DNA from: Spirochaetota bacterium
Lineage (GTDB): Bacteria > Spirochaetota > UBA4802 > JAFGDQ01
DNA length: 64,000 bases
Direction: 5' to 3'
Assembly: GCA_034190085.1 (NCBI GenBank)
Contig: JAXHTS010000023.1
Coordinates: 1-64,000 of the forward strand
A program made the translations under genes and the position numbers. The number at the start of each line of letters is the position of its first letter. The first letter of the stretch is position 1. Shown one piece after another: positions 1 to 64,000 of the stretch. The notes beneath the pieces are model-generated. The model searched no databases. It was not told where the DNA came from and saw only the letters and a list, made by a program, of their open reading frames with translations.

Positions 1-282
1 AATGAAATACTGTAAATATGGTTTCTCTCGTATCTGCTCTACTGTCTCCTCATCTGTAAATCCACTACGCTCTTTTATTATCAATGCTCCGAGGGCAATC
101 CTTAATGGTTTGGCTGGGGCTCCCATATGTTTTGAAAATCTATCTGAATATAACTTTTCAATCTCTTCCCATGAAATCAGCTTCGCAAGCTTCACCCACC
201 TATTGTCACTTCTGAGCTTACCGCCAAAGGGAAGATAAAAATCTTCAAATTCAAGCTGTCCTAATGGCTTCCTTCTATACAT
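1..282 (-). mobile_element. IS5/IS1182-type transposase, N-terminal part, cut by window edge
   Basis: Reading the minus strand from the ATG at 282 gives 94 open residues that run off the window edge. They begin MYRRKPLGQLEFEDFYLPFG and continue with a segment GAPAKPLRIALGALIIKE and then DEETVEQIREKPYLQYFI. This is the DUF772 N-terminal domain typical of IS5/IS1182-group DDE transposases, the domain that precedes the catalytic part. A good ribosome binding site (GGAGG, five bases before the ATG) supports the start. The catalytic domain lies outside the window, so I cannot say whether the element is intact. No terminal inverted repeat could be fixed in the DNA just upstream of the start. The plus-strand reading frame over the same bases is a shadow. 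Confidence 0.85.
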
Positions 283-692
283 CCGTTCCTCCGTGTGCAA
301 GGGTTTTGAGCTAATTCTTACATTTTCCTTGCTCTTAATGCAAGCATTATGTCACAAAAAACTTCAACTCTTCAGTACTTTCGACTTCTTCAGGAAACCT
401 TAAGTAAAAATATTATTGTATCCATAGCTGAGTAGTTACATGAGAAATTATAAAATTCGTTAGAATTTTTATTTAAGTATTGACATAAATTATTATTATT
501 TTATTAACTCACATAAAAGAGAAAATACTCAAAGTAAGCATCTTAAGCATGAAATCCATGTTTCTATATGCAGGGTTATAAATTTAAGATAAGGTTACAG
601 GTTAGAATAAGGAAAGGATTAGATCAACTGAATGATAGGATTCAGATCCCTTAATCCAGTTAGTTCTGGCTTTGCCAGGTTAGGAGTAACAA
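283..692. other. Non-coding stretch beside the transposase
   Basis: About 410 bases without a convincing gene. The first part must hold the outer end of the insertion element whose transposase starts at 282, but no inverted repeat can be fixed from one end alone. The rest is AT-rich, with a TTGACA-like hexamer near 481 that has no good partner -10 box. Confidence 0.4.
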
Positions 693-875
693 ATGGACAA
701 CTCAATAATTAATCTTATTCAGGAATATCATTTAGCAATCCATCACGTTATTAGCATTTCAGGGATTATTGCAGGATTTGTAGTAATCTCTGGATTCATA
801 AGATTTAGCATTGCTATCAGGAGAAGAGCAAAGGGTATTTACCCGCCAGCCACAAGTCAGATGGAAAATCACTAA
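693..875 (+). CDS. Possible small membrane protein, unknown
   Basis: Sixty codons from ATG, preceded by TAGGAG about eight bases upstream. Residues 18-38 form one hydrophobic helix (ISGIIAGFVVISGFIRF), followed by a basic stretch (RRRAK). That pattern fits a single-pass inner-membrane peptide with its C-terminus inside. I do not recognise a family. It stands alone between the transposase fragment and the convergent UPF0182 gene. The ribosome binding site and hydrophobic profile favour a real gene, but short AT-rich ORFs with such a profile also arise by chance. Confidence 0.4.
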   Translation: MDNSIINLIQEYHLAIHHVISISGIIAGFVVISGFIRFSIAIRRRAKGIYPPATSQMENH

Positions 876-1060
876 AACACTATTTTTCATTTACATATCA
901 TCTGGTAAAATAGATTTGATCTTAGATTATTCCTCTATCATCGATTGGTAATAATCTATAATTTCAACATATATTGGTCAATATTATATACTTTAGTATT
1001 ACTTTGTGAGTAACCCCTGAGTCCACAAAGGAAGAGGCACCTTCTTTTCTAAATCATAAA

Positions 1061-3775
1061 CTAATCCTTTATGTTTTTCATAACCCTGAGTATCTCTTTT
1101 AGATGTCTTAACTCCTCTCCGTATTTAGCCCAATTCCCCTTTTGGAGATGTTTTTCAGCCAGTAGAAAATGCTGAAAGGCTCTTGAGGCATATTCTCTTA
1201 ACTTGTTACTCATGCTTCCTGTAGATATCATCGATTTTGTATATTGATCCTTTAAGAATAATTTGTCAAGGGCAGCATTAAGATTCTCCTCCATTACTAT
1301 CTTATCCGAAAAGGATACTATAACCCTCTTCAATTCGGGCATCTCACTGGTCTCGGCCTTTAAATACAGGGGTTCAATGAATAACAGAGATTCTTCGATA
1401 GGTATCACGAGCATATTTCCCCTTATAACCCTTGATCCCTTTTGACTCCATAGGGTGAGTTGTTTTGAGATTTCAGCGTCCTGATTTATCCTGGCTTCAA
1501 TCTGCATGGGACCATAGCTAAGCTTTTCCTTGGGAAGTATATAGAGGATCAGTTGACCATAATATGGAGGATCACATTTGGCAATGAGAAAGGAAATCAT
1601 ATTGTCTTTATTTATTGGAGTGAATGGCATTATGAGTATAAACTCGCTCCTTGACTCATCCGGAAGAGTTGTCACTAAATAGTAACTGTGAATTAACTCC
1701 TCACTATTCTCATAGATCTGCCTTGGAATATCCCATGCATCCTCGTTATTATAAAAAACATTAATATTAGTCATGTGGTATCTCAATAGGATTTTCGATT
1801 GGATATTGAATATCATTTCAGGATATCTGATATGATTTTTAATCTCCTCCGGCATTTGTGAAATGTTCTTAAATAATCCCTTAAATATGTTAGCATAGGT
1901 TTTCAGAATCGGATCATTGTCATCAGCAATATAATAATTCATCTCGCCATTATATGCATCTATTACAACCTTTACAGAATTTCTTATATAGTTTATTTTA
2001 CCAAAAGCTAAATCCGTAGGGGTTGAATAGGGGAATCTGTCTGTTGTAGTGTAAGCATCAATTATCCAGTATAATTTGTCATTTGCTAATATAAGATAGG
2101 GATCATTATCGAACTCCAGGAAGGGTGTCAAACTACGAACCATAGTGGAAATATTTCTGCGAAATAGTATTTTGCTCTTGCTCTCTATATTTTTTGAAAT
2201 AAAGATATTCATATCGCCCAGCGCAATTGCATACAGAAGTCTTTTGAAGAATGAATTCAATCTGTCTCCACCGGTTCCCTGATATTTTGTATATCTATTC
2301 ATATCACCATAGGGATAATCGAACTCACCAGGCTCAATGGATGTATTTGTTATACAATATGGATTATTATGCTCTCCGTAATATATTTGAGGGAGCTTTG
2401 GCTCAATATTGATTTTTGATTTTGGAGGAATATCATATATTAACATTTCAGGAAGACCCTCAGGTGTTATCTTGTCCACCCTGCTGCACACCAATCCATA
2501 TCCATGAGTATAGACCAGGTGTCGGTTTATCCATGTTTGACTATTCTTGCTGAGCTTATCTATTGAGAGTTCGCGCGCTGACAGGTTCACAGCAATTTTG
2601 CTTCCTTTGATGATGTACCTGTCAACGTCCACATCATAAAAGTGATAATAGGGTTTCAGCTCCTGCAGTTGCTTATAGGTCTGCTTTAATGGACGCCAAT
2701 CCCATAACCTGATATTATTCAGTGTATTTCGATTCTTAATCATATCCTTTGAGGTTAAATTTGAATTGTTCGAGAAATTCATCTCCTTTACTCTATCTAT
2801 CCCATAGGCTATTCTTGTGAGGGATATGTTGTTTTTTATATATGGCTTTTCCCTATCCAGCTCATTGGGTTCAACAACAAACCTCTGTTGTAATGATGGG
2901 TATACTGTTCCAAGAATAAAATATGTGGGTATAATGGTTATGAGGATTACAATGGGCAATAAGAAGCTTCTCTTGAAAATATTGAAGATCAATAAGGCTG
3001 ATGCGATGAAGGAGATAATCATACACACATTATATGCCAATAATTCCGCATTAACAGCAGTGTACCCTGCCCCATAAAAACTTCCCCTCTGGGAGAGAAG
3101 AATCTCATAGGCTGATATTCTATAACCAATTCCCATGAGAAATACAATAATTGAAAGCAGCGTGGAGAGGTGAGCCCTTGAGAATAGAGAAAAATCCACC
3201 CTTTTATTTTCTATGAATATTCCGCCATTTAGGATGTGGAATAGGGTGGAGAAGATTGTAATAATTACCAATGAAAACATTCCCCATCTGAAAAAGAATT
3301 TATAGAAGGGTATAGAAAAAATATAGAATCCGATATCCTTCTTAAATATGGGATCTTTAGGAAAGCTCGAAAAGGGAACAGAGTTTAGATATATGAGGCA
3401 TTCCTTCCAGTAGGTTGATGCTGTTATCCCCATCATCAATCCAATAGCAACCACACCAAGAAAGAGAAATAAAAAGAGGGCCTTCTTGGTTGAACCTATA
3501 ACTGGCAATTGTAATCTATCAAAAATATTTTTTGTAAATATGCGGCCCTTTCCCGCAAGAATCCTTATTAAGAGAAAATTTAATGAGAATAGACTTATAA
3601 AAAGCAGAGAGAATATAATATTAACATAGAATTTTGAGAGGAATAATGTCCAAAAGATATTTATGTGTTTGTTAATCTTGAACCATTGGTAATCCATATA
3701 AAAATGAGAGATTAGTTGAATAAAAAAATAGATAATAATAAAAATGCCAAGTCCCCATATAAACTTTTTGTTCAT
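1061..3775 (-). CDS. UPF0182 family integral membrane protein
   Basis: This 904-residue protein matches the UPF0182 (COG1615) family in length and layout. Seven hydrophobic segments occupy roughly residues 7-24, 45-72, 98-118, 162-184, 204-221, 247-266 and 271-292, and a large, mostly soluble C-terminal region follows. Right after the last helix comes the family's signature region (RFVVEPNELDREKPYIKNNI, then TRIAYGIDRV near 320). The function of the family is not established; the architecture says a membrane-anchored protein with a big extracytoplasmic or cytoplasmic domain. The C-terminal 60 residues are charged and helical. It is transcribed alone, with spacers on both sides. The family is scattered among actinobacteria, cyanobacteria, clostridia and other groups, so its presence says little about taxonomy. 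Confidence 0.9.
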   Translation of the reverse strand: MNKKFIWGLGIFIIIYFFIQLISHFYMDYQWFKINKHINIFWTLFLSKFYVNIIFSLLFISLFSLNFLLIRILAGKGRIFTKNIFDRLQLPVIGSTKKALFLFLFLGVVAIGLMMGITASTYWKECLIYLNSVPFSSFPKDPIFKKDIGFYIFSIPFYKFFFRWGMFSLVIITIFSTLFHILNGGIFIENKRVDFSLFSRAHLSTLLSIIVFLMGIGYRISAYEILLSQRGSFYGAGYTAVNAELLAYNVCMIISFIASALLIFNIFKRSFLLPIVILITIIPTYFILGTVYPSLQQRFVVEPNELDREKPYIKNNISLTRIAYGIDRVKEMNFSNNSNLTSKDMIKNRNTLNNIRLWDWRPLKQTYKQLQELKPYYHFYDVDVDRYIIKGSKIAVNLSARELSIDKLSKNSQTWINRHLVYTHGYGLVCSRVDKITPEGLPEMLIYDIPPKSKINIEPKLPQIYYGEHNNPYCITNTSIEPGEFDYPYGDMNRYTKYQGTGGDRLNSFFKRLLYAIALGDMNIFISKNIESKSKILFRRNISTMVRSLTPFLEFDNDPYLILANDKLYWIIDAYTTTDRFPYSTPTDLAFGKINYIRNSVKVVIDAYNGEMNYYIADDNDPILKTYANIFKGLFKNISQMPEEIKNHIRYPEMIFNIQSKILLRYHMTNINVFYNNEDAWDIPRQIYENSEELIHSYYLVTTLPDESRSEFILIMPFTPINKDNMISFLIAKCDPPYYGQLILYILPKEKLSYGPMQIEARINQDAEISKQLTLWSQKGSRVIRGNMLVIPIEESLLFIEPLYLKAETSEMPELKRVIVSFSDKIVMEENLNAALDKLFLKDQYTKSMISTGSMSNKLREYASRAFQHFLLAEKHLQKGNWAKYGEELRHLKEILRVMKNIKD

Positions 3776-4391
3776 GTATGATCTCCCTACTAAAATAGTA
3801 TCTTCATATTATTGAGGATAGATATTGATTCTTTTCCTAAGATATGCAATACTTCATCTATGGTAAAACCTATTGCTATTGTTGAACTCACTAAAAAATG
3901 GCGGTTTATGTATGATAATCGTTTGACACAGTTTGTTATACAAGAAGCCTGAAACAAAATTTTCATCTTTGTATATTCTATTTCTCCATTATTCCTTTAA
4001 ACTTGGGAGGATTTTCGAAATAATTCTTTGAGTCACCATTTAAGCATTTTAACTTTATATAGTCAATATCATTTATATCGATATATTGTGGATCATATGA
4101 TTTATCATCTATTATAAATGCTCACATATTAAATGATAAAAAAACTCATGTCTTTCTTCAGCTTGTGGGAAGGAATCCATCATGGCTGCTCCAATTAAAA
4201 TACTCAGCAGTACCTAAATAATAAACGAGTTTTATAGAATGATCTTGATTTTAATAAGCTATCAGATTAAATTAACCGTCAGGGAATTATGTCTACTCAC
4301 TGAAAAGAGGTTTATTTTGGAGTCTTCAATGTGAAGAAATCAATACCTCTACTCAAAGTGATTCATCCAAATCCTCAATTTCTATTGATGT
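3776..4391. other. Intergenic region between divergent genes
   Basis: About 615 AT-rich bases between the divergently transcribed UPF0182 and permease genes; promoters for both should be here, but I could not fix one. On the minus strand, roughly 4133-3990 reads open with a protein-like composition (ending FENPPKFKGIMEK before a stop). It is preceded by two in-frame stops and has no start, so it may be a remnant of a lost gene; I do not recognise it. Confidence 0.35.
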
Positions 4392-5522
4392 TTGAATAAC
4401 GCTATTATGAGAATCTTAACTAGATATATATTACAGGAACAGGGATCGCCATTTATCACCGGTCTGCTATTCTTCACTTTTATACTCTTATTGAATAGAT
4501 TATTTGTTCTTGCTGACTTAATTATAACCAAAAAGGTGGAAACATTCCTAGTGGTTAAGCTATTTCTATTGATGTTGCCAAGTATCATATCAATCACAGT
4601 GCCCATGTCTGTTTTAATCTCTGTAATAATATCAATTGGCAGACTCTCATCTGATTCAGAAATAACTGCCTTACAGGCCAGCGGCATTTCATCCTATATG
4701 ATCTATAAACCTCCGGTAATATCAAGCATAGTTATTATGTTGTTCATGATACTTTTTAATGATACACTTCTCGTATACAGCAATAAGAACTACAATAAAA
4801 CCTTTGTCCAAATTCTAAAAAGCAGTCCTGTGACCGTTTTGGAAGATAAAATATTTTCATCTCTTGGCAACAGGACCATATGGGTGGAGAGGATTGATCG
4901 TGAAAATGGCAAGTTAGATAATATAATTCTTTACAATAAAAACGATGGTGAAGGATGGGATGTCATTAAAGCTAAATGGGGGTTATGGAAGAACAATAGT
5001 GATGGGAGCAAGATGCTGGTCCTTTATGAAGGAAGATTCTTCTCAAGCAAAATCAATAATGCATCTTTTTCTGTTATAGATTTTAGTAATGGGAATGCTG
5101 AAATTTTACTCACAGATAGCGGAATAGATTATGATGATTCTAAGGATAAATTGAATCCGGCTGAGATGAACAGCATACAATTGTACAGTAAATTGAGAAC
5201 AGTCAAAAAAACATTTATGGAGGATAGGGATATAGCTCGATACTGGGTAGAGTTGTTCAAGAAACAGGCAATACCCTTTAGTTGCTTTGTCTTCTCTATC
5301 ATTGGAGTGCCCATTGGATTATTCTCCAAAAGGAGCAGCAGGGGGATAGGATTTGGTATCAGCATCATAGTATTCTTCATATATTATGTATTCTTTATGA
5401 CAGGGCAATCCTTTGCTATTAGAGGGATTCTATATCCATTTTTAGGAGTATGGAGCGCAAATTTTATACTCTTATTTGCAGGTTGTGTGATGATTATTAT
5501 AAAAGAAAAATTTAGGAATTAG
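4392..5522 (+). CDS. LptF/LptG-type lipopolysaccharide export permease
   Basis: The 376 residues (371 if the ATG at 4407 is used) have the YjgP/YjgQ layout. The N-terminus MRILTRYILQEQ leads into three hydrophobic segments by about residue 125, a beta-rich periplasmic middle domain (about 130-280) follows, and three more membrane segments close the protein. LptF and LptG form the membrane part of the ABC transporter that extracts lipopolysaccharide from the inner membrane. The partner ATPase LptB is not nearby, which is common. The ORF opens with TTG at 4392, but the family usually begins at the equivalent of the ATG at 4407; neither has a clear ribosome binding site. I cannot separate LptF from LptG by eye. 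Confidence 0.88.
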   Translation: MNNAIMRILTRYILQEQGSPFITGLLFFTFILLLNRLFVLADLIITKKVETFLVVKLFLLMLPSIISITVPMSVLISVIISIGRLSSDSEITALQASGISSYMIYKPPVISSIVIMLFMILFNDTLLVYSNKNYNKTFVQILKSSPVTVLEDKIFSSLGNRTIWVERIDRENGKLDNIILYNKNDGEGWDVIKAKWGLWKNNSDGSKMLVLYEGRFFSSKINNASFSVIDFSNGNAEILLTDSGIDYDDSKDKLNPAEMNSIQLYSKLRTVKKTFMEDRDIARYWVELFKKQAIPFSCFVFSIIGVPIGLFSKRSSRGIGFGISIIVFFIYYVFFMTGQSFAIRGILYPFLGVWSANFILLFAGCVMIIIKEKFRN

Positions 5523-5632
5523 ACTATTCTATACATTAAACAAAACAGTTTTAATCCTTCAAAAGAAATAAGTATATCAAAAAAATGTTGTGTTTTGTAT
5601 ATTGTTCTTTATAATTGTAACAAATTTTAATA

Positions 5633-6655
5633 ATGGTTGTTAATATGGAACGAGTAATTGTCTGGTATTTAACTGATCATAATGAAGGCGAAAATGTTGC
5701 TAATCTAATCAAGGAATTAGGGCTTACGACTAATATAGTAAAGAAAAAAAATTTCAAGAATGAAAAGATAGCTGATGATGACATTAATATTTTTGTAATT
5801 GATGTTAAAAATAGCGAATTATTACAAATTCTATACCTCTTTAAAGAGGATAAGAGACTCAGCAAATTTATAAAATATGCTATTCTCTCCAAACGACAAA
5901 TAAAGGAAGCGATAGATGCATCCTTTGACATATTACATTTAGAATTTATATCCAGACCAATAGTTACCAGAGAATTTATTCTATTGATTGAGAAAACGGT
6001 TATAGTTGAGAGTTATAAGGAAATCATGAAGTATATTTCACAAGAAATTGGATTTAGGATTGAGGCCTTTGAGAGTATGATGGATATAAACAGGAAGGAT
6101 GTATTTGCATCGGAAAAGGAGAAGGAGACCTTTAAGAAGATATTACAGTATGAGAAACGTCTGATGTTAGAGCAATCTAAATTGAATAAAGCTATAGAAA
6201 AATTTACTCTTTCTCGACAGAGGGAGATTTTTGATATGAGAAGCAGAATAGAGGCCGAGGAGATGCTTGAAAATTTGAGAAGGGAAGAGCTTCTTGATGC
6301 TAACAGCATAATCAAGGCCCAAGAGGCTGTGATTAATTTTTCTTCAGAAAAGCTATTAGAGGCAAGTAATGGGATAAAGGCGGGTGATCAGCTCGATGAA
6401 TTGAGGAGAAAGGAGCGTATAGATGCCGATAATACCATTAAAGCCCAAGAGGCTGTGATTGATTTTTCTTCAAAAAAGCTATTAGAGGCAACTAAAGTAA
6501 TTGATGCCAATGAAAAGCTCTCTGAACTTAGCAGGATGGAAACGATGCAATTGCATGAGGAATTGCTTAAGAGTAAAAACGCCAACAAGAGTTTATTTGA
6601 AGAAAATCTTAGATTAAAGAATGAGCTAAAAAAAATCAAGAAAAGAAAAGATTAA
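5633..6655 (+). CDS. Receiver-like domain protein with 21-residue coiled-coil repeats
   Basis: A 340-residue soluble protein of unknown function. Residues 5-125 look like a degenerate response-regulator receiver fold (strand VIVWYLTD, strand NIFVIDV with a possible Asp, YAILSK in place of the conserved Thr/Lys region), though the acidic pocket is not clear. From about 150 the protein is charged and helical. Residues 194-319 fall into tandem 21-residue units (three heptads) of the pattern LRRxExxDAxxxIKAQEAVI, with units starting near 194, 215, 236, 257, 278 and 299. Units 215-256 and 257-298 are also nearly identical at the DNA level. The end is lysine-rich (KKIKKRKD). ATG at 5645 is an alternative start. 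It may be a scaffold tied to signalling or the cell skeleton (inference). Confidence 0.75.
   Translation: MVVNMERVIVWYLTDHNEGENVANLIKELGLTTNIVKKKNFKNEKIADDDINIFVIDVKNSELLQILYLFKEDKRLSKFIKYAILSKRQIKEAIDASFDILHLEFISRPIVTREFILLIEKTVIVESYKEIMKYISQEIGFRIEAFESMMDINRKDVFASEKEKETFKKILQYEKRLMLEQSKLNKAIEKFTLSRQREIFDMRSRIEAEEMLENLRREELLDANSIIKAQEAVINFSSEKLLEASNGIKAGDQLDELRRKERIDADNTIKAQEAVIDFSSKKLLEATKVIDANEKLSELSRMETMQLHEELLKSKNANKSLFEENLRLKNELKKIKKRKD
6275..6526 (+). repeat. 126-bp tandem duplication inside a coiled-coil gene
   Basis: Bases 6275-6400 and 6401-6526 are two in-frame tandem copies of 126 bp (42 codons, each two 21-residue units). Long blocks are identical or almost so, for example around GCCCAAGAGGCTGTGATT in both copies. 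The near identity indicates a recent duplication, or gene conversion keeping the copies alike. Confidence 0.85.
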
Positions 6656-6674
6656 GACTATTAGAGACTGAATT

Positions 6675-6947
6675 GTGGAGTGGGAAAACCTGCTAAGTGA
6701 TACAATCGTAGATGGGAAGATTAGGGAATTATATTTAAAGAAGATTCCTGTTCTGCGAACATGTAATAATTGGAAGGAGGTTGAACCAATTGGTTGGGTC
6801 GATCATAAAATGAGTTTATCACACTATAAGGGAGGACTCGTAAGATTAGGTGATAAAATATTCTTTGTCAAGGACATTACAATAAACGCACTCAGCGCAT
6901 ATATGGAATGGAAATTTCCCCAAAAGATTGAAGTAACAGAGGACTAA
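6675..6947 (+). CDS. Small hypothetical protein
   Basis: Ninety codons from a GTG start, 19 bases after the coiled-coil gene, so probably in the same transcript. The product is soluble, without membrane segment, signal peptide or cysteine motif apart from one Cys at about 30. Composition (mixed charged and aromatic residues, GGLVRLGDKIFFVKD) looks like a folded domain of about 80 residues. I do not recognise it. The last four bases overlap the end of the convergent helicase-associated gene. The ribosome binding site is weak. Confidence 0.55.
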   Translation: MEWENLLSDTIVDGKIRELYLKKIPVLRTCNNWKEVEPIGWVDHKMSLSHYKGGLVRLGDKIFFVKDITINALSAYMEWKFPQKIEVTED

Positions 6948-8860
6948 TCAAAGCCATCAATATCCTCAAAGAGCTTTATTGAAACATTGCTCTTTTTTGT
7001 AAACTTGATTATTCGATTGATATATCTCCTGTCTATTATCGCATAAGTAGGCGATATCCTTTCAATAATGCACATTTGAAGATCGCTATGAGAGAGTTCA
7101 TCAAGAAAAGAGGGATGACTGACATTTAATATGGTAGCGTTTAAAATATTTAATTGAACTGTTTGTTCTTGCCATTCATTTAGCAGATAAGTTAGATTCT
7201 GTGGTAGTGAATTGTTTGAGAACTTCCTCAGGGTAGAAATCAATTTTGATTGTGACATCCCCCTTTTGTATGCTCTGATAATAGAATCCTTGCTAATTCT
7301 GGCATGCAGAATAATATCATCTTTAATAACATCTGAATAGGCTAGGATGTGATATTGTGCCTCCGATGGAATTTCATTTTTAGGTATAATAAGAGAAAAA
7401 TCAGGATTTATATAGATCCTCCCATTATCCTCATCATTACACACACCTATAGACTTTTCAGTTTTTTCATCTGACCGCCTTCTCTCAATCTCTAATCCAA
7501 TATCAGATAACCTGATTATTCCATCGTTGATCTCGATAATCCCAGTTATACATAAAAAATGTATTCCTAATTTAAATTGGGATAGTATATTCTCCCTAAT
7601 CTTTATTAAATCGATTATTTTTTCACTATTAATCTCTGATAATTGCTTAATTAAATATGCAGATCTGAGATATGAAATAGAACTCTCATTGAACAAAGAG
7701 ATCAATTCCATTAGGTGGAAAAGTATTGCAGAATTATATATTATAAAGGGGGGGGCAAAGAGCCGATTATCAACCTTTTGGGGTAATAAATTAAATACTT
7801 TTATCAAGAATTCAATAGGATTATTCAATTCCCTTTCAATATTTGTTAGAGTAATAATTATTGAACCCTTCTTAATCTTAACTCCTTTGAGGAAATTGAG
7901 GACGTATAGGGATAATTGAGCTGTGTATTTGGGATTTATCTCTTCTCTCTCAATATTATAGATCTTGAACATGGATTTTGTTAATCTATTACTATCAATC
8001 TTTCGAAATCTATTCTCTTTGGTTAGCGAAAGGCCATGTGATGAGACAGTATCGTAGGTATTAATAATATTTAAAAGAAAATGATAGTGATTGTGACAAC
8101 TCTTTCCCTGGATCACTTTCTCCGAATGTAGCTGATTTAACAGTAGAATAAATAGGCCTTCACTAAGCAAAATAAATGATTTAGAAGAAATATTCAGATC
8201 CTGGCAAATATGAATTATTTTCTTTTTTTTCAATTCCAGGAGTAGTCCTTCTATCACCTGTGAAGGTATTAATTTATAGGCCTCCTCTAATAATAGAACT
8301 CCTCCACTTTTAAAGATCAATTCAATCAAATTATTAGCATAGCCTTTATACTTGACTGTATCTATTACCTCCAGAATCGGGCTATTTGATAATGGAGAAT
8401 TATTAGAGTCTAAATCCTTACTCTCCAGGTAATTAAAAATTGTTTTTATATATGAAATAATTGAATTCGCATTCAAGGGAGTGAGAAAATCGCTCACCTC
8501 TGATATATTATGTAACTTGTCGAGTTTATTGTGAAGTTTCTCCCTGTTTTTTAATACATATACAAGCAATCTCTGGGCAAGAAGTTTAGATATTTCTTCA
8601 ATTTTTATAGTATCGATCTTTAAGTTCTTCTCAATCTCACTAAAGGTGATACCCTTCTTATTCTGATATACAAGGGATAATACATTAAGTTCGTCAAGCT
8701 TTAGATCAAATAGGATTGAATTCATCCCCCTAAAAGAGAGAATCCTGGATATAATTGTTTCATTGTAATTATTGACCGATTTTTTAATCTTAACTATAGA
8801 TGCCAGTTCATCAATCTGATCTTGAGAAAGCCTTTTTATTGCTTCTGTTATTTTTTTCAT
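6944..8860 (-). CDS. XPB/Ssl2-like helicase-associated domain protein
   Basis: About 638 residues from the ATG at 8860 (an 18-residue longer version from 8914 is possible). The C-terminal third carries the pattern of the XPB/Ssl2 helicase-associated domain (PF13625-type): INPDFSLIIP, then a segment with ILAYSDVIKDDIILHARISK, then SIIRAYKRGMSQSKLISTL and LPQNLTYLLNEW, ending near ISPTYAIIDRR. The first part is alpha-helical and contains winged-helix-like stretches (VYQNKKGITFSEIEKNL). There is no helicase ATPase motif, so this is a stand-alone domain protein, probably a DNA-binding or transcription-related factor. AT-rich promoter-like DNA (TATATTATATTATGAT) lies just before 8860, which makes the shorter start likelier. 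Confidence 0.72.
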   Translation of the reverse strand: MKKITEAIKRLSQDQIDELASIVKIKKSVNNYNETIISRILSFRGMNSILFDLKLDELNVLSLVYQNKKGITFSEIEKNLKIDTIKIEEISKLLAQRLLVYVLKNREKLHNKLDKLHNISEVSDFLTPLNANSIISYIKTIFNYLESKDLDSNNSPLSNSPILEVIDTVKYKGYANNLIELIFKSGGVLLLEEAYKLIPSQVIEGLLLELKKKKIIHICQDLNISSKSFILLSEGLFILLLNQLHSEKVIQGKSCHNHYHFLLNIINTYDTVSSHGLSLTKENRFRKIDSNRLTKSMFKIYNIEREEINPKYTAQLSLYVLNFLKGVKIKKGSIIITLTNIERELNNPIEFLIKVFNLLPQKVDNRLFAPPFIIYNSAILFHLMELISLFNESSISYLRSAYLIKQLSEINSEKIIDLIKIRENILSQFKLGIHFLCITGIIEINDGIIRLSDIGLEIERRRSDEKTEKSIGVCNDEDNGRIYINPDFSLIIPKNEIPSEAQYHILAYSDVIKDDIILHARISKDSIIRAYKRGMSQSKLISTLRKFSNNSLPQNLTYLLNEWQEQTVQLNILNATILNVSHPSFLDELSHSDLQMCIIERISPTYAIIDRRYINRIIKFTKKSNVSIKLFEDIDGFD

Positions 8861-9034
8861 AACTAAAAAAGTTGTGGACACTGAAATCATAATATAATAT
8901 ACAAGTATGCTCAAATATGCAATTAAATTTGTGTTATTGTACTTAAATATGTTTGTATAACATCGTATTTATATATTCTAAAGTGTGTAGCCAACAACTG
9001 AGAAGTAACTCCATTAAATGGAAATCTCCCTATC

Positions 9035-9053
9035 CTCACCTTTGCTTGGTGAG
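9035..9053 (+). terminator. Small hairpin of uncertain role
   Basis: CTCACC (9035-9040) and GGTGAG (9048-9053) pair across a 7-base loop; TTTT follows 13 bases later. It lies between divergent genes, so it is more likely a leader structure or a chance hairpin than a true terminator. Confidence 0.25.
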
Positions 9054-9125
9054 AGATCCGAGGTCGTTTTACTTTCTTCCCACTACTTATATCCTCACTA
9101 ACTAGATCATATCCGATTAAGGTGA

Positions 9126-9344
9126 TTGGACTTGATTAAGGGCGTGAAAAAGATGAACATAATAAATATTGATAGTGTGAAGGAAGAGGCTGATATTAAT
9201 AGTAGTAACTCAAGGTTTCAGAAATTAGGGAGTAAAAGCAAATGTAAAAAAATATCACAGGTTAATGGTATATATGAATTATCAAACGCATACAGTGTAT
9301 ATCTACAATTATATTATCTATTGAGAGTCTTCAGGAGTCAATAA
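9126..9344 (+). CDS. Possible small leader gene before lepB
   Basis: Seventy-two codons with a TTG start (ATG at codon 10, 9153, is an alternative). The stop codon overlaps the lepB start codon by one base (TAATG), which is the arrangement seen with translational coupling. The sequence is polar and low in recognisable structure until a hydrophobic, tyrosine-rich tail (YSVYLQLYYLLRVF). I do not recognise a family. The overlap with lepB is the main argument for a translated gene. Confidence 0.4.
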   Translation: MDLIKGVKKMNIINIDSVKEEADINSSNSRFQKLGSKSKCKKISQVNGIYELSNAYSVYLQLYYLLRVFRSQ

Positions 9345-10432
9345 TGTTACAATACTTGAGTTTTGTGGAATCAGAAGTTATAGACTTGGAATTAAATGTT
9401 ATTTCTGGTTCAGATAGTCTTAAATTCTTTTTTAAGGGAGCGGGGTATATCCTCCTTCTGATCTATTCTACAATATTTATAGCAGCAATTGATCCATTTG
9501 TTAAATCATCATTTGAATTATGGACATTCATATTCGGTGGAACACTAACACTTATTTTGATAATAAGATTCCTTAATCATATTATCAAGTATATGAAACA
9601 TAAAAATAGCAGAATCATTGTCCATGCTGAAAGCATTGAACTGCAAAAGAGGGATGGGAATATTCAAATTCCCAGGGATGATATACAATATCTTAAGGTT
9701 GATCTTTTTGGAAATCTTATTATTCGAGGGAATAATGATAAATCTTCATTCCCTCTATCACTTCTTAGTGAAGAGGATCGCAATAGCTTTTTTTCAGACT
9801 TTAAGGATATGTTCCCCAACAGAACAGAAGTATTCAAGAAGATTTGGGATTTTTTTGAAGCACTTTTAGTCGCTTTTATTTTGGCCATGCACATAAGGGA
9901 GTTTATTATTCAGGCTTATTATATTCCAACAGGTTCTATGGAAGATACCCTCTTAGTAGGAGATCATCTGTTAGTAGAAAAGATAACCTATGGATCAATT
10001 ATCCCCAAAATGTTATCTATGGAGAAATCGATACATCTAGATTTTTTAGGTCTTCGAAGCATTAAAAGAGGGGATATTATTATTTTTAGACCACCTAATG
10101 AAGAGAAAAAGGATTTTATTAAGAGATGCATCGCTGTTTCCGGCGATGAATTTCATATTAAGGGTGGTTATGTTTACATTAATGGTAAGAGATTAGAAGA
10201 GCCTTATGTTAAGGGAGTAACGAGTTATAGAGGATTTAGCGACAAAAGGATTGAAGGGAAGGTGCCTGAGGGCAAGGTTATTGCGATGGGAGATAACCGA
10301 GAAAATTCGTATGATAGCAGGGGTTTTGGTTATCTTCCTATTGAAAGGATAAAAGGCAGGGCATTTGTTCTATATTGGAACACAGAGCAGGTTAAGAATT
10401 TAGATTTTTCAAGATATGGATTGATTAGGTAG
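9344..10432 (+). CDS. lepB: Signal peptidase I with N-terminal membrane/PH-like extension
   Basis: Signal peptidase I removes signal peptides from exported proteins on the outer face of the inner membrane. The catalytic Ser198 sits in IPTGSMEDTL, the general-base Lys260 in DFIKRCIAVSGDEF, and the conserved box MGDNRENSYDSRGFG spans 315-329. A membrane helix (171-190) precedes the Ser box. The oddity is residues 1-168. Two hydrophobic segments (about 31-50 and 58-80) are followed by a beta-rich stretch (about 88-158, IIVHAESIELQKRDGNIQIP then IRGNNDKSSFPLSLL) that resembles a small bacterial PH-like domain. Ordinary LepB starts close to residue 168. The start has a good ribosome binding site (AGGAG). 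It heads a plus-strand envelope block with the PBP and Maf genes. Confidence 0.92.
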   Translation: MLQYLSFVESEVIDLELNVISGSDSLKFFFKGAGYILLLIYSTIFIAAIDPFVKSSFELWTFIFGGTLTLILIIRFLNHIIKYMKHKNSRIIVHAESIELQKRDGNIQIPRDDIQYLKVDLFGNLIIRGNNDKSSFPLSLLSEEDRNSFFSDFKDMFPNRTEVFKKIWDFFEALLVAFILAMHIREFIIQAYYIPTGSMEDTLLVGDHLLVEKITYGSIIPKMLSMEKSIHLDFLGLRSIKRGDIIIFRPPNEEKKDFIKRCIAVSGDEFHIKGGYVYINGKRLEEPYVKGVTSYRGFSDKRIEGKVPEGKVIAMGDNRENSYDSRGFGYLPIERIKGRAFVLYWNTEQVKNLDFSRYGLIR

Positions 10433-10664
10433 ATCTTATTTATTTAGATCAGTTATTGGTGATATCGATTCTCACCATAAATGAAAGACTCCTCGTCTAA
10501 GAGAAATATTATATGATTAGATGCCTTTAATGGATGAATGGAAGGCTATCAATTCAGCTTTCCATGCAAGCTTTGCCTTTCTATTATCCTCCAACGATAA
10601 TATAGAGATCTTAACTCTCTCATTTTATTTGGAGCAATGAATTGATTTACTATTATTTTGATTA

Positions 10665-12512
10665 ATGGACCAACGAATATTTATAAGAAGGATTTATATA
10701 ACGGGCTTGCTTTTTCTGGGTATAGCCCTTTTTTTTATCTATAAATTTTATGATCTACACTTTTCTGAAAAAATAAACCTTTCTACTAATAAGGAGGTGA
10801 AAATAAAACGCGGCCTTATCAAGGACAAAAATGGTCTTATTCTAGCAATCAATATTGAGAGAGATTCCTTATTTGCTAATCCTGAAGAGATAGATAATCC
10901 TGAAGAGGTAGCTAAAATTTTATCCCCCCATATACGTAGGCCCAAACATATCATTGAAAAGAGGCTCAGGAAAAAAAAGAGATTTGTCTGGTTAAAGAGA
11001 AAATTGAATGATAAAATCGTAAAAAGAATAGAGGATATGCATATAAAGGGATTGTATTTTAAGAATGAATTTCACAGAATCTATCCACATGATAATTTAG
11101 CATCAAATATTATTGGTTTTGTTGATATTGATAATAGAGGCCTTGAGGGCATTGAATTTAGATTCGATGATCACCTTTCTGGTCGAGGCAAATGGGGTAG
11201 TCATAGGCACGACGAGGACTTAGTTGTAGGCGTAAACCTAAAACTTACTATTGATAGGTTTATTCAATATATAGCAGAAAGAGAAGTTCAAAATGGTGTA
11301 GAGGAGTTTGATGCATATAGGGGTATGGCTGTGATTATCGAGGTTAAGACAGGGAGGATACTCGCTATTGCTAAATATCCTAATTATAATCCAAATTATT
11401 ATTATAAGTATTCCACTGAGGTTATTAGAAATTTTGCTGTTGTGGATTCATTTGAGCCTGGGTCAACGCTTAAGATAATATCCCTTGCTGCAATATTAGA
11501 GGGTTGGCCTGATGTTCTTAACAAAAAATTTCTTTGTTCTGGCAAAATAAAAATAGCAGACACAACAATTAATTGCACAGGCAGGCATGGAAGAGTTAAC
11601 CTGAAAAAGATAATAAGGTATTCCTGCAATGTTGGGATTATTGAGATAATGAAGCAGATCAACGAAGAGAATTTGTTCAATGTTTTAGACCATCTTGGTT
11701 TTGGTAAAAGAATTGGCATTGATCTGCCTGGAGAATCGAATGGTATTCTTCGTTCATTAGATAATTGGTCGGGTTTATCAAAATATTCAATTTCGATTGG
11801 ACATGAGATATCAGTTACAATTTTACAATTAGCAGGAGCCTTCTGTGCTATAGCTAATGAGGGTGTGTATATTGTCCCAAGAATAATTGAATCCCTCGAG
11901 AGGGATGACGGTTCAATTATTAAGGATTTCTATCCAAAAAAAATGGGGAATGTGATAAAGGCTGAAGTGGCTAAAAAGGTATTAAAAATAATGAGAGATG
12001 TAATAATCAATGGAACAGGCAAAAAGGCTGCTTTACAGCATTATAATGTTATTGGAAAGACCGGAACATCACAGAAGCCCATGAAGAGTGGCGGATATTA
12101 TACAAATAAATGGATAGCCTCCTTTATCGGCATAGCTCCTTTTGAAGATCCGGATATATGCATTTTGGTAGTAATTGATGAACCTAAGAATGCAATATCA
12201 GGTGGCAAAGTCGCAGCCCCTATTTTTGCGAATATCGCCAAGAGAGTGCTGCCATATAGGGGAGTAAAGATCGATCCCCATGGACATAGAGAACCCCAAA
12301 AAATACAATTTAAGGAAAGAAAATTTGATGGCTCAACATTGCCAGATTTTAAGGGACTGAGTATCTCGCAAGCGCTTAAAGTCCTAGTCACTATGAAAAA
12401 GAGTCATAATGTAAAATATTTATTTAAGGGGAATGGGAGGATCTATAAGCAGCAACCTGTATCGAGAACAGCTATCAAGAAGGACCAAGAGATTATACTC
12501 TATTTGAGATGA
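10665..12512 (+). CDS. FtsI/PBP2-type peptidoglycan transpeptidase with PASTA domain
   Basis: A class B penicillin-binding protein (615 residues) that cross-links peptidoglycan. One N-terminal membrane anchor (about 10-30) is followed by the dimerisation domain (RGLIKDKNGLILA at 49-61) and the transpeptidase domain. Its motifs are SxxK at 267-270 (FEPGSTLK), SxN at 320-322 (RYSCN) and KTG at 465-467 (IGKTGTSQ). Residues about 555-615 form a C-terminal PASTA domain (LPDFKGLSISQAL ... QPVSRTAIKKDQEIILYL). The combination matches FtsI/SpoVD-type proteins of division or side-wall growth. The stop overlaps the next gene by four bases (ATGA). No mraY/mur genes are in the window, so this copy lies outside the standard dcw cluster visible here. 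Confidence 0.93.
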   Translation: MDQRIFIRRIYITGLLFLGIALFFIYKFYDLHFSEKINLSTNKEVKIKRGLIKDKNGLILAINIERDSLFANPEEIDNPEEVAKILSPHIRRPKHIIEKRLRKKKRFVWLKRKLNDKIVKRIEDMHIKGLYFKNEFHRIYPHDNLASNIIGFVDIDNRGLEGIEFRFDDHLSGRGKWGSHRHDEDLVVGVNLKLTIDRFIQYIAEREVQNGVEEFDAYRGMAVIIEVKTGRILAIAKYPNYNPNYYYKYSTEVIRNFAVVDSFEPGSTLKIISLAAILEGWPDVLNKKFLCSGKIKIADTTINCTGRHGRVNLKKIIRYSCNVGIIEIMKQINEENLFNVLDHLGFGKRIGIDLPGESNGILRSLDNWSGLSKYSISIGHEISVTILQLAGAFCAIANEGVYIVPRIIESLERDDGSIIKDFYPKKMGNVIKAEVAKKVLKIMRDVIINGTGKKAALQHYNVIGKTGTSQKPMKSGGYYTNKWIASFIGIAPFEDPDICILVVIDEPKNAISGGKVAAPIFANIAKRVLPYRGVKIDPHGHREPQKIQFKERKFDGSTLPDFKGLSISQALKVLVTMKKSHNVKYLFKGNGRIYKQQPVSRTAIKKDQEIILYLR

Positions 12513-14380
12513 AAGAAATGATATCACTATATGATGCAAATCTATCTATAATTAGAGAGACCTCTCCACACTTACATACAGAAATAATAAATTCAAGGGA
12601 CAGTTGTCAGGTAAATGTTGTTGATTCCAGAGATGGCAATAAGGTTCCAGAGTTAGCGTTGGATGGCAGGAGGGTTTTTATCCATAGCAAGTTCGATCCC
12701 ATTAAGGAAGCTAAGAGACTAGTCGCAGAGATTGATGTGGATAGGTTTGATCTGTTTATTGTTTTTGGATTCGGGTTTGCCTATCAGATAGAAGAATTAT
12801 TACAATTGATTAATGATGATGCGCTTATTCTTGTTATTGAGAAGGATCTCTGGATGATAAGGGCGGCCCTAAGGCATCGCGATTTGACTGCAATTCTCCG
12901 CGATAATAGATTGAAATTTTTGGTTGATCCGGATGAGGAGGCCATATCTGATGCCTTAAGGGGAAAATCCACTTATCGAGTTTCATTTATTGCACCAAGG
13001 GGGGCCTTTCAGGTTGATCCTGAATATTATAACAATATTAGAAACATTGCGAGATCATACCTTTCAACCAAAGAAGTGAATATTGCAACACTATCAAAGT
13101 TCGAAAAAATATGGAGCGCAAATATTGCAAGGAACATTCAAGCTTTTTACCATTATCCTGGAGCGAATATTTTTTATAATCAATTTAAAGATGTCCCAGC
13201 AATTATTGTTGGCGCTGGGCCATCACTATATGAGAGCTTGGAGTTTGTACAGGCTAATGCAGGGAGGGCTCTAATCATTGCAGTAGACACCTCCTATAAG
13301 ATTCTTAAGAGATATGGCATTGAACCCCATTTTTGCATTACCGTTGATCCTCAGGTTGTCAATGCCAGATATTTTGAGGGTGATGAACATAAACAGACAA
13401 TATTGATTGCTGATCCAACCGTGCATCCATCTGTATTTCGTCTTTTTAAGGGAGACATAGCCATCACTGGTATGGCCTTCAAAATGATGAAATGGATTGA
13501 AGATGTGGCTGGCGAGAGGGGCGAGCTTGCATATGGGGGTTCCGTTGCGACAAATGCCTATGACTTTGCAAAAAGAATCGGTGCCTCACCCATCGTTCTT
13601 GTAGGTCAGGATTTAGCATTCACCAATGGTCTGGCACATGCAAGGGGTTCTTATCTCGATGAGGAGATTTATCTAAGAACATATAGATTATACAGCATTC
13701 AAATGTTTAATAGGTATCAGCTAACAGCTTTGCCAAAAATATATGTTGATGGAATAAAGGGGGATAGGGTTCATACAAATCAAAAAATGATGATCTTTCT
13801 TTCATGGTTTGAGAAGAGGGGCGATGATAAGATTATTAATGCAACAACCAATGGGGCTATTATTAAGGGGGTTAGACATATCGCTTCTGATGATATTTGT
13901 TTTAACGATGCAGAAGATGATATTTTTTATAAAATTAATTCGATCTACAACTCTAGTATTATCACCCCCCCCATAAGTGACAATATTAGAATGAGATTGC
14001 TTGAGGTATGTCAGGAGATGTTAGGTGAATTGAATTCTTTATTGCCAATTTTAGAGAGAGCTGTGTCCCTCTCTCTTGAGCTTGTATCTCTGATAAAGAT
14101 GAATATGAGGGATCAGGGGAAGTTGGATTATATCTTAAGGAAGTTATCAGAAGTGGATAAGGTTGTAGAAAAAAGGGATACACTGAAGGATATGATTAGC
14201 TTCACAATACAACGAGTTATTCATACAATAACTGAGGGGTATAAAATCGACGACAAGGATGATTCATTAACCGATGATGAGCTTGTGGCAAAGAGATCAA
14301 ATTATCTCTATACGGGGCTTTTGGAGGGTTCACTCTACAATAAAAAAATTATTCATAAAATGACAGCGCTTCTTGGATGA
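12509..14380 (+). CDS. Motility accessory factor / DUF115 (Maf-like) protein
   Basis: This 623-residue protein has the Maf/DUF115 (MptE-like) pattern. A first domain contains DLFIVFGFGFAYQIEELL. The core region has VPAIIVGAGPSLYESLEFV (near 230) and AVDTSYKILKRYGIEPHF followed by CITVDPQ, with GGSVATNAYDFA and VGQDLAFTNGLAHA later. Proteins of this family glycosylate flagellins with nonulosonic acids or act in related sugar-phosphate chemistry, and they are common in spirochaetes and epsilonproteobacteria. The C-terminal 130 residues are helical. Translation is coupled to the PBP gene by an ATGA overlap. No flagellin or nonulosonic acid genes are nearby, so the substrate is an inference from the family. 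The NeuD/PglD-like acetyltransferase at 39022 is a possible distant partner. Confidence 0.88.
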   Translation: MKEMISLYDANLSIIRETSPHLHTEIINSRDSCQVNVVDSRDGNKVPELALDGRRVFIHSKFDPIKEAKRLVAEIDVDRFDLFIVFGFGFAYQIEELLQLINDDALILVIEKDLWMIRAALRHRDLTAILRDNRLKFLVDPDEEAISDALRGKSTYRVSFIAPRGAFQVDPEYYNNIRNIARSYLSTKEVNIATLSKFEKIWSANIARNIQAFYHYPGANIFYNQFKDVPAIIVGAGPSLYESLEFVQANAGRALIIAVDTSYKILKRYGIEPHFCITVDPQVVNARYFEGDEHKQTILIADPTVHPSVFRLFKGDIAITGMAFKMMKWIEDVAGERGELAYGGSVATNAYDFAKRIGASPIVLVGQDLAFTNGLAHARGSYLDEEIYLRTYRLYSIQMFNRYQLTALPKIYVDGIKGDRVHTNQKMMIFLSWFEKRGDDKIINATTNGAIIKGVRHIASDDICFNDAEDDIFYKINSIYNSSIITPPISDNIRMRLLEVCQEMLGELNSLLPILERAVSLSLELVSLIKMNMRDQGKLDYILRKLSEVDKVVEKRDTLKDMISFTIQRVIHTITEGYKIDDKDDSLTDDELVAKRSNYLYTGLLEGSLYNKKIIHKMTALLG

Positions 14381-14472
14381 TGGGCTGATCTTCTCATAAT
14401 TATTATACAATAACATTATATATTGACATATGCTACTGGGTGTAACTAAACCAATCCATTTTTACTGAGTAT

Positions 14473-14847
14473 TTACATTTCCAAAATATACTGTAGCATA
14501 TCCTTCCTGCTTATAATTCCAACTAGTTTATTCTCTGATAGAATCGGGACCCTTTTGATATTCTGATTTATAAAATAATCACATATATCGAATAGATCAG
14601 AATCCTCTTCAAATGATATTACCTCAGTTGTCATAAATGCCTCAACAGTTATACCATCAATGGTATCTGAAAATGCTAATTGTAGTAGATCCTTCTCTGA
14701 GATAATACCCTCCAGACTCAGTTCCCTTGATACAACTGGAAATCCGCTGATTCTTTTTTCCAGCATAAGTTCGATTGCCTTGCGAACTGGTGTCTCCTTT
14801 GTTATTGTAATTACATTGGTGATCATTATGTCTTTTGCGGTTGACAA
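14473..14847 (-). CDS. Tandem CBS-domain protein
   Basis: Two CBS domains make up nearly the whole protein of about 124 residues. The first begins AKDIMITNVITITKETPV and runs through SGFPVVS and GIISEKDLLQ. The second begins VEAFMTTEVISFEEDSDL and ends VPILSENKLVGIISRKDML. Stand-alone CBS pairs bind adenine nucleotides and act as energy or redox sensors for partner proteins. A TTG at 14847 is preceded by GGGAAGG six bases upstream and gives the usual family start close to the first domain; the frame is open to a TTG at 14877. The gene converges with the Maf gene and is not clearly in an operon, so its partner is unknown. Confidence 0.85.
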   Translation of the reverse strand: MSTAKDIMITNVITITKETPVRKAIELMLEKRISGFPVVSRELSLEGIISEKDLLQLAFSDTIDGITVEAFMTTEVISFEEDSDLFDICDYFINQNIKRVPILSENKLVGIISRKDMLQYILEM

Positions 14848-15023
14848 AATATACCTTCCCAATATGATTGAAGTCAAAATAATTCTTTATTGCTAAAAGA
14901 CTTCGGTCATATATTACACTAATAATGTTTAATTTTCAAGCACTATTACTCATCCTGACATCAAAATGGATGATAGGTCTTATTGGTTATTACTAATCAT
15001 CTCAAAAACTATAATCAAAAATA

Positions 15024-15051
15024 TTGATATCATATTTTTATATATTATGAT
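15024..15051 (+). promoter_or_regulatory. Candidate sigma-70-type promoter for the S1-like gene
   Basis: TTGATA at 15024-15029 and TATGAT at 15046-15051 are separated by 16 bases, about 40 bases before the ribosome binding site of the S1-like gene. The surrounding DNA is very AT-rich, so chance similarity is possible. Confidence 0.35.
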
Positions 15052-15092
15052 ATTATAAAAATAATCATAATCACAATATTGGAGATACACCA

Positions 15093-16337
15093 TTGAGTAC
15101 TGAAAAATCAGATTTAAATCAACAAGATGATCTAATTGATAACTCGGTTGAGAATGAAGAAGTTATAGATAACGAATGTAATCAGAATTTTGCTGAGCTA
15201 CTTGAAAACAATCATGTTGATAGTCATATGTACATAACCGGTCAGATGGTTGATGCCGAAATCATCAAGATAGCAGGTGAATGGATATTTCTTAATGTTG
15301 GAGGAAAGAGTGAAGGATATCTTGAAGCAAAGGAACTGATAGATGAAGATGGTAACCTGACTGTGAAGGAAGGTGATAAAATTAAAGCATATCTATTATC
15401 TTCACAGAATGAAGAGCTACATTTTACTACCAGAATCAGTGGTGAGAATGCAGGACTTGATCTATTACAAATGGCTTATAAGAATGGAATTCCTGTGGAA
15501 GGTTTTGTTGAGAGGGAGGTCAAGGGCGGTTGTGAAGTAAAGATAGGCAATACCAGGGCCTTTTGTCCATATTCACAGATAGGCATGGGACGAGAGAATA
15601 TTGATAAATACATTACTGAGCATCTGCCTTTTAAGATCATTGAATTCAGTGAGAATGGGCGTAATATTATTCTTTCCAATAGAGCCATTCTTGAAGAAAA
15701 ACGACAAGCTCAAATAGAGACGCTAAAGGATTCATTACATGAAGGGAAAAGGATTAAGGGTCATGTAAAATCTATTCAGGATTTTGGCGCATTTGTTGAC
15801 ATTGGGGGCATACAGGCCTTGCTGCCCATCTCAGAGATAAGCAGAGGTAAAGTTGATGATATTCGTCAATCATTATCAATAGGCCAGGAAATTGAGGTTG
15901 CTGTAATAAATCTGGATTGGGAGAATGAAAAGATTTCATTGAGTATCAAAGAACTCCAACCAGATCCATGGGATGATGCTAAAATAAAATATACCAAGGG
16001 ATCACATCATACTGGAGAAATAACGCGTATTACAAATTTTGGAGCTTTTGTTACACTTGAGCCCGGCCTTGACGGTCTTATTCATATCTCTGAATTGGGA
16101 GACAACGCTAGGATAAAACACCCCCGTGAGATTGTTAATGAAGGAGAAAGAGTTGAGGTGCAGATCGCTGGGGTGGACATTGAGAAGAGAAGGATATCCT
16201 TGAGACCTGTAGTATACAGTCAAAAGGACAGCGAAATGAATAATTATCAGCAATATATGAATAAAAAGGATGATTCATATAATCCCTTTAGCAATCTGGG
16301 AGACCTTCTTAAAGATAAAATTGATAAGAAAAAGTGA
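15093..16337 (+). CDS. rpsA: Ribosomal protein S1-like protein with four S1 domains
   Basis: After an acidic leader of about 45 residues, four S1 RNA-binding domains follow in the 414 residues. Domain 1 (about 48-118) contains EIIKIAGEWIFLNVGGKSEG; domain 2 (about 135-200) is divergent; domain 3 (about 217-285) contains GHVKSIQDFGAFVDIGG; domain 4 (about 303-375) contains GEITRITNFGAFVTLEPGLD. S1 docks mRNA on the 30S ribosome. The classic E. coli S1 has six domains; four-domain versions occur in several phyla, and RNA-binding relatives with other duties exist. The start is TTG with GGAG eight bases upstream. The gene stands alone, with the DEAD-box helicase convergent downstream. Confidence 0.87.
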   Translation: MSTEKSDLNQQDDLIDNSVENEEVIDNECNQNFAELLENNHVDSHMYITGQMVDAEIIKIAGEWIFLNVGGKSEGYLEAKELIDEDGNLTVKEGDKIKAYLLSSQNEELHFTTRISGENAGLDLLQMAYKNGIPVEGFVEREVKGGCEVKIGNTRAFCPYSQIGMGRENIDKYITEHLPFKIIEFSENGRNIILSNRAILEEKRQAQIETLKDSLHEGKRIKGHVKSIQDFGAFVDIGGIQALLPISEISRGKVDDIRQSLSIGQEIEVAVINLDWENEKISLSIKELQPDPWDDAKIKYTKGSHHTGEITRITNFGAFVTLEPGLDGLIHISELGDNARIKHPREIVNEGERVEVQIAGVDIEKRRISLRPVVYSQKDSEMNNYQQYMNKKDDSYNPFSNLGDLLKDKIDKKK

Positions 16338-16486
16338 TACGACTATTCCTACAATTCATCAATTAGCCCACAAAATATCGTAATGACCATCCTTATCTGT
16401 TTAATATCATGGTTTTTTACTACTTAGTTGAATAACATGCTAAGTAGATTGAGGAGTAAGAAATCATCTGGATTATCGAGTATAAC

Positions 16487-18028
16487 TTATGAAGTTTTTT
16501 TTCGCTTTTTTAGGATACTGGATATTCCTTTAATACTAAAGTTGCGATTTTTTTTCTTTTTCATATCAACACGATCATTAATAACAATAAACTTCTCCCC
16601 ATATTTTTTACTATAATACTCAAGGCGTTCATCAATGGATACATTTCTTGAGGGACGTGATTGTTTTTCAACATTTATAGGTTTTATAGCGTTACACACT
16701 TTGACCTTAGAATCCTTGACGACTTTTGGCCTTTCTACTTTTATGATTGGTCTTTTACCCTGTACTGGTATATGTTTATCTTTGCTGTTTGAAGAGGTTC
16801 TCCTTTGATTGTTTTTCCTTTTATTATTGGTTTTTCTTTTTTGTCTGCCATCGATGTTGTTGGACATTGAAAAGTTCATACTAGCAACCTTGTCCTCCTC
16901 AAAGAGATTATCTTCAGCCCATTCAACCGGAATCTTCATTTTGGTGTAGGATTCAATCGCTTCCAGGTTATAAACACATTTTTCGCAAACGAGTGATATC
17001 GCTTTTCCGGATTTCCCAACTCGTGCAGTGCGACCTATCCTGTGAACATAGCTCTCTGAATTTTCAGGTAAATCATAGTTGATCACCATTTCAAGGTCAT
17101 CTATATGCAGTCCACGTGACGCAACGTCAGTAGCAATGAGGTATGGAATCTTGTCCGACTTTAATTGATCAATTATCTGCAATCTCTTTTTCTGAGGGAG
17201 ATCGCCGATTATATACTGACAGTTAAATCCATTATGTTTCAATCGCTTTGCGACTTCCACAGCCTTCTGTTTTGTATTTGTAAAGACAATGGCATTCCTA
17301 GGTTGTTCAGTTTTCAAAATTCCTAATAACAGATTCATTTTTTCTTCTCTTCCAACATGATAGAGCTTCTGAGAAACGCTTTCAACTGTAATCTGGTCTG
17401 GTTCGATTTCGACTTCTTCAGCATCATTCATATATTCGCTTGCTATCTTTTTAACTCGATGATCCAGTGTTGCACTATACAACATTGACTGCCGATGACT
17501 CTTTGAGGGCAGCTTTTTCAGCATTTTCCTGATATCTGGCAGGAATCCCATGTCGAAGAGTCTGTCCGCCTCATCAATAACCAGTATACCTATCTTTTTG
17601 AGATCCAGTTTACCAGATTTGCTGAAATCGATTAGCCTCCCTGGCGTACCAATTATAATGTCTACTCCATCTCTTAGCAACTTTTCTTGTCTATTATATC
17701 CGACACCACCATAAAATGTGCCACACTTAACTCCTGTATGCCTACCTATCACCTCAGCCTCCCTTCCTATCTGATCAGCTAACTCTCGTGTAGGCGCGAT
17801 GACAAGGGCCTTCTGTCTTTTATTAGGTTCATTTTGAAGCATTAGGTAAAAAATCGAGATCAGGAAGGCCGCAGTTTTACCAGTTCCAGTCTGAGATTGA
17901 ACATATACATCCTTTCCCATAAAGGTATGCGTAAAGGTGATTTCCTGAACAGGCATGCATTTTACAAAACCAGCATCATCTATTCCATGCTGGAGTTTTT
18001 CGTTTAAATTAAGTTCTGTAAATTTCAT
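16487..18028 (-). CDS. DEAD-box ATP-dependent RNA helicase
   Basis: A 513-residue RNA helicase with all core motifs: Q-motif region near 20-30, QTGTGKT at 46-52, PTRELADQ, GTPGRLID, DEAD, SAT, and in the second RecA domain FTNTKQKAVEVA, TDVASRGLHID and HRIGRTARVGKSG. The C-terminal 130 residues are very basic and low in complexity (KRKTNNKRKNNQRR and similar), a typical RNA-binding tail of RhlE/CsdA-like helicases that remodel RNA in ribosome assembly or cold adaptation. The exact subfamily cannot be fixed by eye. The gene is single and convergent with the S1-like gene. The ribosome binding site is weak (AGAG). Confidence 0.93.
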   Translation of the reverse strand: MKFTELNLNEKLQHGIDDAGFVKCMPVQEITFTHTFMGKDVYVQSQTGTGKTAAFLISIFYLMLQNEPNKRQKALVIAPTRELADQIGREAEVIGRHTGVKCGTFYGGVGYNRQEKLLRDGVDIIIGTPGRLIDFSKSGKLDLKKIGILVIDEADRLFDMGFLPDIRKMLKKLPSKSHRQSMLYSATLDHRVKKIASEYMNDAEEVEIEPDQITVESVSQKLYHVGREEKMNLLLGILKTEQPRNAIVFTNTKQKAVEVAKRLKHNGFNCQYIIGDLPQKKRLQIIDQLKSDKIPYLIATDVASRGLHIDDLEMVINYDLPENSESYVHRIGRTARVGKSGKAISLVCEKCVYNLEAIESYTKMKIPVEWAEDNLFEEDKVASMNFSMSNNIDGRQKRKTNNKRKNNQRRTSSNSKDKHIPVQGKRPIIKVERPKVVKDSKVKVCNAIKPINVEKQSRPSRNVSIDERLEYYSKKYGEKFIVINDRVDMKKKKNRNFSIKGISSILKKRKKTS

Positions 18029-18439
18029 AATTATCTCTTTGTTTATTATATTGCCCCTAAGTGGTAATAATTATAACTTTCTTAAAGGTCGAATTTCATA
18101 ACTTGTCTATACAGTATGAATAGAAATACATTTCTCCATATCAATACTATAAAGACTTATGTGCTTTCTTTATCTTACTATTAATAATATTATTGATGAA
18201 AGAGACAACAAAAAGGCATTTGTTGTAATAAATCAATATAAAAATGATTTTCATAAGATAAATATTTCATAAATAATTTTAAGTCATTATAATTGATAGC
18301 GCAGTTATTGGAAAGTGATAAAATTGCAGAAACACATTTTATTATATTTACAGTAAATGTTTGTCTATGTAGAAGTATAGAATTGATAATTGGTAAATAT
18401 TGTCCCATTTCATTGAAGCGATACAAAAAGATTTATAAA

Positions 18440-19100
18440 AAAACCTGAGGATAATGATAAAACAGGCGAGGTGCTTGCTATAATAGAAAGCAATGAAAGT
18501 TTATCATCATATCATATAAGATCATTAATTCCTGGCAGAATAATTGAGAAACATATTACTCTCGGCAAGTTTTTCTCTGATGAAACAACTGTATATAAAA
18601 TAGCAAATTTTTCAATAGTATGGATCAATCTCGCAGTTTATATAAAAAACCTCCATATTATTAAAATTGGCCAAAAAGTCGATATCGAGTCTGTTGGTGT
18701 TCATATAAGGGCTTCAGGAATTATTTCTTATATTCAACCAATCTTTAATGAAGAGACAAGAGGTTTTATCGCTAGGGTGGTGCTTCCAAACAGGAATAAT
18801 CAATTTCAACCTGGTATGTTTGTTAAAGGAAAGATTGTGCTGATAACTGGCAAGAGTATACCTATAATATCCAATAATGCTCTACAGGTGATTGATGAAA
18901 AGCCCTGTGTTTTTGTACCGGAAGGGAAAGGCGTTTACAGACTTGTCACTTTTAGTATTGGGGAAAAGGGCATTCATTATAGTCATCTCCTTTCAGGTTT
19001 GAATATTGGGGATTCTTATGTTGGTATTGGCTCCTTCAAGTTTAAGGCTAAATTTGTAATGAGCAATATTGGAGGGCATGCAGGTTATGGACATCAATAG
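18440..19100 (+). pseudogene. Decayed CusB/CzcB-type efflux adaptor
   Basis: The frame 18471-19100 (209 codons) is the C-terminal half of a heavy-metal RND periplasmic adaptor: TGEVLAIIESNESLSSY (lipoyl-like half), then the barrel region with YKIANFSIVWINLAVY, TRGFIARVVLPNRNNQFQPG and the end GGHAGYGHQ. Reading backwards, the same frame continues to about 18440 (PEDNDKTGE). Similarity then seems to jump to another frame (KRYKKIYKK), and no signal peptide or first half is found. The intact protein would have about 400 residues. The locus therefore looks truncated and frameshifted, a non-functional remnant next to a broken cusA. Confidence 0.75.
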
Positions 19101-19985
19101 GGTACTAAAATATCAGTTATAGAGTGTACCGGGTGTGACAAAGGTTTTTTCTATGGGGGGTCATGTATTGCAATATCAGGTTAAACTGAATCCCTCTGCT
19201 CTGGCGCAGTATAAAATTAGTCTCAGCGAGGTAGTTGAAAGCATTAATTCTAATAATGGCAATGAAGGCGGGCAGTTTATTGTGTTTGGTTCAGAAGAGT
19301 ATCTTGTTAGAGGAATTGGTTTAATCAGGACGCTTGAGGATATAGGTGATATCAAGCTTAAAGTAGTGAATGGATTCCCAATTCGTCTTAGCGATGTATC
19401 CCGGATTGAATATGGTAATGAAATTCGAAGAGGAATCTTCATTCGAAATGGATCTGATGAGGTTGTTGCCGGAATTGTACTAAAGCTTTATGGGGAAAAT
19501 ACATTCAGAGTAATCGAGCGCCTTAAAGAAAAGTTTATTGAAGTACAGAAGGCTCTTCCAGCGGATGTTGAATTAGTATTTTATTATAATTAGACTATGC
19601 TTGTGGGAAATGCCACATGGACGGTAAAGAAAACTCTCATTGGCTCCATTATTTGTAATAGTACCACTTGCCTTTTTGTTAATCTTTTTAATACTTTTTT
19701 TATCATTGGGAAATATAAAAATGCGCTTTTTATTTTTTTTAATGTTCCTCTTGCTCTTATAGATGGTGTATTCGGTCTTTTGATTTCAGGAGAATATTTA
19801 TCAATCCCGACATCTGTTGGTTTAATTGCGCTTTTTATTATTGCTATGCAAACGGACTTGTGCTTGTTACCTGTATCAATCAATTAAGACAGGATTGCAT
19901 GAAAATAAAAGAAGCAGTTATCAATGGCGCTCTTGTGAGGGTAAGACCTGTGCTGATGACAATATTTACAACTTTAATAAAATAA
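19087..19985 (+). pseudogene. Decayed CusA/CzcA-type RND heavy-metal pump
   Basis: Pieces of one CusA/CzcA gene lie in order but in broken frames. Piece 1 (19087-19593) reads VLKYQL, a TAG stop at 19120-19122 where the family has Gln, then SVPGVTKVFSMGGHVLQYQV and onward to ADVELVFYYN. Piece 2 (19597-19887) carries WTVKKTLIGSII and VPLALIDGVFGLLISGEYLS, the first membrane segments in degraded form. Piece 3, shifted by one base, reads QLRQDCMKIKEAVINGALVR and VRPVLMTIFTTLI, and stops at 19983-19985. The family has about 1,030 residues; over two thirds are missing, including the N-terminus. At least one nonsense codon, two frame breaks and two large deletions are needed, so this is a pseudogene. 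Confidence 0.82.
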
Positions 19986-20116
19986 TTCCTTGAATATATA
20001 GAGGTTATCTCTTGCAATTAAAAACCTTAAATGTCTGATTTACAGTCACTTCACCAGCAAATTTATTATTCTGAAAAGGAAAATTTAGATTTCAGCAAGA
20101 TATGACTGTTTTAGGC

Positions 20117-21484
20117 CTAATTATCTAGGCAGGATATGCAAAGATATGCAATGGTTGATCTTATTCTTTCAGGGCTATTATCATCTCCTCTGGAGAGATC
20201 GCAAACTGGTTTTTCAAAACCCTGAGTAACAAAAAAACCAGGATTTAATAATTGCCATGCCTTGTATGCTGGATTCCCATAAGCAAGCTCAGGGTATATG
20301 AATAGGGTCGTCTCTGTGGAAAGCGCATCTCTTAATGTCATTGCATCTGCACTATATAAATATGACTTATATCCTTCTGGCAAGAGAGAGATGGTTTTTC
20401 GAATCTTTTCTATTGTCATTTTATCATGACCTATAAGAGCAACAACTGGTTTTACACCGACTATTAATTTAAATGTTGATATACTTTCAATCATTATCTG
20501 AGCTAATTGAATTGGCGCTGGATTCGGCTTTATCGCCATATCACTTATGGCAATAATATTACCCGACCTACCATAATAATTATTATAGGCCCATTCAAAA
20601 TAATCTATTATTGAATGTGCGGAGGTGGCATCAGAATAAATCAGACAATTAGCATTTTCCCCATTGAATGGATCATATCCACCTAATTTTTTTAACATTA
20701 TATGCCTGTCAAGCGAAGCATCTAACTGTATATCGCCAAAACAGACACCCCTTCCACCGCTTTGAATATACATCTCACTAGCTCTCTTCATAAGCCCTGG
20801 ATGATCATGATTTGATGAACCCGCAGTTGAAAAGGATACAAAGGCTATAATTGGATTACTGAGCATATCAGAGGCTCTATTAGCCGCATCAACAATTCCT
20901 TTTACATCTGAATTATCAATTGGATAAGATACAATAAGTTCATTCCCATCAGGAAGGGTTAACTCAAAAATATTATCAGGGTGTTCTTTAACAATTCCAA
21001 TGGAATCAAGCCTTCTCATTTGAGAAAAGAATATTGCTGAAGGAGTCTTATAATCAAGTACCAAAGAACAACCAACAATCATTGCTTCAGTTGGAACATC
21101 AATACCTCCTAATAAAGCATCTGCCCTATTTGATTTGAGTTCAAGCGAAGCCGAGAGGAAGGGCAAGACCTCTTCCTCGCTAATGCCAAACGAGCTATAC
21201 ATCATTGACAATGTCTCGTCTAACTTATCAATCTTAGTCTTTCTGTTTAGCATACCTTGAGGATCATCCTTATATCCCTTATATTCAGCAAGCTTTTCCT
21301 TTGCAAAACTTGTATCAATATTGATCAATTCAGCAAAATCATTAACTTCTTTAGCAACAGAACTGTAAAGGTTATTAGTAATATCGTCAGTAACCAGCAC
21401 TCTTGCTTTTCTGCCAACCTTTTGAGCAAGATCTGACGCTCTCTCGATTAGACTGTCATATAATGTCAAGTTTGTTGACTGCAT
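20117..21484 (-). CDS. Phosphotransacetylase-like protein with extended N-terminus
   Basis: The last 300 residues follow phosphate acetyl/butyryltransferases: NRADALLGGIDVPTEAMI (the phosphate/CoA region), a middle lobe with ISDMAIKPNPAP, and the C-terminal signature TTLFIYPELAYGNPAYKAWQ with KPVCDLSRG. These enzymes interconvert acyl-CoA and acyl phosphate. At 455 residues it is longer than the usual 320-340, and the first 110 residues do not match the family. Several family positions differ, so activity or substrate may have changed. No acetate kinase gene is adjacent. It is the last gene of the minus-strand redox cluster, 141 bases after the DsrE-like gene, with its own ribosome binding site (GGTGGAG). 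Confidence 0.72.
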   Translation of the reverse strand: MQSTNLTLYDSLIERASDLAQKVGRKARVLVTDDITNNLYSSVAKEVNDFAELINIDTSFAKEKLAEYKGYKDDPQGMLNRKTKIDKLDETLSMMYSSFGISEEEVLPFLSASLELKSNRADALLGGIDVPTEAMIVGCSLVLDYKTPSAIFFSQMRRLDSIGIVKEHPDNIFELTLPDGNELIVSYPIDNSDVKGIVDAANRASDMLSNPIIAFVSFSTAGSSNHDHPGLMKRASEMYIQSGGRGVCFGDIQLDASLDRHIMLKKLGGYDPFNGENANCLIYSDATSAHSIIDYFEWAYNNYYGRSGNIIAISDMAIKPNPAPIQLAQIMIESISTFKLIVGVKPVVALIGHDKMTIEKIRKTISLLPEGYKSYLYSADAMTLRDALSTETTLFIYPELAYGNPAYKAWQLLNPGFFVTQGFEKPVCDLSRGDDNSPERIRSTIAYLCISCLDN

Positions 21485-21581
21485 GTGTTAGCTCCACCTA
21501 ATATATATTTATTCACAAATCTACTTTAACATTTCATATATTATAAATAGATATTGTTTTTATATAATAATTACTCAATTG

Positions 21582-21628
21582 TAAATGTGTTGAAACTACA
21601 AATTAGGGATACTATCCAAACACATTTA
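21582..21628 (-). terminator. 10-bp inverted repeat at the end of the DsrE-like gene
   Basis: TAAATGTGTT (21582-21591) and AACACATTTA (21619-21628) are perfect inverted repeats around 27 bases and include the dsrE-like stop codon. The loop is long and no T-run follows, so it is either an attenuator-like structure before the last gene or a protein-binding site. Confidence 0.3.
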
Positions 21629-22072
21629 CATATAATGCACTTTATCAGCCTTCAGCAAGGCTTCGACAGCTTTTGGCACTTCCAAAGGGATGATAAAATC
21701 CTCCACATTTGATTTATCATCAATGTTACTGGCAAATCCGTCAATAACATGAAAAGTACCACAGGAAGCAATTGTCACTCCAAGCTTACTGCTTAAGAAT
21801 ATTGCAAGCTGCTCAAGATTATCAGGTAAATCAGAGGCAGAGAGACCGTCAATTTGACCAGATAATAGTTCTTTTACTGAACTCTGAATAGCAAATTTTG
21901 CTAGTTCTCCTTTCTTGCTCATGCTTACACCTTGTGGGCCATAATATACCGTAACATTATCAATTTTTTTCACCTGTTTTGCAACAAAAGCAATTACATA
22001 AGCGGCATATTGATTATAGGGTTTATCTGCTCCACTATTTACAAATATCAATAAATCTTTTACTTCTGTCAT
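21626..22072 (-). CDS. DsrE-like sulfur-carrier family protein
   Basis: A 148-residue protein with the DsrE/DsrF-like layout: first strand DLLIFVNSGADKPYNQYAA, helix AYVIAFVAKQVKK, strand NVTVYYGPQGVSM, and a Cys in the typical late position (GVTIASCGTFHVIDGF, about 101-116). DsrE-family proteins carry sulfur as persulfide on such a Cys, or act in peroxide and sulfur metabolism. It lies between the J-domain protein and the phosphotransacetylase-like protein in the minus-strand redox cluster, among thioredoxins and an Fe-S-type DUF59 protein, which suits sulfur transfer. Assignment rests on fold pattern and the single Cys. Confidence 0.62.
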   Translation of the reverse strand: MTEVKDLLIFVNSGADKPYNQYAAYVIAFVAKQVKKIDNVTVYYGPQGVSMSKKGELAKFAIQSSVKELLSGQIDGLSASDLPDNLEQLAIFLSSKLGVTIASCGTFHVIDGFASNIDDKSNVEDFIIPLEVPKAVEALLKADKVHYM

Positions 22073-22189
22073 ATTCTTCTCCTAATTTATTATATTTTTT
22101 CTTATAGTTATTGATAGTATCCCTTTATTATATTGAATTCATTTCTTCTCAATTTCTGATAAATCTATAACCTCGATTTATTATAATAA

Positions 22190-22777
22190 TTATATTATAT
22201 TTATTTTAATATAAACATATTTAATCGATATTCCTTCATCGGCAATTGAGAAGTTTATAACATCACCATTCATTATATCTGAAGTAATATTTAGCTTAAC
22301 TAATTTAACTCTCCCTAAAATCTCAATTGGTATAACTTTTTCTGTACCATAAAGCGCTTCGTCAGTAGTAATATTTATTTTATATATAATTTTATCATCA
22401 AAGATGAAGTTCCTTGACCTGCCAGTTCGGAAAGCACAACCCCTGTCATACTTCTTTCTTCTATGGCATCCCTTCCTACCGTAAAAGGCGGGATCAGATT
22501 TTATATCATTTCTATGTCTAAAACTGGTTGCATTTTCATCTGAATTATGCTTCCAAAAGTTGCTATACTCAATTTGATCGTATAACTCTTTTTTTTTAGA
22601 ATCACCCAATACCGCATAGGCTTCATTTAACTCCTTAAATTTTTCTTCTGCATTGGCATCCATTTTATTTTGATCAGGATGATACTTAAAAGCTAACTGT
22701 CTATATGCCTTTTTTATATCCTGCGCTGACGCATCCCGCTCTAAATCTAAAACTCGATAATAATCTATTATACTCAT
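22190..22777 (-). CDS. J-domain (DnaJ-like) co-chaperone
   Basis: Residues 4-70 are a classic J domain ([20 protein letters not shown], then the HPD motif in FKYHPDQNK, then [20 protein letters not shown]). A basic Cys-containing linker ([15 protein letters not shown]) follows, then one C-terminal-type beta domain ([19 protein letters not shown] through [14 protein letters not shown]). At 195 residues it is shorter than DnaJ or CbpA, which have two such domains, so it is a specialised co-chaperone that would stimulate a DnaK/HscA-type ATPase. Its place between DUF59 and DsrE-like genes suggests help in Fe-S or sulfur-protein maturation (inference). Confidence 0.8.
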
Positions 22778-22808
22778 TTAAAATATTAAGATAACTACAA
22801 TTATTTGA

Positions 22809-23090
22809 TCATTCTGTAAGATATTTATTTATATCATCAGCCATCTGATGACCTATTATTGTTATATTAAGCTCTTTTATTTCATTCAATTTCAATAGAG
22901 AGTTTTTAATATCATGGGCTAAAGAAAAAACCAATGGACAGATAGAGGATGAGGGTTGTATTTCAAAAGAGACTTTTGCATCTTCAGTCACAATAAGATT
23001 CTTAATCAATCCCATACTTATTACATCTACCGTGGTTCCTTGATCTTTAATTTGTTTCAATTTTTCTACTATTTTCTTTCTAAGTTCCAC
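22809..23090 (-). CDS. DUF59/MIP18-type Fe-S assembly-like protein
   Basis: Ninety-three residues in the pattern of the DUF59 (PaaD/SufT/MIP18-like) family: an N-terminal helix (RKKIVEKLKQIKDQGT), the strand VDVISMGLIKNLIVTED, a beta strand with VSFEIQPSSSICPLVF containing the single Cys, then a helix and strand (NITIIGHQM). Family members help load or insert Fe-S clusters and are often next to Mrp-type ATPases. Here two MinD/Mrp-type ATPases with ferredoxin domains lie upstream in the same cluster. The gene is 55 bases from the thioredoxin gene and 31 from the J-domain gene. Confidence 0.68.
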   Translation of the reverse strand: MELRKKIVEKLKQIKDQGTTVDVISMGLIKNLIVTEDAKVSFEIQPSSSICPLVFSLAHDIKNSLLKLNEIKELNITIIGHQMADDINKYLTE

Positions 23091-23145
23091 TCTCTTTTTA
23101 TTCCCTTATATTCTTCTTTTATCATTAGCATTACCAATACTCAGA

Positions 23146-23475
23146 CTATATGACCACATATAGAAGCCTTTCAATTTTCGACTTAATAATTTCCTCGGGC
23201 ACAGCTCCGACGATCCCATCAACATTCTCGCCATTCTTGAAAAACATCAATGTTGGTATGCTCATTATTCCATATTTGCTGGCTGTATCTCGAGCTTCTT
23301 CAATATTAACCTTACAAAACTTGACTTTATCATTATAGCTCTCTGATAGCTTATCAACTACTGGGGATACCCTTTTGCATGGGCCACACCATGACGCCCA
23401 AAAATCAACGAGGACAGGCAAATCTGTTTTTAATACTTCTTTCTCAAAATTTTGATCTGTAATTTCGATTACCAT
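23146..23475 (-). CDS. trxA: Thioredoxin
   Basis: A canonical thioredoxin of about 109 residues with active site WCGPC in FWASWCGPCKRVSPVVDKL, the cis-proline loop SIPTLMFFKNGE and the end KSKIERLL. It reduces protein disulfides in the cytoplasm. ATG at 23475 gives MVIEITDQNF, the usual family start; a GGAG-like site lies upstream, and the frame remains open five codons further. It directly follows the UGA-containing flavoprotein gene (37 bases), so that enzyme may be its reductase or partner (inference). No classical thioredoxin reductase is in the window. Confidence 0.93.
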   Translation of the reverse strand: MVIEITDQNFEKEVLKTDLPVLVDFWASWCGPCKRVSPVVDKLSESYNDKVKFCKVNIEEARDTASKYGIMSIPTLMFFKNGENVDGIVGAVPEEIIKSKIERLLYVVI

Positions 23476-23512
23476 CTTAATTCTCCTCATTTATTGATCT
23501 TGAAAAGCTATC

Positions 23513-24871
23513 TCAAATAGCTTTAAATTTTTGGAGAGATTGCTCTGCGGCCAACGCAATTGGCTCAGCGCTAGGTTCTGAAGATAAATCAGGATGAGCG
23601 GCACACATTATAGTGGTGAGATCTGAAACGGTCGCTTCACTTCTAATCGCATAATTGATTGTATCTATCTCCTTCATAGGGGCCTCACTATCACTAAGTA
23701 TTTGCCCACCAATCAATTTTTGAGAATTTTTATCAAAAACTAACTTCAGTGTCCAGGGGATCTGCCCCTTAATCATTTTGTGTTTGTTTCTTGACTCAAC
23801 TACAGAGCTTACTGTTTTAATGCCTTCCTTGTTGGCAAACTCCTCAATCAGACCAACTGAAGCTATAGATTTGTCAAAAAGTTTAACCGCTAAATTATTT
23901 AATACACCAGGGAATTCGATATTATAGCCGGCAAGTTGTTTCGCTACCAATCTTCCTTGAATAACGGCGGTGGAGCGATTTTGACCAGGAATAGGTTTTT
24001 TTGTAATAGGGCTTTCCATTTGCACGCAATCTCCAGCGGCAAAGATGTCTGGATTTGAGGTTTCCATAAATTTATTCACTTTTATCCCAATATCCCCCAA
24101 TTCCAAACCAATTTGTTTTGCCAATTCTAAATTGGCCTGAACTCCAATTGAAAGAACAACCATATCCGCGGGAATGATTTCCCCTGTAGAAAGCTCCACA
24201 CCTGATACAAATCCATCTTTCCCAATGATTCTTTCCACTCTATTTCCCAATTTTAGCCTGATCCCTTCCTGAGTAAGATACTCCATAAGCGTGAGCGCCA
24301 ACTCACTGTCTAACATTGGAGGAAGTGGACGATCAAGAAATTCGACTACAGTTATATCCAAAGATGGCCTTGTTGTCAAAAGCAGCGTTCCTAATTCTAA
24401 TCCAATAGCACCGGCTCCAACAATGATCATTTTTTTTACACTTCTTTCTTCTATAAATATTTTCATTTTCTCCGCTTCTGGAGTGCTTCTCAAGGTGTAC
24501 ACGCCCTCAAGATCTCTTCCAGGAAAAGGGGGAACCTTCGGTTTTGCCCCAGTCGCTATCAATAGCTTATCATATGAAAGAGAATCGCCATTTTGTAAGG
24601 TAAGAACTTTTTTTCTTGTATCCAATGCGGTGACCTTATTTATTAGGGATTTAATCCCCCTTTCCTGAAAAAAAATTTTATCTGGATTGATAATAGATTC
24701 GACAGTAGCCAGACCGGCTACAACATGTGGCAATGCTCATCTTACAATAAAATAAGGCTCTATACGGATAACTGTAACTTCAAGATTGGGATTTAATTTC
24801 TTTGACAATATGGCGGCAGGTGCTCCTGCTCCTCCACACCCTATAACAATAAATTTATTTATTTGTGACAT
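23513..24871 (-). CDS. Candidate selenoprotein: CoA-disulfide reductase/NADH oxidase-like flavoenzyme (UGA = Sec45)
   Basis: The true gene very probably starts at ATG 24871, after AGGAGG at ideal spacing. It encodes 452 residues if one UGA (24739-24737, codon 45) is read through. Residues 1-44 hold the FAD-binding strand-loop-helix (KFIVIGCGGAGAPAAILSKK). After the UGA come ALPHVVAGLA, the second dinucleotide motif IIVGAGAIGLELG, NPDIFAAGDC and the dimerisation domain. In CoA-disulfide reductases and NADH oxidases, the residue before the (A/G)LP box is the redox cysteine (around residue 43). The UGA takes exactly that place, and a SECIS-like hairpin follows. Known annotation practice would truncate it at TTG 24733, losing the FAD motif. 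It lies between a GPMC thioredoxin-like gene and thioredoxin. A simple nonsense mutation is the alternative. Confidence 0.85.
24705..24739 (-). promoter_or_regulatory. Candidate bacterial SECIS element after UGA
   Basis: On the minus strand the UGA (24739-24737) is followed by 15 bases, then stem GTAGCC (24721-24716), loop GGTCT (24715-24711) and stem GGCTAC (24710-24705). The stem is perfect, the apical loop starts 22 bases after the UGA and begins with G. These features match the bacterial SECIS pattern. From memory, the loop is the same as the GGUCU loop of E. coli fdhF. It would recruit SelB with Sec-tRNA. Confidence 0.78.
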
Positions 24872-25017
24872 CCTATTCCTCCTACTCTCTACATCTTAGG
24901 ATTGTAGATTTTTAATACGGAAACAGTCCAAATTAAAAATGTCTATAGCTCTCTTAATTATTATACTAATTATTCCTAATTCTTAAAAATGAATTCATCA
25001 TAATGTTATAAAGCGCA

Positions 25018-25368
25018 TTAGAAAAAACATTCTTCACAAATTTCTTCAATTTGAGCCTTTGTTTGAATACTCGTTGTGGCATGCACAATCTTTTGATTAC
25101 GATAATATACTGTGAATGGTAATCCTCTAAAACTACTGCATTCTTTTGCTTTTTTTATTGGAGAAGCGGCCTCATTATCAAATTCTACAACGCGAAATTG
25201 AATATGCTTATATTTATTCACTAATTCCAAATGCTCCATTACTTTATAAACAGGGATACACATTGGTCCCCATCTACCCGCACAGACTACCAGCATATCA
25301 TTATCGGATAGTGTAACCTCAAAATCCTTTAATGATTCTATATGTTTCAATTTTGTATTCATTCCCAT
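25018..25368 (-). CDS. Thioredoxin-like protein with GPMC instead of CxxC
   Basis: A 116-residue thioredoxin-fold protein. Where thioredoxin has WCGPC, it reads VVCAGRWGPMCIPVYKVME: the first cysteine of the CxxC is replaced, so the site is GPMC, and another Cys lies seven residues before the retained one. The cis-Pro loop is FRGLPFTVYYRNQK, with Cys in KECSSFRG and CEECFF at the end. Such one-Cys variants usually bind or transfer a group, or use a distant resolving Cys, rather than act as classic disulfide reductants. The start ATG follows GGAG. It lies immediately upstream of the candidate selenoprotein in the same transcript, which suggests that the two proteins interact. Confidence 0.75.
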   Translation of the reverse strand: MGMNTKLKHIESLKDFEVTLSDNDMLVVCAGRWGPMCIPVYKVMEHLELVNKYKHIQFRVVEFDNEAASPIKKAKECSSFRGLPFTVYYRNQKIVHATTSIQTKAQIEEICEECFF

Positions 25369-25499
25369 TTTTTTATCTCCATTATTGTGCTAACTTCTAT
25401 ACCTTATGAAACCGCTATAAATAATTTTTGAATCTTATTTCTTTTCCATCCGCACCCCACTATCATTTTACACCTTCCTCTAAGGGTCCTCCAAGCAAA

Positions 25500-26360
25500 C
25501 TAATTATTCATGGTCTTCATTACACCTTTCCAAATCCCCTTAACCTCTTCGGTTACCTCTCCACAGTCATACTCAACTACAGATTTTTTGTTTATCATGG
25601 CTTTTGTTACCTCTGGATTGTAACTTATCTTCCCCGCTATCTGCAACATGTTTTTCGAACAATATTCCTCTATCTGTTTTGAATTATATAAATTAATATC
25701 ATATTTATTTATGCATACCAATGATGGAATATTAAAATGCTTGGCAACCCCAATTACTCTTTCTAAGTCGTGTATCCCTGACAAGGTAGGTTCAGTAACA
25801 ACAAGCAAGAGATCAACACCTGTAATTGACGCTATTACTGGACAACCTATGCCAGGAGGGCCATCAACAATAATATATTCAACCTCTTCCCTCTCTGCAA
25901 TCAATTTCGCCTGCTGTCGCACCAAGGTCACAAGCTTTCCTGAATTATCCTCGGCAATTCCAAGCTCAGCATGAGTCATATATCCATATCGAGTATGAGA
26001 GATAAACCACTTGCCGGATATATTTTCTTCCATATTTATTGCGCCCTGTGGACATGCTCTTGCGCATAATCCGCAACCCTCGCATGATATGGGGTCAACC
26101 ACATAGTCTTTTATAGCATCAAATCTGCAAAGATTTTGGCATTCACAGCATAAAATGCATCTCCCACTGTCTATAACCGCAGTTTTACCTCCATGAAAAA
26201 CTTCACTCTTCTCTATCTTTGGTTCTAAGATAAGATATAGATCAGCGGCGTCTACATCACAGTCCGCCATCACATGAGAATCAGATAGCGAAGCAAAGGC
26301 AGCGGTAATCGTGGTCTTGCCTGTTCCACCCTTGCCGCTTATAATGGTTAACTGCTTCAT
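25500..26360 (-). CDS. MinD/Mrp-type ATPase with inserted ferredoxin domain (second copy)
   Basis: A P-loop ATPase of 286 residues with the deviant Walker A motif GKGGTGKTT at 9-17. An inserted two-cluster ferredoxin domain (CILCCECQNLC near 68-78, CEGCGLCARACPQGAI near 94-109) is followed by the Walker B-like VDGPPGIGCPV and the adenine-binding region NKYDINLYN. This is the MinD-superfamily/ferredoxin type found in tandem in anaerobes, including the orange-protein (ORP) locus of Desulfovibrio. It probably binds or inserts Fe-S or other metal clusters using ATP. The start lies one base after the stop of its paralogue, so the pair is translated together and likely forms a heterodimer (inference). 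Confidence 0.9.
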   Translation of the reverse strand: MKQLTIISGKGGTGKTTITAAFASLSDSHVMADCDVDAADLYLILEPKIEKSEVFHGGKTAVIDSGRCILCCECQNLCRFDAIKDYVVDPISCEGCGLCARACPQGAINMEENISGKWFISHTRYGYMTHAELGIAEDNSGKLVTLVRQQAKLIAEREEVEYIIVDGPPGIGCPVIASITGVDLLLVVTEPTLSGIHDLERVIGVAKHFNIPSLVCINKYDINLYNSKQIEEYCSKNMLQIAGKISYNPEVTKAMINKKSVVEYDCGEVTEEVKGIWKGVMKTMNN

Positions 26361-26361
26361 T

Positions 26362-27195
26362 TTAGTTAACCTCCTTTTTTATCATATCATAAAGTTGAAT
26401 AAAATTTTCATTATACTCAGGCAAGGCCTCTAATAATGGGATCCCTTCAGAATATGCTACCGCTATTCGCCTATCCCAAGGGATGGTCATTAAAATTTGT
26501 ATATTTTCTTCTCTGCAATATTCTTCAACCTCTTCATTCCCGATATCCGCGCAGTTTACTACCACTCCAAAGGGAATCCGCAATTTCCTTATCATCTCTA
26601 CAGCAAGTTTAAGATCGTTTAAGCCAAATGGGGTGGGCTCGGTCACTAATACGCAGAAATCGCTTCCCTTTACTGATTCCACAACCGGACATGACGTACC
26701 AGGTGATGCATCAATTATAACATCTTTGTTATTATGGATAAGCCCTTTAACGCGCCTGATTAAAGGCGGAGCCATCGGTTCTCCAATGTTAAGGATACCG
26801 TGGATAAGCTCAATGTTTTGAGAATTCCCCCTTTCAATAATCCCTATCTCTCTCTCAATCTCGCTTATGGCATTCTCTGGGCAAAAATAGCTACATGAAC
26901 CGCAGCCATGACACAATTCCGGGAAGAATAGAACCTTATCCTTAATCACTACAATGGCATTGAACTCGCAAACCTCAGCGCACTTGCCGCAATATGTGCA
27001 TTTTGAATCATCTACCTCTGGCACAAGTATACCCACAGACATACGTTCTGCCAATTCAGGATTTATAAATATATGAGCATTAGGTTCTTCAACATCACAA
27101 TCCAAAAACTGCACACCGCCAAGGGAAAGGGCTAGGTTTACAGCAATTGTTGTCTTTCCAGTCCCGCCCTTCCCGCTTGCTATTGATATTATCAT
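26362..27195 (-). CDS. MinD/Mrp-type ATPase with inserted ferredoxin domain (first copy)
   Basis: A 277-residue paralogue of the next gene with the same order: GKGGTGKTTIAVNLALSLGG, DCDVEEPNAHIF, ferredoxin insert CTYCGKCAEVCEFNAI (near 65-80) and CHGCGSCSYFCPENAI (near 95-110), then IDASPGTSCPVVESV and VVNCADIGN. The tandem pair is a known arrangement in sulfate reducers, syntrophs and other anaerobes, usually beside NifX/ORP-like and Gly-rich small proteins, exactly as here. The expected job is ATP-dependent handling of a metal cluster. The gene starts six bases after the end of the Gly-rich zinc-ribbon gene, so it is part of the same operon. Confidence 0.9.
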   Translation of the reverse strand: MIISIASGKGGTGKTTIAVNLALSLGGVQFLDCDVEEPNAHIFINPELAERMSVGILVPEVDDSKCTYCGKCAEVCEFNAIVVIKDKVLFFPELCHGCGSCSYFCPENAISEIEREIGIIERGNSQNIELIHGILNIGEPMAPPLIRRVKGLIHNNKDVIIDASPGTSCPVVESVKGSDFCVLVTEPTPFGLNDLKLAVEMIRKLRIPFGVVVNCADIGNEEVEEYCREENIQILMTIPWDRRIAVAYSEGIPLLEALPEYNENFIQLYDMIKKEVN

Positions 27196-27201
27196 AAATG
27201 A

Positions 27202-27432
27202 CTACCCCCTAATCATTGCTGTACCGCACTTGGGGCATTTTTCATCATAGCATGGCACGCCTACACTGTGAGGGACTGTAGCTCCGCAGGATGGGCATCT
27301 ACAATTACCACTGGGACCAGAGCCTGGTCTGGTCCCTCCCATCCTTCCCATGCGGCTAGCTCCTCCTCCTCTTCCCCTTCCTGTTCCTGAACCGCCACCT
27401 CCCGTAGGTCCTGTTCCATCACCTCTTGGCAT
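27202..27432 (-). CDS. Gly/Arg-rich zinc-ribbon small protein
   Basis: A 76-residue protein starting MPRGDGTGPTGG, the same opening as the DUF5320-like protein at 30405. A Gly/Arg/Ser-rich flexible stretch follows, then a C-terminal zinc ribbon (CRCPSCGATVPHSVGVPC, then CPKCGTAM). The ATG at 27432 has AGGAGG eight bases upstream; a longer GTG start would overlap that site and is unlikely. It lies in the ORP-like operon between the NifX-like gene and the two ATPase genes. The family has no established role; the ribbon can bind zinc or an Fe-S cluster. Confidence 0.8.
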   Translation of the reverse strand: MPRGDGTGPTGGGGSGTGRGRGGGASRMGRMGGTRPGSGPSGNCRCPSCGATVPHSVGVPCYDEKCPKCGTAMIRG

Positions 27433-27470
27433 ATAAACCACCTCCTAAATAGTATTCAAATAACAAAAGT

Positions 27471-28046
27471 TTAGTCTCTTTTTTCAGCCAAATCGTTTAT
27501 CCTTTTCTCAACATTATCAAGCTCTTTCCTCATCTTTTCCGATTGTTCCTTCAGCATCGCCATCTCTTCATGTTTAGACATATGTGGAGAAGACTGCGTT
27601 TGATTTGGAGCCGCACCTGGGCTCATTCCACTACCCATGCCTGATCTCATGCCTCTACCGCTTCCCATTCCAGCTCCAGCGCCCATACCGTAATGCGATG
27701 CTACTGAAGGTTCTGAAATATATTGATATTGTCCTTTCTTGAATCCCTCAACTGCCTCTTTTACAGAAATATTTGATAAACCCACAATAATTTTTATGTC
27801 GGCTGCCTGAAGGGCACTAAATGCATTTGGACCTGCATTGCCTGTGAGCACAACCTCCACACCTTTATTGGCGACAAGCTGAGCAGATTGTGATCCTGCT
27901 CCCCCGCCAGCGCTAATAGATGGATTTTCAATAGATTCAAACTGCATAGTATCTGTATCCAAAATAATAAAGTACTGGGATCTCCCAAACCTTGGATCTA
28001 CAGGATTATCTAAAGCCGGACCAGAGGATGTAACACAGATTTTCAT
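27471..28046 (-). CDS. NifX/NifB-type, orange-protein-like protein with coiled-coil tail
   Basis: Residues 1-115 match the dinitrogenase iron-molybdenum cofactor/MTH1175-like domain (PF02579-type): MKICVTSSGPALDNPVDPRF with FGRSQYFIILD, then GVEVVLTGNAGPNAFSAL and VKEAVEGFKKGQY. A Gly/Met-rich linker (about 116-150) and a charged helix (EMAMLKEQSEKMRKELDNVE, ending NDLAEKRD) follow. The tail resembles the C-terminal helix of the DUF5320-like protein at 30028. Domain family members bind Mo- or Mo/Cu-containing clusters (NifX, orange protein). With the two MinD-type ATPases next door, the locus recalls the ORP complex. There are no nitrogenase genes in the window, so nitrogen fixation is not implied. 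Confidence 0.85.
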   Translation of the reverse strand: MKICVTSSGPALDNPVDPRFGRSQYFIILDTDTMQFESIENPSISAGGGAGSQSAQLVANKGVEVVLTGNAGPNAFSALQAADIKIIVGLSNISVKEAVEGFKKGQYQYISEPSVASHYGMGAGAGMGSGRGMRSGMGSGMSPGAAPNQTQSSPHMSKHEEMAMLKEQSEKMRKELDNVEKRINDLAEKRD

Positions 28047-28129
28047 TTTTTGCTCCTTGAATATACTAAATATTTACTTTATAACTTTTTAACAATACAA
28101 GGGTATTGATGATATTTTTGTAATATTTT

Positions 28130-28384
28130 TTAGCTATTACATTCTTCTGATTTGCCACAGGGGATATCCCTCCCACAACAAGGTGCATCCTTTCCGCATG
28201 TGGGTGATTTGAAACTTGTTACTATCGTATCACTCCCCTTCATAATAAAACCACTCCCACCAGTAATCAGACGTTTTACAACCCCACTGCATTCTGGGCA
28301 CTCTTCAAGCGGTTCCTCTTCCATCCTCTGAAACTGCTCAAATCTATTTTTACATGATAAACATACATATTCATATATAGGCAT
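28130..28384 (-). CDS. FmdB-type zinc-ribbon protein with Cys-rich tail
   Basis: Eighty-four residues starting MPIYEYVCLSCKNRFEQFQR, the FmdB/CxxC_CxxC_SSSS signature, with the second pair in LEECPECSGVVKRL. Together these form a zinc ribbon. FmdB-like proteins are small putative regulators or metal-binding proteins. The tail is unusual: six Cys in CGKDAPCCGRDIPCGKSEEC, which could bind another metal or cluster. AAGGGG precedes the ATG. A second FmdB-like gene lies at 29526, without this tail. Confidence 0.82.
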   Translation of the reverse strand: MPIYEYVCLSCKNRFEQFQRMEEEPLEECPECSGVVKRLITGGSGFIMKGSDTIVTSFKSPTCGKDAPCCGRDIPCGKSEECNS

Positions 28385-28431
28385 ATATACCCCTTTATAT
28401 ATATTTTAATTATTTACTACCATGTAGCTGA

Positions 28432-28662
28432 TTACCATCTACGCCAGCCTCTTCCTCTTCCCATACCCATGCCTCTCCCAAATCGCGGGGCAAAACCGAT
28501 GCCGAATCGCGGATATAAAAAAGGATTGGAATACAAGGGTGCATAGGGAATGCCATATCCGCCGTTAAAGGGATAAAGATAAGCTGAAGAAGCATAAACA
28601 TTGTAGGGAACACCGTAAGCTAATGACCGGTAGCCTGGCATTCGTCCATAAAAACCTAACAT
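28432..28662 (-). CDS. Small Gly/Tyr/Pro-rich protein
   Basis: Seventy-six residues, rich in Gly, Tyr, Pro, Phe and Arg (for example YRSLAYGVPYNVY, then FGRGMGMGRGRGWRRW at the end). There is no Cys and no membrane helix. AGGAGG seven bases before the ATG makes translation likely. It is a low-complexity peptide like the DUF5320-type proteins around it, but lacks their MPRGDGTGP opening and coiled-coil tail. It may be disordered and bind nucleic acid or a partner through Arg/Gly; the function is unknown. Another frame over the same bases is a shadow. Confidence 0.65.
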   Translation of the reverse strand: MLGFYGRMPGYRSLAYGVPYNVYASSAYLYPFNGGYGIPYAPLYSNPFLYPRFGIGFAPRFGRGMGMGRGRGWRRW

Positions 28663-28692
28663 AACTGTTACCTCCTTCTATTGTAATATTAA

Positions 28693-29178
28693 TTATAAAG
28701 TGCCTGCTATATTAACAATAATACGGTTCAGTTCCTCTAAATCACTCTTATTGGGATGACCTTTAGCTTTTGGCGCGTCAGCAGACCATTCCGGTGGATC
28801 TGATTTTTGTTGAATCTTTTCAATAAAATCAGGGCTCATTTCACCTTGACAACTGAATATACCTACGATTTTAGAATCTAAAACCTGATTCTTAGCATAA
28901 TCCATTGCCTTCAAAACATGCATAGAACCTGTAGCGGCTCCATGTGTGGCAAACAAAAATAAGGATTTCTCCTTAATCTTAGAAAGATATTCCATCGATT
29001 CTTGAATCGGTTTTCCGCCTTTTAACCAAAAACCTAGAGCAATAAAGTCATAACCGGAGGGATTCGGAGCCTTATCAATAGGAAAGATATCCTTTTCGCC
29101 TGTTAATGCATCGAACACAGTTTGAGCCAATTTGCGCGTATTGCCTGTTTGACTTGAATATACAACCAATGATTTCAT
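28693..29178 (-). CDS. Flavodoxin-family protein
   Basis: A 161-residue flavodoxin fold: the FMN-phosphate loop YSSQTGNTRKLAQTV lies at residues 6-20, followed by FIALGFWLKGGKP and LFATHGAATGSMHV, which would contact the flavin ring. It is close to the flavodoxin-like domain family seen in anaerobes (PF12641-like). It would carry electrons in place of ferredoxin. The ribosome binding site is AGGAG. A palindrome at 29442-29459 lies 260 bases upstream. In the cluster it stands with small metal-binding proteins and Fe-S ATPases, so it may supply electrons for cluster chemistry (inference). Confidence 0.87.
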   Translation of the reverse strand: MKSLVVYSSQTGNTRKLAQTVFDALTGEKDIFPIDKAPNPSGYDFIALGFWLKGGKPIQESMEYLSKIKEKSLFLFATHGAATGSMHVLKAMDYAKNQVLDSKIVGIFSCQGEMSPDFIEKIQQKSDPPEWSADAPKAKGHPNKSDLEELNRIIVNIAGTL

Positions 29179-29525
29179 AGAATCATCTCCTAATAAATAT
29201 TATAATAAACCTTCTCTGTATGTTTGATAATATTAATATTGTGATCTTATATATATACTCTTACAACCAATCCTTTATTATTTATAATGATCACTCATGA
29301 AACCCATACTTTACAAATCTGCTCATTCATCCCATACTTTTATTTATCACTTCATCTAATAACGGTCTATATGGCTTAATATCCAATAGAGATATGTTAT
29401 CTTCCTAATAGAATTATTTATATATAACGTTTTTTACAACCGTTATGTAATTTCATAACACACCTTGTATAAACTCAAACGATGCCCGATTATAAAACTG
29501 AACTAGCTTTATAATATTAAACACC
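29179..29525. other. Intergenic region upstream of the flavodoxin gene
   Basis: About 345 bases without a gene. It contains two inverted repeats, ATAACG/CGTTAT (29425-29446) and GTTATG/CATAAC (29442-29459), and otherwise AT-rich DNA. It should carry the promoter of the flavodoxin operon on the minus strand, since the upstream FmdB gene is 260 or more bases away. Confidence 0.45.
29442..29459. promoter_or_regulatory. Operator-like palindrome GTTATG-N6-CATAAC
   Basis: Two 6-base arms are perfect inverted repeats around TAATTT. The 18-base length with N6 spacing is the layout of CRP/FNR-family (including HcpR) and Rex-type sites, though the arms match none of their consensus sequences exactly. 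It lies before the flavodoxin operon. Confidence 0.35.
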
Positions 29526-29711
29526 TCAGGTACTGCCGCTAGAATCGCAAACCGTACCTGGGTTTGTGTTTGAACTGAATAGGGACAACAACTTACGAGG
29601 ATTAGAAGCATCGCATTTGGGACAGCAAACAGATCTGCCAGATTCGTGATTACTTACTAATTTTTCAAATTTTTCTCCACACTCTCCACACTCAAACTCA
29701 TATATGGGCAT
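29526..29711 (-). CDS. FmdB-type zinc-ribbon protein
   Basis: About 61 residues from the ATG at 29711 (GGGAGAAGG upstream), starting MPIYEFECGECGEKFEKLVS and followed by VCCPKCDASNPRKLLSLFSS. The N-terminal MPIYEF and the two CxxC pairs are the FmdB signature, and the Ser-rich end is typical of the family. It lacks the Cys-rich tail of its paralogue at 28130. A longer upstream start exists but has no ribosome binding site. The protein probably binds zinc; its job in this cluster is unknown. Confidence 0.8.
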   Translation of the reverse strand: MPIYEFECGECGEKFEKLVSNHESGRSVCCPKCDASNPRKLLSLFSSNTNPGTVCDSSGST

Positions 29712-29970
29712 ATTCCTTCTCCCTAAAATAAATATGATTATTTTATAATAACTCATTACCCTGATAACTCAATTCGCCTATAACATTAATATTTAAGGGC
29801 AGATCATTGACATAACACATATTATCCACACATGTGCAGACTTTATTGCCACTCTATATTTTGCTAATAAAAACAATTTTCTTTTTATCCTGAGTAGATA
29901 TGCTACTTCATCAGGATTTGGTTCTTCTACTTACTGACCATAATAATGCTATAAAGCAACAAACAAAAAT

Positions 29971-30007
29971 GTGAGTATTTGCGGTATTCATCCCCGCAAA
30001 TACTCAC
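29971..30007 (-). terminator. Strong Rho-independent terminator of the DUF5320-like gene
   Basis: A perfect 14-bp stem (GTGAGTATTTGCGG at 29971-29984 with its complement at 29994-30007) encloses a 9-base loop. On the minus strand it is followed by ATTTTTGTTTG. It ends the transcript of the gene at 30028, separating that gene from the rest of the cluster, or acting as an attenuator. Confidence 0.88.
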
Positions 30008-30027
30008 TATGATAAGGGAGAATAATC

Positions 30028-30405
30028 TTATTCATTCTCTGCCTTTTCCAATTCATTCAATCTTTTATTGATATCATCCAACGCGCTTTGAAAATAGTCC
30101 GCCTGTTCCCTTAAAAATACTTCTTCATTTTCTTGGGTAATTGGAGGATTGACGCCGACATAGGGTGACGCTTCTCCATATCCAGGGACATATCCAAATC
30201 TCATCCACCCCGGAAGACCTGTGGCATAAAACATATGCCTAAAGCCTCTGCCACGTCCACCACCACCATAATAACCTCGCCCTCCAACTCCTCGACCTCC
30301 CAAGGGATTCATATATCCAGGCATCCCATATCCAGCACAGTGACCTGCGGCCCTGCCTGTCATTGGCCCAAAACCTGCAGGACCTGTTCCATCTCCTCTT
30401 GGCAT
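30028..30405 (-). CDS. DUF5320-like Gly-rich protein with coiled-coil tail
   Basis: About 125 residues. The opening MPRGDGTGPAGFGPMTGR is the DUF5320 signature. A Gly/Tyr/Arg-rich middle (GRGVGGRGYYGGGGRGRG) follows and the C-terminal helix reads EEVFLREQADYFQSALDDIN then KRLNELEKAENE. Such genes accompany NifX/ORP-like and MinD-type ATPase genes in anaerobes, but their function is not known. AGGAGGT lies upstream of the ATG at 30405. It is the first gene of the minus-strand cluster and has its own strong terminator, so it could be made in excess over the others. Confidence 0.82.
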   Translation of the reverse strand: MPRGDGTGPAGFGPMTGRAAGHCAGYGMPGYMNPLGGRGVGGRGYYGGGGRGRGFRHMFYATGLPGWMRFGYVPGYGEASPYVGVNPPITQENEEVFLREQADYFQSALDDINKRLNELEKAENE

Positions 30406-31175
30406 TGTTTTCACCTCCTTAGTCTGATACTGATATATTATTGTTGGCTTAATTCCTTATTCCTTATATTCCTAATTTTAAATTTTATCTATTATTTTCA
30501 TCCTAATAACATAAATAAAATATTTTTCTATTTGACGATATAATCGCTTCGTCATACGATAAGCACACAATTTAACTTACAATAATATATAAGCATATAT
30601 TATGCCAAAAGGATATTAATCACTCTATATTATAAAAAAAAAATTATTTTTGAAATTATTAGTATATATAATATATATAAGATTCTATATTATTATTTTA
30701 ATTTATATATATTGGGTGGTAACATCGCTACTTAAGGCATTTTTGATTAAACAATTTATTATAAAATCAGCATGTAGAAGATTGTGTATTGCAAATTGCA
30801 ATGCCTTGTGATTGCCACAATTGTAATATGCAATAACCTTTCATTATTATTTGTAGATTAGGCTCAACCATTTATGACAAATACGAACTCTGTTTATAGA
30901 TAACGGAAAATTTAAATCAATCGTGTTATTGAATTTAAGTACTTAATATATTTATTTCCAAGAATATAATTACTCTAACTATTTAATTTTATATTGACAA
31001 TAGTTGATTATAAGACGAACCTGATTCAACTGATAACAAGACTCCATTTGGCAGTAGAGTAATATTAAGTATTTATTTCAATAAGAGATTAAATCATAAT
31101 TAGGAGTATCTTTTTAGATTTGCATTAGGGGTAATGGTGTGATAGCTATTGAAATAACTTATCAAGGAGAAGATC
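30406..31175. other. Long divergent intergenic region
   Basis: About 770 bases between the minus-strand cluster and the plus-strand DUF169 operon, with no gene. The part 30600-30720 is almost pure A/T. At about 30785-30840 there is a cluster of TTGCAA-type words (ATTGCAAATTGCAATG, then TTGCCACAATTGTAATATGC) that could bind a regulator. TTGACA near 30994 is a possible -35 box but has no good partner at 16-18 bases. Confidence 0.4.
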
Positions 31176-32594
31176 ATGAATACAAATTGTGACTGGGAGA
31201 AACTAATTCGTAGGATGGAACTTTTGATGAGACTCAAGTCGTTCCCGGTGGCATTTAAACTTCTTAAGGATAAAAAGGAGCTTGCAAATATCCCATTTAT
31301 TCGACAATTAGAAAATAAGACTACCCTATGTCAGCTAATTAACATAGTGAGAAATTTCGATTGGACCATTGGTGCAACCTTGGATGATTTCATAGGTCCA
31401 ATCTGTCCCTCCATAATCGGGTTGACTGATGTCCCTGAAATAATAAAGGATGGAACTTTTAGAAGTATTGTATGGACTAAGACCAAAAGGGATGGAAGCA
31501 AGTATGAAAATTCCATACCCCGTCTTTCAGTTGGGGAATATGAGGCTGTGGTAATGGCTCCGCTTGTCTATAATCCCTTTGAACCAGATATCGTGCTGAT
31601 ATATGCAAATCCTGCCCAGATGATGCTTCTCATAAACTCGCTTCAATTTGAAGATTATGAGGTTATGGAATTTTTTTGTGTAGGAGAGACTTCATGCGCT
31701 GATGCAATAGCCAGATGTTACCTTAGAGAAAAACCTTCACTCACCATCCCCTGTTATGGTGAACGCCGCTATGGTCATGCTCAGGATGATGAGCTTGTGA
31801 TGGCCATCCCAGCAAATATGATGAATAAAGCGTTGGAAGGGATGGAGGCTTTATATCGCAGAGGGATTCGTTATCCCATTAGTTATGCAGGCGCTCAAAC
31901 AGATATAACCCATGCATTCCCAGGCTCATATATGGGGATGTCTGGAATGGAAGGCATTATTGGAGAGGATAAGAAAAGCCTACTTCTCGGAGTTACGGGC
32001 GGCATTGCCACTGGAAAATCAGTTGTTTCTAAAATGTTAGAAGAATTAGGCGCCCCTGTTATCGATTTTGATATTTTAAGCAGGGTAGTTGTTGAACCTG
32101 GTAAACCAGCCTTTAATGAAATTATCTCATACTTTGGGAATCAGGTGCTCGAAGAGGATGGCAAACTGGATCGTAAAAGGCTTTCCAATATCGTATTTCA
32201 GGATATGGAAAAAAGAAAAAAATTAGAGAGCTTTATTCATCCCAGGATTGGAGAAGAATTTAATAAGCTTGTACAAAAATACACAGATGATAATCCAAGC
32301 GCAATTATTCAGGTTGTGATTCCCCTTTTAATTGAAGTAAATATGAATTACCTATTCGACAAGATAATTGTAGTGTATATTCCTGAGGAGGAACAGTTGA
32401 GACGCTTGATGAAGCGCGATAATATTACAGATGAAGAGGCCATGAACATAATGAAATCTCAGATATCCATTGATGAGAAAAAGGGATATGCTGATTACAT
32501 TGTGGATAATTCCGGTTCATTAGAAGAAACCAGAAGACAGGTGAATGAACTCTGGAAAGGACTGAAAAAACTTCAGAAGGGAAGAGCAGCTTAA
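31176..32594 (+). CDS. DUF169 domain fused to dephospho-CoA kinase (CoaE)
   Basis: Two domains in 472 residues. Residues 1-260 follow the DUF169 family (RLKSFPVAFKLL, then a Cys-rich middle with DFIGPICPSIIGL, VYNPFEPDIVLIYANPAQMM and GETSCADAIA). Residues 265-472 are a complete dephospho-CoA kinase, which phosphorylates dephospho-CoA in the last step of coenzyme A synthesis. It has the P-loop GGIATGKS (275-282), VIDFDILSR, LDRKRLSNIVF, ESFIHPRIGEE, IPLLIEVNM and YADYIVDNSGS. The kinase motifs look intact. A good ribosome binding site (AAGGAG) precedes the ATG. The gene heads an operon with two DUF2889 genes and a PHP gene. DUF169 has no firm function. A separate coaE was not seen in the window. 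Confidence 0.88.
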   Translation: MNTNCDWEKLIRRMELLMRLKSFPVAFKLLKDKKELANIPFIRQLENKTTLCQLINIVRNFDWTIGATLDDFIGPICPSIIGLTDVPEIIKDGTFRSIVWTKTKRDGSKYENSIPRLSVGEYEAVVMAPLVYNPFEPDIVLIYANPAQMMLLINSLQFEDYEVMEFFCVGETSCADAIARCYLREKPSLTIPCYGERRYGHAQDDELVMAIPANMMNKALEGMEALYRRGIRYPISYAGAQTDITHAFPGSYMGMSGMEGIIGEDKKSLLLGVTGGIATGKSVVSKMLEELGAPVIDFDILSRVVVEPGKPAFNEIISYFGNQVLEEDGKLDRKRLSNIVFQDMEKRKKLESFIHPRIGEEFNKLVQKYTDDNPSAIIQVVIPLLIEVNMNYLFDKIIVVYIPEEEQLRRLMKRDNITDEEAMNIMKSQISIDEKKGYADYIVDNSGSLEETRRQVNELWKGLKKLQKGRAA

Positions 32595-32721
32595 TGCTGA
32601 CCATTGAATACATATCTTAACCTCTGATCTTTGGCAATATATTGAATTCTTAGATAACTAAAAATAATTATATTAGCGTTTTCAATGGCAATAATTATTA
32701 ATTAAATTAAGGATTGTTATA

Positions 32722-33219
32722 ATGACTGTTTCATTTATTCGGAATAAGATAGTGGAGGTTGAACCTCTCCCAGAAGGGGCATTGTCCATAAGCTGGAGAT
32801 TGACTGATGATCTTCATGATTTTAATATTCAATTAACGGTTCAACAACCAGATTTGGAGATAACTTCAGCAAAGGCAGATGTTAGGCGTTCACCTCATCA
32901 AGATGGAGTATCCGCCTTGGAGTTGATCCAGAATGTCATAGGAGTACGTATTGGTCCAGGACTTCGCAAAATTGTGATAGGTCTGATGGGTGGAAAGAAG
33001 GGAAACGTTGATCTGACGGAAGGTGTTCTAGAATGCTGTAATGCCGTAATACTTAACTATACACTTCCAGGTATACGTTTGGGAGACAGCATGAAGGATG
33101 CCACTGAGGAGGAAAGGATAGCCGGGGCTAGAGCAATGTTAAAATCAAATCCCAGATTGAAGCAAAGCTGCATTGCTTTTGCCGACGACAGCCCAATCAT
33201 GAAGGGTGTGGATATTTAG
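32722..33219 (+). CDS. DUF2889 family protein (first copy)
   Basis: A 165-residue protein of the DUF2889 type: an N-terminal region FIRNKIVEVEPLPEGALSI, the strand pair ISWRLTDDLHDFNIQLTV with a conserved turn, LEITSAKADVRRSPH, then ALELIQNVIGVRIGPGLRK and GKKGNVDLTEGVLECCNA. The family keeps a Cys/His-rich core; here HQDGVS and ECCNAVIL are seen. Function is unknown. Related genes sit near CoA-linked degradation genes in some proteobacteria (from memory). It lies 127 bases after the CoaE fusion and 11 before its paralogue. Confidence 0.72.
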   Translation: MTVSFIRNKIVEVEPLPEGALSISWRLTDDLHDFNIQLTVQQPDLEITSAKADVRRSPHQDGVSALELIQNVIGVRIGPGLRKIVIGLMGGKKGNVDLTEGVLECCNAVILNYTLPGIRLGDSMKDATEEERIAGARAMLKSNPRLKQSCIAFADDSPIMKGVDI

Positions 33220-33230
33220 GAGAAAGCGGA

Positions 33231-33686
33231 ATGATTACATTTAGTAGAAGTCAGTTGATTAGTGTAGAGAGTGTAAGCAATGAGATATTGCGTTTTCATG
33301 GCACTCAGGAGGATCATATCTATTCAATGGAGATCGAAATGGATGTACGCGTGGTTGATGGAGTAATCCTTGCTATAAAGGGTTGGATGAAGCGTTACAC
33401 AACACCAGTATGTCCAAAGGCGGTGAATATTCTTCAACAAGCCGTGGGAATATCCCTGCGCAAAGATGGATGGACAAACAAAATAATGAGAGAAATAGGT
33501 CGAAAGGGATGTCAGCATTTTGCAGAGATCATCAATGAATGCGGACGATGCCTTGATCAGGCCAGATTAACAATCGCCATGAATGAAGCTCGAAACCTAG
33601 ACCCTGCAATGAATCAAGAAGAGATTGCTAAAGCCTGGTTAACAGATCATTTCGAGTTCCAAGGCTCCCCCCTGGCTCAACGCTAA
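33231..33686 (+). CDS. DUF2889 family protein (second copy)
   Basis: A 151-residue paralogue of the preceding protein: SRSQLISVESVSNEILRFHG, then IYSMEIEMDVRVVDGVILAI, TPVCPKAVNILQQAVGISLR and GRKGCQHFAEIINECGRCLD. It keeps the CP..A..L..A.G box and GC.H element that define DUF2889 better than its neighbour does. The two proteins therefore probably form a heteromer in which one partner has lost part of the site (inference). AGGAG lies before the ATG. The next gene (PHP) starts 24 bases later. Confidence 0.76.
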   Translation: MITFSRSQLISVESVSNEILRFHGTQEDHIYSMEIEMDVRVVDGVILAIKGWMKRYTTPVCPKAVNILQQAVGISLRKDGWTNKIMREIGRKGCQHFAEIINECGRCLDQARLTIAMNEARNLDPAMNQEEIAKAWLTDHFEFQGSPLAQR

Positions 33687-33710
33687 TTTCAGGTACAAGA
33701 GATATAAATT

Positions 33711-34337
33711 ATGCGCATTGATCTGCATGTACACACAAGTCCACGATCCCCTTGCAGCAGCATCGATCCATATGAGATGATAATGGAGGCGAAGAGGTTA
33801 TGTTTGGATGGCCTTTGCCTTACTGAGCACCACTCTTTATGGAATCCTCATGATGTTGATCAGCTTATTAAAAATGAGGATATTAAAATATTCAGAGGAA
33901 ATGAGATTACCACTAACCAGGGCGACATCCTAATATTTGGATATGAAGGGGAAATCCCTGATGTTATAACCATTCAGGAACTTCATCAGAGGGTAAAAGA
34001 GGTCGAAGGATTGATGATTGCCGCACACCCCTTTCGAGGATTTCTTCTTTTCGGTATTGGTCAGCTTCAGATGACGGTGGACAAGGCATGTGAGAGAAGG
34101 GTATTTCAGTACGTTGATGCCGTTGAGATCAAAAACAATAAGCTCAATGATGATGAGAATAATATGGCATATCAGGTCTCTCAGCGCTTGGGGCTTCCTG
34201 GCACTGCAGGGAGTGACGCTCATCGGATTGATGAAATAGGCAAGTGTATCACAATCTTTGAGCGTGATGTGCAAAATGAACGCGAGCTTATACAAGAGAT
34301 TTGTGCAGGAAGGTTTGAAATCTCCTCTGCACGATAA
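33711..34337 (+). CDS. PHP-domain metal-dependent phosphoesterase
   Basis: A 208-residue PHP protein with the metal-binding pattern of the family: DLHVHTSPRSPCSS at residues 3-16, LTEHHS near 38-43, GNEITT near 64, AAHPFRGF near 104-111 and GSDAHR near 166-171. Such proteins hydrolyse phosphate esters (histidinol phosphate, short nucleotides or AMP-like compounds) using two or three metal ions. It is the last gene of the DUF169-CoaE/DUF2889 operon and converges with the penicillin-acylase-like gene (12 bases apart). Its substrate may be connected with CoA or its precursors, judging only from the operon. Confidence 0.86.
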   Translation: MRIDLHVHTSPRSPCSSIDPYEMIMEAKRLCLDGLCLTEHHSLWNPHDVDQLIKNEDIKIFRGNEITTNQGDILIFGYEGEIPDVITIQELHQRVKEVEGLMIAAHPFRGFLLFGIGQLQMTVDKACERRVFQYVDAVEIKNNKLNDDENNMAYQVSQRLGLPGTAGSDAHRIDEIGKCITIFERDVQNERELIQEICAGRFEISSAR

Positions 34338-34349
34338 GAGGATAGTAAT

Positions 34350-36656
34350 TTACTCCTTAGGGATGAGCTTCATAATATAACCATCATCCTTTTCAGTATA
34401 CTTAATAAAATTTCCTAAAGGATTAATATTTTTATAATATTCTGATCTAGGATTCTGTGCAATTCCATAGGAAAGGGAAATAGAGGATAATCCTTCAGAA
34501 AAAATGCCTGCTAAGCAGGAGACCTCCTCTGCTCTAAGCCCATCCTTTACATTGATTGAGCCCTTACAAATAGTAAAATTTCCTCCATTTACTCTAATGT
34601 CCTCAAAATTATTCAGGATTCGAACAAGGAGTGATCCTTTCTTCATCAAAGGGAGTATATAATGTCCATTATGTAGCCTACCCCATTGCCAATCATTCAT
34701 AATTGGTCCCATCTCTTCATTTAGGAATCTCATGGTTTTTAGGAGCGCTCTATCAAAAATCATATCCCTGTCTTCAATTTTTTCTGTTGTGCTTATATCA
34801 TCAAATAAATATGACCGGTTTCTGATAAGCAACTCGTAGAAGTTATCAACAATTAAATGATAATTCTCCATCACCATATCTAATGATCCTTCCAACTCAT
34901 CGCCAATCGTCTCCTTCAACATCACAGCCAAAAGGGTTTGAAAAATTGTTCCTGGCACGGATTGGTCACCCATAAAAAAACTCCAATCATCAAAATAAAT
35001 CCTGCTTAATTTTGCCGAAGGAAGTGGTATTTCCCTTAAGAGAGATATAAAGAGTGACACATAGCCTTTTGCCAATCCAGAATGTGTATCGCATAACAAT
35101 CTCTCAATATCCTGTATTTCAATAAACTTATCCTTATTGATAAGCTCTGTTAATCGGTTATAGATCTTTTTATTATCAATGATAGCATACTCCCTAATCA
35201 GCCTAGGGGCTTTCTTGAAAATATTACTCCCAATTATAATATTTTCATTTTTGATCAAATGAATGTATTTTGATAAATCTAATATTTTGTAATCCCTATG
35301 AGTATCCCGTTTAAACAATTTTTTTATATTATATCTTAATGGCAGCAGACCTGAATAGACTCTCATGGCCTTTTTGGGGAAGGAAAAGAGATGTATTTTT
35401 GGCATAGAATGGACATTTTTCAAATGCTGCCTTGCCTCCCAAGGGTTATTGGAAAGTGGGATTTCAAAGAGAGATGAAATGTAATTCTTCCCTGGGAAAA
35501 TTGACCTGATGGATATAGGGTCGGTTTCATAGTCATCCTTAAACATATCGCTAATGACTGGCCCCTTATCTGTCATCCGGATATCTATGCTAATTTGATG
35601 TTCACTAATTTTTCCACCCTTGCCAATCTTAATATCCCGACTTAGTGTCTTAAACTTTTTCCACGATCCCTTTCTAAAGTATCTGGGAATCCCATTCATC
35701 TTTTTTATTTTCTCTATACGAAATTCCTGCGTATCTACCTGAAGATTATATACACAAAAGGATAAATTATTATTGTTACCAAAAAAAATAAATGGCAATC
35801 CTAAACATGTAATCCCATCAATCTTATTATCATCAATTTCAATAGATAAAGGATACCATTTCGGGTAGACATGCATCTTCTCATTTATCAGAAATCCCAT
35901 GACCGGTCTGCTATCTATAGTCTTCTTTCCATTAGCATAGATGGCAAAACCCTGTAAAAAGGGACCAAGAAAATCATCCAAAATGAATTTTATCTTTTTT
36001 AAAATGAGGATATTCCCTTCATGTTTTTTAGGGTAATTATAGGCCAAAGTGCTGGGGAATAAATTCTGGAGTTGAGGGGAGGTTATACCTGTAGGCATTG
36101 GGAATATGAGTTCCCTGTTATTCAAAAATGAATCCGTCCATTCGAATAAAAGGAGTATTGATATCACATCAATACCGGTCCATTCATCATCAGAAAGGAA
36201 AAAGAATCTCTTTAAATGCCCTAACCTACCCTTAGACCTATTGATTCCTTTAATGTATGAATTCAGATAGCTTCGATAGGATCTATTAAGATTCTTAAAT
36301 AACTCATCCGCCCTTCTGGAAAATCCAACCGTAAAGGACAGTTTATCTATTAGAACACCCTTCTCGCCAATGATCTCTGAAATTCTTGCATTAGCAATAG
36401 CCCTGAAATATTCCATCAGTGGCAATCCATCCTGAGCATGAAGAAATCCTATAGCATAGTAGGCATCATCAATACTCCCAGCAATTACCATGGGAACGCC
36501 ACCCCTGCCCCTCTCAATCGTGATATCTGAATTCAGTTCAGTTTCTATGCTACCTTCATAAGAGACAGAACTTTTAATAAGAAAAAAACCTGCCACTATT
36601 ATCAATAGCAATATAAATGAAATCAAAGATATTACAATCTTCACCCCTTTAGGCAT
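34350..36656 (-). CDS. Penicillin-acylase-family protein, probable pseudo-enzyme
   Basis: The 768 residues have one N-terminal membrane anchor (about 7-27), then the penicillin amidase (S45, Ntn hydrolase) layout: IERGRGGVPMVIAGSIDDAY, YAIGFLHAQDGLPLMEYFRA, RISEIIGEKG, and later LANDPH-like and C-terminal regions (RLHNGHYILPLMKKG, VNGGNFTICK). The mature beta chain of active enzymes begins with a Ser/Thr/Cys nucleophile in G-S-N-x-W. Here the matching place (236-241) reads GFAIYA, so the nucleophile appears to be missing. The protein is probably not self-processed and not a hydrolase. It starts 42 bases after dapL. Confidence 0.78.
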   Translation of the reverse strand: MPKGVKIVISLISFILLLIIVAGFFLIKSSVSYEGSIETELNSDITIERGRGGVPMVIAGSIDDAYYAIGFLHAQDGLPLMEYFRAIANARISEIIGEKGVLIDKLSFTVGFSRRADELFKNLNRSYRSYLNSYIKGINRSKGRLGHLKRFFFLSDDEWTGIDVISILLLFEWTDSFLNNRELIFPMPTGITSPQLQNLFPSTLAYNYPKKHEGNILILKKIKFILDDFLGPFLQGFAIYANGKKTIDSRPVMGFLINEKMHVYPKWYPLSIEIDDNKIDGITCLGLPFIFFGNNNNLSFCVYNLQVDTQEFRIEKIKKMNGIPRYFRKGSWKKFKTLSRDIKIGKGGKISEHQISIDIRMTDKGPVISDMFKDDYETDPISIRSIFPGKNYISSLFEIPLSNNPWEARQHLKNVHSMPKIHLFSFPKKAMRVYSGLLPLRYNIKKLFKRDTHRDYKILDLSKYIHLIKNENIIIGSNIFKKAPRLIREYAIIDNKKIYNRLTELINKDKFIEIQDIERLLCDTHSGLAKGYVSLFISLLREIPLPSAKLSRIYFDDWSFFMGDQSVPGTIFQTLLAVMLKETIGDELEGSLDMVMENYHLIVDNFYELLIRNRSYLFDDISTTEKIEDRDMIFDRALLKTMRFLNEEMGPIMNDWQWGRLHNGHYILPLMKKGSLLVRILNNFEDIRVNGGNFTICKGSINVKDGLRAEEVSCLAGIFSEGLSSISLSYGIAQNPRSEYYKNINPLGNFIKYTEKDDGYIMKLIPKE

Positions 36657-36698
36657 AAGGCTATTTCCATGTTACTGATGAAATAATATCAACCATAA

Positions 36699-37931
36699 TC
36701 AGAACTCAAAGTCTAAATCACTAAACCTTTTTTGTATCTCCTTAATAATATTCTGCTCCTCATCAATATCGTTCGCTTCGAAGGTAGCTGAAAATCTTAC
36801 ATAATTTCCAACATCATCCCAAGGAACTGTAGAAACAAGCTTTTCTAAAATGAGAAACTGAGAGAAGTCTTCAGCGTTCTCAAACCTCCTCCCATTCCTG
36901 AGACCCTTTGGTATTTTGACATAAAGATAGAAGGTCGCATCGGGCATTGCGACCCTGAATTCGAGATCGGTAAGCATGTCAACCAGATACTCAAGCCTTC
37001 GCTTATATTTCAATTTTATCTGCTCTGTGATTTCCGGATGCTTCAGGGCAGTAATTGCCGCTTTCTGGATTGCTTTGAATTGACCGGAATCAAAGTTGTC
37101 CTTGACCGAGGCAAAGCTTTTTGCGATAAGCTCATTGCCCGCAACAAAGGCTATACGCCATCCTGTCATATTGTATGCTTTTGAGAGAGAGTGAATCTCA
37201 ATTCCTACATCCTTAGCACCTTGAATACTTAATAAGGATAAGGGCTGTGAATTGTAGGTAAGAGCTGCATAGGCAGCGTCCTGTACTATTATGATATTAT
37301 TGGCTAGCGCAAAATCTATTGCTTCTCTGTAAAAGGATTCTGTGGCATTTACACCGGTGGGATTATTCGGATAATTCAATACAAGTATCTTTGCTCTATC
37401 TCTTATTTGAAGAGGTATGGAATCCAAATCTGGCAGAAACCGGTTCTCCTCCCTTAATGGGATGTTGTAGACCTCTCCATTATACCATGAGCAGTGAGTC
37501 CCCAAAACAGGATAACCAGGAATTGTCATCAATGTGACATCACCAGGATTTATAAAAGCAGATGGAAGCATAGATAAAGCAGATTTTGATCCAATAGCGT
37601 GAATCACCTCACTTGCAGGATCTATATCCTTTACATTATAAACCTTATCTAAATATTCTGCTGCTGCTTCTTTGAATTCTTCAATTCCATTATCCGCATA
37701 CCCCCTATTCTCTGGACTCCCCGCCTCTCTTTTCAGGGACTCTATTACAATATCAAAGGCCTTTTCATCCGGTTCCCCAACGCCAAGATCAATCAATTTA
37801 ATTCCTGGATTCTTGTTAAGGGCCTCACGCTTTGCTCTCTTAATTTTTTCAAATTTATATAACCTTTCTTCCTTACCGAAAGAACTACCACCAATTCTAT
37901 CCGCAAATAAGTTCTGAATATATGATTCCAT
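36699..37931 (-). CDS. dapL: LL-diaminopimelate aminotransferase
   Basis: DapL converts tetrahydrodipicolinate directly to LL-diaminopimelate for lysine and peptidoglycan synthesis. The 410 residues match the family in length. Characteristic parts are the N-terminal NLFADRIGGSSFGK, DLGVGEPDEKAF, NPNNPTG-type YPNNPTGVNA, the PLP lysine in IHSLSKAYNMTGWR, and the C-terminal NYVRFSATFE. This aminotransferase class I enzyme is found in plants, chlamydiae, spirochaetes (Leptospira) and some other bacteria. The gene lies between a lipoprotein gene and the penicillin-acylase-like gene, all minus strand and closely spaced. Confidence 0.94.
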   Translation of the reverse strand: MESYIQNLFADRIGGSSFGKEERLYKFEKIKRAKREALNKNPGIKLIDLGVGEPDEKAFDIVIESLKREAGSPENRGYADNGIEEFKEAAAEYLDKVYNVKDIDPASEVIHAIGSKSALSMLPSAFINPGDVTLMTIPGYPVLGTHCSWYNGEVYNIPLREENRFLPDLDSIPLQIRDRAKILVLNYPNNPTGVNATESFYREAIDFALANNIIIVQDAAYAALTYNSQPLSLLSIQGAKDVGIEIHSLSKAYNMTGWRIAFVAGNELIAKSFASVKDNFDSGQFKAIQKAAITALKHPEITEQIKLKYKRRLEYLVDMLTDLEFRVAMPDATFYLYVKIPKGLRNGRRFENAEDFSQFLILEKLVSTVPWDDVGNYVRFSATFEANDIDEEQNIIKEIQKRFSDLDFEF

Positions 37932-37939
37932 AAATAATA

Positions 37940-38413
37940 CTAGCTCTTTTTAATATCAACCTTTGCTTTAACAATTTCAATTTTTGTAAATGTCTCATCC
38001 AATAGAGTGAAGAATCTACTGAATTCACCAATAGCATCAATTCTTGTCTCACCTCTTACGAGTTTTGATACTGTATTAACATCCTCTTTTGAATAAAAGC
38101 CCCCTGTAGCATAGATATAACACTCGACCTCTCCCATTTTAGAGGGAACAGAAACAATGATACAGAAATCATAATCAATGTTTCCAGAAATCGTTACATC
38201 CTTTACAACTACATCCTCTAATTTTATTAGCTGTTCTCTCAATTCCTCTGTGATCAGATACTTGAAAGCAGGATTATCCGATTTATCCATCAGTTCCTTC
38301 TTCTCAATTGCCTTTTCAACAGAAATCTCATCCTTAAACATCCTCAAGTTTTTTAAACTGCCACAGGAGACAATGAAAACTGAGATAAATAATATAGATA
38401 TTTTTCTCTTCAT
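37940..38413 (-). CDS. Small lipoprotein, unknown function
   Basis: A 157-residue lipoprotein: signal peptide MKRKISILFISVFIVSCGSL with the lipid-accepting Cys at 17 (lipobox IVSC). Then a mixed alpha/beta domain (VVVKDVTISGNIDYDFCIIV, VPSKMGEVECYIYATGGFYS) and a charged end. The two later Cys could pair in the periplasm. I do not recognise the family. The gene is eight bases from dapL, so the three minus-strand genes from 38413 to 34350 form an operon. Confidence 0.75.
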   Translation of the reverse strand: MKRKISILFISVFIVSCGSLKNLRMFKDEISVEKAIEKKELMDKSDNPAFKYLITEELREQLIKLEDVVVKDVTISGNIDYDFCIIVSVPSKMGEVECYIYATGGFYSKEDVNTVSKLVRGETRIDAIGEFSRFFTLLDETFTKIEIVKAKVDIKKS

Positions 38414-38787
38414 ATCACTTCATCCTCCATAAAATAGTAATTCTATTTACTTATAATTTATACTACAAAATAATATCAACACAATAATGTCAACTTTAAT
38501 GTACTATTTTAGTAGTACATATTTAGATAACCCATCATCAAGGAGTGAAGTGGAGAAATGGACTCTTAGCTGCCATTTGCATATATATCTTGCCACTTAA
38601 AGCATAGTGACAGGCACTACAAAGGCAGGGATCTCATAATGCAGATATGATAGTATGCGCAACTGGATCAGCATAAACGATGTCCTCCTATATGAATAAA
38701 TATAATAACTTGATGAATTTTTTCCAAAAAATCCAAAATTCATTAATTATATTTTTATTGACTTCCTGCTATTGATACTCTTATGGT
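38414..38787. other. Non-coding stretch before the exonuclease III remnant
   Basis: About 370 bases, no gene seen. It should hold the promoter of the minus-strand lipoprotein operon. A word near 38552-38573 (GGAGAAATGGACTCTTAGCTG) resembles one at 48495-48515, possibly a remnant repeat. Confidence 0.35.
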
Positions 38788-38960
38788 TTTCGAGAATTTA
38801 CAAAAGATGGCGGTCACTATACATGGTGGAGCTATATAAGTAGAGTCAAAGAAAAAATATAGGATAGCGCATAGGCTACCCCTGCATATCTCCACGACCT
38901 CACTCAAATTTCTTATATACTGTCCGATGTAATTGAAAACTGTATCAATTATCTCATACT
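38788..38960 (+). pseudogene. Exonuclease III (xth) C-terminal remnant
   Basis: From 38788 the plus strand reads FREFTKDGGHYTWWSY, an almost perfect match to the exodeoxyribonuclease III segment before the active-site region. A shifted frame then gives KNIG-stop-RIGY, where the family has NIGWRIDY (a TAG replaces the Trp codon). Further on (about 38910-38935) YILSDVIENC corresponds to the YILPDVMGSDHC region. The catalytic N-terminal half is absent. This is a short, mutated relic of an AP endonuclease gene. It runs up to the upstream end of the acetyltransferase gene. Confidence 0.72.
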
Positions 38961-39021
38961 GTATAAATTAGAATGGAGTATAATTATCAAAAATTCTAAT
39001 GTAAATCGATTCCCTCAAAAT

Positions 39022-39657
39022 GTGATCCTTTGGGGTGGTATAGGTCAAGCAAAACTCGTTAGACCGATTGTTGAATTGCATGGTAGTAATATTGTTGCTG
39101 TATTCGACGATAATAATGAAATTCCAACCCCGTTTCCTGACGTCCCGATCTATTATGGATGGGATAATTTCGAGTCATGGATAAAAGAACAGGATAGATC
39201 TGAAATAGGTTTCTGTATCGGCATAGGTGGATCAAGAGGAAGGATAAGACTTGAGCTTCATGAAAAAATGCAAGAACTTGGATTATATTCTGTAACAATT
39301 GCCCATTCATCTGCTGTAATACCAGATGATGCACAAATTGGAGACGGCTCTCACATCATGGCAGGAGTAATCATAGGTCCTGAGGTGCAGATTGGAAAAC
39401 AGTGCATAATTAACGCAAAGGCCAGTATTGACCATGAATCAGTTTTAGAAGACGGTGTTGAAATATCGCCAGGTGCAACACTTTGCGGAGGAGTTACAGC
39501 TGGCATTAATGTATGGATTGCTGCTGGAGCAACAGTACTACCAGGGATAAATATTGGAAATGATGCTGTGGTAGGAGCTGGCGCTGTTGTTACAAAGGAT
39601 GTGCCTGAAGGAACAACAGTCGTTGGAGTGCCTTCAAAACCAATAATAAGAAAATAA
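39022..39657 (+). CDS. NeuD/PglD-like sugar O-/N-acyltransferase
   Basis: The 211 residues have the two-part NeuD/PglD layout: a Rossmann-like N-terminal part (VILWGGIGQAKLVRPIVELH, then VAVFDDN, GFCIGIGGSRGR) and a left-handed beta helix of hexapeptide repeats from about 95 (VIPDDAQIGDGSHIMAGVII ... INIGNDAVVGAGAVVTKDVP). Such enzymes put acetyl groups on UDP-amino sugars or sialic-acid-like sugars for glycans or flagellin decoration. The GTG at 39022 begins at the start of the first strand; the frame is open further upstream (about 38960), so the real start is uncertain. No glycan gene cluster surrounds it. Confidence 0.82.
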   Translation: MILWGGIGQAKLVRPIVELHGSNIVAVFDDNNEIPTPFPDVPIYYGWDNFESWIKEQDRSEIGFCIGIGGSRGRIRLELHEKMQELGLYSVTIAHSSAVIPDDAQIGDGSHIMAGVIIGPEVQIGKQCIINAKASIDHESVLEDGVEISPGATLCGGVTAGINVWIAAGATVLPGINIGNDAVVGAGAVVTKDVPEGTTVVGVPSKPIIRK

Positions 39658-39699
39658 AGAATTGTAATTTAATTAATTGAGCTGTCCCCAACTGTCGGG

Positions 39700-40761
39700 C
39701 TATGTTGTTTCAATCAGTTCATAATCAGGATTTCCAAATCCGATCTCCTTTGCATAGTCGATCTGAATACGGTAATTGATATTGTGTGCAATCTCCGATA
39801 ATCTTTTACCGGATTCTTTCTCCACTAGATCAATGGATGCCGCATCAATTGCAACAGGATCATTCGAGATCAGAATGCCAATATCAGGAGAGATATTCTC
39901 ATATGTGAGCATGCAGTCGCAATCCTTCGAAATATTGAGCAGTGAATTGATATATAGGATCTTGTTTTCATTTGCTCTTGCAACACCCCATGCATGTTCT
40001 ACAATGTTTTTTTGAACCTCTTCCTGTGAAGCACCCCAGTTATATCTTACAGCGTCAAAACGACATACAGCAAGACACTGGCCGCAACCAATGCACCTCG
40101 CCTGATCAATAACAGCGCTGTCCTCCTCCATGGCGATCGCGCTTTCAGGGCACCACTTAACACATAGTTCGCATTTTGTACACTTAGGCTTCTTTATTCT
40201 GGGCTTGACTGATGAGTGTTGCTGCATCTTCCCTTTTCTGCTGGAACAGCCCATACCCATATTTTTGAGCGCTGCACCGAAACCCGCCAACATGTGCCCT
40301 GTGAAATGGGATATAATAATCATAGCTTGTATCTTCTCAAGCATTGACGCTATTTTTACTTTGGACTGGATTTTACCAGGGATATCAATCTCTGTTTCTT
40401 CGTCACCAAAAAGCCCGTCTGACATAACAATGGGAAGGCCAGTATTATCATAACCAAATCCATGATCATTAGCCAATTCTATGTGATCGACTGCGTTATT
40501 TCTTCTTCCTTTATAAAGGGCTGTAGTCTCAGTAAGGAATGGTTTTGCCTTTTTCTCTTTGACAAGCTCTCCTATCATGCGGATGAATGGCGGTTTTAAA
40601 TAACCCAGTTCTTTTTTTTCTCCAAAGTGAGTTTTAATTGCAACCATATCCATTTCAGATATAAAATCGAATAGATTCTTGGATTCAATTATGTTTCTTA
40701 AGCTGTTTACACTATAATCCCCATCTCTGGATGTTCTTGTTAAATATACTTTTTCCTTCAT
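39700..40761 (-). CDS. DUF362 protein with two [4Fe-4S] ferredoxin motifs
   Basis: A 353-residue protein in which DUF362 brackets a 2[4Fe-4S] ferredoxin domain. First part: VYLTRTSRDGDYS, VAIKTHFGEK, PFLTETTALYKGRRNN, and HFTGHMLAGFGAALKNMGMG. Ferredoxin motifs: CTKCELCVKWCPESAI (near 194) and CIGCGQCLAVCRFDAV (near 223). Last part: DIGILISNDPVAIDAASIDL. Such proteins are common in anaerobes and proposed to transfer electrons; substrates are unknown. AGGA precedes the ATG. The gene is monocistronic between the acetyltransferase and IS30. Confidence 0.87.
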   Translation of the reverse strand: MKEKVYLTRTSRDGDYSVNSLRNIIESKNLFDFISEMDMVAIKTHFGEKKELGYLKPPFIRMIGELVKEKKAKPFLTETTALYKGRRNNAVDHIELANDHGFGYDNTGLPIVMSDGLFGDEETEIDIPGKIQSKVKIASMLEKIQAMIIISHFTGHMLAGFGAALKNMGMGCSSRKGKMQQHSSVKPRIKKPKCTKCELCVKWCPESAIAMEEDSAVIDQARCIGCGQCLAVCRFDAVRYNWGASQEEVQKNIVEHAWGVARANENKILYINSLLNISKDCDCMLTYENISPDIGILISNDPVAIDAASIDLVEKESGKRLSEIAHNINYRIQIDYAKEIGFGNPDYELIETT

Positions 40762-41380
40762 AATTTTTGATCCTGTTATAAAATATAATCTTTTAAAGAA
40801 TGATATTTAATATGAATATCCGATTTATAAGATGCATCATACTTCTATCAAAATTAGTGAGTTATTCTTACATATTTTAAAAGTAAAAGTCAATTCCAAA
40901 AGGTTTGATAGATGATAAATTGAAGTGCCCTATTCCAGAAAAAATCTCTATTCAAATGAGTACATATCGCTCAAGCAGGTAAATTGCAAATTTGAACAGC
41001 TTTTTATAACATTTTGGTATTATTTAACATTGTTTAATACTCTACATCTGCCAAATTATGATTACTTCTCCCTTTCTGGGGAAAATACCTGGAAATACAC
41101 TGATTTTTAGGATACCTTTATCTTTGCTCCAACAACTTTTCCTATCTAACAAAATACTCTTAATCCTCCGTATAAATGAATAATCTATTGTCGGCAAATC
41201 CTTAAACAATACTCCATTAGAATATGCATAGAAAGGCTTAGCAAATCATTAAATCTATATTACCTAGGTCAGGATGATTATTATCCAAGTAAGAAGGATT
41301 ATAACCCGAGTCAGAAGGGTAATTTTAATAGAAATCGACCTGTTTTTTCTTATTTTTTTTGATGATTCCTTTGCAATCCA
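40762..41380. other. Intergenic stretch with a possible gene remnant before IS30
   Basis: About 620 bases. One plus-strand frame is open from about 41176 to 41358 without a start and ends in a heptad-like tail (see the repeat at 41266). It may be the tail of a decayed gene next to the insertion. Short ORFs earlier in the stretch look spurious. Confidence 0.35.
41266..41328 (+). repeat. Three degenerate 21-bp tandem repeats
   Basis: Units at 41266-41286, 41287-41307 and 41308-41328 share an AGTCAGAAGGATTATAACCC-like pattern. Translated, they give heptapeptides QDDYYPS, KKDYNPS and QKGNFNR in an open frame, so they may be the repeat tail of a broken protein-coding gene rather than a regulatory array. 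Confidence 0.5.
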
Positions 41381-41403
41381 CGAATTCAATATCGAAGTGC
41401 AAC
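41381..41403 (+). repeat. IS30 left terminal inverted repeat
   Basis: Twenty-three bases whose reverse complement is found exactly at 42457-42479; marks the left end of the insertion element. Confidence 0.88.
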
Positions 41404-41478
41404 ATAGCTTAAATAAATAGTGGCTTCATAAGCCTCTGTAAGGTAAAAAGTTTTAAAAGAAACAAATACCAAATAGGA

Positions 41479-42474
41479 GTGCTTATGAGATCATATCAAC
41501 ATATATCATTATCAGAACGTCGTGTCATTCAAAAAATGAAATGGAGAGGAGAATCTTTACATTCGATAGCTAAATATTTAGGAAGGAACGTAAGTTCAAT
41601 AAGTAAAGAAATAAAAAGGAATAAAAGTAAAGATGGATTTTATCGAGCTGTTGAAGCACATACTCGATCAAGAGGACGTCGTTTGAATAAGGATTTGAAG
41701 AAGATAGAAAGAAATATAGAATTAATAGATTATATAATTACAAAATTAAAATGGAGTCCTGAGATAATTTCAGGTCGTCTTAAGTATGATTTCCCTTTTT
41801 ATAAGTTCATGCAAGTATCTCATGAAACAATTTATCTATGGTTATATGAATTATATAAAGAAAAAGGTATTGAGATATATAAACTTCTGCCCCGTAAACG
41901 TAGGAAAAGGCGTAAAAGAGAGCAAAAATATCATTCACGTATTTTGATTGAAGGGAAAAAGAGCATTCATACTCGACCATCAGAAGCTGATCATAGAAAA
42001 GAGATTGGTCACTGGGAAGGAGATACAATTTCTGGGAGGAATCATGATGGTTATATCGTTACTTTAGTTGATCGAAATTGTCGATTACTTAAAGCTGATA
42101 ATATGGCAAATAAGGATGCAGATACTTGTACTCGTGCTATTTTTGAAGCTTTTGGCGATATAACAAACGATCAAATCCATACCATAACATTTGATAATGG
42201 AACTGAATTTGCACGATTTAAAAACATTGAAGAGGCCTTTGAATGTGACATATATTTTACTGATCCCTATTCTGCATGGCAACGAGGCACTGTAGAACAA
42301 ACAAATGGTCTAATCCAAAAATTTTTTCCAAAAGAAACTTCATTTTAAAATCTTAGCAAGGAAATTCTTGATATTATTGTTGAAATTATAAATAATACAC
42401 CAAGAAAAATACTTAATTACCTTACTCCTTATGAAGTCTTTTATGATATAAAACAAGTTGCACTTCGATATTGA
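41479..42474 (+). pseudogene. IS30-family transposase interrupted by one nonsense codon
   Basis: A DDE transposase that would have about 331 residues. The first 289 read HTH domain (HISLSERRVIQKMKWRGESL, SIAKYLGRNVSSISKEIKRN) and the DDE core: GHWEGDTI with the first Asp, VTLVDRNCR, FDNGTEFA with the second, DPYSAWQRGTVEQTNGLIQ with Glu. A TAA at 42346-42348 stops the frame just after FPKETSF. The same frame then continues NLSKEILDIIVEIINNTPRK and LTPYEVFYDIKQVALRY to a TGA at 42472-42474 inside the right repeat. So a single substitution truncates the final 41 residues. ATG at 41485 is an alternative start. It may still work weakly, since the DDE residues come first. Confidence 0.85.
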
Positions 42475-42479
42475 ATTCG
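42457..42479 (-). repeat. IS30 right terminal inverted repeat
   Basis: Exact inverted copy of 41381-41403; the transposase TGA (42472-42474) lies inside it. Confidence 0.88.
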
Positions 42480-42608
42480 GGAGTGACATCTACATCGGAC
42501 ATTAATTTTTTTTGACATCATTGCAGTAGGTTCACTTGAACCGATGCATCCGACAATTATGAGCTTTTCTCTTTTTTCATCGTTTCTTCTTTAAATATAG
42601 ATTCTGTG

Positions 42609-43964
42609 TTATTTATTATTTCTTTGCTTCTTTATAATCATTTCAGCCGCTTTTATTAAAGGATATGCTGTGGGCGGTGCTGTCAGGAGGGGATGGGTCC
42701 CTATCTGTGAGGTTAATATATCACTTACCGTCATTCTGTTTTGGATGGCATAACCAATCAAATTGGTGAGTTCCCCTGCTGTTGGACCACCGATAACTTC
42801 TCCTCCAAGAATAACTCCGAAATCTACAGATGCAATCAATTTTATAATTTGTTTATGAGTGTCCGGCAACGTGCCGGGATGCTTGTCAATTCCCTCAAAT
42901 GTCCCACTTACTACATTAAATCCTCTTTCTTTTGCTAGGCTTTCGGTGACTCCGGCAGCCCCAAACGCCGTATCTCCAATGCACGTGCAAAAGATGGCAA
43001 TCGTACCGCTAAACGATTTTACGATGGAAAGGTTGAATAGATTCATTCCTGCGATACGACCCTCTGCACAGGCGGTTGAAGCCAGCATAACACCCTTTAA
43101 TGTTCTTGTCAGGAAGCTGTGTTTTCCCGCACAGTCTCCTACGGCAAAAACGTCTATATCCTCTGTTCGCATATATTCGTTTACCTTGATGAATCCCAAG
43201 TTATTTATCGGTATGCCGGAATCCTTTGCAAGTTCTGTATTCGGGCTGTAGCCGGTTGAAAGGATTACAGCATCAGCAGTAATTTTTTCTTCATTATTCA
43301 AAAGGACAGCCTCGACCTTGCCATCTCCAAGAATCTCTCGAACACCTACACCGGTTCTAATTGTTATACCTCTTGATTCCAAAATTTTTTCAACCTTGAT
43401 GGCCAGTTCCTGATCAAATGCAAGGCTTAAAATAGTCGGCATCAGTTCAACGATTGTAACATTTTTTCCCGTCTTCTTTAGTTCATCCGCAACTTCGACA
43501 CCAATGAATCCGCCACCAATGACAATTACATCTTTGCAGTCATCAAGCGTTGCTTTTGCCTTATCAAGATAAACTTTGTCTTTAGGTATTAATATTACGT
43601 TTTTTAGGTCTGATCCTTTTAGCCATTTGGGTTTAACAGGTTTTGAGCCGGTTGCAATTATAAGCTTGTCATAGGATATTTCTTCATCATTAGATGTTTT
43701 GCAAATTTTGTTTTTGTTGTCAATATGGATCACTTCTCCGATTTTTAAATTTACTCCCGCATTTTCCAGAACGGCATCAGCGATTAAGTTTTTCTCACTG
43801 CTTCCCAGTGATTCAAATATATAGGGTATCCCGCAGGGAACGAGGACTTTTTCTTCTTGTCTGATAACCATAAATTCTTTTTCTGGATAAAATGATTTTC
43901 CTGTTGTGGCAGCCACAATACCCGCCGCACTGCCACCGATAATGAGAACATCTGTCTTCTGCAT
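42609..43964 (-). CDS. CoA-disulfide reductase/NADH oxidase-like flavoprotein, Cys form
   Basis: About 451 residues from the ATG at 43964 (GGAGAAGG upstream). FAD motif VLIIGGSAAGIVAA, then VLVPCGIPYIF, where the Cys is the family's redox residue. Next IIATGSKPVKP, NAD(P)H motif VIVIGGGFIGVEVA, DIDVFAVGDCAGKH and the C-terminal dimerisation domain (TAGELTNLIGYAIQN, THPLLTAPPTAYPL). Members reduce CoA disulfide, polysulfide or oxygen with NAD(P)H. It is a paralogue of the UGA-containing protein at 23513 and keeps Cys where that has UGA, a useful internal comparison. It sits just behind the IS30 element and stands alone. A longer start (MEKGEG) at 43988 would use the ribosome binding site as code, so it is unlikely. 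Confidence 0.9.
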   Translation of the reverse strand: MQKTDVLIIGGSAAGIVAATTGKSFYPEKEFMVIRQEEKVLVPCGIPYIFESLGSSEKNLIADAVLENAGVNLKIGEVIHIDNKNKICKTSNDEEISYDKLIIATGSKPVKPKWLKGSDLKNVILIPKDKVYLDKAKATLDDCKDVIVIGGGFIGVEVADELKKTGKNVTIVELMPTILSLAFDQELAIKVEKILESRGITIRTGVGVREILGDGKVEAVLLNNEEKITADAVILSTGYSPNTELAKDSGIPINNLGFIKVNEYMRTEDIDVFAVGDCAGKHSFLTRTLKGVMLASTACAEGRIAGMNLFNLSIVKSFSGTIAIFCTCIGDTAFGAAGVTESLAKERGFNVVSGTFEGIDKHPGTLPDTHKQIIKLIASVDFGVILGGEVIGGPTAGELTNLIGYAIQNRMTVSDILTSQIGTHPLLTAPPTAYPLIKAAEMIIKKQRNNK

Positions 43965-43988
43965 TTTTGGGCCTTCTCCTTTTTCCAT

Positions 43989-44953
43989 TATTTTATAAAA
44001 TATTAATTGTTTATGATAATTTTTTCTATCACAATGTTACCTCGTCCGCATTTTATTTCGGACACATTTTTGCGTTTATTCATTACTAACAATATATATG
44101 CCATATAATAGGGATGATTAATTATTAATAATTGATAGGAATAACAATAGGATGTCTTTTAAAAATCAAGCTATTTAAAAACTAATTTGAGAAATTATGC
44201 AGGAATTCTATAGGATTATTCACGGAAAGACTTAAATAATACAGAAAATGGTAGAAACTAATGGATTCTAAGCATATATTACTCATAATAAAGGGATTTT
44301 TTAATCTATTTGAGCATAGGTCTTCTGCTCTATAGAAATAATTACTGAATGAAGCCGAAAAATTTAAATAAAATTATTAATTTAAATATCATCAGTAAGC
44401 CCAGGAGGCGTTTTCCCAGCCTTGACGAGATGCTTCAGTATCTTTATTATTTCATAGCTATCTATGATAATAGAAATCACCCTGATAAACATTCCATGCC
44501 AGATATTAAATACGGGGAGAAAAATAATATATCGTTTTCTTAACCATAATCCCTTTATAAAAAATCTTCTCGGTGTTTTTCAAGCAATAAAGAGGTTGAG
44601 ATTTTCGTCGGCATAAAAAAAGTCCTTTGGTTTAATGACTATGATTATTTTGAGGGGTAGGTGTGTTCCAAAAATCGACTAATTCCATATTTAATGAAAA
44701 TAATGAAAAAATATCATCAATATACATAAGTTAAAACAGATATTAGGCAAGAGGTAACTATGGAAGCGCCAATTGTTAAAATTTGTATGCAATTCACCCG
44801 CTAAACGCTTGTTTTGGTTTAATAAACATTTAAGATACCTGCATTGGCAGAGCCTCCCTTTTTGAATACAGGGGAATGATATTTTAACCAAAGCTGAGTT
44901 GTTGCCATTGTTGGGCCTATAATTTGATCTCGAAATTATAATAAAAATCAAAA
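43989..44953. other. Long AT-rich stretch with possible transposase relic
   Basis: About 965 bases. A short plus-strand frame at 44349-44543 (64 codons) reads PRRRFPSLDEMLQYLYYFIA then IYDNRNHPDKHSMPDIKYG. This resembles the last part of integrase-type transposases (a long helix, then YN..R.H), but the evidence is thin and no upstream DDE core is found. The rest shows nothing convincing. The promoters of the divergent genes 43964 and 44954 must lie here. Confidence 0.3.
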
Positions 44954-45538
44954 ATGAATCCATCACAGAGAATATTTCAGAGAATGATAAGAATAAGGGC
45001 TAAATTGGTGGGCGAACAGATATTGCCCTTTATTCACGACGGTGATAATATTCTTGATTTTGGTTGCGGGGATATGACTATCGCGGATTTTCTTACAAAG
45101 AGTAAAAGTGTGTATATCACTGGAATAGACATCGTTGATTATCACTATAAGAGACTGAAATTTATTAAATACACTAAGGGCAGGTTGCCCTTTGAGGATA
45201 ATGAATTTAGCGTAGCTTTAGCTGTATTTACGCTTCATCATACTGACAATCCTCATTTTTATCTAAAGGAGCTAATAAGGGTATCAAATAATAGAATAAT
45301 TATAATTGAGGATACCTATATAAATAGATTTGAAAAGTGTGTCGCCTATATTGTCGATTGGATAGGGAATCGTGTTGTATCCTGGAGCATAAATATTCCC
45401 TTTAATTTTAAGTCTATGAAGGAATGGAAACTCCTGTTTGACATCAATGATTTAACAGTAAAGCACATTAAGAAATTTTATCCTCACCCGATTCCATATA
45501 TCCCCACTCACAATGTCATTATTGTGCTGGATAAATAA
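44954..45538 (+). CDS. SAM-dependent methyltransferase (class I)
   Basis: A 194-residue class I methyltransferase: SAM motif NILDFGCGDMTIADFL (near 32-47), acidic loop GIDIVDYHY, motif LPFEDNEFSVALAVFTLHHT (the usual F..A....L.H) and LKELIRVSNNRIIIIEDTY. This is the Methyltransf_11-type pattern of small-molecule or quinone-type methyltransferases. The C-terminal HNVIIVLDK completes the sheet. The substrate cannot be deduced. It faces the minus-strand lipoprotein operon and has no other partner. Confidence 0.84.
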   Translation: MNPSQRIFQRMIRIRAKLVGEQILPFIHDGDNILDFGCGDMTIADFLTKSKSVYITGIDIVDYHYKRLKFIKYTKGRLPFEDNEFSVALAVFTLHHTDNPHFYLKELIRVSNNRIIIIEDTYINRFEKCVAYIVDWIGNRVVSWSINIPFNFKSMKEWKLLFDINDLTVKHIKKFYPHPIPYIPTHNVIIVLDK

Positions 45539-45600
45539 GCCTCTTTGTTGAATATTTCGTAAATCAAAAAAATGATCAAAGGTAGAATTTTTAAAGAGTG

Positions 45601-48126
45601 CTAAAAGGTTATGATTGTATGAATGAATGTATTAAATCTAACACTTTTAGGTAAGATGTTCTCTTCATCAGTTAAGTCCCATAAATTCGGGATGGCAATA
45701 TCCATATAGTCCAGCCAATAAAATCCTAAATATTCTCCAATATCCGGTCTGAGATTACTTGGACTCTTATCGTGAATTGAAAATATATATAGATTTTCAA
45801 TTGCAAAGGGATCTTCCACATCTATTTCTTTATATATTGCTGGCAAGATGCTCATGCTGGATGTATATTCACTCCCAAAGATCGGTTTAGCAATTGCAAT
45901 ACCTACAGCATAGTCGATGTTTACCTTCATATTATAGTAATCAATTCCATCTGCCTGAATAGCGGCAACTATTATTTTGTCATCTTGGTTGAATGTGCTG
46001 CTGCTAAGCCAGCCGCGGCTTAACCAAAAGGTAATGTATGAATTGTGCTGATAAAACCTTCTGTTTATATTTAACTCGTATCCATTTGTAGTAATTTCAT
46101 TTACACCTTCATGCAGATTGTATGAGAATGCAAAGTCCTCTTTACTTATAAGGAAGCCCAAATAATCCCCCTCAGTGGGCGCTAGGAAACCATTGAAGTC
46201 CCTATCCCATAGCGCTACCACGAAGATATCATCTTCATGATCATCAATATCCCCAGGGGTTAGGTCAGTACTGGAGAGGTCAATATTAAACTCATTTTCC
46301 CCTGGAGGCATTTTGTAGAAGTATTTTATATATTTAAATGGTTCTTTAAATAATAGGTCAATATCTTCAATACTCATCTGAGCAACAATTAGGAATATTG
46401 GATTTGAGTTCTTGTCATACCCTGGAGGTTTCTCAAAGCTTCCAGAGATTGAGATGTCATGTCCTGACTGCTTGGGTAAATCCATCATCATTTCAATATT
46501 TCTGTTTCTGTAGAAACCTCTCTTGATTGTTAATAGTGTCGGGAGTTTCATCGGATCATCAGTATGGAACCCAATTCTATCTCCGCCATCAGGTATTCCG
46601 TTGTTGTTCTTATCAAGGAATGCAATAATCAAAACATTCTCAATTGGTATGTTTTTGCCAAAGGGTAAAACCTTCATCGTATAATCTAAATCCGATGCTC
46701 CTTTTTCCAACTGCTGATAACCCACAATAGCGTCAATGTCAAACATGCCCTCAATATCATCAAAATTGAGGGATGTCAACTCGCCGGCATAGGCGACTAT
46801 AGTAAGATCACCCGTATCATTTCCAATAATTGTGCCCGAAATCTCTGCTTCAAAGTCATAAACACTTCGGTTCAGCTTAAAATCAATATTATTATTTGAG
46901 TCATCCCGAAGCCTATAGGTGGGACTAAAGGCACTGAGGTTAATATAAAACCCCACAGTGTCACCAGGCGTAAGTGGCGAGGGTAATCCACCAGCATAAT
47001 TCATGTCCCACATGGCAAAAATTAAGATTTCGTCTCCCGCATTTAGGTCCGTCTCAGAGAGGTCAATATTGTATTCTATTATCTGGGTCCCATTCTTTGG
47101 CTGTTGGACCTTTTCAAAGCATTTCAGATATTTCATTGCAACACTGAAGTCCTCGAGATTGTCGAGGAGTACCATCGGATCATCGGCTTCAATTACAGCT
47201 ATATAGATTGGATTAGACTCCTCATCGTAGATTTCTCCATCCGGCAATTCCATGCTCCCGCAAAGGGGGATATCATATCCCGATGGTTCAGCTAGTCTAA
47301 TTACCTTATCGATATCAAAGTTGATGTGTTTATTATCTAAAATTCCCTCACGAATCGTTAGCTTTGTAGGGAGATTATTATACTCATCGGAATAGAATCC
47401 AATCATGTCGCCCGCATCGGGTTTCTCATTTGCGTTCTCATCGAACATTGCAATGAGATATACATTTTCAATGGGAACATTATAACCATAAGGCATTATC
47501 TTCATTGAGAATGATACAGGGGATTCGGCCTTTGTTAGCTTCTTATATCCGATTACACCATCTATGTCAAAATCATCGATATTCATAGATGGCATCTCGC
47601 CAGTAAATGCCACAACCATTATTTCGCCCTTGTAATCCCCATCTATAGTGCCTGAGATGTAAGCCTCAAAGTCATAAACACTTCTGTTTATATCAATTGA
47701 AATGTCTTCATTATGCCCGCTCTTGAGGACATAGTATGGCGAATAATCGTCTCTATCAATGTAGAACCCCACATAATCTCCCTCAGTGGGATTCGGTATG
47801 CCATAATTATAATCCTTATCAACAAATCCAAAGAGCAGAACCTCTTCCCCTGGTCGTAAGGAGGATTCTGATAGATCAATGTTAAATGAATGGTCAATCG
47901 GTTCTACTGCCACAATCTTAATGATAAAGTCTTGAGGATTTTCTTCTATCACTTCAAAATCATCAACAGCCCTGGAAATAACCATAAATGCAGTGCCGAA
48001 TATCCCTTCATCTATTTCAAGATTGCCTGATATAAAAATCTGGTTATTGTTTTCCTCCTCTCCGCAGGAATGAGAAGAAATTACTATAAGAATAATAAAC
48101 AGAATATATAATATTTTTGCATTCAT
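45601..48126 (-). CDS. Giant modular repeat lipoprotein (three module pairs)
   Basis: About 841 residues from ATG 48126, with a lipoprotein signal (MNAKILYILFIILIVISSHS then C, lipobox SHSC). The rest is three copies of a two-part module of about 250 residues. Half A runs from ISGNLEIDEG to a loop DKDYNYGIPNPTEGDYVGFY. Half B runs from YDFEAYISGTIDGDYKGEI to a loop such as DKNNNGIPDGGDRIGFH. The Asp/Asn/Gly loops D-x-(D/N)-x-N-x-x-P-(D/N)-x-(G/E)-(D) look like calcium-binding or EF-hand-like sites. The protein is acidic and beta-rich and would be anchored on the outer or inner membrane. It lies downstream of a larger paralogue, with an outer-membrane barrel gene upstream. Function is unknown. 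Confidence 0.85.
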   Translation of the reverse strand: MNAKILYILFIILIVISSHSCGEEENNNQIFISGNLEIDEGIFGTAFMVISRAVDDFEVIEENPQDFIIKIVAVEPIDHSFNIDLSESSLRPGEEVLLFGFVDKDYNYGIPNPTEGDYVGFYIDRDDYSPYYVLKSGHNEDISIDINRSVYDFEAYISGTIDGDYKGEIMVVAFTGEMPSMNIDDFDIDGVIGYKKLTKAESPVSFSMKIMPYGYNVPIENVYLIAMFDENANEKPDAGDMIGFYSDEYNNLPTKLTIREGILDNKHINFDIDKVIRLAEPSGYDIPLCGSMELPDGEIYDEESNPIYIAVIEADDPMVLLDNLEDFSVAMKYLKCFEKVQQPKNGTQIIEYNIDLSETDLNAGDEILIFAMWDMNYAGGLPSPLTPGDTVGFYINLSAFSPTYRLRDDSNNNIDFKLNRSVYDFEAEISGTIIGNDTGDLTIVAYAGELTSLNFDDIEGMFDIDAIVGYQQLEKGASDLDYTMKVLPFGKNIPIENVLIIAFLDKNNNGIPDGGDRIGFHTDDPMKLPTLLTIKRGFYRNRNIEMMMDLPKQSGHDISISGSFEKPPGYDKNSNPIFLIVAQMSIEDIDLLFKEPFKYIKYFYKMPPGENEFNIDLSSTDLTPGDIDDHEDDIFVVALWDRDFNGFLAPTEGDYLGFLISKEDFAFSYNLHEGVNEITTNGYELNINRRFYQHNSYITFWLSRGWLSSSTFNQDDKIIVAAIQADGIDYYNMKVNIDYAVGIAIAKPIFGSEYTSSMSILPAIYKEIDVEDPFAIENLYIFSIHDKSPSNLRPDIGEYLGFYWLDYMDIAIPNLWDLTDEENILPKSVRFNTFIHTIITF

Positions 48127-48636
48127 AATATGCCCCCATATAAACATTATACTTAGGAAAAGAAGTGTCTTTGATTTGATATTTCTTATATATGTGTTCT
48201 AATGAATATTCTATATATATAAATGAGAGGTCATTTCATATCATTGTATGATTATATTGTAATAGGAAGCTGAGGGGCTCTGATTATGGATCATGATGTC
48301 TCTCCCATTTGTTGAGATATCTCCCACACAATAAGCTTTCAATTATCAATAATGAAACATATTAAGAGAGATTAGCCATATTGAGTATAGTATTTGCTAT
48401 CCTTTTGAATAAGATTAATAAATTAATAATTTGAGAAATCAAGACATTTTTTTATCATATGCATACATTTCTAATAACTATTCACAGAGTGGGGGTAGAA
48501 ATGGACTATTTGCTACCTTTAACTGAGGATACATTGAAGCAGAGGAAGTGACGTTAAATGGGGCGTCAACAATTGATAAGGGAGTGAGAACTTTTACGAC
48601 ATTGATTGATGCGCCTTTGGATTTTCGTTGTTTAGG
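48127..48636. other. Spacer between the two repeat lipoprotein genes
   Basis: About 510 bases with no gene. It may hold a terminator of the upstream paralogue and a promoter of the downstream one. A partial inverted repeat (GGCGTCA near 48561 with TGATGCGCC near 48607) is imperfect. Confidence 0.4.
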
Positions 48637-51600
48637 CTAAAGAGTAAAAAACTCAGAAAATCTTATACTCCTACTTAAAAGATTCTCCTCATCAAATAAA
48701 TCCCAATAATCTGGAAGATATAGAAACCAGAATGGGCAATACCAGTAGAAGGCGAGACGCTCCCCCTCGTCCGGTGATTCATTTCTGTTGCTGTCATGAA
48801 TCGCAAAGATAAATATATCATCAATGGCAAAGGGTTCCTGTACTGGTATCCCTTCATATATTATAGGAAAAATCTTAAGATTAAATTTATTCTCTTGTCC
48901 AAATTTTGCGTCAAATGTCATATTTGCAATCACATAATCTATATCCATCTCCATACTGGAATAATTGACTCCATCCTTATGAATAGCTACTATCATTATA
49001 TTGTCTCCATCGTATAATCCTCCTGAAAATAGACCCTTATCTAACCAGAATGTAACTGACGAGTTATGTTGGTAAAACCTCTTATTCAATTTAAACTCAA
49101 ATCCATTTGATGGGATAGTATTAACCCCATCTTGAAGATTTACAGAATATGCATAAGCCTCATTACTCTGCACATATCCAACATAGTCACCCTCCGTTGG
49201 ATCAAGAAATCCCCCATCTGAATCCTTATCCCAAATGGCTAATATTACGACATCATCCTTAAGGTCTTCTGGATCTCCGGGTACAATATCTGTGATAGAT
49301 AGATCAATATTAAAGGTGTTCACTCCAGGGGGCATCTTATAGAAGTATTTAATCGCATTCAAGGGATCCTCAAACATTATTGCAATATCATCAGCCTGAG
49401 CAACCATTAAAAATACCGGAGGAGAGTTCTCATTATATCCATCGGGTTTTTCAAAGCTGCCCTCAAGGGAGATGTTGAACCCAGAGGGTATGGGGATATT
49501 GAATAGCATCTTCATGTCGATGTTATTCAATTGACCCTCATCAACTCTGATTGTACTGGGAACCTGCATTGTGTACCCAGAGTTTTGTTGTTCCTTAATG
49601 TAGAATCCAACCTTGTCCCCACCATCGGGTTTGCCATTATAATTATTGTCGAGAAAAGAGATTATAAATACATCCTCAACAGGAACGTCTGATCCAAATG
49701 GGAGGATTTTAAGTGTATAATCCAGATCAAAGCCTTTCTTTTCTGTCTTTAGATAACCGATGACAGCATCGAATTCTATTGCATTCTCCAAATCGAAGGA
49801 GTTTATTTCACCGGCATATGCAACGATAGTAAGTTCACCAGCATCGTCTCCAATAATCGTTCCATTTATCTCAGAATCAAAGGAATAGGCTTTCCGGTCA
49901 AGTTTGAAGTTTATCTGATCGTTTTCAACTTCCTTAAGCTTATAAGTGGGACTAAATTCCTCAGCATTCATATAAAAGCCGACATAATCCCCATCGCCAG
50001 GGAAGGATAATCCTGCATGGTAGTTCATATCCAAATAGGCCATTATAAAGACATCATCACCTGCAACATTATCCGTCTCAGTCAAGGAGATGAGGAAGTC
50101 AATCTCATTTGTGCCAGTCGTCATTGGCTGAATCTTCTCAAAGTATCTAACCGTGCCCAATGGGTTCTCAAAAATTTCATTCGGATCATCTGTAGCAGCA
50201 ACCAAGAGGAATAAAGCCTTAGTCGGATCGTCATTAAGGACTACCCCTTCAGGTATTTCAAAACTGCCACTAAGGGGAACATCATATCCAGCCGGATCGG
50301 GTAACTCCATTAGCATCTCTATCTTCTTATTTGCCAATGCGCCCTTATTTATTGTTAGCAGAGCAGGAAGATGATGTTCATCCTCTGTATGAAAACCTAC
50401 TATATCCTTGCCATCGGGGATGCCATTCCCATTCTTATCCAAGAAGGCTATGACATAGACATTATTGATTGGCACATCCTTTCCATAGGGCAATATCTTT
50501 AAGTTATAATCTAGGTTGGTCTTATCCTTATAGATTGTCTGAAATCCTATTACAGAATCAAAATCAATGGCATTCTTAAGATCAAAGGAGTTGATCTCGC
50601 CAGCATATGCCACAATGGTTAATTCACCGGTATCACTCCCTGAGATGGAGCCGCTTATCTCAGATTCATAATCATATACCCTTCGATTGATCTTGAATTG
50701 TATATTTTCGTTGCCATCATTTCTTAGGGTATACTGTGGAGTCATAGCCTCAGTATTAATATAAAACCCGACATAATCCCCTTTCGTAGGGTATGGGAAT
50801 CCTGCAACAGAATCCTTTTCCCAGAGCGCAAAGATGAAAATTTTATCTCCAGCCTCAAGATCTGTTTCAGATAGCATAATGTTGAAATCTACTGTATCAG
50901 TTTTCATCTCTGGTAATGGGATCTTTTCAAAATATTTTACCGCATTTAATGGATCATCCATAATCTTATTAGGATCATCTGTCTCAGCTATAATTATATA
51001 AACGAATTCGGAATCATTACAGTAAACCTCTCCCTCAGGCATATTGAAGCTTCCATAAACAGGATGATCATATCCAGATGGGACGGGGAGCGTCATCTTC
51101 GTTTCAATGTGTTTATTGGATATTGAGCCATTATTTATTGTTATTAATGTGGGAAGTTGGTTCTCTTCTTCAGAATGGAATCCGATCATATCATTGCCAT
51201 CGGGTTTACCATTACTGTTTTTATCATACATAGCTATTAGAAATACATTCTCAATGGGTACATTATGACCATAGGGCATTATTTTCATTGTATAGGGCAA
51301 AGGAGATCCACTTTTATAGGTTCTTTTGTATCCCACAATCCCATCAATATCAAAGTCATTGAAATTAAAAGAATTTAACTCTCCAGCATATGCCACAAGT
51401 ATTACGTCGCCGCTGTAGTCTCCCTGAATGGTGCCTGAGACCTCAGCATCAAAGTCATAGACCCTTCTATTGACTCTGATGTTTATGTTGTCATTATAGC
51501 CCTCTTTGAGTATATAGGAGGTTTGCCAATTCTCCTTTTGAAAATAGAACCCTACATAATCGCCCTCAGTAGGATTTGGAATTTCATAAATATAATCATT

Positions 51601-51903
51601 ATCTACAAATCCAAAGATGAATACCTCCTGCCCAGTACTCAATTCAGTATCAGAAATATCCAGATAGAAATCATAGTCATACGGCTCAACAGAGTAGATC
51701 CCGATAATATGATTCTGTGGATCATTCTCAATTTTATCAAAATCATCCGTTGTGGCTATTGCCAGAAATGCCGGGCCTAGTATATCATCCTCAATCTCAA
51801 GTGTTCCGGATAGATAAATCTCGTTATTCTTTTCTTTGCCGCAGGAATTGAAGGATATAATAAATAAAGCTAGGACAAAACAGTGTAAAATTTTTACTTT
51901 CAT
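48637..51903 (-). CDS. Giant modular repeat lipoprotein (four module pairs)
   Basis: A 1,088-residue paralogue of the downstream gene with one more module pair. Lipoprotein signal MKVKILHCFVLALFIISFNS then C (lipobox FNSC). Modules begin YLSGTLEIEDD, YDFDAEVSGTIQGDYSGDVI, YGSFNMPEGEVYCND, YDYESEISGSISGSDTGEL, SGSFEIPEGVVLNDD, YSFDSEINGTIIGDDAGEL and EGSFEKPDGYNENS, with a divergent last one (TFWLDKGLFSGG). Loops such as DKNGNGIPDGKDIVGFHTED and DNNYNGKPDGGDKVGFYIKE recur. It begins 95 bases downstream of the barrel gene, so the two may be co-transcribed. ATG is preceded by GGAGGAG. The function is unknown; the loops suggest metal-dependent folding. Confidence 0.87.
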   Translation of the reverse strand: MKVKILHCFVLALFIISFNSCGKEKNNEIYLSGTLEIEDDILGPAFLAIATTDDFDKIENDPQNHIIGIYSVEPYDYDFYLDISDTELSTGQEVFIFGFVDNDYIYEIPNPTEGDYVGFYFQKENWQTSYILKEGYNDNINIRVNRRVYDFDAEVSGTIQGDYSGDVILVAYAGELNSFNFNDFDIDGIVGYKRTYKSGSPLPYTMKIMPYGHNVPIENVFLIAMYDKNSNGKPDGNDMIGFHSEEENQLPTLITINNGSISNKHIETKMTLPVPSGYDHPVYGSFNMPEGEVYCNDSEFVYIIIAETDDPNKIMDDPLNAVKYFEKIPLPEMKTDTVDFNIMLSETDLEAGDKIFIFALWEKDSVAGFPYPTKGDYVGFYINTEAMTPQYTLRNDGNENIQFKINRRVYDYESEISGSISGSDTGELTIVAYAGEINSFDLKNAIDFDSVIGFQTIYKDKTNLDYNLKILPYGKDVPINNVYVIAFLDKNGNGIPDGKDIVGFHTEDEHHLPALLTINKGALANKKIEMLMELPDPAGYDVPLSGSFEIPEGVVLNDDPTKALFLLVAATDDPNEIFENPLGTVRYFEKIQPMTTGTNEIDFLISLTETDNVAGDDVFIMAYLDMNYHAGLSFPGDGDYVGFYMNAEEFSPTYKLKEVENDQINFKLDRKAYSFDSEINGTIIGDDAGELTIVAYAGEINSFDLENAIEFDAVIGYLKTEKKGFDLDYTLKILPFGSDVPVEDVFIISFLDNNYNGKPDGGDKVGFYIKEQQNSGYTMQVPSTIRVDEGQLNNIDMKMLFNIPIPSGFNISLEGSFEKPDGYNENSPPVFLMVAQADDIAIMFEDPLNAIKYFYKMPPGVNTFNIDLSITDIVPGDPEDLKDDVVILAIWDKDSDGGFLDPTEGDYVGYVQSNEAYAYSVNLQDGVNTIPSNGFEFKLNKRFYQHNSSVTFWLDKGLFSGGLYDGDNIMIVAIHKDGVNYSSMEMDIDYVIANMTFDAKFGQENKFNLKIFPIIYEGIPVQEPFAIDDIFIFAIHDSNRNESPDEGERLAFYWYCPFWFLYLPDYWDLFDEENLLSRSIRFSEFFTL

Positions 51904-51998
51904 TATTACTCTCCTCCTTATTAAGATAAACCTCTATCTATAATAAATAGACTTGGAATGCTTCTTAATGATTCAAAAGGACAATCGATAAACTACTT

Positions 51999-53585
51999 TT
52001 AATACTCATAGCGAGCTTCCAGGATAATTACATCATTATCTCTATAAAAAGAGAATAAAGAGATTTCCTCCATGTTAATCTCTTCATCATCCTTAAAGTC
52101 TTTTATATATCCATAGGACAGGTCTATTGTAAATCCATTCATAAAGTCAAAACCAATCTTTGGCAGAAAGAGCAATGCCTTATTCTTTGTATCGATCATT
52201 CCCATAATAAATATGTTAAGTTGACTTGAGAAAAAACTATCCGTTAGTCCTGTGGCAATCATATCTGTTATTGTGGGAGGCATTAGTTCATTATCAAAAT
52301 ATAGGGCTTCATGCCACTCTAACAATAGCACAGTTTCACCCTCATGCCCCTCCAGTATCCTATTTAACGGCACATAGTAGTTAAAACCCGCTGAATAGGA
52401 TAAATACTTTGATTTTTTCACTACAAAGGGTAATTCTAATTCTTCTGGATCGCTAATCTCTTCCAAATTTCCCTGGTCAACAATACCACTCCTATCTGGA
52501 GAGTAGGCTATTTCGAATTGAAGGGTAAAGGGGCCAACACTTTTTGAAAAATCGAATCCAAAATAATTGGTGATATAGTATTTAGAATCCACTACAAGAG
52601 TGACCGGTTCATTATAAGGTAAATAATTAGTGCGCATAGGCACCATTAATGGCTCTATGTCCGGGCCATGATATCCGCTTATTGATAAATCTGTCCCCCA
52701 AATGCTGCAGGAAAGCCTACCGCCATAGGCATAATTGGATGGATCAATTTCTAGTTTATCTGGTTCGGAAATATTCACTGGGAATGGCTCCTCTTCGTAT
52801 TTAAATGCCCAGAAATTGTCGCTTGCAGCGATGAGCATCGGAACATGAACAGGAGCAAAAACAATCTCTAGGTTTAAATTGTTAAAGAATATCATCCCGG
52901 AACAGGATGGCACAGCCACCCTCATTTCATCTTCATCAACCAAGAAAAGCTCTCTTGCATTCATCGGATTGAAATATGTAGTAGGATTAAGAGTATCAGC
53001 AGTTCCCCATGCATATATTTGATTGCCCACCCTCAACCTGAATCTTTCAGCACCAAAACCGATAAAGAGTTCATTAAAGCTGACCTCAAAGGATTTATTG
53101 GAGAGCCTCAAATTCCTTGAGACTTCAAAATCTTCAGTGTAAATATATTCATCATTTACACATTCATCAATAATGTTTGAGTTAACATATATATTCATAT
53201 CCATCCGGAGTTTCAGATACTCAGTGCCCAAATTAAACTTGATGTTTTTGCGAATCTCATTTTTCTTGTTGGTATCCTTTAATTCCTGCTCCTTATAGGT
53301 GCTTATAACATTTTCAATTTCTATAAAGCCGTTTAGTTTATACTCTATAAAAGATCCTTCTGCATCATCAAAGAAGGACTCTTCAGAATCATCATATTCC
53401 TCTGAATCATCATCATCTTCTAATTCATCATACTCCTCGTAATCATCCAACTCCTCCAAAGCGAGGATTTGGTTGTTCATAATAATGTTCTTCTCAGCGT
53501 GTATATCTTCAATAAAGAGATAAAATACAAACAATCCAATAAAGGATAATGCTATTAGATAATTAAAAATTTTAAAAAAATTCAT
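51999..53585 (-). CDS. Outer-membrane beta-barrel protein, DUF1302-like
   Basis: A 528-residue protein: signal-type N-terminus (FKIFNYLIALSFIGLFVFYL then FIEDIHA), an extremely acidic stretch (ELDDYEEYDELEDDDDSEEY, residues about 45-75), then many amphipathic strands and a C-terminal strand ending in EARYEY, typical of barrel proteins. The region GNQIYAWGTADTLNPTTYFN, the following EDEMRVAVP and LNLEIVFAPVHVP recall DUF1302-type outer-membrane proteins. It would sit in the outer membrane as a porin or export partner. The neighbouring giant lipoproteins may associate with it at the surface. Family assignment is moderate; the barrel prediction is firmer. Confidence 0.75.
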   Translation of the reverse strand: MNFFKIFNYLIALSFIGLFVFYLFIEDIHAEKNIIMNNQILALEELDDYEEYDELEDDDDSEEYDDSEESFFDDAEGSFIEYKLNGFIEIENVISTYKEQELKDTNKKNEIRKNIKFNLGTEYLKLRMDMNIYVNSNIIDECVNDEYIYTEDFEVSRNLRLSNKSFEVSFNELFIGFGAERFRLRVGNQIYAWGTADTLNPTTYFNPMNARELFLVDEDEMRVAVPSCSGMIFFNNLNLEIVFAPVHVPMLIAASDNFWAFKYEEEPFPVNISEPDKLEIDPSNYAYGGRLSCSIWGTDLSISGYHGPDIEPLMVPMRTNYLPYNEPVTLVVDSKYYITNYFGFDFSKSVGPFTLQFEIAYSPDRSGIVDQGNLEEISDPEELELPFVVKKSKYLSYSAGFNYYVPLNRILEGHEGETVLLLEWHEALYFDNELMPPTITDMIATGLTDSFFSSQLNIFIMGMIDTKNKALLFLPKIGFDFMNGFTIDLSYGYIKDFKDDEEINMEEISLFSFYRDNDVIILEARYEY

Positions 53586-53951
53586 AGACCCTCACCTTAA
53601 AGATAAGTATGGTTTTATTATGAGTCAACAAAAGTTGTTATAATATTTCATCTTTGTATTATTATGATGTATAAAGAATAAATAATGTATGAAATGGGTA
53701 TTATTAAAATTAAATGTACTAGAATATTGATATAATCAATAAGGAACTAATTATTACAAGAAATTAATCCATTATCAATGATTGATTAATTGATATTTCA
53801 ATGTATGTACATCAATTCACATTTTATAGTGTCAGCAATGTCTCGCATAATTGAAGCGATACATAAGATGCAACATTATATATTGACAACAGACTTCTTT
53901 AATCATCATTTTATTTAAAATTACTATTATAATGCTATCAAGGAGAAAGGG
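53586..53951. other. Divergent intergenic region
   Basis: About 365 AT-rich bases between the barrel gene (minus) and the zinc ribbon gene (plus). TTGACA (53883-53888) and a TATTATAAT word (about 53926-53934) occur, but the spacing is wrong for a single promoter. A 21-bp word at 53785-53805 recurs exactly at 63840-63860. Confidence 0.4.
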
Positions 53952-54263
53952 ATGGAATTCTTAAGAATCTGGAGCGAGGTTGATATTAAGGATATTGAGG
54001 ATAAAATATTGATAGTGGATGACATGTTTGGCTACTGCCCGGGGTGCAAGGAGATTGGCATCAAATTAACGGATATAAAGCAATGTCCCAATTGCAAAAG
54101 GGAAGTTAAGTATATCACTTCAAAAGATGCAAAAGGTGGCGCAAAGAGTCATGAGATTGTTATACGAATGAAAAGAAAATTACCCAATCTAACCTTTGTC
54201 GATTATGAAGATTACGAAAGAGCAACATCCAAAAAGAAGGGAGAGGGGCTCTTCAAAATCTAA
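53952..54263 (+). CDS. Small zinc-ribbon protein
   Basis: A 103-residue protein with one zinc ribbon (YCPGCKEIGI at 28-37 and QCPNCKRE at 48-55) after a short beta region (ILIVDDMFG). A basic C-terminal part follows (KSHEIVIRMKRKLPNLTFVD, TSKKKGEG). A strong ribosome binding site (AAGGAGAAAGGG) supports the start. It may bind nucleic acid. I do not recognise a named family. It stands alone between divergent and convergent genes. Confidence 0.75.
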   Translation: MEFLRIWSEVDIKDIEDKILIVDDMFGYCPGCKEIGIKLTDIKQCPNCKREVKYITSKDAKGGAKSHEIVIRMKRKLPNLTFVDYEDYERATSKKKGEGLFKI

Positions 54264-54319
54264 ATTGTATTATCCCTAGGTTTTATTATCTTGGTACACA
54301 ATTAAAAAAGAATGTAAAA

Positions 54320-54347
54320 CCCCTCTCACTTAAAGTAGCAAGAGGGG
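54320..54347 (-). terminator. Rho-independent terminator of the GT2 gene
   Basis: CCCCTCT (54320-54326) pairs with AGAGGGG (54341-54347). On the minus strand GGGGTTTTACATTCTTTTTT follows, 50 bases after the stop of the glycosyltransferase. The plus-strand gene at 53952 could use it too, but without a T-run. Confidence 0.65.
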
Positions 54348-54397
54348 CATATTCAGTCGTTTTCAGTATATAATATGTCAGACTCATTGACCTATAT

Positions 54398-55600
54398 TTA
54401 GACCGCAACAGCCTCCTGATACTGATACCTATTCATTAAATACTGTCTCATATTATAGAAATGTTTTGCCTGTCTTTGTATCTCCTGCTCAGATAGATAG
54501 TGATCAAGATCGAGGGTCTGTCTATAAAATGATAGGACACGGCTGAAATAGAGAGGTTTCATCGCCTCAATTAGAAAGGAACTGGAATTAGTAGTGTCAT
54601 ATGCATATATCAGTTCAAATATCATCTTTGCCCATAAATCAGCCGATATATCTATTTTACCAGAATCGAACATATCATCGAGCTTGGTAAAGGTATCCGG
54701 ACTTAAGGAACGCTCAAGGATCTCTCTATTGATTTTAAACTCACCTTTTGCTGTTTCTTTCATAGTCTTGTAATCCACACTCAAGCTCTGAGGTTCTGTA
54801 AAAACGTTTTGACCATAAAAGGGTAGAGTTTCAATATCGCATACATTCTGCCATCTATTTTTGTTTGTTAATAAAATCTCAAATAGTGTACCAACCACCT
54901 GACTAAACATGGGACCTAATTTTGGCGCGCTGGGCTTATGCACCTTCGCCCCTAAACCCACTTGACAGGTTTTAAAATCACCTATAATTGCATTCAATGT
55001 CATAAATATATCAATACCATACTGAAGTGTTGTCTTATGCCAGTGTTGCTGTAAAAAATACTTACCAAGTCTGTATGAAAAAGCAAAATCACCACCAATT
55101 GGTTGACGAATATTCTTCCCAAGCAGTCCATAGACAAGCGGGTATACGATGTTATTGGTAATAGTGCCGTCATACTCATTTCGTGAATAAAGGGGTGTCG
55201 CAAAATCAAAACCATCGTTAAGTATTGGATTTGCCAAATCGCGTATCCATTCAGGTGTAATACTAACAATATCAGCATCTATTACCACTACAGCCTTGGC
55301 CTTTAACCTAAAGACTTCCTTAAATAGGTTAAAGAAATTATTTCCTTTACCCTTTATCCCTGGCGATGTAGAGATATATATCTTTGGGATTGCGCTTGTT
55401 GATTTCAAGAATGCACCGCGAGTGTCATCTGGCGAATTGTTGTCAACATTGATTATCACACTTGAATAATTGGGGAAATACTTTTGAAGACCCTGAGCGC
55501 TTTTTTCAACGACAAATGCTATATTATCAGCTTCGTTATATGAAGGAATTCCAATTACTATATCAGCTCTCTTAACACAATTTGGATCATACTTAATCAT
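54398..55600 (-). CDS. GT2-fold glycosyltransferase, MGS/GpgS-like
   Basis: About 400 residues from ATG 55600 (AGGAG upstream). A GT-A fold: DIVIGIPSYNEADNIAFVVE, INVDNNSPDDTRGAFL, GIKGKGNNFFNLF, AVVVIDADIVSITPEWIRDL (DAD-type metal motif), QPIGGDFAFSYRLG and TLQYGIDIFMTLNA. The order and the GGDF-like acceptor motif resemble mannosylglycerate synthase and glucosyl-3-phosphoglycerate synthase, which make compatible solutes from sugar nucleotides. Alternatively it makes cell-envelope glycolipids. No phosphatase gene is adjacent. Substrates therefore remain open. Confidence 0.8.
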   Translation of the reverse strand: MIKYDPNCVKRADIVIGIPSYNEADNIAFVVEKSAQGLQKYFPNYSSVIINVDNNSPDDTRGAFLKSTSAIPKIYISTSPGIKGKGNNFFNLFKEVFRLKAKAVVVIDADIVSITPEWIRDLANPILNDGFDFATPLYSRNEYDGTITNNIVYPLVYGLLGKNIRQPIGGDFAFSYRLGKYFLQQHWHKTTLQYGIDIFMTLNAIIGDFKTCQVGLGAKVHKPSAPKLGPMFSQVVGTLFEILLTNKNRWQNVCDIETLPFYGQNVFTEPQSLSVDYKTMKETAKGEFKINREILERSLSPDTFTKLDDMFDSGKIDISADLWAKMIFELIYAYDTTNSSSFLIEAMKPLYFSRVLSFYRQTLDLDHYLSEQEIQRQAKHFYNMRQYLMNRYQYQEAVAV

Positions 55601-55621
55601 GAGATCATCTCCTTTTATCAT

Positions 55622-55997
55622 TTTAGGTTGTTGGTATTTAAATATAAAAAAATATATATTAAATTTATTATATTATTTGTTTGCCTCCTAATTAAACATA
55701 TATATAATTTATCTAATAAATAAAGTATCGATGTATTAACAGAAAGGCAAAAAAAATGATAGTATTTTCATAAAAAATTTCATTATCTTGGTTTAATATT
55801 TGTGAAAATTACTGCCTAAGACTGGAATATGAGATGTTAGTGTTGAGGAAGTGGTAGGGTAAATTTGTTATATCTGGAAGATATAAAAAGTAATAAGCGA
55901 TACAAGAGGTCCAAGATATGTGAATTATTAGTACTTATGTTTTCTTGTACATCAATCAATAATGGTGTTATAATTAAAGTAGTAGAAAAAAATGTAG
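55622..55997. other. Intergenic region upstream of the glycosyltransferase
   Basis: About 375 AT-rich bases between ispF (ending at 55998) and the glycosyltransferase gene, both on the minus strand. It must carry the promoter of the glycosyltransferase. A short plus-strand ORF at 55865 looks spurious. Confidence 0.4.
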
Positions 55998-56498
55998 CTA
56001 AACACCTAAGCAAATCAATGATACAGCGTAAGCGGCTATTCCTTCGCCTCTACCTATAAATCCAAGCTTTTCGGAAGTCTTTCCCTTTATTCCAATTCTA
56101 TCAGTTGCAAGATCATTTAGAGCAGCGGAAATATTCTCCTTCATTTTATCGACATATGTGGCGATCTTGGGCTCTTCACAAATCAGGGTTGAGTCAATAT
56201 TTATTATACTTATAGAATTTGTAACAAGAATTTTATTTACATGCTTTAATAGCTCAATACTCTTTATATCCTTATATTTCTTGTCATTGTCAGGGAATAG
56301 AATACCTATATCTCCCAGATTCGCAGCCCCTAATAAGGAATCTATTATAGCATGAACTAAGACATCTGCATCGGAATGTCCAGCTAAACCATATTTATAG
56401 TCGAGGTTCTCTCCCCCAATTACCAAGTTCCTGTTATTAGAAAAGGGATGAACATCATACCCTATGCCAACCCTTATTCCCTGTATATCACACTGCAT
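55998..56498 (-). CDS. ispF: 2-C-methyl-D-erythritol 2,4-cyclodiphosphate synthase
   Basis: IspF makes the cyclodiphosphate in the MEP isoprenoid pathway. The 166 residues keep the zinc-binding DVHPF (15-19), the GHSDADVLVHAIIDSLLGAA loop with the second His, and GDIGILFPD. Later come LICEEPKIA and IGIKGKTSEKLGFIGRGEGI, where the Thr-Ser-Glu-Lys-Leu element binds the cytidine phosphate. Length and motifs are normal. ispD is not next to it. It is followed upstream by a STAS gene 39 bases away, so the two may be co-transcribed. Confidence 0.95.
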   Translation of the reverse strand: MQCDIQGIRVGIGYDVHPFSNNRNLVIGGENLDYKYGLAGHSDADVLVHAIIDSLLGAANLGDIGILFPDNDKKYKDIKSIELLKHVNKILVTNSISIINIDSTLICEEPKIATYVDKMKENISAALNDLATDRIGIKGKTSEKLGFIGRGEGIAAYAVSLICLGV

Positions 56499-56537
56499 AC
56501 TATAAAGTTAGATTAACCGTATTCCGATCAAGGCAAT

Positions 56538-56837
56538 TCATAGATCAAATACATCAGATAATGAACTCAATTTCAATATATCCAATACTTTTGGACTAAT
56601 TTTATTGATCTTTAAAGATTTACCCTTACCCTTTTGCATTTTTAAAAGAGTGATAAGAACTCCAATACCAGATGAATCAATGTAATCAACATTTGAAAGA
56701 TCAATCTCAATATCCTTATCCATACTTTTACCAATATCAAGAAGTTTAGTTTTAAACTCCTTTATTATCATCATTTCAATATCACCACTTATAACAGCAG
56801 TTACCACATCATTATTATCTTTTATATCGATATCCAT
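56538..56837 (-). CDS. STAS-domain anti-sigma-factor antagonist
   Basis: A 99-residue STAS domain protein: VTAVISGDIEMMIIKEFKTK, the phosphorylation site region IDLSNVDYIDSSGIGVLITL (Ser 53 or 54), and the C-terminal LKLSSLSDVFDL. SpoIIAA/RsbV-like proteins bind an anti-sigma kinase when unphosphorylated, so the protein likely takes part in a partner-switching stress or cell-surface response. AAGGAC lies before the ATG. No kinase (RsbW-type) or PP2C gene is adjacent; its partner is elsewhere. Confidence 0.88.
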   Translation of the reverse strand: MDIDIKDNNDVVTAVISGDIEMMIIKEFKTKLLDIGKSMDKDIEIDLSNVDYIDSSGIGVLITLLKMQKGKGKSLKINKISPKVLDILKLSSLSDVFDL

Positions 56838-57154
56838 GGCAAGTCCTTTATATTAAAATTATATTGGTATTGTAATTATTATTAGGATAACTATTGAATA
56901 TAAAAAAGTCAAACATTAATTACATAGTATTTTTATATTGTGTAATTATAATTATAAGGATATAATCAGAGTTTGTCAACATAATATCATAAATGTATAT
57001 ACAAAAATCACGCCTCAATCCTCCTTCATTGAGGGAGGTGCTGTATATTTAATGTTTTAAGAATAATGTTAAACACAAAGATGGACATGCAATCACATAT
57101 ACATAAATTTATATATACAATTTTGTTTTAGATTGATATCTTATTAGTGGAACA
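56838..57154. other. Spacer between STAS and recJ genes
   Basis: About 315 bases without a gene; holds the recJ terminator hairpin (57013-57034) and presumably the STAS promoter. Confidence 0.5.
57013..57034 (-). terminator. Rho-independent terminator of recJ
   Basis: CCTCAAT (57013-57019) pairs with ATTGAGG (57028-57034) around an 8-base loop. On the minus strand the stem is followed by CGTGATTTTTG, 120 bases after the recJ stop. Confidence 0.65.
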
Positions 57155-59221
57155 CTAATCAAAGGAATCTGTATATTGATTATGATCCATATCTACAATA
57201 ATCATCCTAGGTGAAATTAGATTGTTATACTCGTTGTTCTCCAATCTATAGATAATATCAATATCCTCTCTCTCTGAATACTTCTCCATCCTATCTGCCA
57301 TATTCCATCCTATTGCCTCAACTAGATGGTTATCATGAAATAAAAATTTACCATGATTCTTATTTTTTCCAAACCTATGAAAATTTTTCAATACAAGCCC
57401 CTTTGTCAAAAAGATCGGCTTCTCATTTTTATAGCCATAAGGCTCGAACATCGATAGGTTTCTAATAAAATCAATATCTATTCTACTTATTGGGATCTCT
57501 AGATCAATAGCATATTCATTCTCTCCTATAAAGCTATTTCCAATTATAATTTCAATCTTTTCAATGATATCTTTTACAGTATCTTCCCTTGCTAAAAAAC
57601 CAAAGGCCTGCGCATGTCCACCAATCTTTTCAAACATATGTGAATAGGGTTCAACATAAGAGAAGAAATCAAAATTACCCACAGTCCTCCCAGAACCCTT
57701 TACAAATCTCTTGTTGCCAGCAGTGGAAACAACAATCACAGGCATATTTACTGCTTCTGACAATTGACCTGCCAATAAACCTGATAATCCCTCGGGTATT
57801 TTTTCAGATTGTATAAACAAAAGGCCCTTATCAACCGCTATTTTCCCAACCTCAATATCACTAAGTATAGAATTATAAATGTCTGATACAATCCTCTTCC
57901 TCTCATCATTCAGGATACTAATCTCATCCAAAATTGATTCAAGTTTGTTTACATCCCTCTCAAGAAAGAATTCGGCCGTTAGACCACCCTTGCCAAATCT
58001 TCCGGGAGCATTCAATAAAGGAGCTATCTCCCATGCTATACTGTTTGAGTTTACATCCTTATTTATCCTTTTTAGTAATAGGGATAGTCCGGGATGCTGG
58101 GTAGAACTTATGGATTTAATCCCATGAAAGACGATGGTCCTGTTTTCATACACTATCGGCACAATATCAGCTATTGTTCCAATTGATACAAGACCAATAG
58201 ATTCATCAATAAATTCCAGTATCTTTGATGAATGATTATGCTCGACCTCTGCAAATAGATTATTTAGAATATCCCTGTTATTATTGAATACTTCAAAATA
58301 TAAACAATCGCAATCGGATTTATAGGGAGAGTTGTCATTCTTTAATACATCTTCCATCAAACGATGGATATCATAGATATTTCTATTTACACATAAGTTC
58401 CTGAAAAACTCCTTATTATCGTTATCATATAGAATAATATTTTCATCTTTCCTGAGTACTTCGTTTATGTCATTTAGAAAATCATCATACTCAAGGGTAT
58501 TGTTCTTTTCAATAATACCATTTCTAATATAAGTAAAATTTATTGCATTATCATCCTCAGTAATAAGCACAAAGAGCTTGTTGTAACTACGCAGGTAACT
58601 CATCAGTATCCCATGACATAGCTTAAAGGCTACTCCTACTCCTGCCAGTTCCTTAAAGGGATAGTTACATCCATCCTGCTTTGGGTTTACAATGATCGCA
58701 TCGGGCGTCACATTACCTGGTTCATGATGATCACAGATAATGACATCTATATTCAGTTGTTTTGCGTATTCTATTTCTTTTACATCTCGAATGCCAGAAT
58801 CGAGAGTAATAATTAATTCCACGCCCTTCTCATAAAACTCATCGATCGCTTCAATGCTTAGTCCATAATCCTCATCCTCAATTGGATAACGGTAACAAGA
58901 TTGAATTCCAATCCTCTGGAGGAGGTTTAACATAATAGTCAATGATGTAAGCCCATCTAAATCGGAATCGGAGAATATGCCAATACGCTCATTGTTTATG
59001 ATAGCACCTCTAATCCTATTAACTGCATCAATCATCCCCTTCATGAGGAATGGACTAAAAAGGTTGGAGAGGCTGGGATATATGAAGTGATATGCATCAA
59101 CGAGGTTATTGATACCCTTCACGTAGAGAAGGGAGGCAAGATTATAATCAATAAGAAAGACCTTGGATAGTCCACTAACAGTCTGATCATCAATACTCTT
59201 AACTTTCCATTGGGATTTCAT
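57155..59221 (-). CDS. recJ: Single-stranded-DNA-specific exonuclease RecJ
   Basis: RecJ degrades single-stranded DNA 5' to 3' in recombination and repair. The DHH phosphoesterase motifs are present: IGIFSDSDLDGLTSLTI (motif I), LIITLDSGI (II), IICDHHEPG (III, DHH), GVGVAFKL (IV), and in the DHHA1 domain SGRTVGNFDFF and KIGGHAQAFGF. The C-terminal OB-like part follows. At 688 residues it is longer than the E. coli enzyme, mainly because of a 100-residue insert around 215-330 between the two catalytic parts. Motif I has Ser where Tyr is usual (DYDVDG). The gene follows the RNase HI gene by 60 bases. Confidence 0.93.
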   Translation of the reverse strand: MKSQWKVKSIDDQTVSGLSKVFLIDYNLASLLYVKGINNLVDAYHFIYPSLSNLFSPFLMKGMIDAVNRIRGAIINNERIGIFSDSDLDGLTSLTIMLNLLQRIGIQSCYRYPIEDEDYGLSIEAIDEFYEKGVELIITLDSGIRDVKEIEYAKQLNIDVIICDHHEPGNVTPDAIIVNPKQDGCNYPFKELAGVGVAFKLCHGILMSYLRSYNKLFVLITEDDNAINFTYIRNGIIEKNNTLEYDDFLNDINEVLRKDENIILYDNDNKEFFRNLCVNRNIYDIHRLMEDVLKNDNSPYKSDCDCLYFEVFNNNRDILNNLFAEVEHNHSSKILEFIDESIGLVSIGTIADIVPIVYENRTIVFHGIKSISSTQHPGLSLLLKRINKDVNSNSIAWEIAPLLNAPGRFGKGGLTAEFFLERDVNKLESILDEISILNDERKRIVSDIYNSILSDIEVGKIAVDKGLLFIQSEKIPEGLSGLLAGQLSEAVNMPVIVVSTAGNKRFVKGSGRTVGNFDFFSYVEPYSHMFEKIGGHAQAFGFLAREDTVKDIIEKIEIIIGNSFIGENEYAIDLEIPISRIDIDFIRNLSMFEPYGYKNEKPIFLTKGLVLKNFHRFGKNKNHGKFLFHDNHLVEAIGWNMADRMEKYSEREDIDIIYRLENNEYNNLISPRMIIVDMDHNQYTDSFD

Positions 59222-59281
59222 TATTATTTGGGGTAAATCAAGACAAAGTTCATATGAATTTGGGATATATTATTTCTATTA

Positions 59282-59974
59282 CTATTTATTAGATATTGAC
59301 AAAGCTTTATTTGCTAAATAATCAGCCCTATCATTAAGGGAGCGTGTAACATGCTCAATCTGGACGCTATTTATCCTTTTTTTCAGTCGAAGGGCTTCAT
59401 TATACAATGGTAATATATTTTTGCTAAGAACCCTGTATTCACCCTTAATCTGTTTAACTACAAGTTCAGAATCTGTCCTGATCTTCAAAATCTTTGTTTT
59501 AAAGTAATGTGCAATCTTCAAAGCCCTTATTAGAGCCATATATTCCGCATAATTGTTAGTCCCTATCCCTAAATAGGATGAGACCGTCCCGATCTGTCTA
59601 TCATTATCATCGTTTATTACAATACCCAATCCAGCTGGGCCGGGATTACCCTTTGAGGCGCCATCTATATACATTATTAAAGAGGACTCAAGGGGAATCA
59701 TTGACAACTCTGCTCCATCAAATATCTCACTAACCTTATTATCTTCGCTATTTTCTGAAATGTTCACAGGAAGAGTATCATTTTGAATAGCTTCCCTTTT
59801 TTTAATAATTATTTTTCTCTTTACCTTATCCCTATTGCTAGCAGCTAATAATTTTCTCGCTTCATCAATTAAACCATAGACATCTTTTACTTCAACTTCA
59901 GCCATCTCTGATATCTTTTGGACACTCTTGCCCTCTGTTAATAACTGCAATACCCTATCAATACTCAAAAGCAT
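59282..59974 (-). CDS. RNase HI-family protein with N-terminal helical domain
   Basis: The last 135 residues are RNase HI-like: YIDGASKGNPGPAG with Asp104, NNYAEYMALIRALK with Glu144, RTDSELVVKQIKG with Asp168 and RSLNDRADYLANKAL with Asp218. All four catalytic positions are kept. It cuts RNA in RNA-DNA hybrids. The first 95 residues carry a helix-turn-helix-like stretch (LTEGKSVQKISEMAEVEVKD) and a linker, not the usual RNA-DNA hybrid-binding domain of RNase HI. This could bind nucleic acid. It lies 66 bases after the zinc-ribbon gene and 60 before recJ, so it fits a repair/replication block. Confidence 0.88.
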   Translation of the reverse strand: MLLSIDRVLQLLTEGKSVQKISEMAEVEVKDVYGLIDEARKLLAASNRDKVKRKIIIKKREAIQNDTLPVNISENSEDNKVSEIFDGAELSMIPLESSLIMYIDGASKGNPGPAGLGIVINDDNDRQIGTVSSYLGIGTNNYAEYMALIRALKIAHYFKTKILKIRTDSELVVKQIKGEYRVLSKNILPLYNEALRLKKRINSVQIEHVTRSLNDRADYLANKALSISNK

Positions 59975-60040
59975 ATTTCATACAATCCTTAACAGAGATA
60001 ATAGGCTATGCGATACAAAAGGAACAGGACGCATAATACC

Positions 60041-60748
60041 CTATGAAGACTTTCTATATATAAATTTACCACAATTTGTACATGTAATGACTTGGTCTCC
60101 CTTTAAGACCTCCATCACTATATGAAAAGGAATCTTAAAATTACATCCTTCACATGTTTCCTCTTCAAGAGATACAATAGCTTTGTTATTTGAGGACTTA
60201 ATCAGCTTTATAAACCTGGATTTAACATCCACAGATAATTGTGTTACTAATTCTTCAAATTTTTTTTTATTCTCTTCTATTGATTCACTATATCTATCAA
60301 TTCCATTTTTTAGATTTTCAATATCCTTATCTGCTCTGCTTATCGATTCTTCTAACTCAGAATTCATTACACTTAACTCGGATTCCATATCATCATTTTT
60401 ATCGAATAATTCAATTAATTCCTCTTCCAGCGAGTTTTTTTGTGTAAGTATCTTTTTAAGTTCACTTTCAAGCGCTTGTAGCTCTTTTTCGGTTTTTAGA
60501 ATATTTCTTCTATCTTCTAATTTTAAAGACTTCTCTTCCTTTTCAGTTAACTCGATCTCCTTTTGATTAATGGTCATTTTAATATTTTTGATTTCACTTG
60601 AAAGATCTACCCTTCCCTTCTTCTTCTCCTCAACCTTTTGATTCCAAATCGATATAGATTTGTTGCTTCTCTCAATTTCCTCCTCACTCACAATAATATT
60701 ATCCCAGAATTTTTGTAACTCAATCATTATATTTATATCTTTATTCAT
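60041..60748 (-). CDS. COG1579 coiled-coil/zinc-ribbon protein
   Basis: A 235-residue protein with a long coiled coil (residues about 5-170) and a C-terminal zinc ribbon (EETCEGCNFKIPFHIVMEVL, then ITCTNCGKFIYRK). It belongs to the COG1579/CT398 (C4-type zinc ribbon) group, for which roles in flagellar or sigma-54 assembly or nucleic acid binding have been proposed. It starts seven bases after the Nif3-like gene, a conserved pair in many bacteria. Confidence 0.9.
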   Translation of the reverse strand: MNKDINIMIELQKFWDNIIVSEEEIERSNKSISIWNQKVEEKKKGRVDLSSEIKNIKMTINQKEIELTEKEEKSLKLEDRRNILKTEKELQALESELKKILTQKNSLEEELIELFDKNDDMESELSVMNSELEESISRADKDIENLKNGIDRYSESIEENKKKFEELVTQLSVDVKSRFIKLIKSSNNKAIVSLEEETCEGCNFKIPFHIVMEVLKGDQVITCTNCGKFIYRKSS

Positions 60749-60754
60749 TAGAAT

Positions 60755-61564
60755 TTAGGTTAGAATCTTGAATGGACTCTCTTCCTTCTCTGAAATATAT
60801 ATTCTTATGTCACTACCTGCACCGATTTTTGTCAAGCAGTCTTGGATTTCCAACTTTAAAAAATCTAATAATATTCGCTCTGTGCCATAATGCCCTGCAT
60901 CTATTATTGATACATCATAATCTTGAGCGATCTTCCCAGGATGATATCCTACATCGCCAGTGATTATGCAGTCTAGATTATATTCTGCCAATATCTTCTC
61001 AATCATCCCACCACCAGCCCCATTGATTAAGGCTAGCCTGCTTATGCTCTTATGCTTGTCACCAGAATAGATCAGATATTTCAGTTTCAACCTATCCTTT
61101 ACAATATTCAAAAGATGCTCCATGGTTATAACCCTATTCAATTCTCCATATATGCCAAATCCATAATCCATTGAATCATTAGAAATATCTGTTTTAATCA
61201 ATAATCTCCTATTGTATACGCCAAGAACATCTGCTAATTTATCATAATAAATTTTATCAAGATTTGTATGAGCTGAATAAAGACTTATCCCCCTTACAAT
61301 TAATTTTATCAACATCTCTGACTTTGGTTCTCCGCTTGTAATCCTTCTGAGGGGTTTAAAGAAAAAGGGATGGTGAGTAACAATTATACAACATCCCATT
61401 TCTATTGCTTCTTTGATCACTTCCTCATTCAGATCCAAAGATATCAAGATACCATCTACAATGTTATTCCTAAATGATATCTGTTCTCCAGCATTGTCAT
61501 AGGCCTCCTGTAGATGCAATGGAAATCTCTCATTCAATGCTTTAATCAAATCTTTTACTCTCAT
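60755..61564 (-). CDS. Nif3-like dinuclear metal centre protein
   Basis: A 269-residue YbgI/Nif3-family protein (COG0327) with the metal-binding pattern: DNAGEQISF (near 23), ISLDLNEEVIKEAI, CIIVTHHPFFF (near 60-70), LYSAHTNLDK, and in the C-terminal half CIITGDVGYHPGK and SIIDAGHYGTERILL. Hexameric members bind two metals; the biochemical role is not firmly known. Some are annotated GTP cyclohydrolase I type 2 by error of transfer. It is paired with the COG1579 gene. Confidence 0.92.
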   Translation of the reverse strand: MRVKDLIKALNERFPLHLQEAYDNAGEQISFRNNIVDGILISLDLNEEVIKEAIEMGCCIIVTHHPFFFKPLRRITSGEPKSEMLIKLIVRGISLYSAHTNLDKIYYDKLADVLGVYNRRLLIKTDISNDSMDYGFGIYGELNRVITMEHLLNIVKDRLKLKYLIYSGDKHKSISRLALINGAGGGMIEKILAEYNLDCIITGDVGYHPGKIAQDYDVSIIDAGHYGTERILLDFLKLEIQDCLTKIGAGSDIRIYISEKEESPFKILT

Positions 61565-61659
61565 ACTACTATCACAATATTATGTGTTTATAAACATCCC
61601 TATAGCTTGTTGAAACTCGATGCAGTCTATAATCGATAAATGATAATAGGTGAGATAGA

Positions 61660-62700
61660 TCATAGAATCAACATAGCATCACCATATGAAAAGAACCTGT
61701 ATCTTATATCAATCGCCTCTTTATAAGCATCCATAATTCTTTCATAGCCAGCAAATGCAGACACTAGCATTAGAAGTGTTGAATTTGGGGTGTGAAAATT
61801 AGTTATCAAGGCATCGATAGATCTGATTTTATAGGGAGGATAGATAAAAATATCTGTTTCACCAGAAACTGATGAATTGAGACTATTATCAAATGTGCTT
61901 TCAAGGGTTCTAAGGGAGGTGGTCCCCACTGCAACAATCCTCCTTCCTTCGCTTCTAGCCCTATTGATCTCCTTAATCGATTCCTCAGGTATATAAAACC
62001 TCTCGCTATACATCTTATGCCTTGTTAAATCATTCTCTCGCACAGGTTGGAAAGTACCCCACGAAACATATAGTGTTATATAGATAATGATAACTCCCAT
62101 GGCAATTAGTCTCTTCATCAACTCTTTAGTAAAATGCAAACCTGCGGTTGGAGATGCCACGGCCCCTACCCTATTAGAGTAAACTGTCTGATACCGCTCT
62201 TTATCATACTCATTAACATCTCTCCTGATATAGGGTGGCAAGGGGATTTCTCCAATTCTATTCAATACAACCTCATTCAGTTCAACATTAGTTTCTACTT
62301 CAATATAATCCTCAACCCTTCTTAGAACCTTGAATTTTACTGAAGGATCAGCAACTGAAGTTAAAAATTTATTGATCTTGAGTCTCTTCGTTCTATTGCA
62401 CAACACAAGCCATCTGTTATTGAATAGATGATTCACTAAAATAGTTTCAACTACCCCCCCGCTTTCCTTGGTAACCAGAATGCGAGCAGGGATAACCCTT
62501 GCATCATTCAAAACAAGCACGTCACCCTTCACTAAAAAGTCCTCTATTTCATGAAAGACCCTATGATGATATCTGCCAGAATCTCTATCCAAGACAAAGA
62601 GTCTGCATTCCTCCCTCTTATCAGATGGATATTGTGCTATTAGCTCCGATGGAAGTTGAAAATTGAAATCATTTAAAGTATAGGTTTTATCGCCTAGCAT
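61660..62700 (-). CDS. queA: S-adenosylmethionine:tRNA ribosyltransferase-isomerase
   Basis: QueA adds the epoxycyclopentyl group to 7-aminomethyl-7-deazaguanine in tRNA during queuosine synthesis. The 346 residues match: NFQLPSELIAQYPSDKREEC, VLVLNDARVIPARILVTKES, NRVGAVASPTAGLHFTKEL, YVSWGTFQPV, RHKMYSERFYIPEE, RIVAVGTTSLRTLE, TDIFIYPPYKI, NFHTPNSTLLMLVSAFAGYE and YRFFSYGDAMLI. The start overlaps the end of the SpoIID gene by 14 bases, so translation is coupled. tgt is not in the window. Confidence 0.96.
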   Translation of the reverse strand: MLGDKTYTLNDFNFQLPSELIAQYPSDKREECRLFVLDRDSGRYHHRVFHEIEDFLVKGDVLVLNDARVIPARILVTKESGGVVETILVNHLFNNRWLVLCNRTKRLKINKFLTSVADPSVKFKVLRRVEDYIEVETNVELNEVVLNRIGEIPLPPYIRRDVNEYDKERYQTVYSNRVGAVASPTAGLHFTKELMKRLIAMGVIIIYITLYVSWGTFQPVRENDLTRHKMYSERFYIPEESIKEINRARSEGRRIVAVGTTSLRTLESTFDNSLNSSVSGETDIFIYPPYKIRSIDALITNFHTPNSTLLMLVSAFAGYERIMDAYKEAIDIRYRFFSYGDAMLIL

Positions 62701-63856
62701 ATCTTGTTCTTAGGGTATCGATTATTCTTGTCCCCCTATAATAGTGCTTAAGTATTACTTTATAACCCGCTCCTTTCTCAGCCATACCCTTTGCACCCCA
62801 CTGGCACATCCCCACTCCATGACCCCAGCCATGACCATGAAGGATGAGTCCATCCCTTACCTTTGTTGCTGAAAAAAAGAGGCTCTTTACTCTTTGCTGT
62901 GAAAAGAGCAATCGAAAATCATTTCCAGTCATCCTCACATTCCCATTTTTATGTCTTATTATTACTGAACAGATCCTACCACTCTTCTTTCTAAAAACTA
63001 TATCCGATATTATTCCAACCGCCCCATATCTCTTTTTTAATAATTGTCTTATCTCATAAAGCGTTATCTTATCCTTCCATTGATAATGCGGGGAGTCCTT
63101 ACAATAATCACAACCCACTTCACATAAATAAATCTTATCATCGCCATTCCATACATATTTATCATCGCTGGTCTTACCGCCGCAGGTTGAATGGAAAAAA
63201 GCAAGTATAGGTTTATTATTAAAAATAACTATCTTTCCACAGGTTTCATCAACTGCCCTTTTTGTTATTCCTGATTCAACTGAAATGCCTTTATAAGCCT
63301 GAAAATTGATGGTAGCGTCTAAATCATACATAGATCTTCTCTTCATAAAATGATAAAAGGCATATGTCCTTGCAGCAACAGCCTGAGCTTTAATTGCTTC
63401 AATATCCCATGAACTCGATATCTCACTGGGAACTACACTATATAGGTATTCTGACATGCTTACAACATTAATTACATATATTTTTCCAAGAACATTATAT
63501 AGTTTTATTGCCCCCCTATAATACTTTCCATCCACGCATATTGGCGACCCCCATGATTCAATCAATATCGATTTTTTAAGTTTTTCAGGATAAAAATATA
63601 TCTTCCTACCCTTGCAATTATATTTTATTTCTCTATTATCAATTTCTGTAATCTTCATCCTTGATTTAGAAAACAACATGACTCTTGAATCCATCTTCTT
63701 AATCAATACCCTTATATATCCATTTTCAATACCAATGCTGCTGCTTCTTTTTAATAAGAATTCTTTTGACGGGGCACAAGAGGTTATCATTATAGTGATA
63801 ATGAATAATATTGCTAAATATCTATTATTGTAATGTAGTATTAATTGATATTTCAA
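62687..63856 (-). CDS. SpoIID/LytB-domain lipoprotein
   Basis: A 389-residue lipoprotein: hydrophobic signal with lipobox ITSC (Cys about 27), then a SpoIID/amidase-enhancer domain: VSMSEYLYSVVPSEISSSWD, AIKAQAVAARTYAFYH, DATINFQAYKGISVE, GKIVIFNNKPILAFFHSTCG, and at the end HGHGWGHGVGMCQWGAKGMA. SpoIID enzymes are lytic transglycosylases acting on denuded peptidoglycan glycan strands; in non-sporulators they are cell-wall remodelling enzymes. The start is TTG at 63856 with a poor ribosome binding site, overlapping a 21-bp word repeated elsewhere. The stop overlaps queA. Confidence 0.88.
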   Translation of the reverse strand: MKYQLILHYNNRYLAILFIITIMITSCAPSKEFLLKRSSSIGIENGYIRVLIKKMDSRVMLFSKSRMKITEIDNREIKYNCKGRKIYFYPEKLKKSILIESWGSPICVDGKYYRGAIKLYNVLGKIYVINVVSMSEYLYSVVPSEISSSWDIEAIKAQAVAARTYAFYHFMKRRSMYDLDATINFQAYKGISVESGITKRAVDETCGKIVIFNNKPILAFFHSTCGGKTSDDKYVWNGDDKIYLCEVGCDYCKDSPHYQWKDKITLYEIRQLLKKRYGAVGIISDIVFRKKSGRICSVIIRHKNGNVRMTGNDFRLLFSQQRVKSLFFSATKVRDGLILHGHGWGHGVGMCQWGAKGMAEKGAGYKVILKHYYRGTRIIDTLRTRYARR

Positions 63857-64000
63857 TGTAATAAAATCTCAGTTTTTATTATATAAGTAGGATTCAATAG
63901 GGATTTCCCTAGGGATTCTTATACCAATTAGCATGCAATTGAGGATGGAGGTAAAATGATTTTATGTTATATTTTAAATTAATTTATTAACCTCAAATTA

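Follow-up and report, generated by a model that had tools for sequence, protein, structure and literature searches.

On the minus strand of the window (the whole 64,000-nucleotide stretch that was analyzed), a reading frame that runs from ATG 24871 to 23513 contains a single internal stop, the TGA of codon 45 (24739 to 24737), and ends at another TGA (23515 to 23513). The sequence-only reading of this DNA had described the lone in-frame TGA, a perfect AGGAGG ahead of the ATG, and intact downstream domains, and all three descriptions proved accurate: the coordinates of the codon agree, the AGGAGG lies at 24883 to 24878, and Pfam recovers Pyr_redox_2 up to residue 285 and a dimerisation domain at residues 329 to 432. 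Pyr_redox_2 is found as one match (residues 6 to 285) that bridges codon 45, indicating that the parts encoded before and after the TGA form one domain. The 452-aa product is assigned to the fold shared by CoA-disulfide reductases (CoADR), persulfide reductases, and NADH oxidases (Nox). The warning that ordinary gene calling truncates the gene and loses the FAD motif was also justified, as a mechanical ORF call gives a 406-aa protein from TTG 24733. A perfect-looking hairpin, AAAGCTAT-TTGA-GATAGCTTT, surrounds the terminal TGA (23505 to 23525, minus strand), 5' of the Shine-Dalgarno sequence of the thioredoxin gene that follows. Features of the locus are listed in Table 1.

Table 1. Features of the candidate selenoprotein locus and its neighborhood
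Feature	Position	Strand	Basis
Predicted selenoprotein gene, 452-aa FAD/NAD(P)H pyridine nucleotide-disulfide oxidoreductase, Sec45	23513..24871	-	Frame, Pfam, AlphaFold
UGA codon 45, predicted to be read as Sec, motif R-U-A-L-P-H	24737..24739	-	Alignment to Cys of homologues
Shine-Dalgarno AGGAGG, 6 nt 5' of ATG 24871	24878..24883	-	Sequence
Predicted bSECIS GUAGCCGGUCUGGCUAC, 6-bp stem, GGUCU loop, loop 21 nt past UGA	24705..24721	-	Match to FDH SECIS, bSECIS limits
Thioredoxin (WCGPC), directly downstream	23146..23475	-	TIGR01068, 131.8 bits, above cut-off
FeS_assembly_P (DUF59) protein, downstream	22809..23090	-	PF01883
Thioredoxin-like protein, one active-site Cys (WGPMC), directly upstream	25018..25368	-	Weak TrxC match (E 2.7e-4); sequence
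MinD/ParA-type ATPase with ferredoxin insert (Orp3/Orp4-like)	25500..26360	-	CbiA, Fer4
Second MinD/ParA-type ATPase with ferredoxin insert (Orp3/Orp4-like)	26362..27195	-	CbiA, ParA, Fer4
Nitro_FeMo-Co protein (NifX/orange-protein-like), DUF5320 tail	27471..28046	-	PF02579
FmdB-type zinc ribbon	28130..28384	-	PF09723, TIGR02605

AlphaFold modeled the full-length candidate with a pLDDT of 87.6 and a pTM of 0.84, and a helix starts at residue 44 of the predicted structure, as expected for the redox residue. The top PDB fold match was 6pfz, an NAD-dependent persulfide reductase of Archaeoglobus (TM 0.91), followed by CoADR-RHD and CoA-persulfide reductases, and sequence searches likewise led to solved structures of NADH oxidase and of CoA-disulfide or persulfide reductases. 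The candidate shares with 6pfz, 3icr, 4fx9, and 8a56 (persulfide/CoA-disulfide reductases) the whole-length fold (TM ∼0.9), the FAD and NAD domains, and the place of the redox residue; it differs from them in sequence (27 to 33% identity), in its predicted replacement of Cys by Sec, and in having neither a rhodanese domain nor a YYPG or YAPPFS motif.

CoADR enzymes have C-terminal tyrosines (Tyr361 and Tyr419 in the S. aureus enzyme), while NADH oxidase and NADH peroxidase have a histidine, His10, in their FAD motif. The candidate has KMIKG and CAAHPDLSSEP where the tyrosine motifs YYPG and YAPPYS would be, its FAD motif reads GCGGAG rather than the GSxHxG that holds His10, and it scored 258.5 bits against the CoADR equivalog TIGR03385, for which the curated cut-off is 578.8. 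It does have the FAD, NAD, and dimerisation domains and the one redox residue near position 43 that define the single-(seleno)cysteine oxidoreductase superfamily. The original label, a CoADR/NADH-oxidase-like enzyme with Sec at the active-site Cys, therefore stands as to the kind of enzyme and the place of the Sec, but not as a canonical CoADR or Nox; by these motifs and scores the candidate is neither. With the equivalog cut-off, the Tyr motifs, and the NADH oxidase His all missed, single-selenocysteine chemistry through a mixed selenenylsulfide is the most likely mechanism.

Column 45 is occupied by Cys in every homologue aligned there, in agreement with the earlier claim that the TGA falls at the redox Cys of the family. 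The alternation of Sec and Cys proposed for this residue was found on its Cys side, and no second Sec member was recovered. Searches that covered 46 genomes from the order, 393 from the phylum, and 398 from the Lutispora phylum turned up no close relative (best matches 34 to 39% identity), and no Sec-containing orthologue was found in the genomes searched, the nearest relatives being 33 to 39% identical and all carrying Cys. The pattern U-[AG]-x-P-[YH] gave 17 matches in the 393 phylum genomes, and the only homologous one was that of the window itself; a contig scan and a plasmid search yielded distant homologues alone, and a search of the phylum of G394 (three genomes) yielded nothing. Two TGA-flagged homologues from the same order were set aside, one (G014) having its TGA at column 400 rather than a Sec at column 45 and the other (G015) having no internal stop in its aligned stretch. 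The candidate is known from one gene in one draft genome (86 contigs).

A maximum-likelihood tree of 34 proteins groups the candidate with a branch characterized by the motif CAMPY (support 96/88), and a CGIPYIF branch adjoins this group with weaker support (87/59); both branches are separate from the canonical CoADR/Nox proteins. The window also encodes a Cys paralogue (42627 to 43961, minus strand), which is 33% identical, carries VPCGIPY, and falls in the CGIPYIF branch.

A 6-bp hairpin with a GGUCU loop beginning 15 nt past the TGA had been placed within the bacterial SECIS window, and both its position and its description are correct. Published bSECIS limits call for a loop of 3 to 9 nt with G in loop positions 1 to 2, a stem of 4 to 16 bp, a loop 16 to 37 nt past the UGA, and a minimum free energy of at most -7.5 kcal/mol; the candidate lies within all of them (loop of 5 nt beginning GG, stem of 6 bp, 21 nt, -9.3 kcal/mol). 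Such a structure is easily found, however: 617 of the 2,884 TGAs in the window have, within the allowed range, a stem of 6 bp or more, 80 (∼3%) have such a stem together with a G-type loop, and the folding of the hairpin region compared with shuffled sequence gave a z of -0.08. We therefore rejected the bare hairpin as stand-alone evidence. A scan against Rfam over the SECIS region returned nothing relevant. The exact element GTNGCCGGTCTGGCNAC, by contrast, had one match in the window at two or fewer mismatches where 0.01 was expected, and is thus far above chance as a sequence, though not as a hairpin.

The sequence of this element recurs in the same genome. Seven Molybdop_Fe4S4 matches were found, and in three of the genes concerned a TGA stands in frame within the FDH context DHCAR[LT]UH[AS][PS]TVAGL (e.g., ARLUHAPTVAGL); one of them, on contig C44, scored 707 bits against TIGR01591 when read through. 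These Sec-FDH alpha genes, on contigs C27 (L060), C35 (L062), and C44 (L063), each have a TGA followed by a SECIS-like hairpin. In all three the TGA is followed by N15 and then GCCGGTCTGG, while in the candidate it is followed by N18 and then GCCGGTCTGGC. The FDHs are unrelated enzymes and their spacing is 3 nt shorter, but their SECIS core and loop (GCCGGUCUGGC) are practically those of the candidate. The core and loop of the 17-nt element of the candidate, GTAGCCGGTCTGGCTAC, equal those after the Sec-TGA of the three FDHs when aligned to GTGGCCGGTCTGGCCAC, GTCGCCGGTCTGGCGAC, and GTGGCCGGTCTGGTCAA. Across these elements stem pair 3 changes on both sides (A-U, G-C, C-G), and shifting the stem partner by 1 to 3 columns abolishes pairing in the four aligned elements; the covariation at this pair, being drawn from four sequences, is suggestive rather than statistically strong. 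A search of the whole 4.27-Mb genome for TGA-N(9-22)-CCGGTCTGG gave five matches, comprising the three FDHs, the candidate, and one noncoding site; this fifth match (contig C26) was discarded, as it lacks a stem and lies outside any coding frame.

The element also encodes VAGLAT in both the candidate and one FDH, and Cys homologues have different peptides at the same place (e.g., YVIEGE, YYVGG, and YIFGTL), which suggests that the SECIS signal has shaped the protein of the candidate. Given the peptide VAGLA, codon usage in the window would yield the core and a complementary outer pair in ∼0.15% of cases.

The genome has the means to decode such a signal. The sequence-only reading had named selA, selB, selC, and selD as the genes to be expected, and tRNA-Sec, SelA, SelB, and SelD are all encoded: the tRNA-Sec gene (C50:24823) scored 70 bits (cut-off, 47), selA (495 bits) and selB (313 bits) directly follow it, and selD (386 bits) is on contig C49 (L053), all three protein genes being above curated cut-offs. 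Like the three FDHs, SelD is itself a further predicted selenoprotein of this genome: its gene is interrupted by an in-frame TGA with a 9-bp hairpin behind it. Genes for YedF and for a PF11823 Se/S carrier adjoin selD.

Because the genome encodes the full Sec machinery and the candidate carries the SECIS sequence common to its FDHs, we consider the candidate very probably a genuine predicted selenoprotein with Sec45 inserted by read-through, a conclusion now better supported than it was in the sequence-only reading. The main alternative to weigh is that a nonsense mutation or a sequencing error turned TGC or TGT into TGA in a Cys enzyme, leaving a pseudogene or an assembly artefact. A single base change does turn a Cys codon into TGA, the assembly is a draft, and Sec relatives were not found in the genomes searched; yet the rest of the frame is intact, a correctly spaced 17-nt element with the core of the FDH SECIS follows the codon, and its VAGLA peptide is unlike that of Cys homologues at the same place, and we regard such an accident as very unlikely.

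Slightly less likely still is genuine termination at the TGA with a restart of translation at TTG 24733, giving a protein without the FAD dinucleotide motif. The mechanical ORF call yields just such a product, but the strong Shine-Dalgarno sequence sits at ATG 24871, the FAD GxGxxG motif and residues 6 to 44 are homologous to the family, and an enzyme of this fold deprived of the FAD strand and the redox Cys would be expected to be inactive. A genome-wide reassignment of TGA to Trp, Gly, or Cys would account for the in-frame TGA and for nothing else; TGA ends 6 of the 41 long ORFs in the window, which shows that it serves as a normal stop and that the code is not reassigned, and in the genes examined TGAs interrupt frames at known Sec positions only, each with a SECIS-type hairpin, so that this explanation has a negligible probability.

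The genes around the candidate offer some indication of its role. A thioredoxin gene (Table 1) is probably on the same transcript as the candidate, and a flavodoxin gene also lies upstream on the same strand. The thioredoxin-like protein encoded directly upstream has no Pfam match and keeps the second active-site Cys alone. An ORP-like gene set spans 25500 to 28384 (minus strand). It resembles the Desulfovibrio ORP cluster (PMC6345978) in having two MinD-like ATPases with ferredoxin inserts and a Nitro_FeMo-Co protein upstream of the candidate, but differs in that no MrpORP fusion occurs among the adjacent genes examined and in that the reductase, the thioredoxins, and FmdB are additional. Genes of the same kinds adjoin the nearest Cys relatives, with a Nitro_FeMo-Co gene in one case (L057) and a MinD/ParA-type ATPase in two (L089 and L090). 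By association only, the neighborhood suggests a part in metal-sulfur or thiol redox chemistry. Elsewhere in the window (18471 to 19887, plus strand), consecutive pieces of an RND efflux system, an HlyD/CusB barrel and then ACR_tran profile positions 173 to 320 and 872 to 931, look like a decayed operon.

Under the read-through interpretation, SelB carrying Sec-tRNA(Sec) would bind the GGUCU-loop hairpin past the UGA of codon 45 and insert Sec, giving a full-length FAD- and NAD(P)H-dependent oxidoreductase of the homodimer type, with the persulfide/CoA-disulfide reductase fold, in which Sec45 would replace the single redox Cys beside the flavin. In the most likely reaction, NAD(P)H would reduce the FAD, which in turn would reduce a selenenylsulfide formed by Sec45 with the sulfur of a small thiol, a persulfide, or a thioredoxin-type protein substrate, with release of a thiol or sulfide. 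In an anaerobe, such an enzyme would probably provide a sulfur/thiol redox supply to the adjacent ORP-like/Fe-S-carrier genes and to the thioredoxins.

The description of this gene as a new selenoprotein does not hold if a new family is meant. In 2006, 'NADH oxidase' was already listed among the predicted selenoprotein families for Geobacter metallireducens (PMC1794560), and in 2008 it was listed again from Global Ocean Sampling data (PMC2398784); as 'FAD-dependent oxidoreductase (CoA-disulfide reductase)' the same family is tabulated in a 2022 review, where the motif is not given (PMC9312934), and in a 2026 review with the motif UGxP (PMC13188914). The G. metallireducens family (WP_011365774.1) belongs to the same superfamily, has Sec for the single active-site Cys, and uses bacterial SECIS decoding, as predicted for the candidate; compared by catalogued motif, that family has UGxP, whereas the candidate has UALP and falls on the branch with the CAMPY/CGIPY proteins. 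The candidate is a divergent member of a family that already contains Sec. It is a tentative possibility, a little short of probable, that it represents an independent change from Cys to Sec in an uncatalogued, persulfide-reductase-like CA[L/M]P branch linked to an ORP-type/MinD metal-sulfur cluster and served by the same SECIS as the FDHs of the genome. If true, this would suggest that a SECIS can arise by copying of the resident FDH signal or by convergence on it.

The finding corrects the annotation of this gene and enlarges a sparsely populated selenoprotein family by a divergent member. In addition, it provides a clean case of selenoprotein genes that are unrelated, belong to one genome, and have near-identical SECIS sequences; this similarity predicts more strongly than folding energy does, and the candidate shows how a SECIS signal may constrain the peptide that it encodes.
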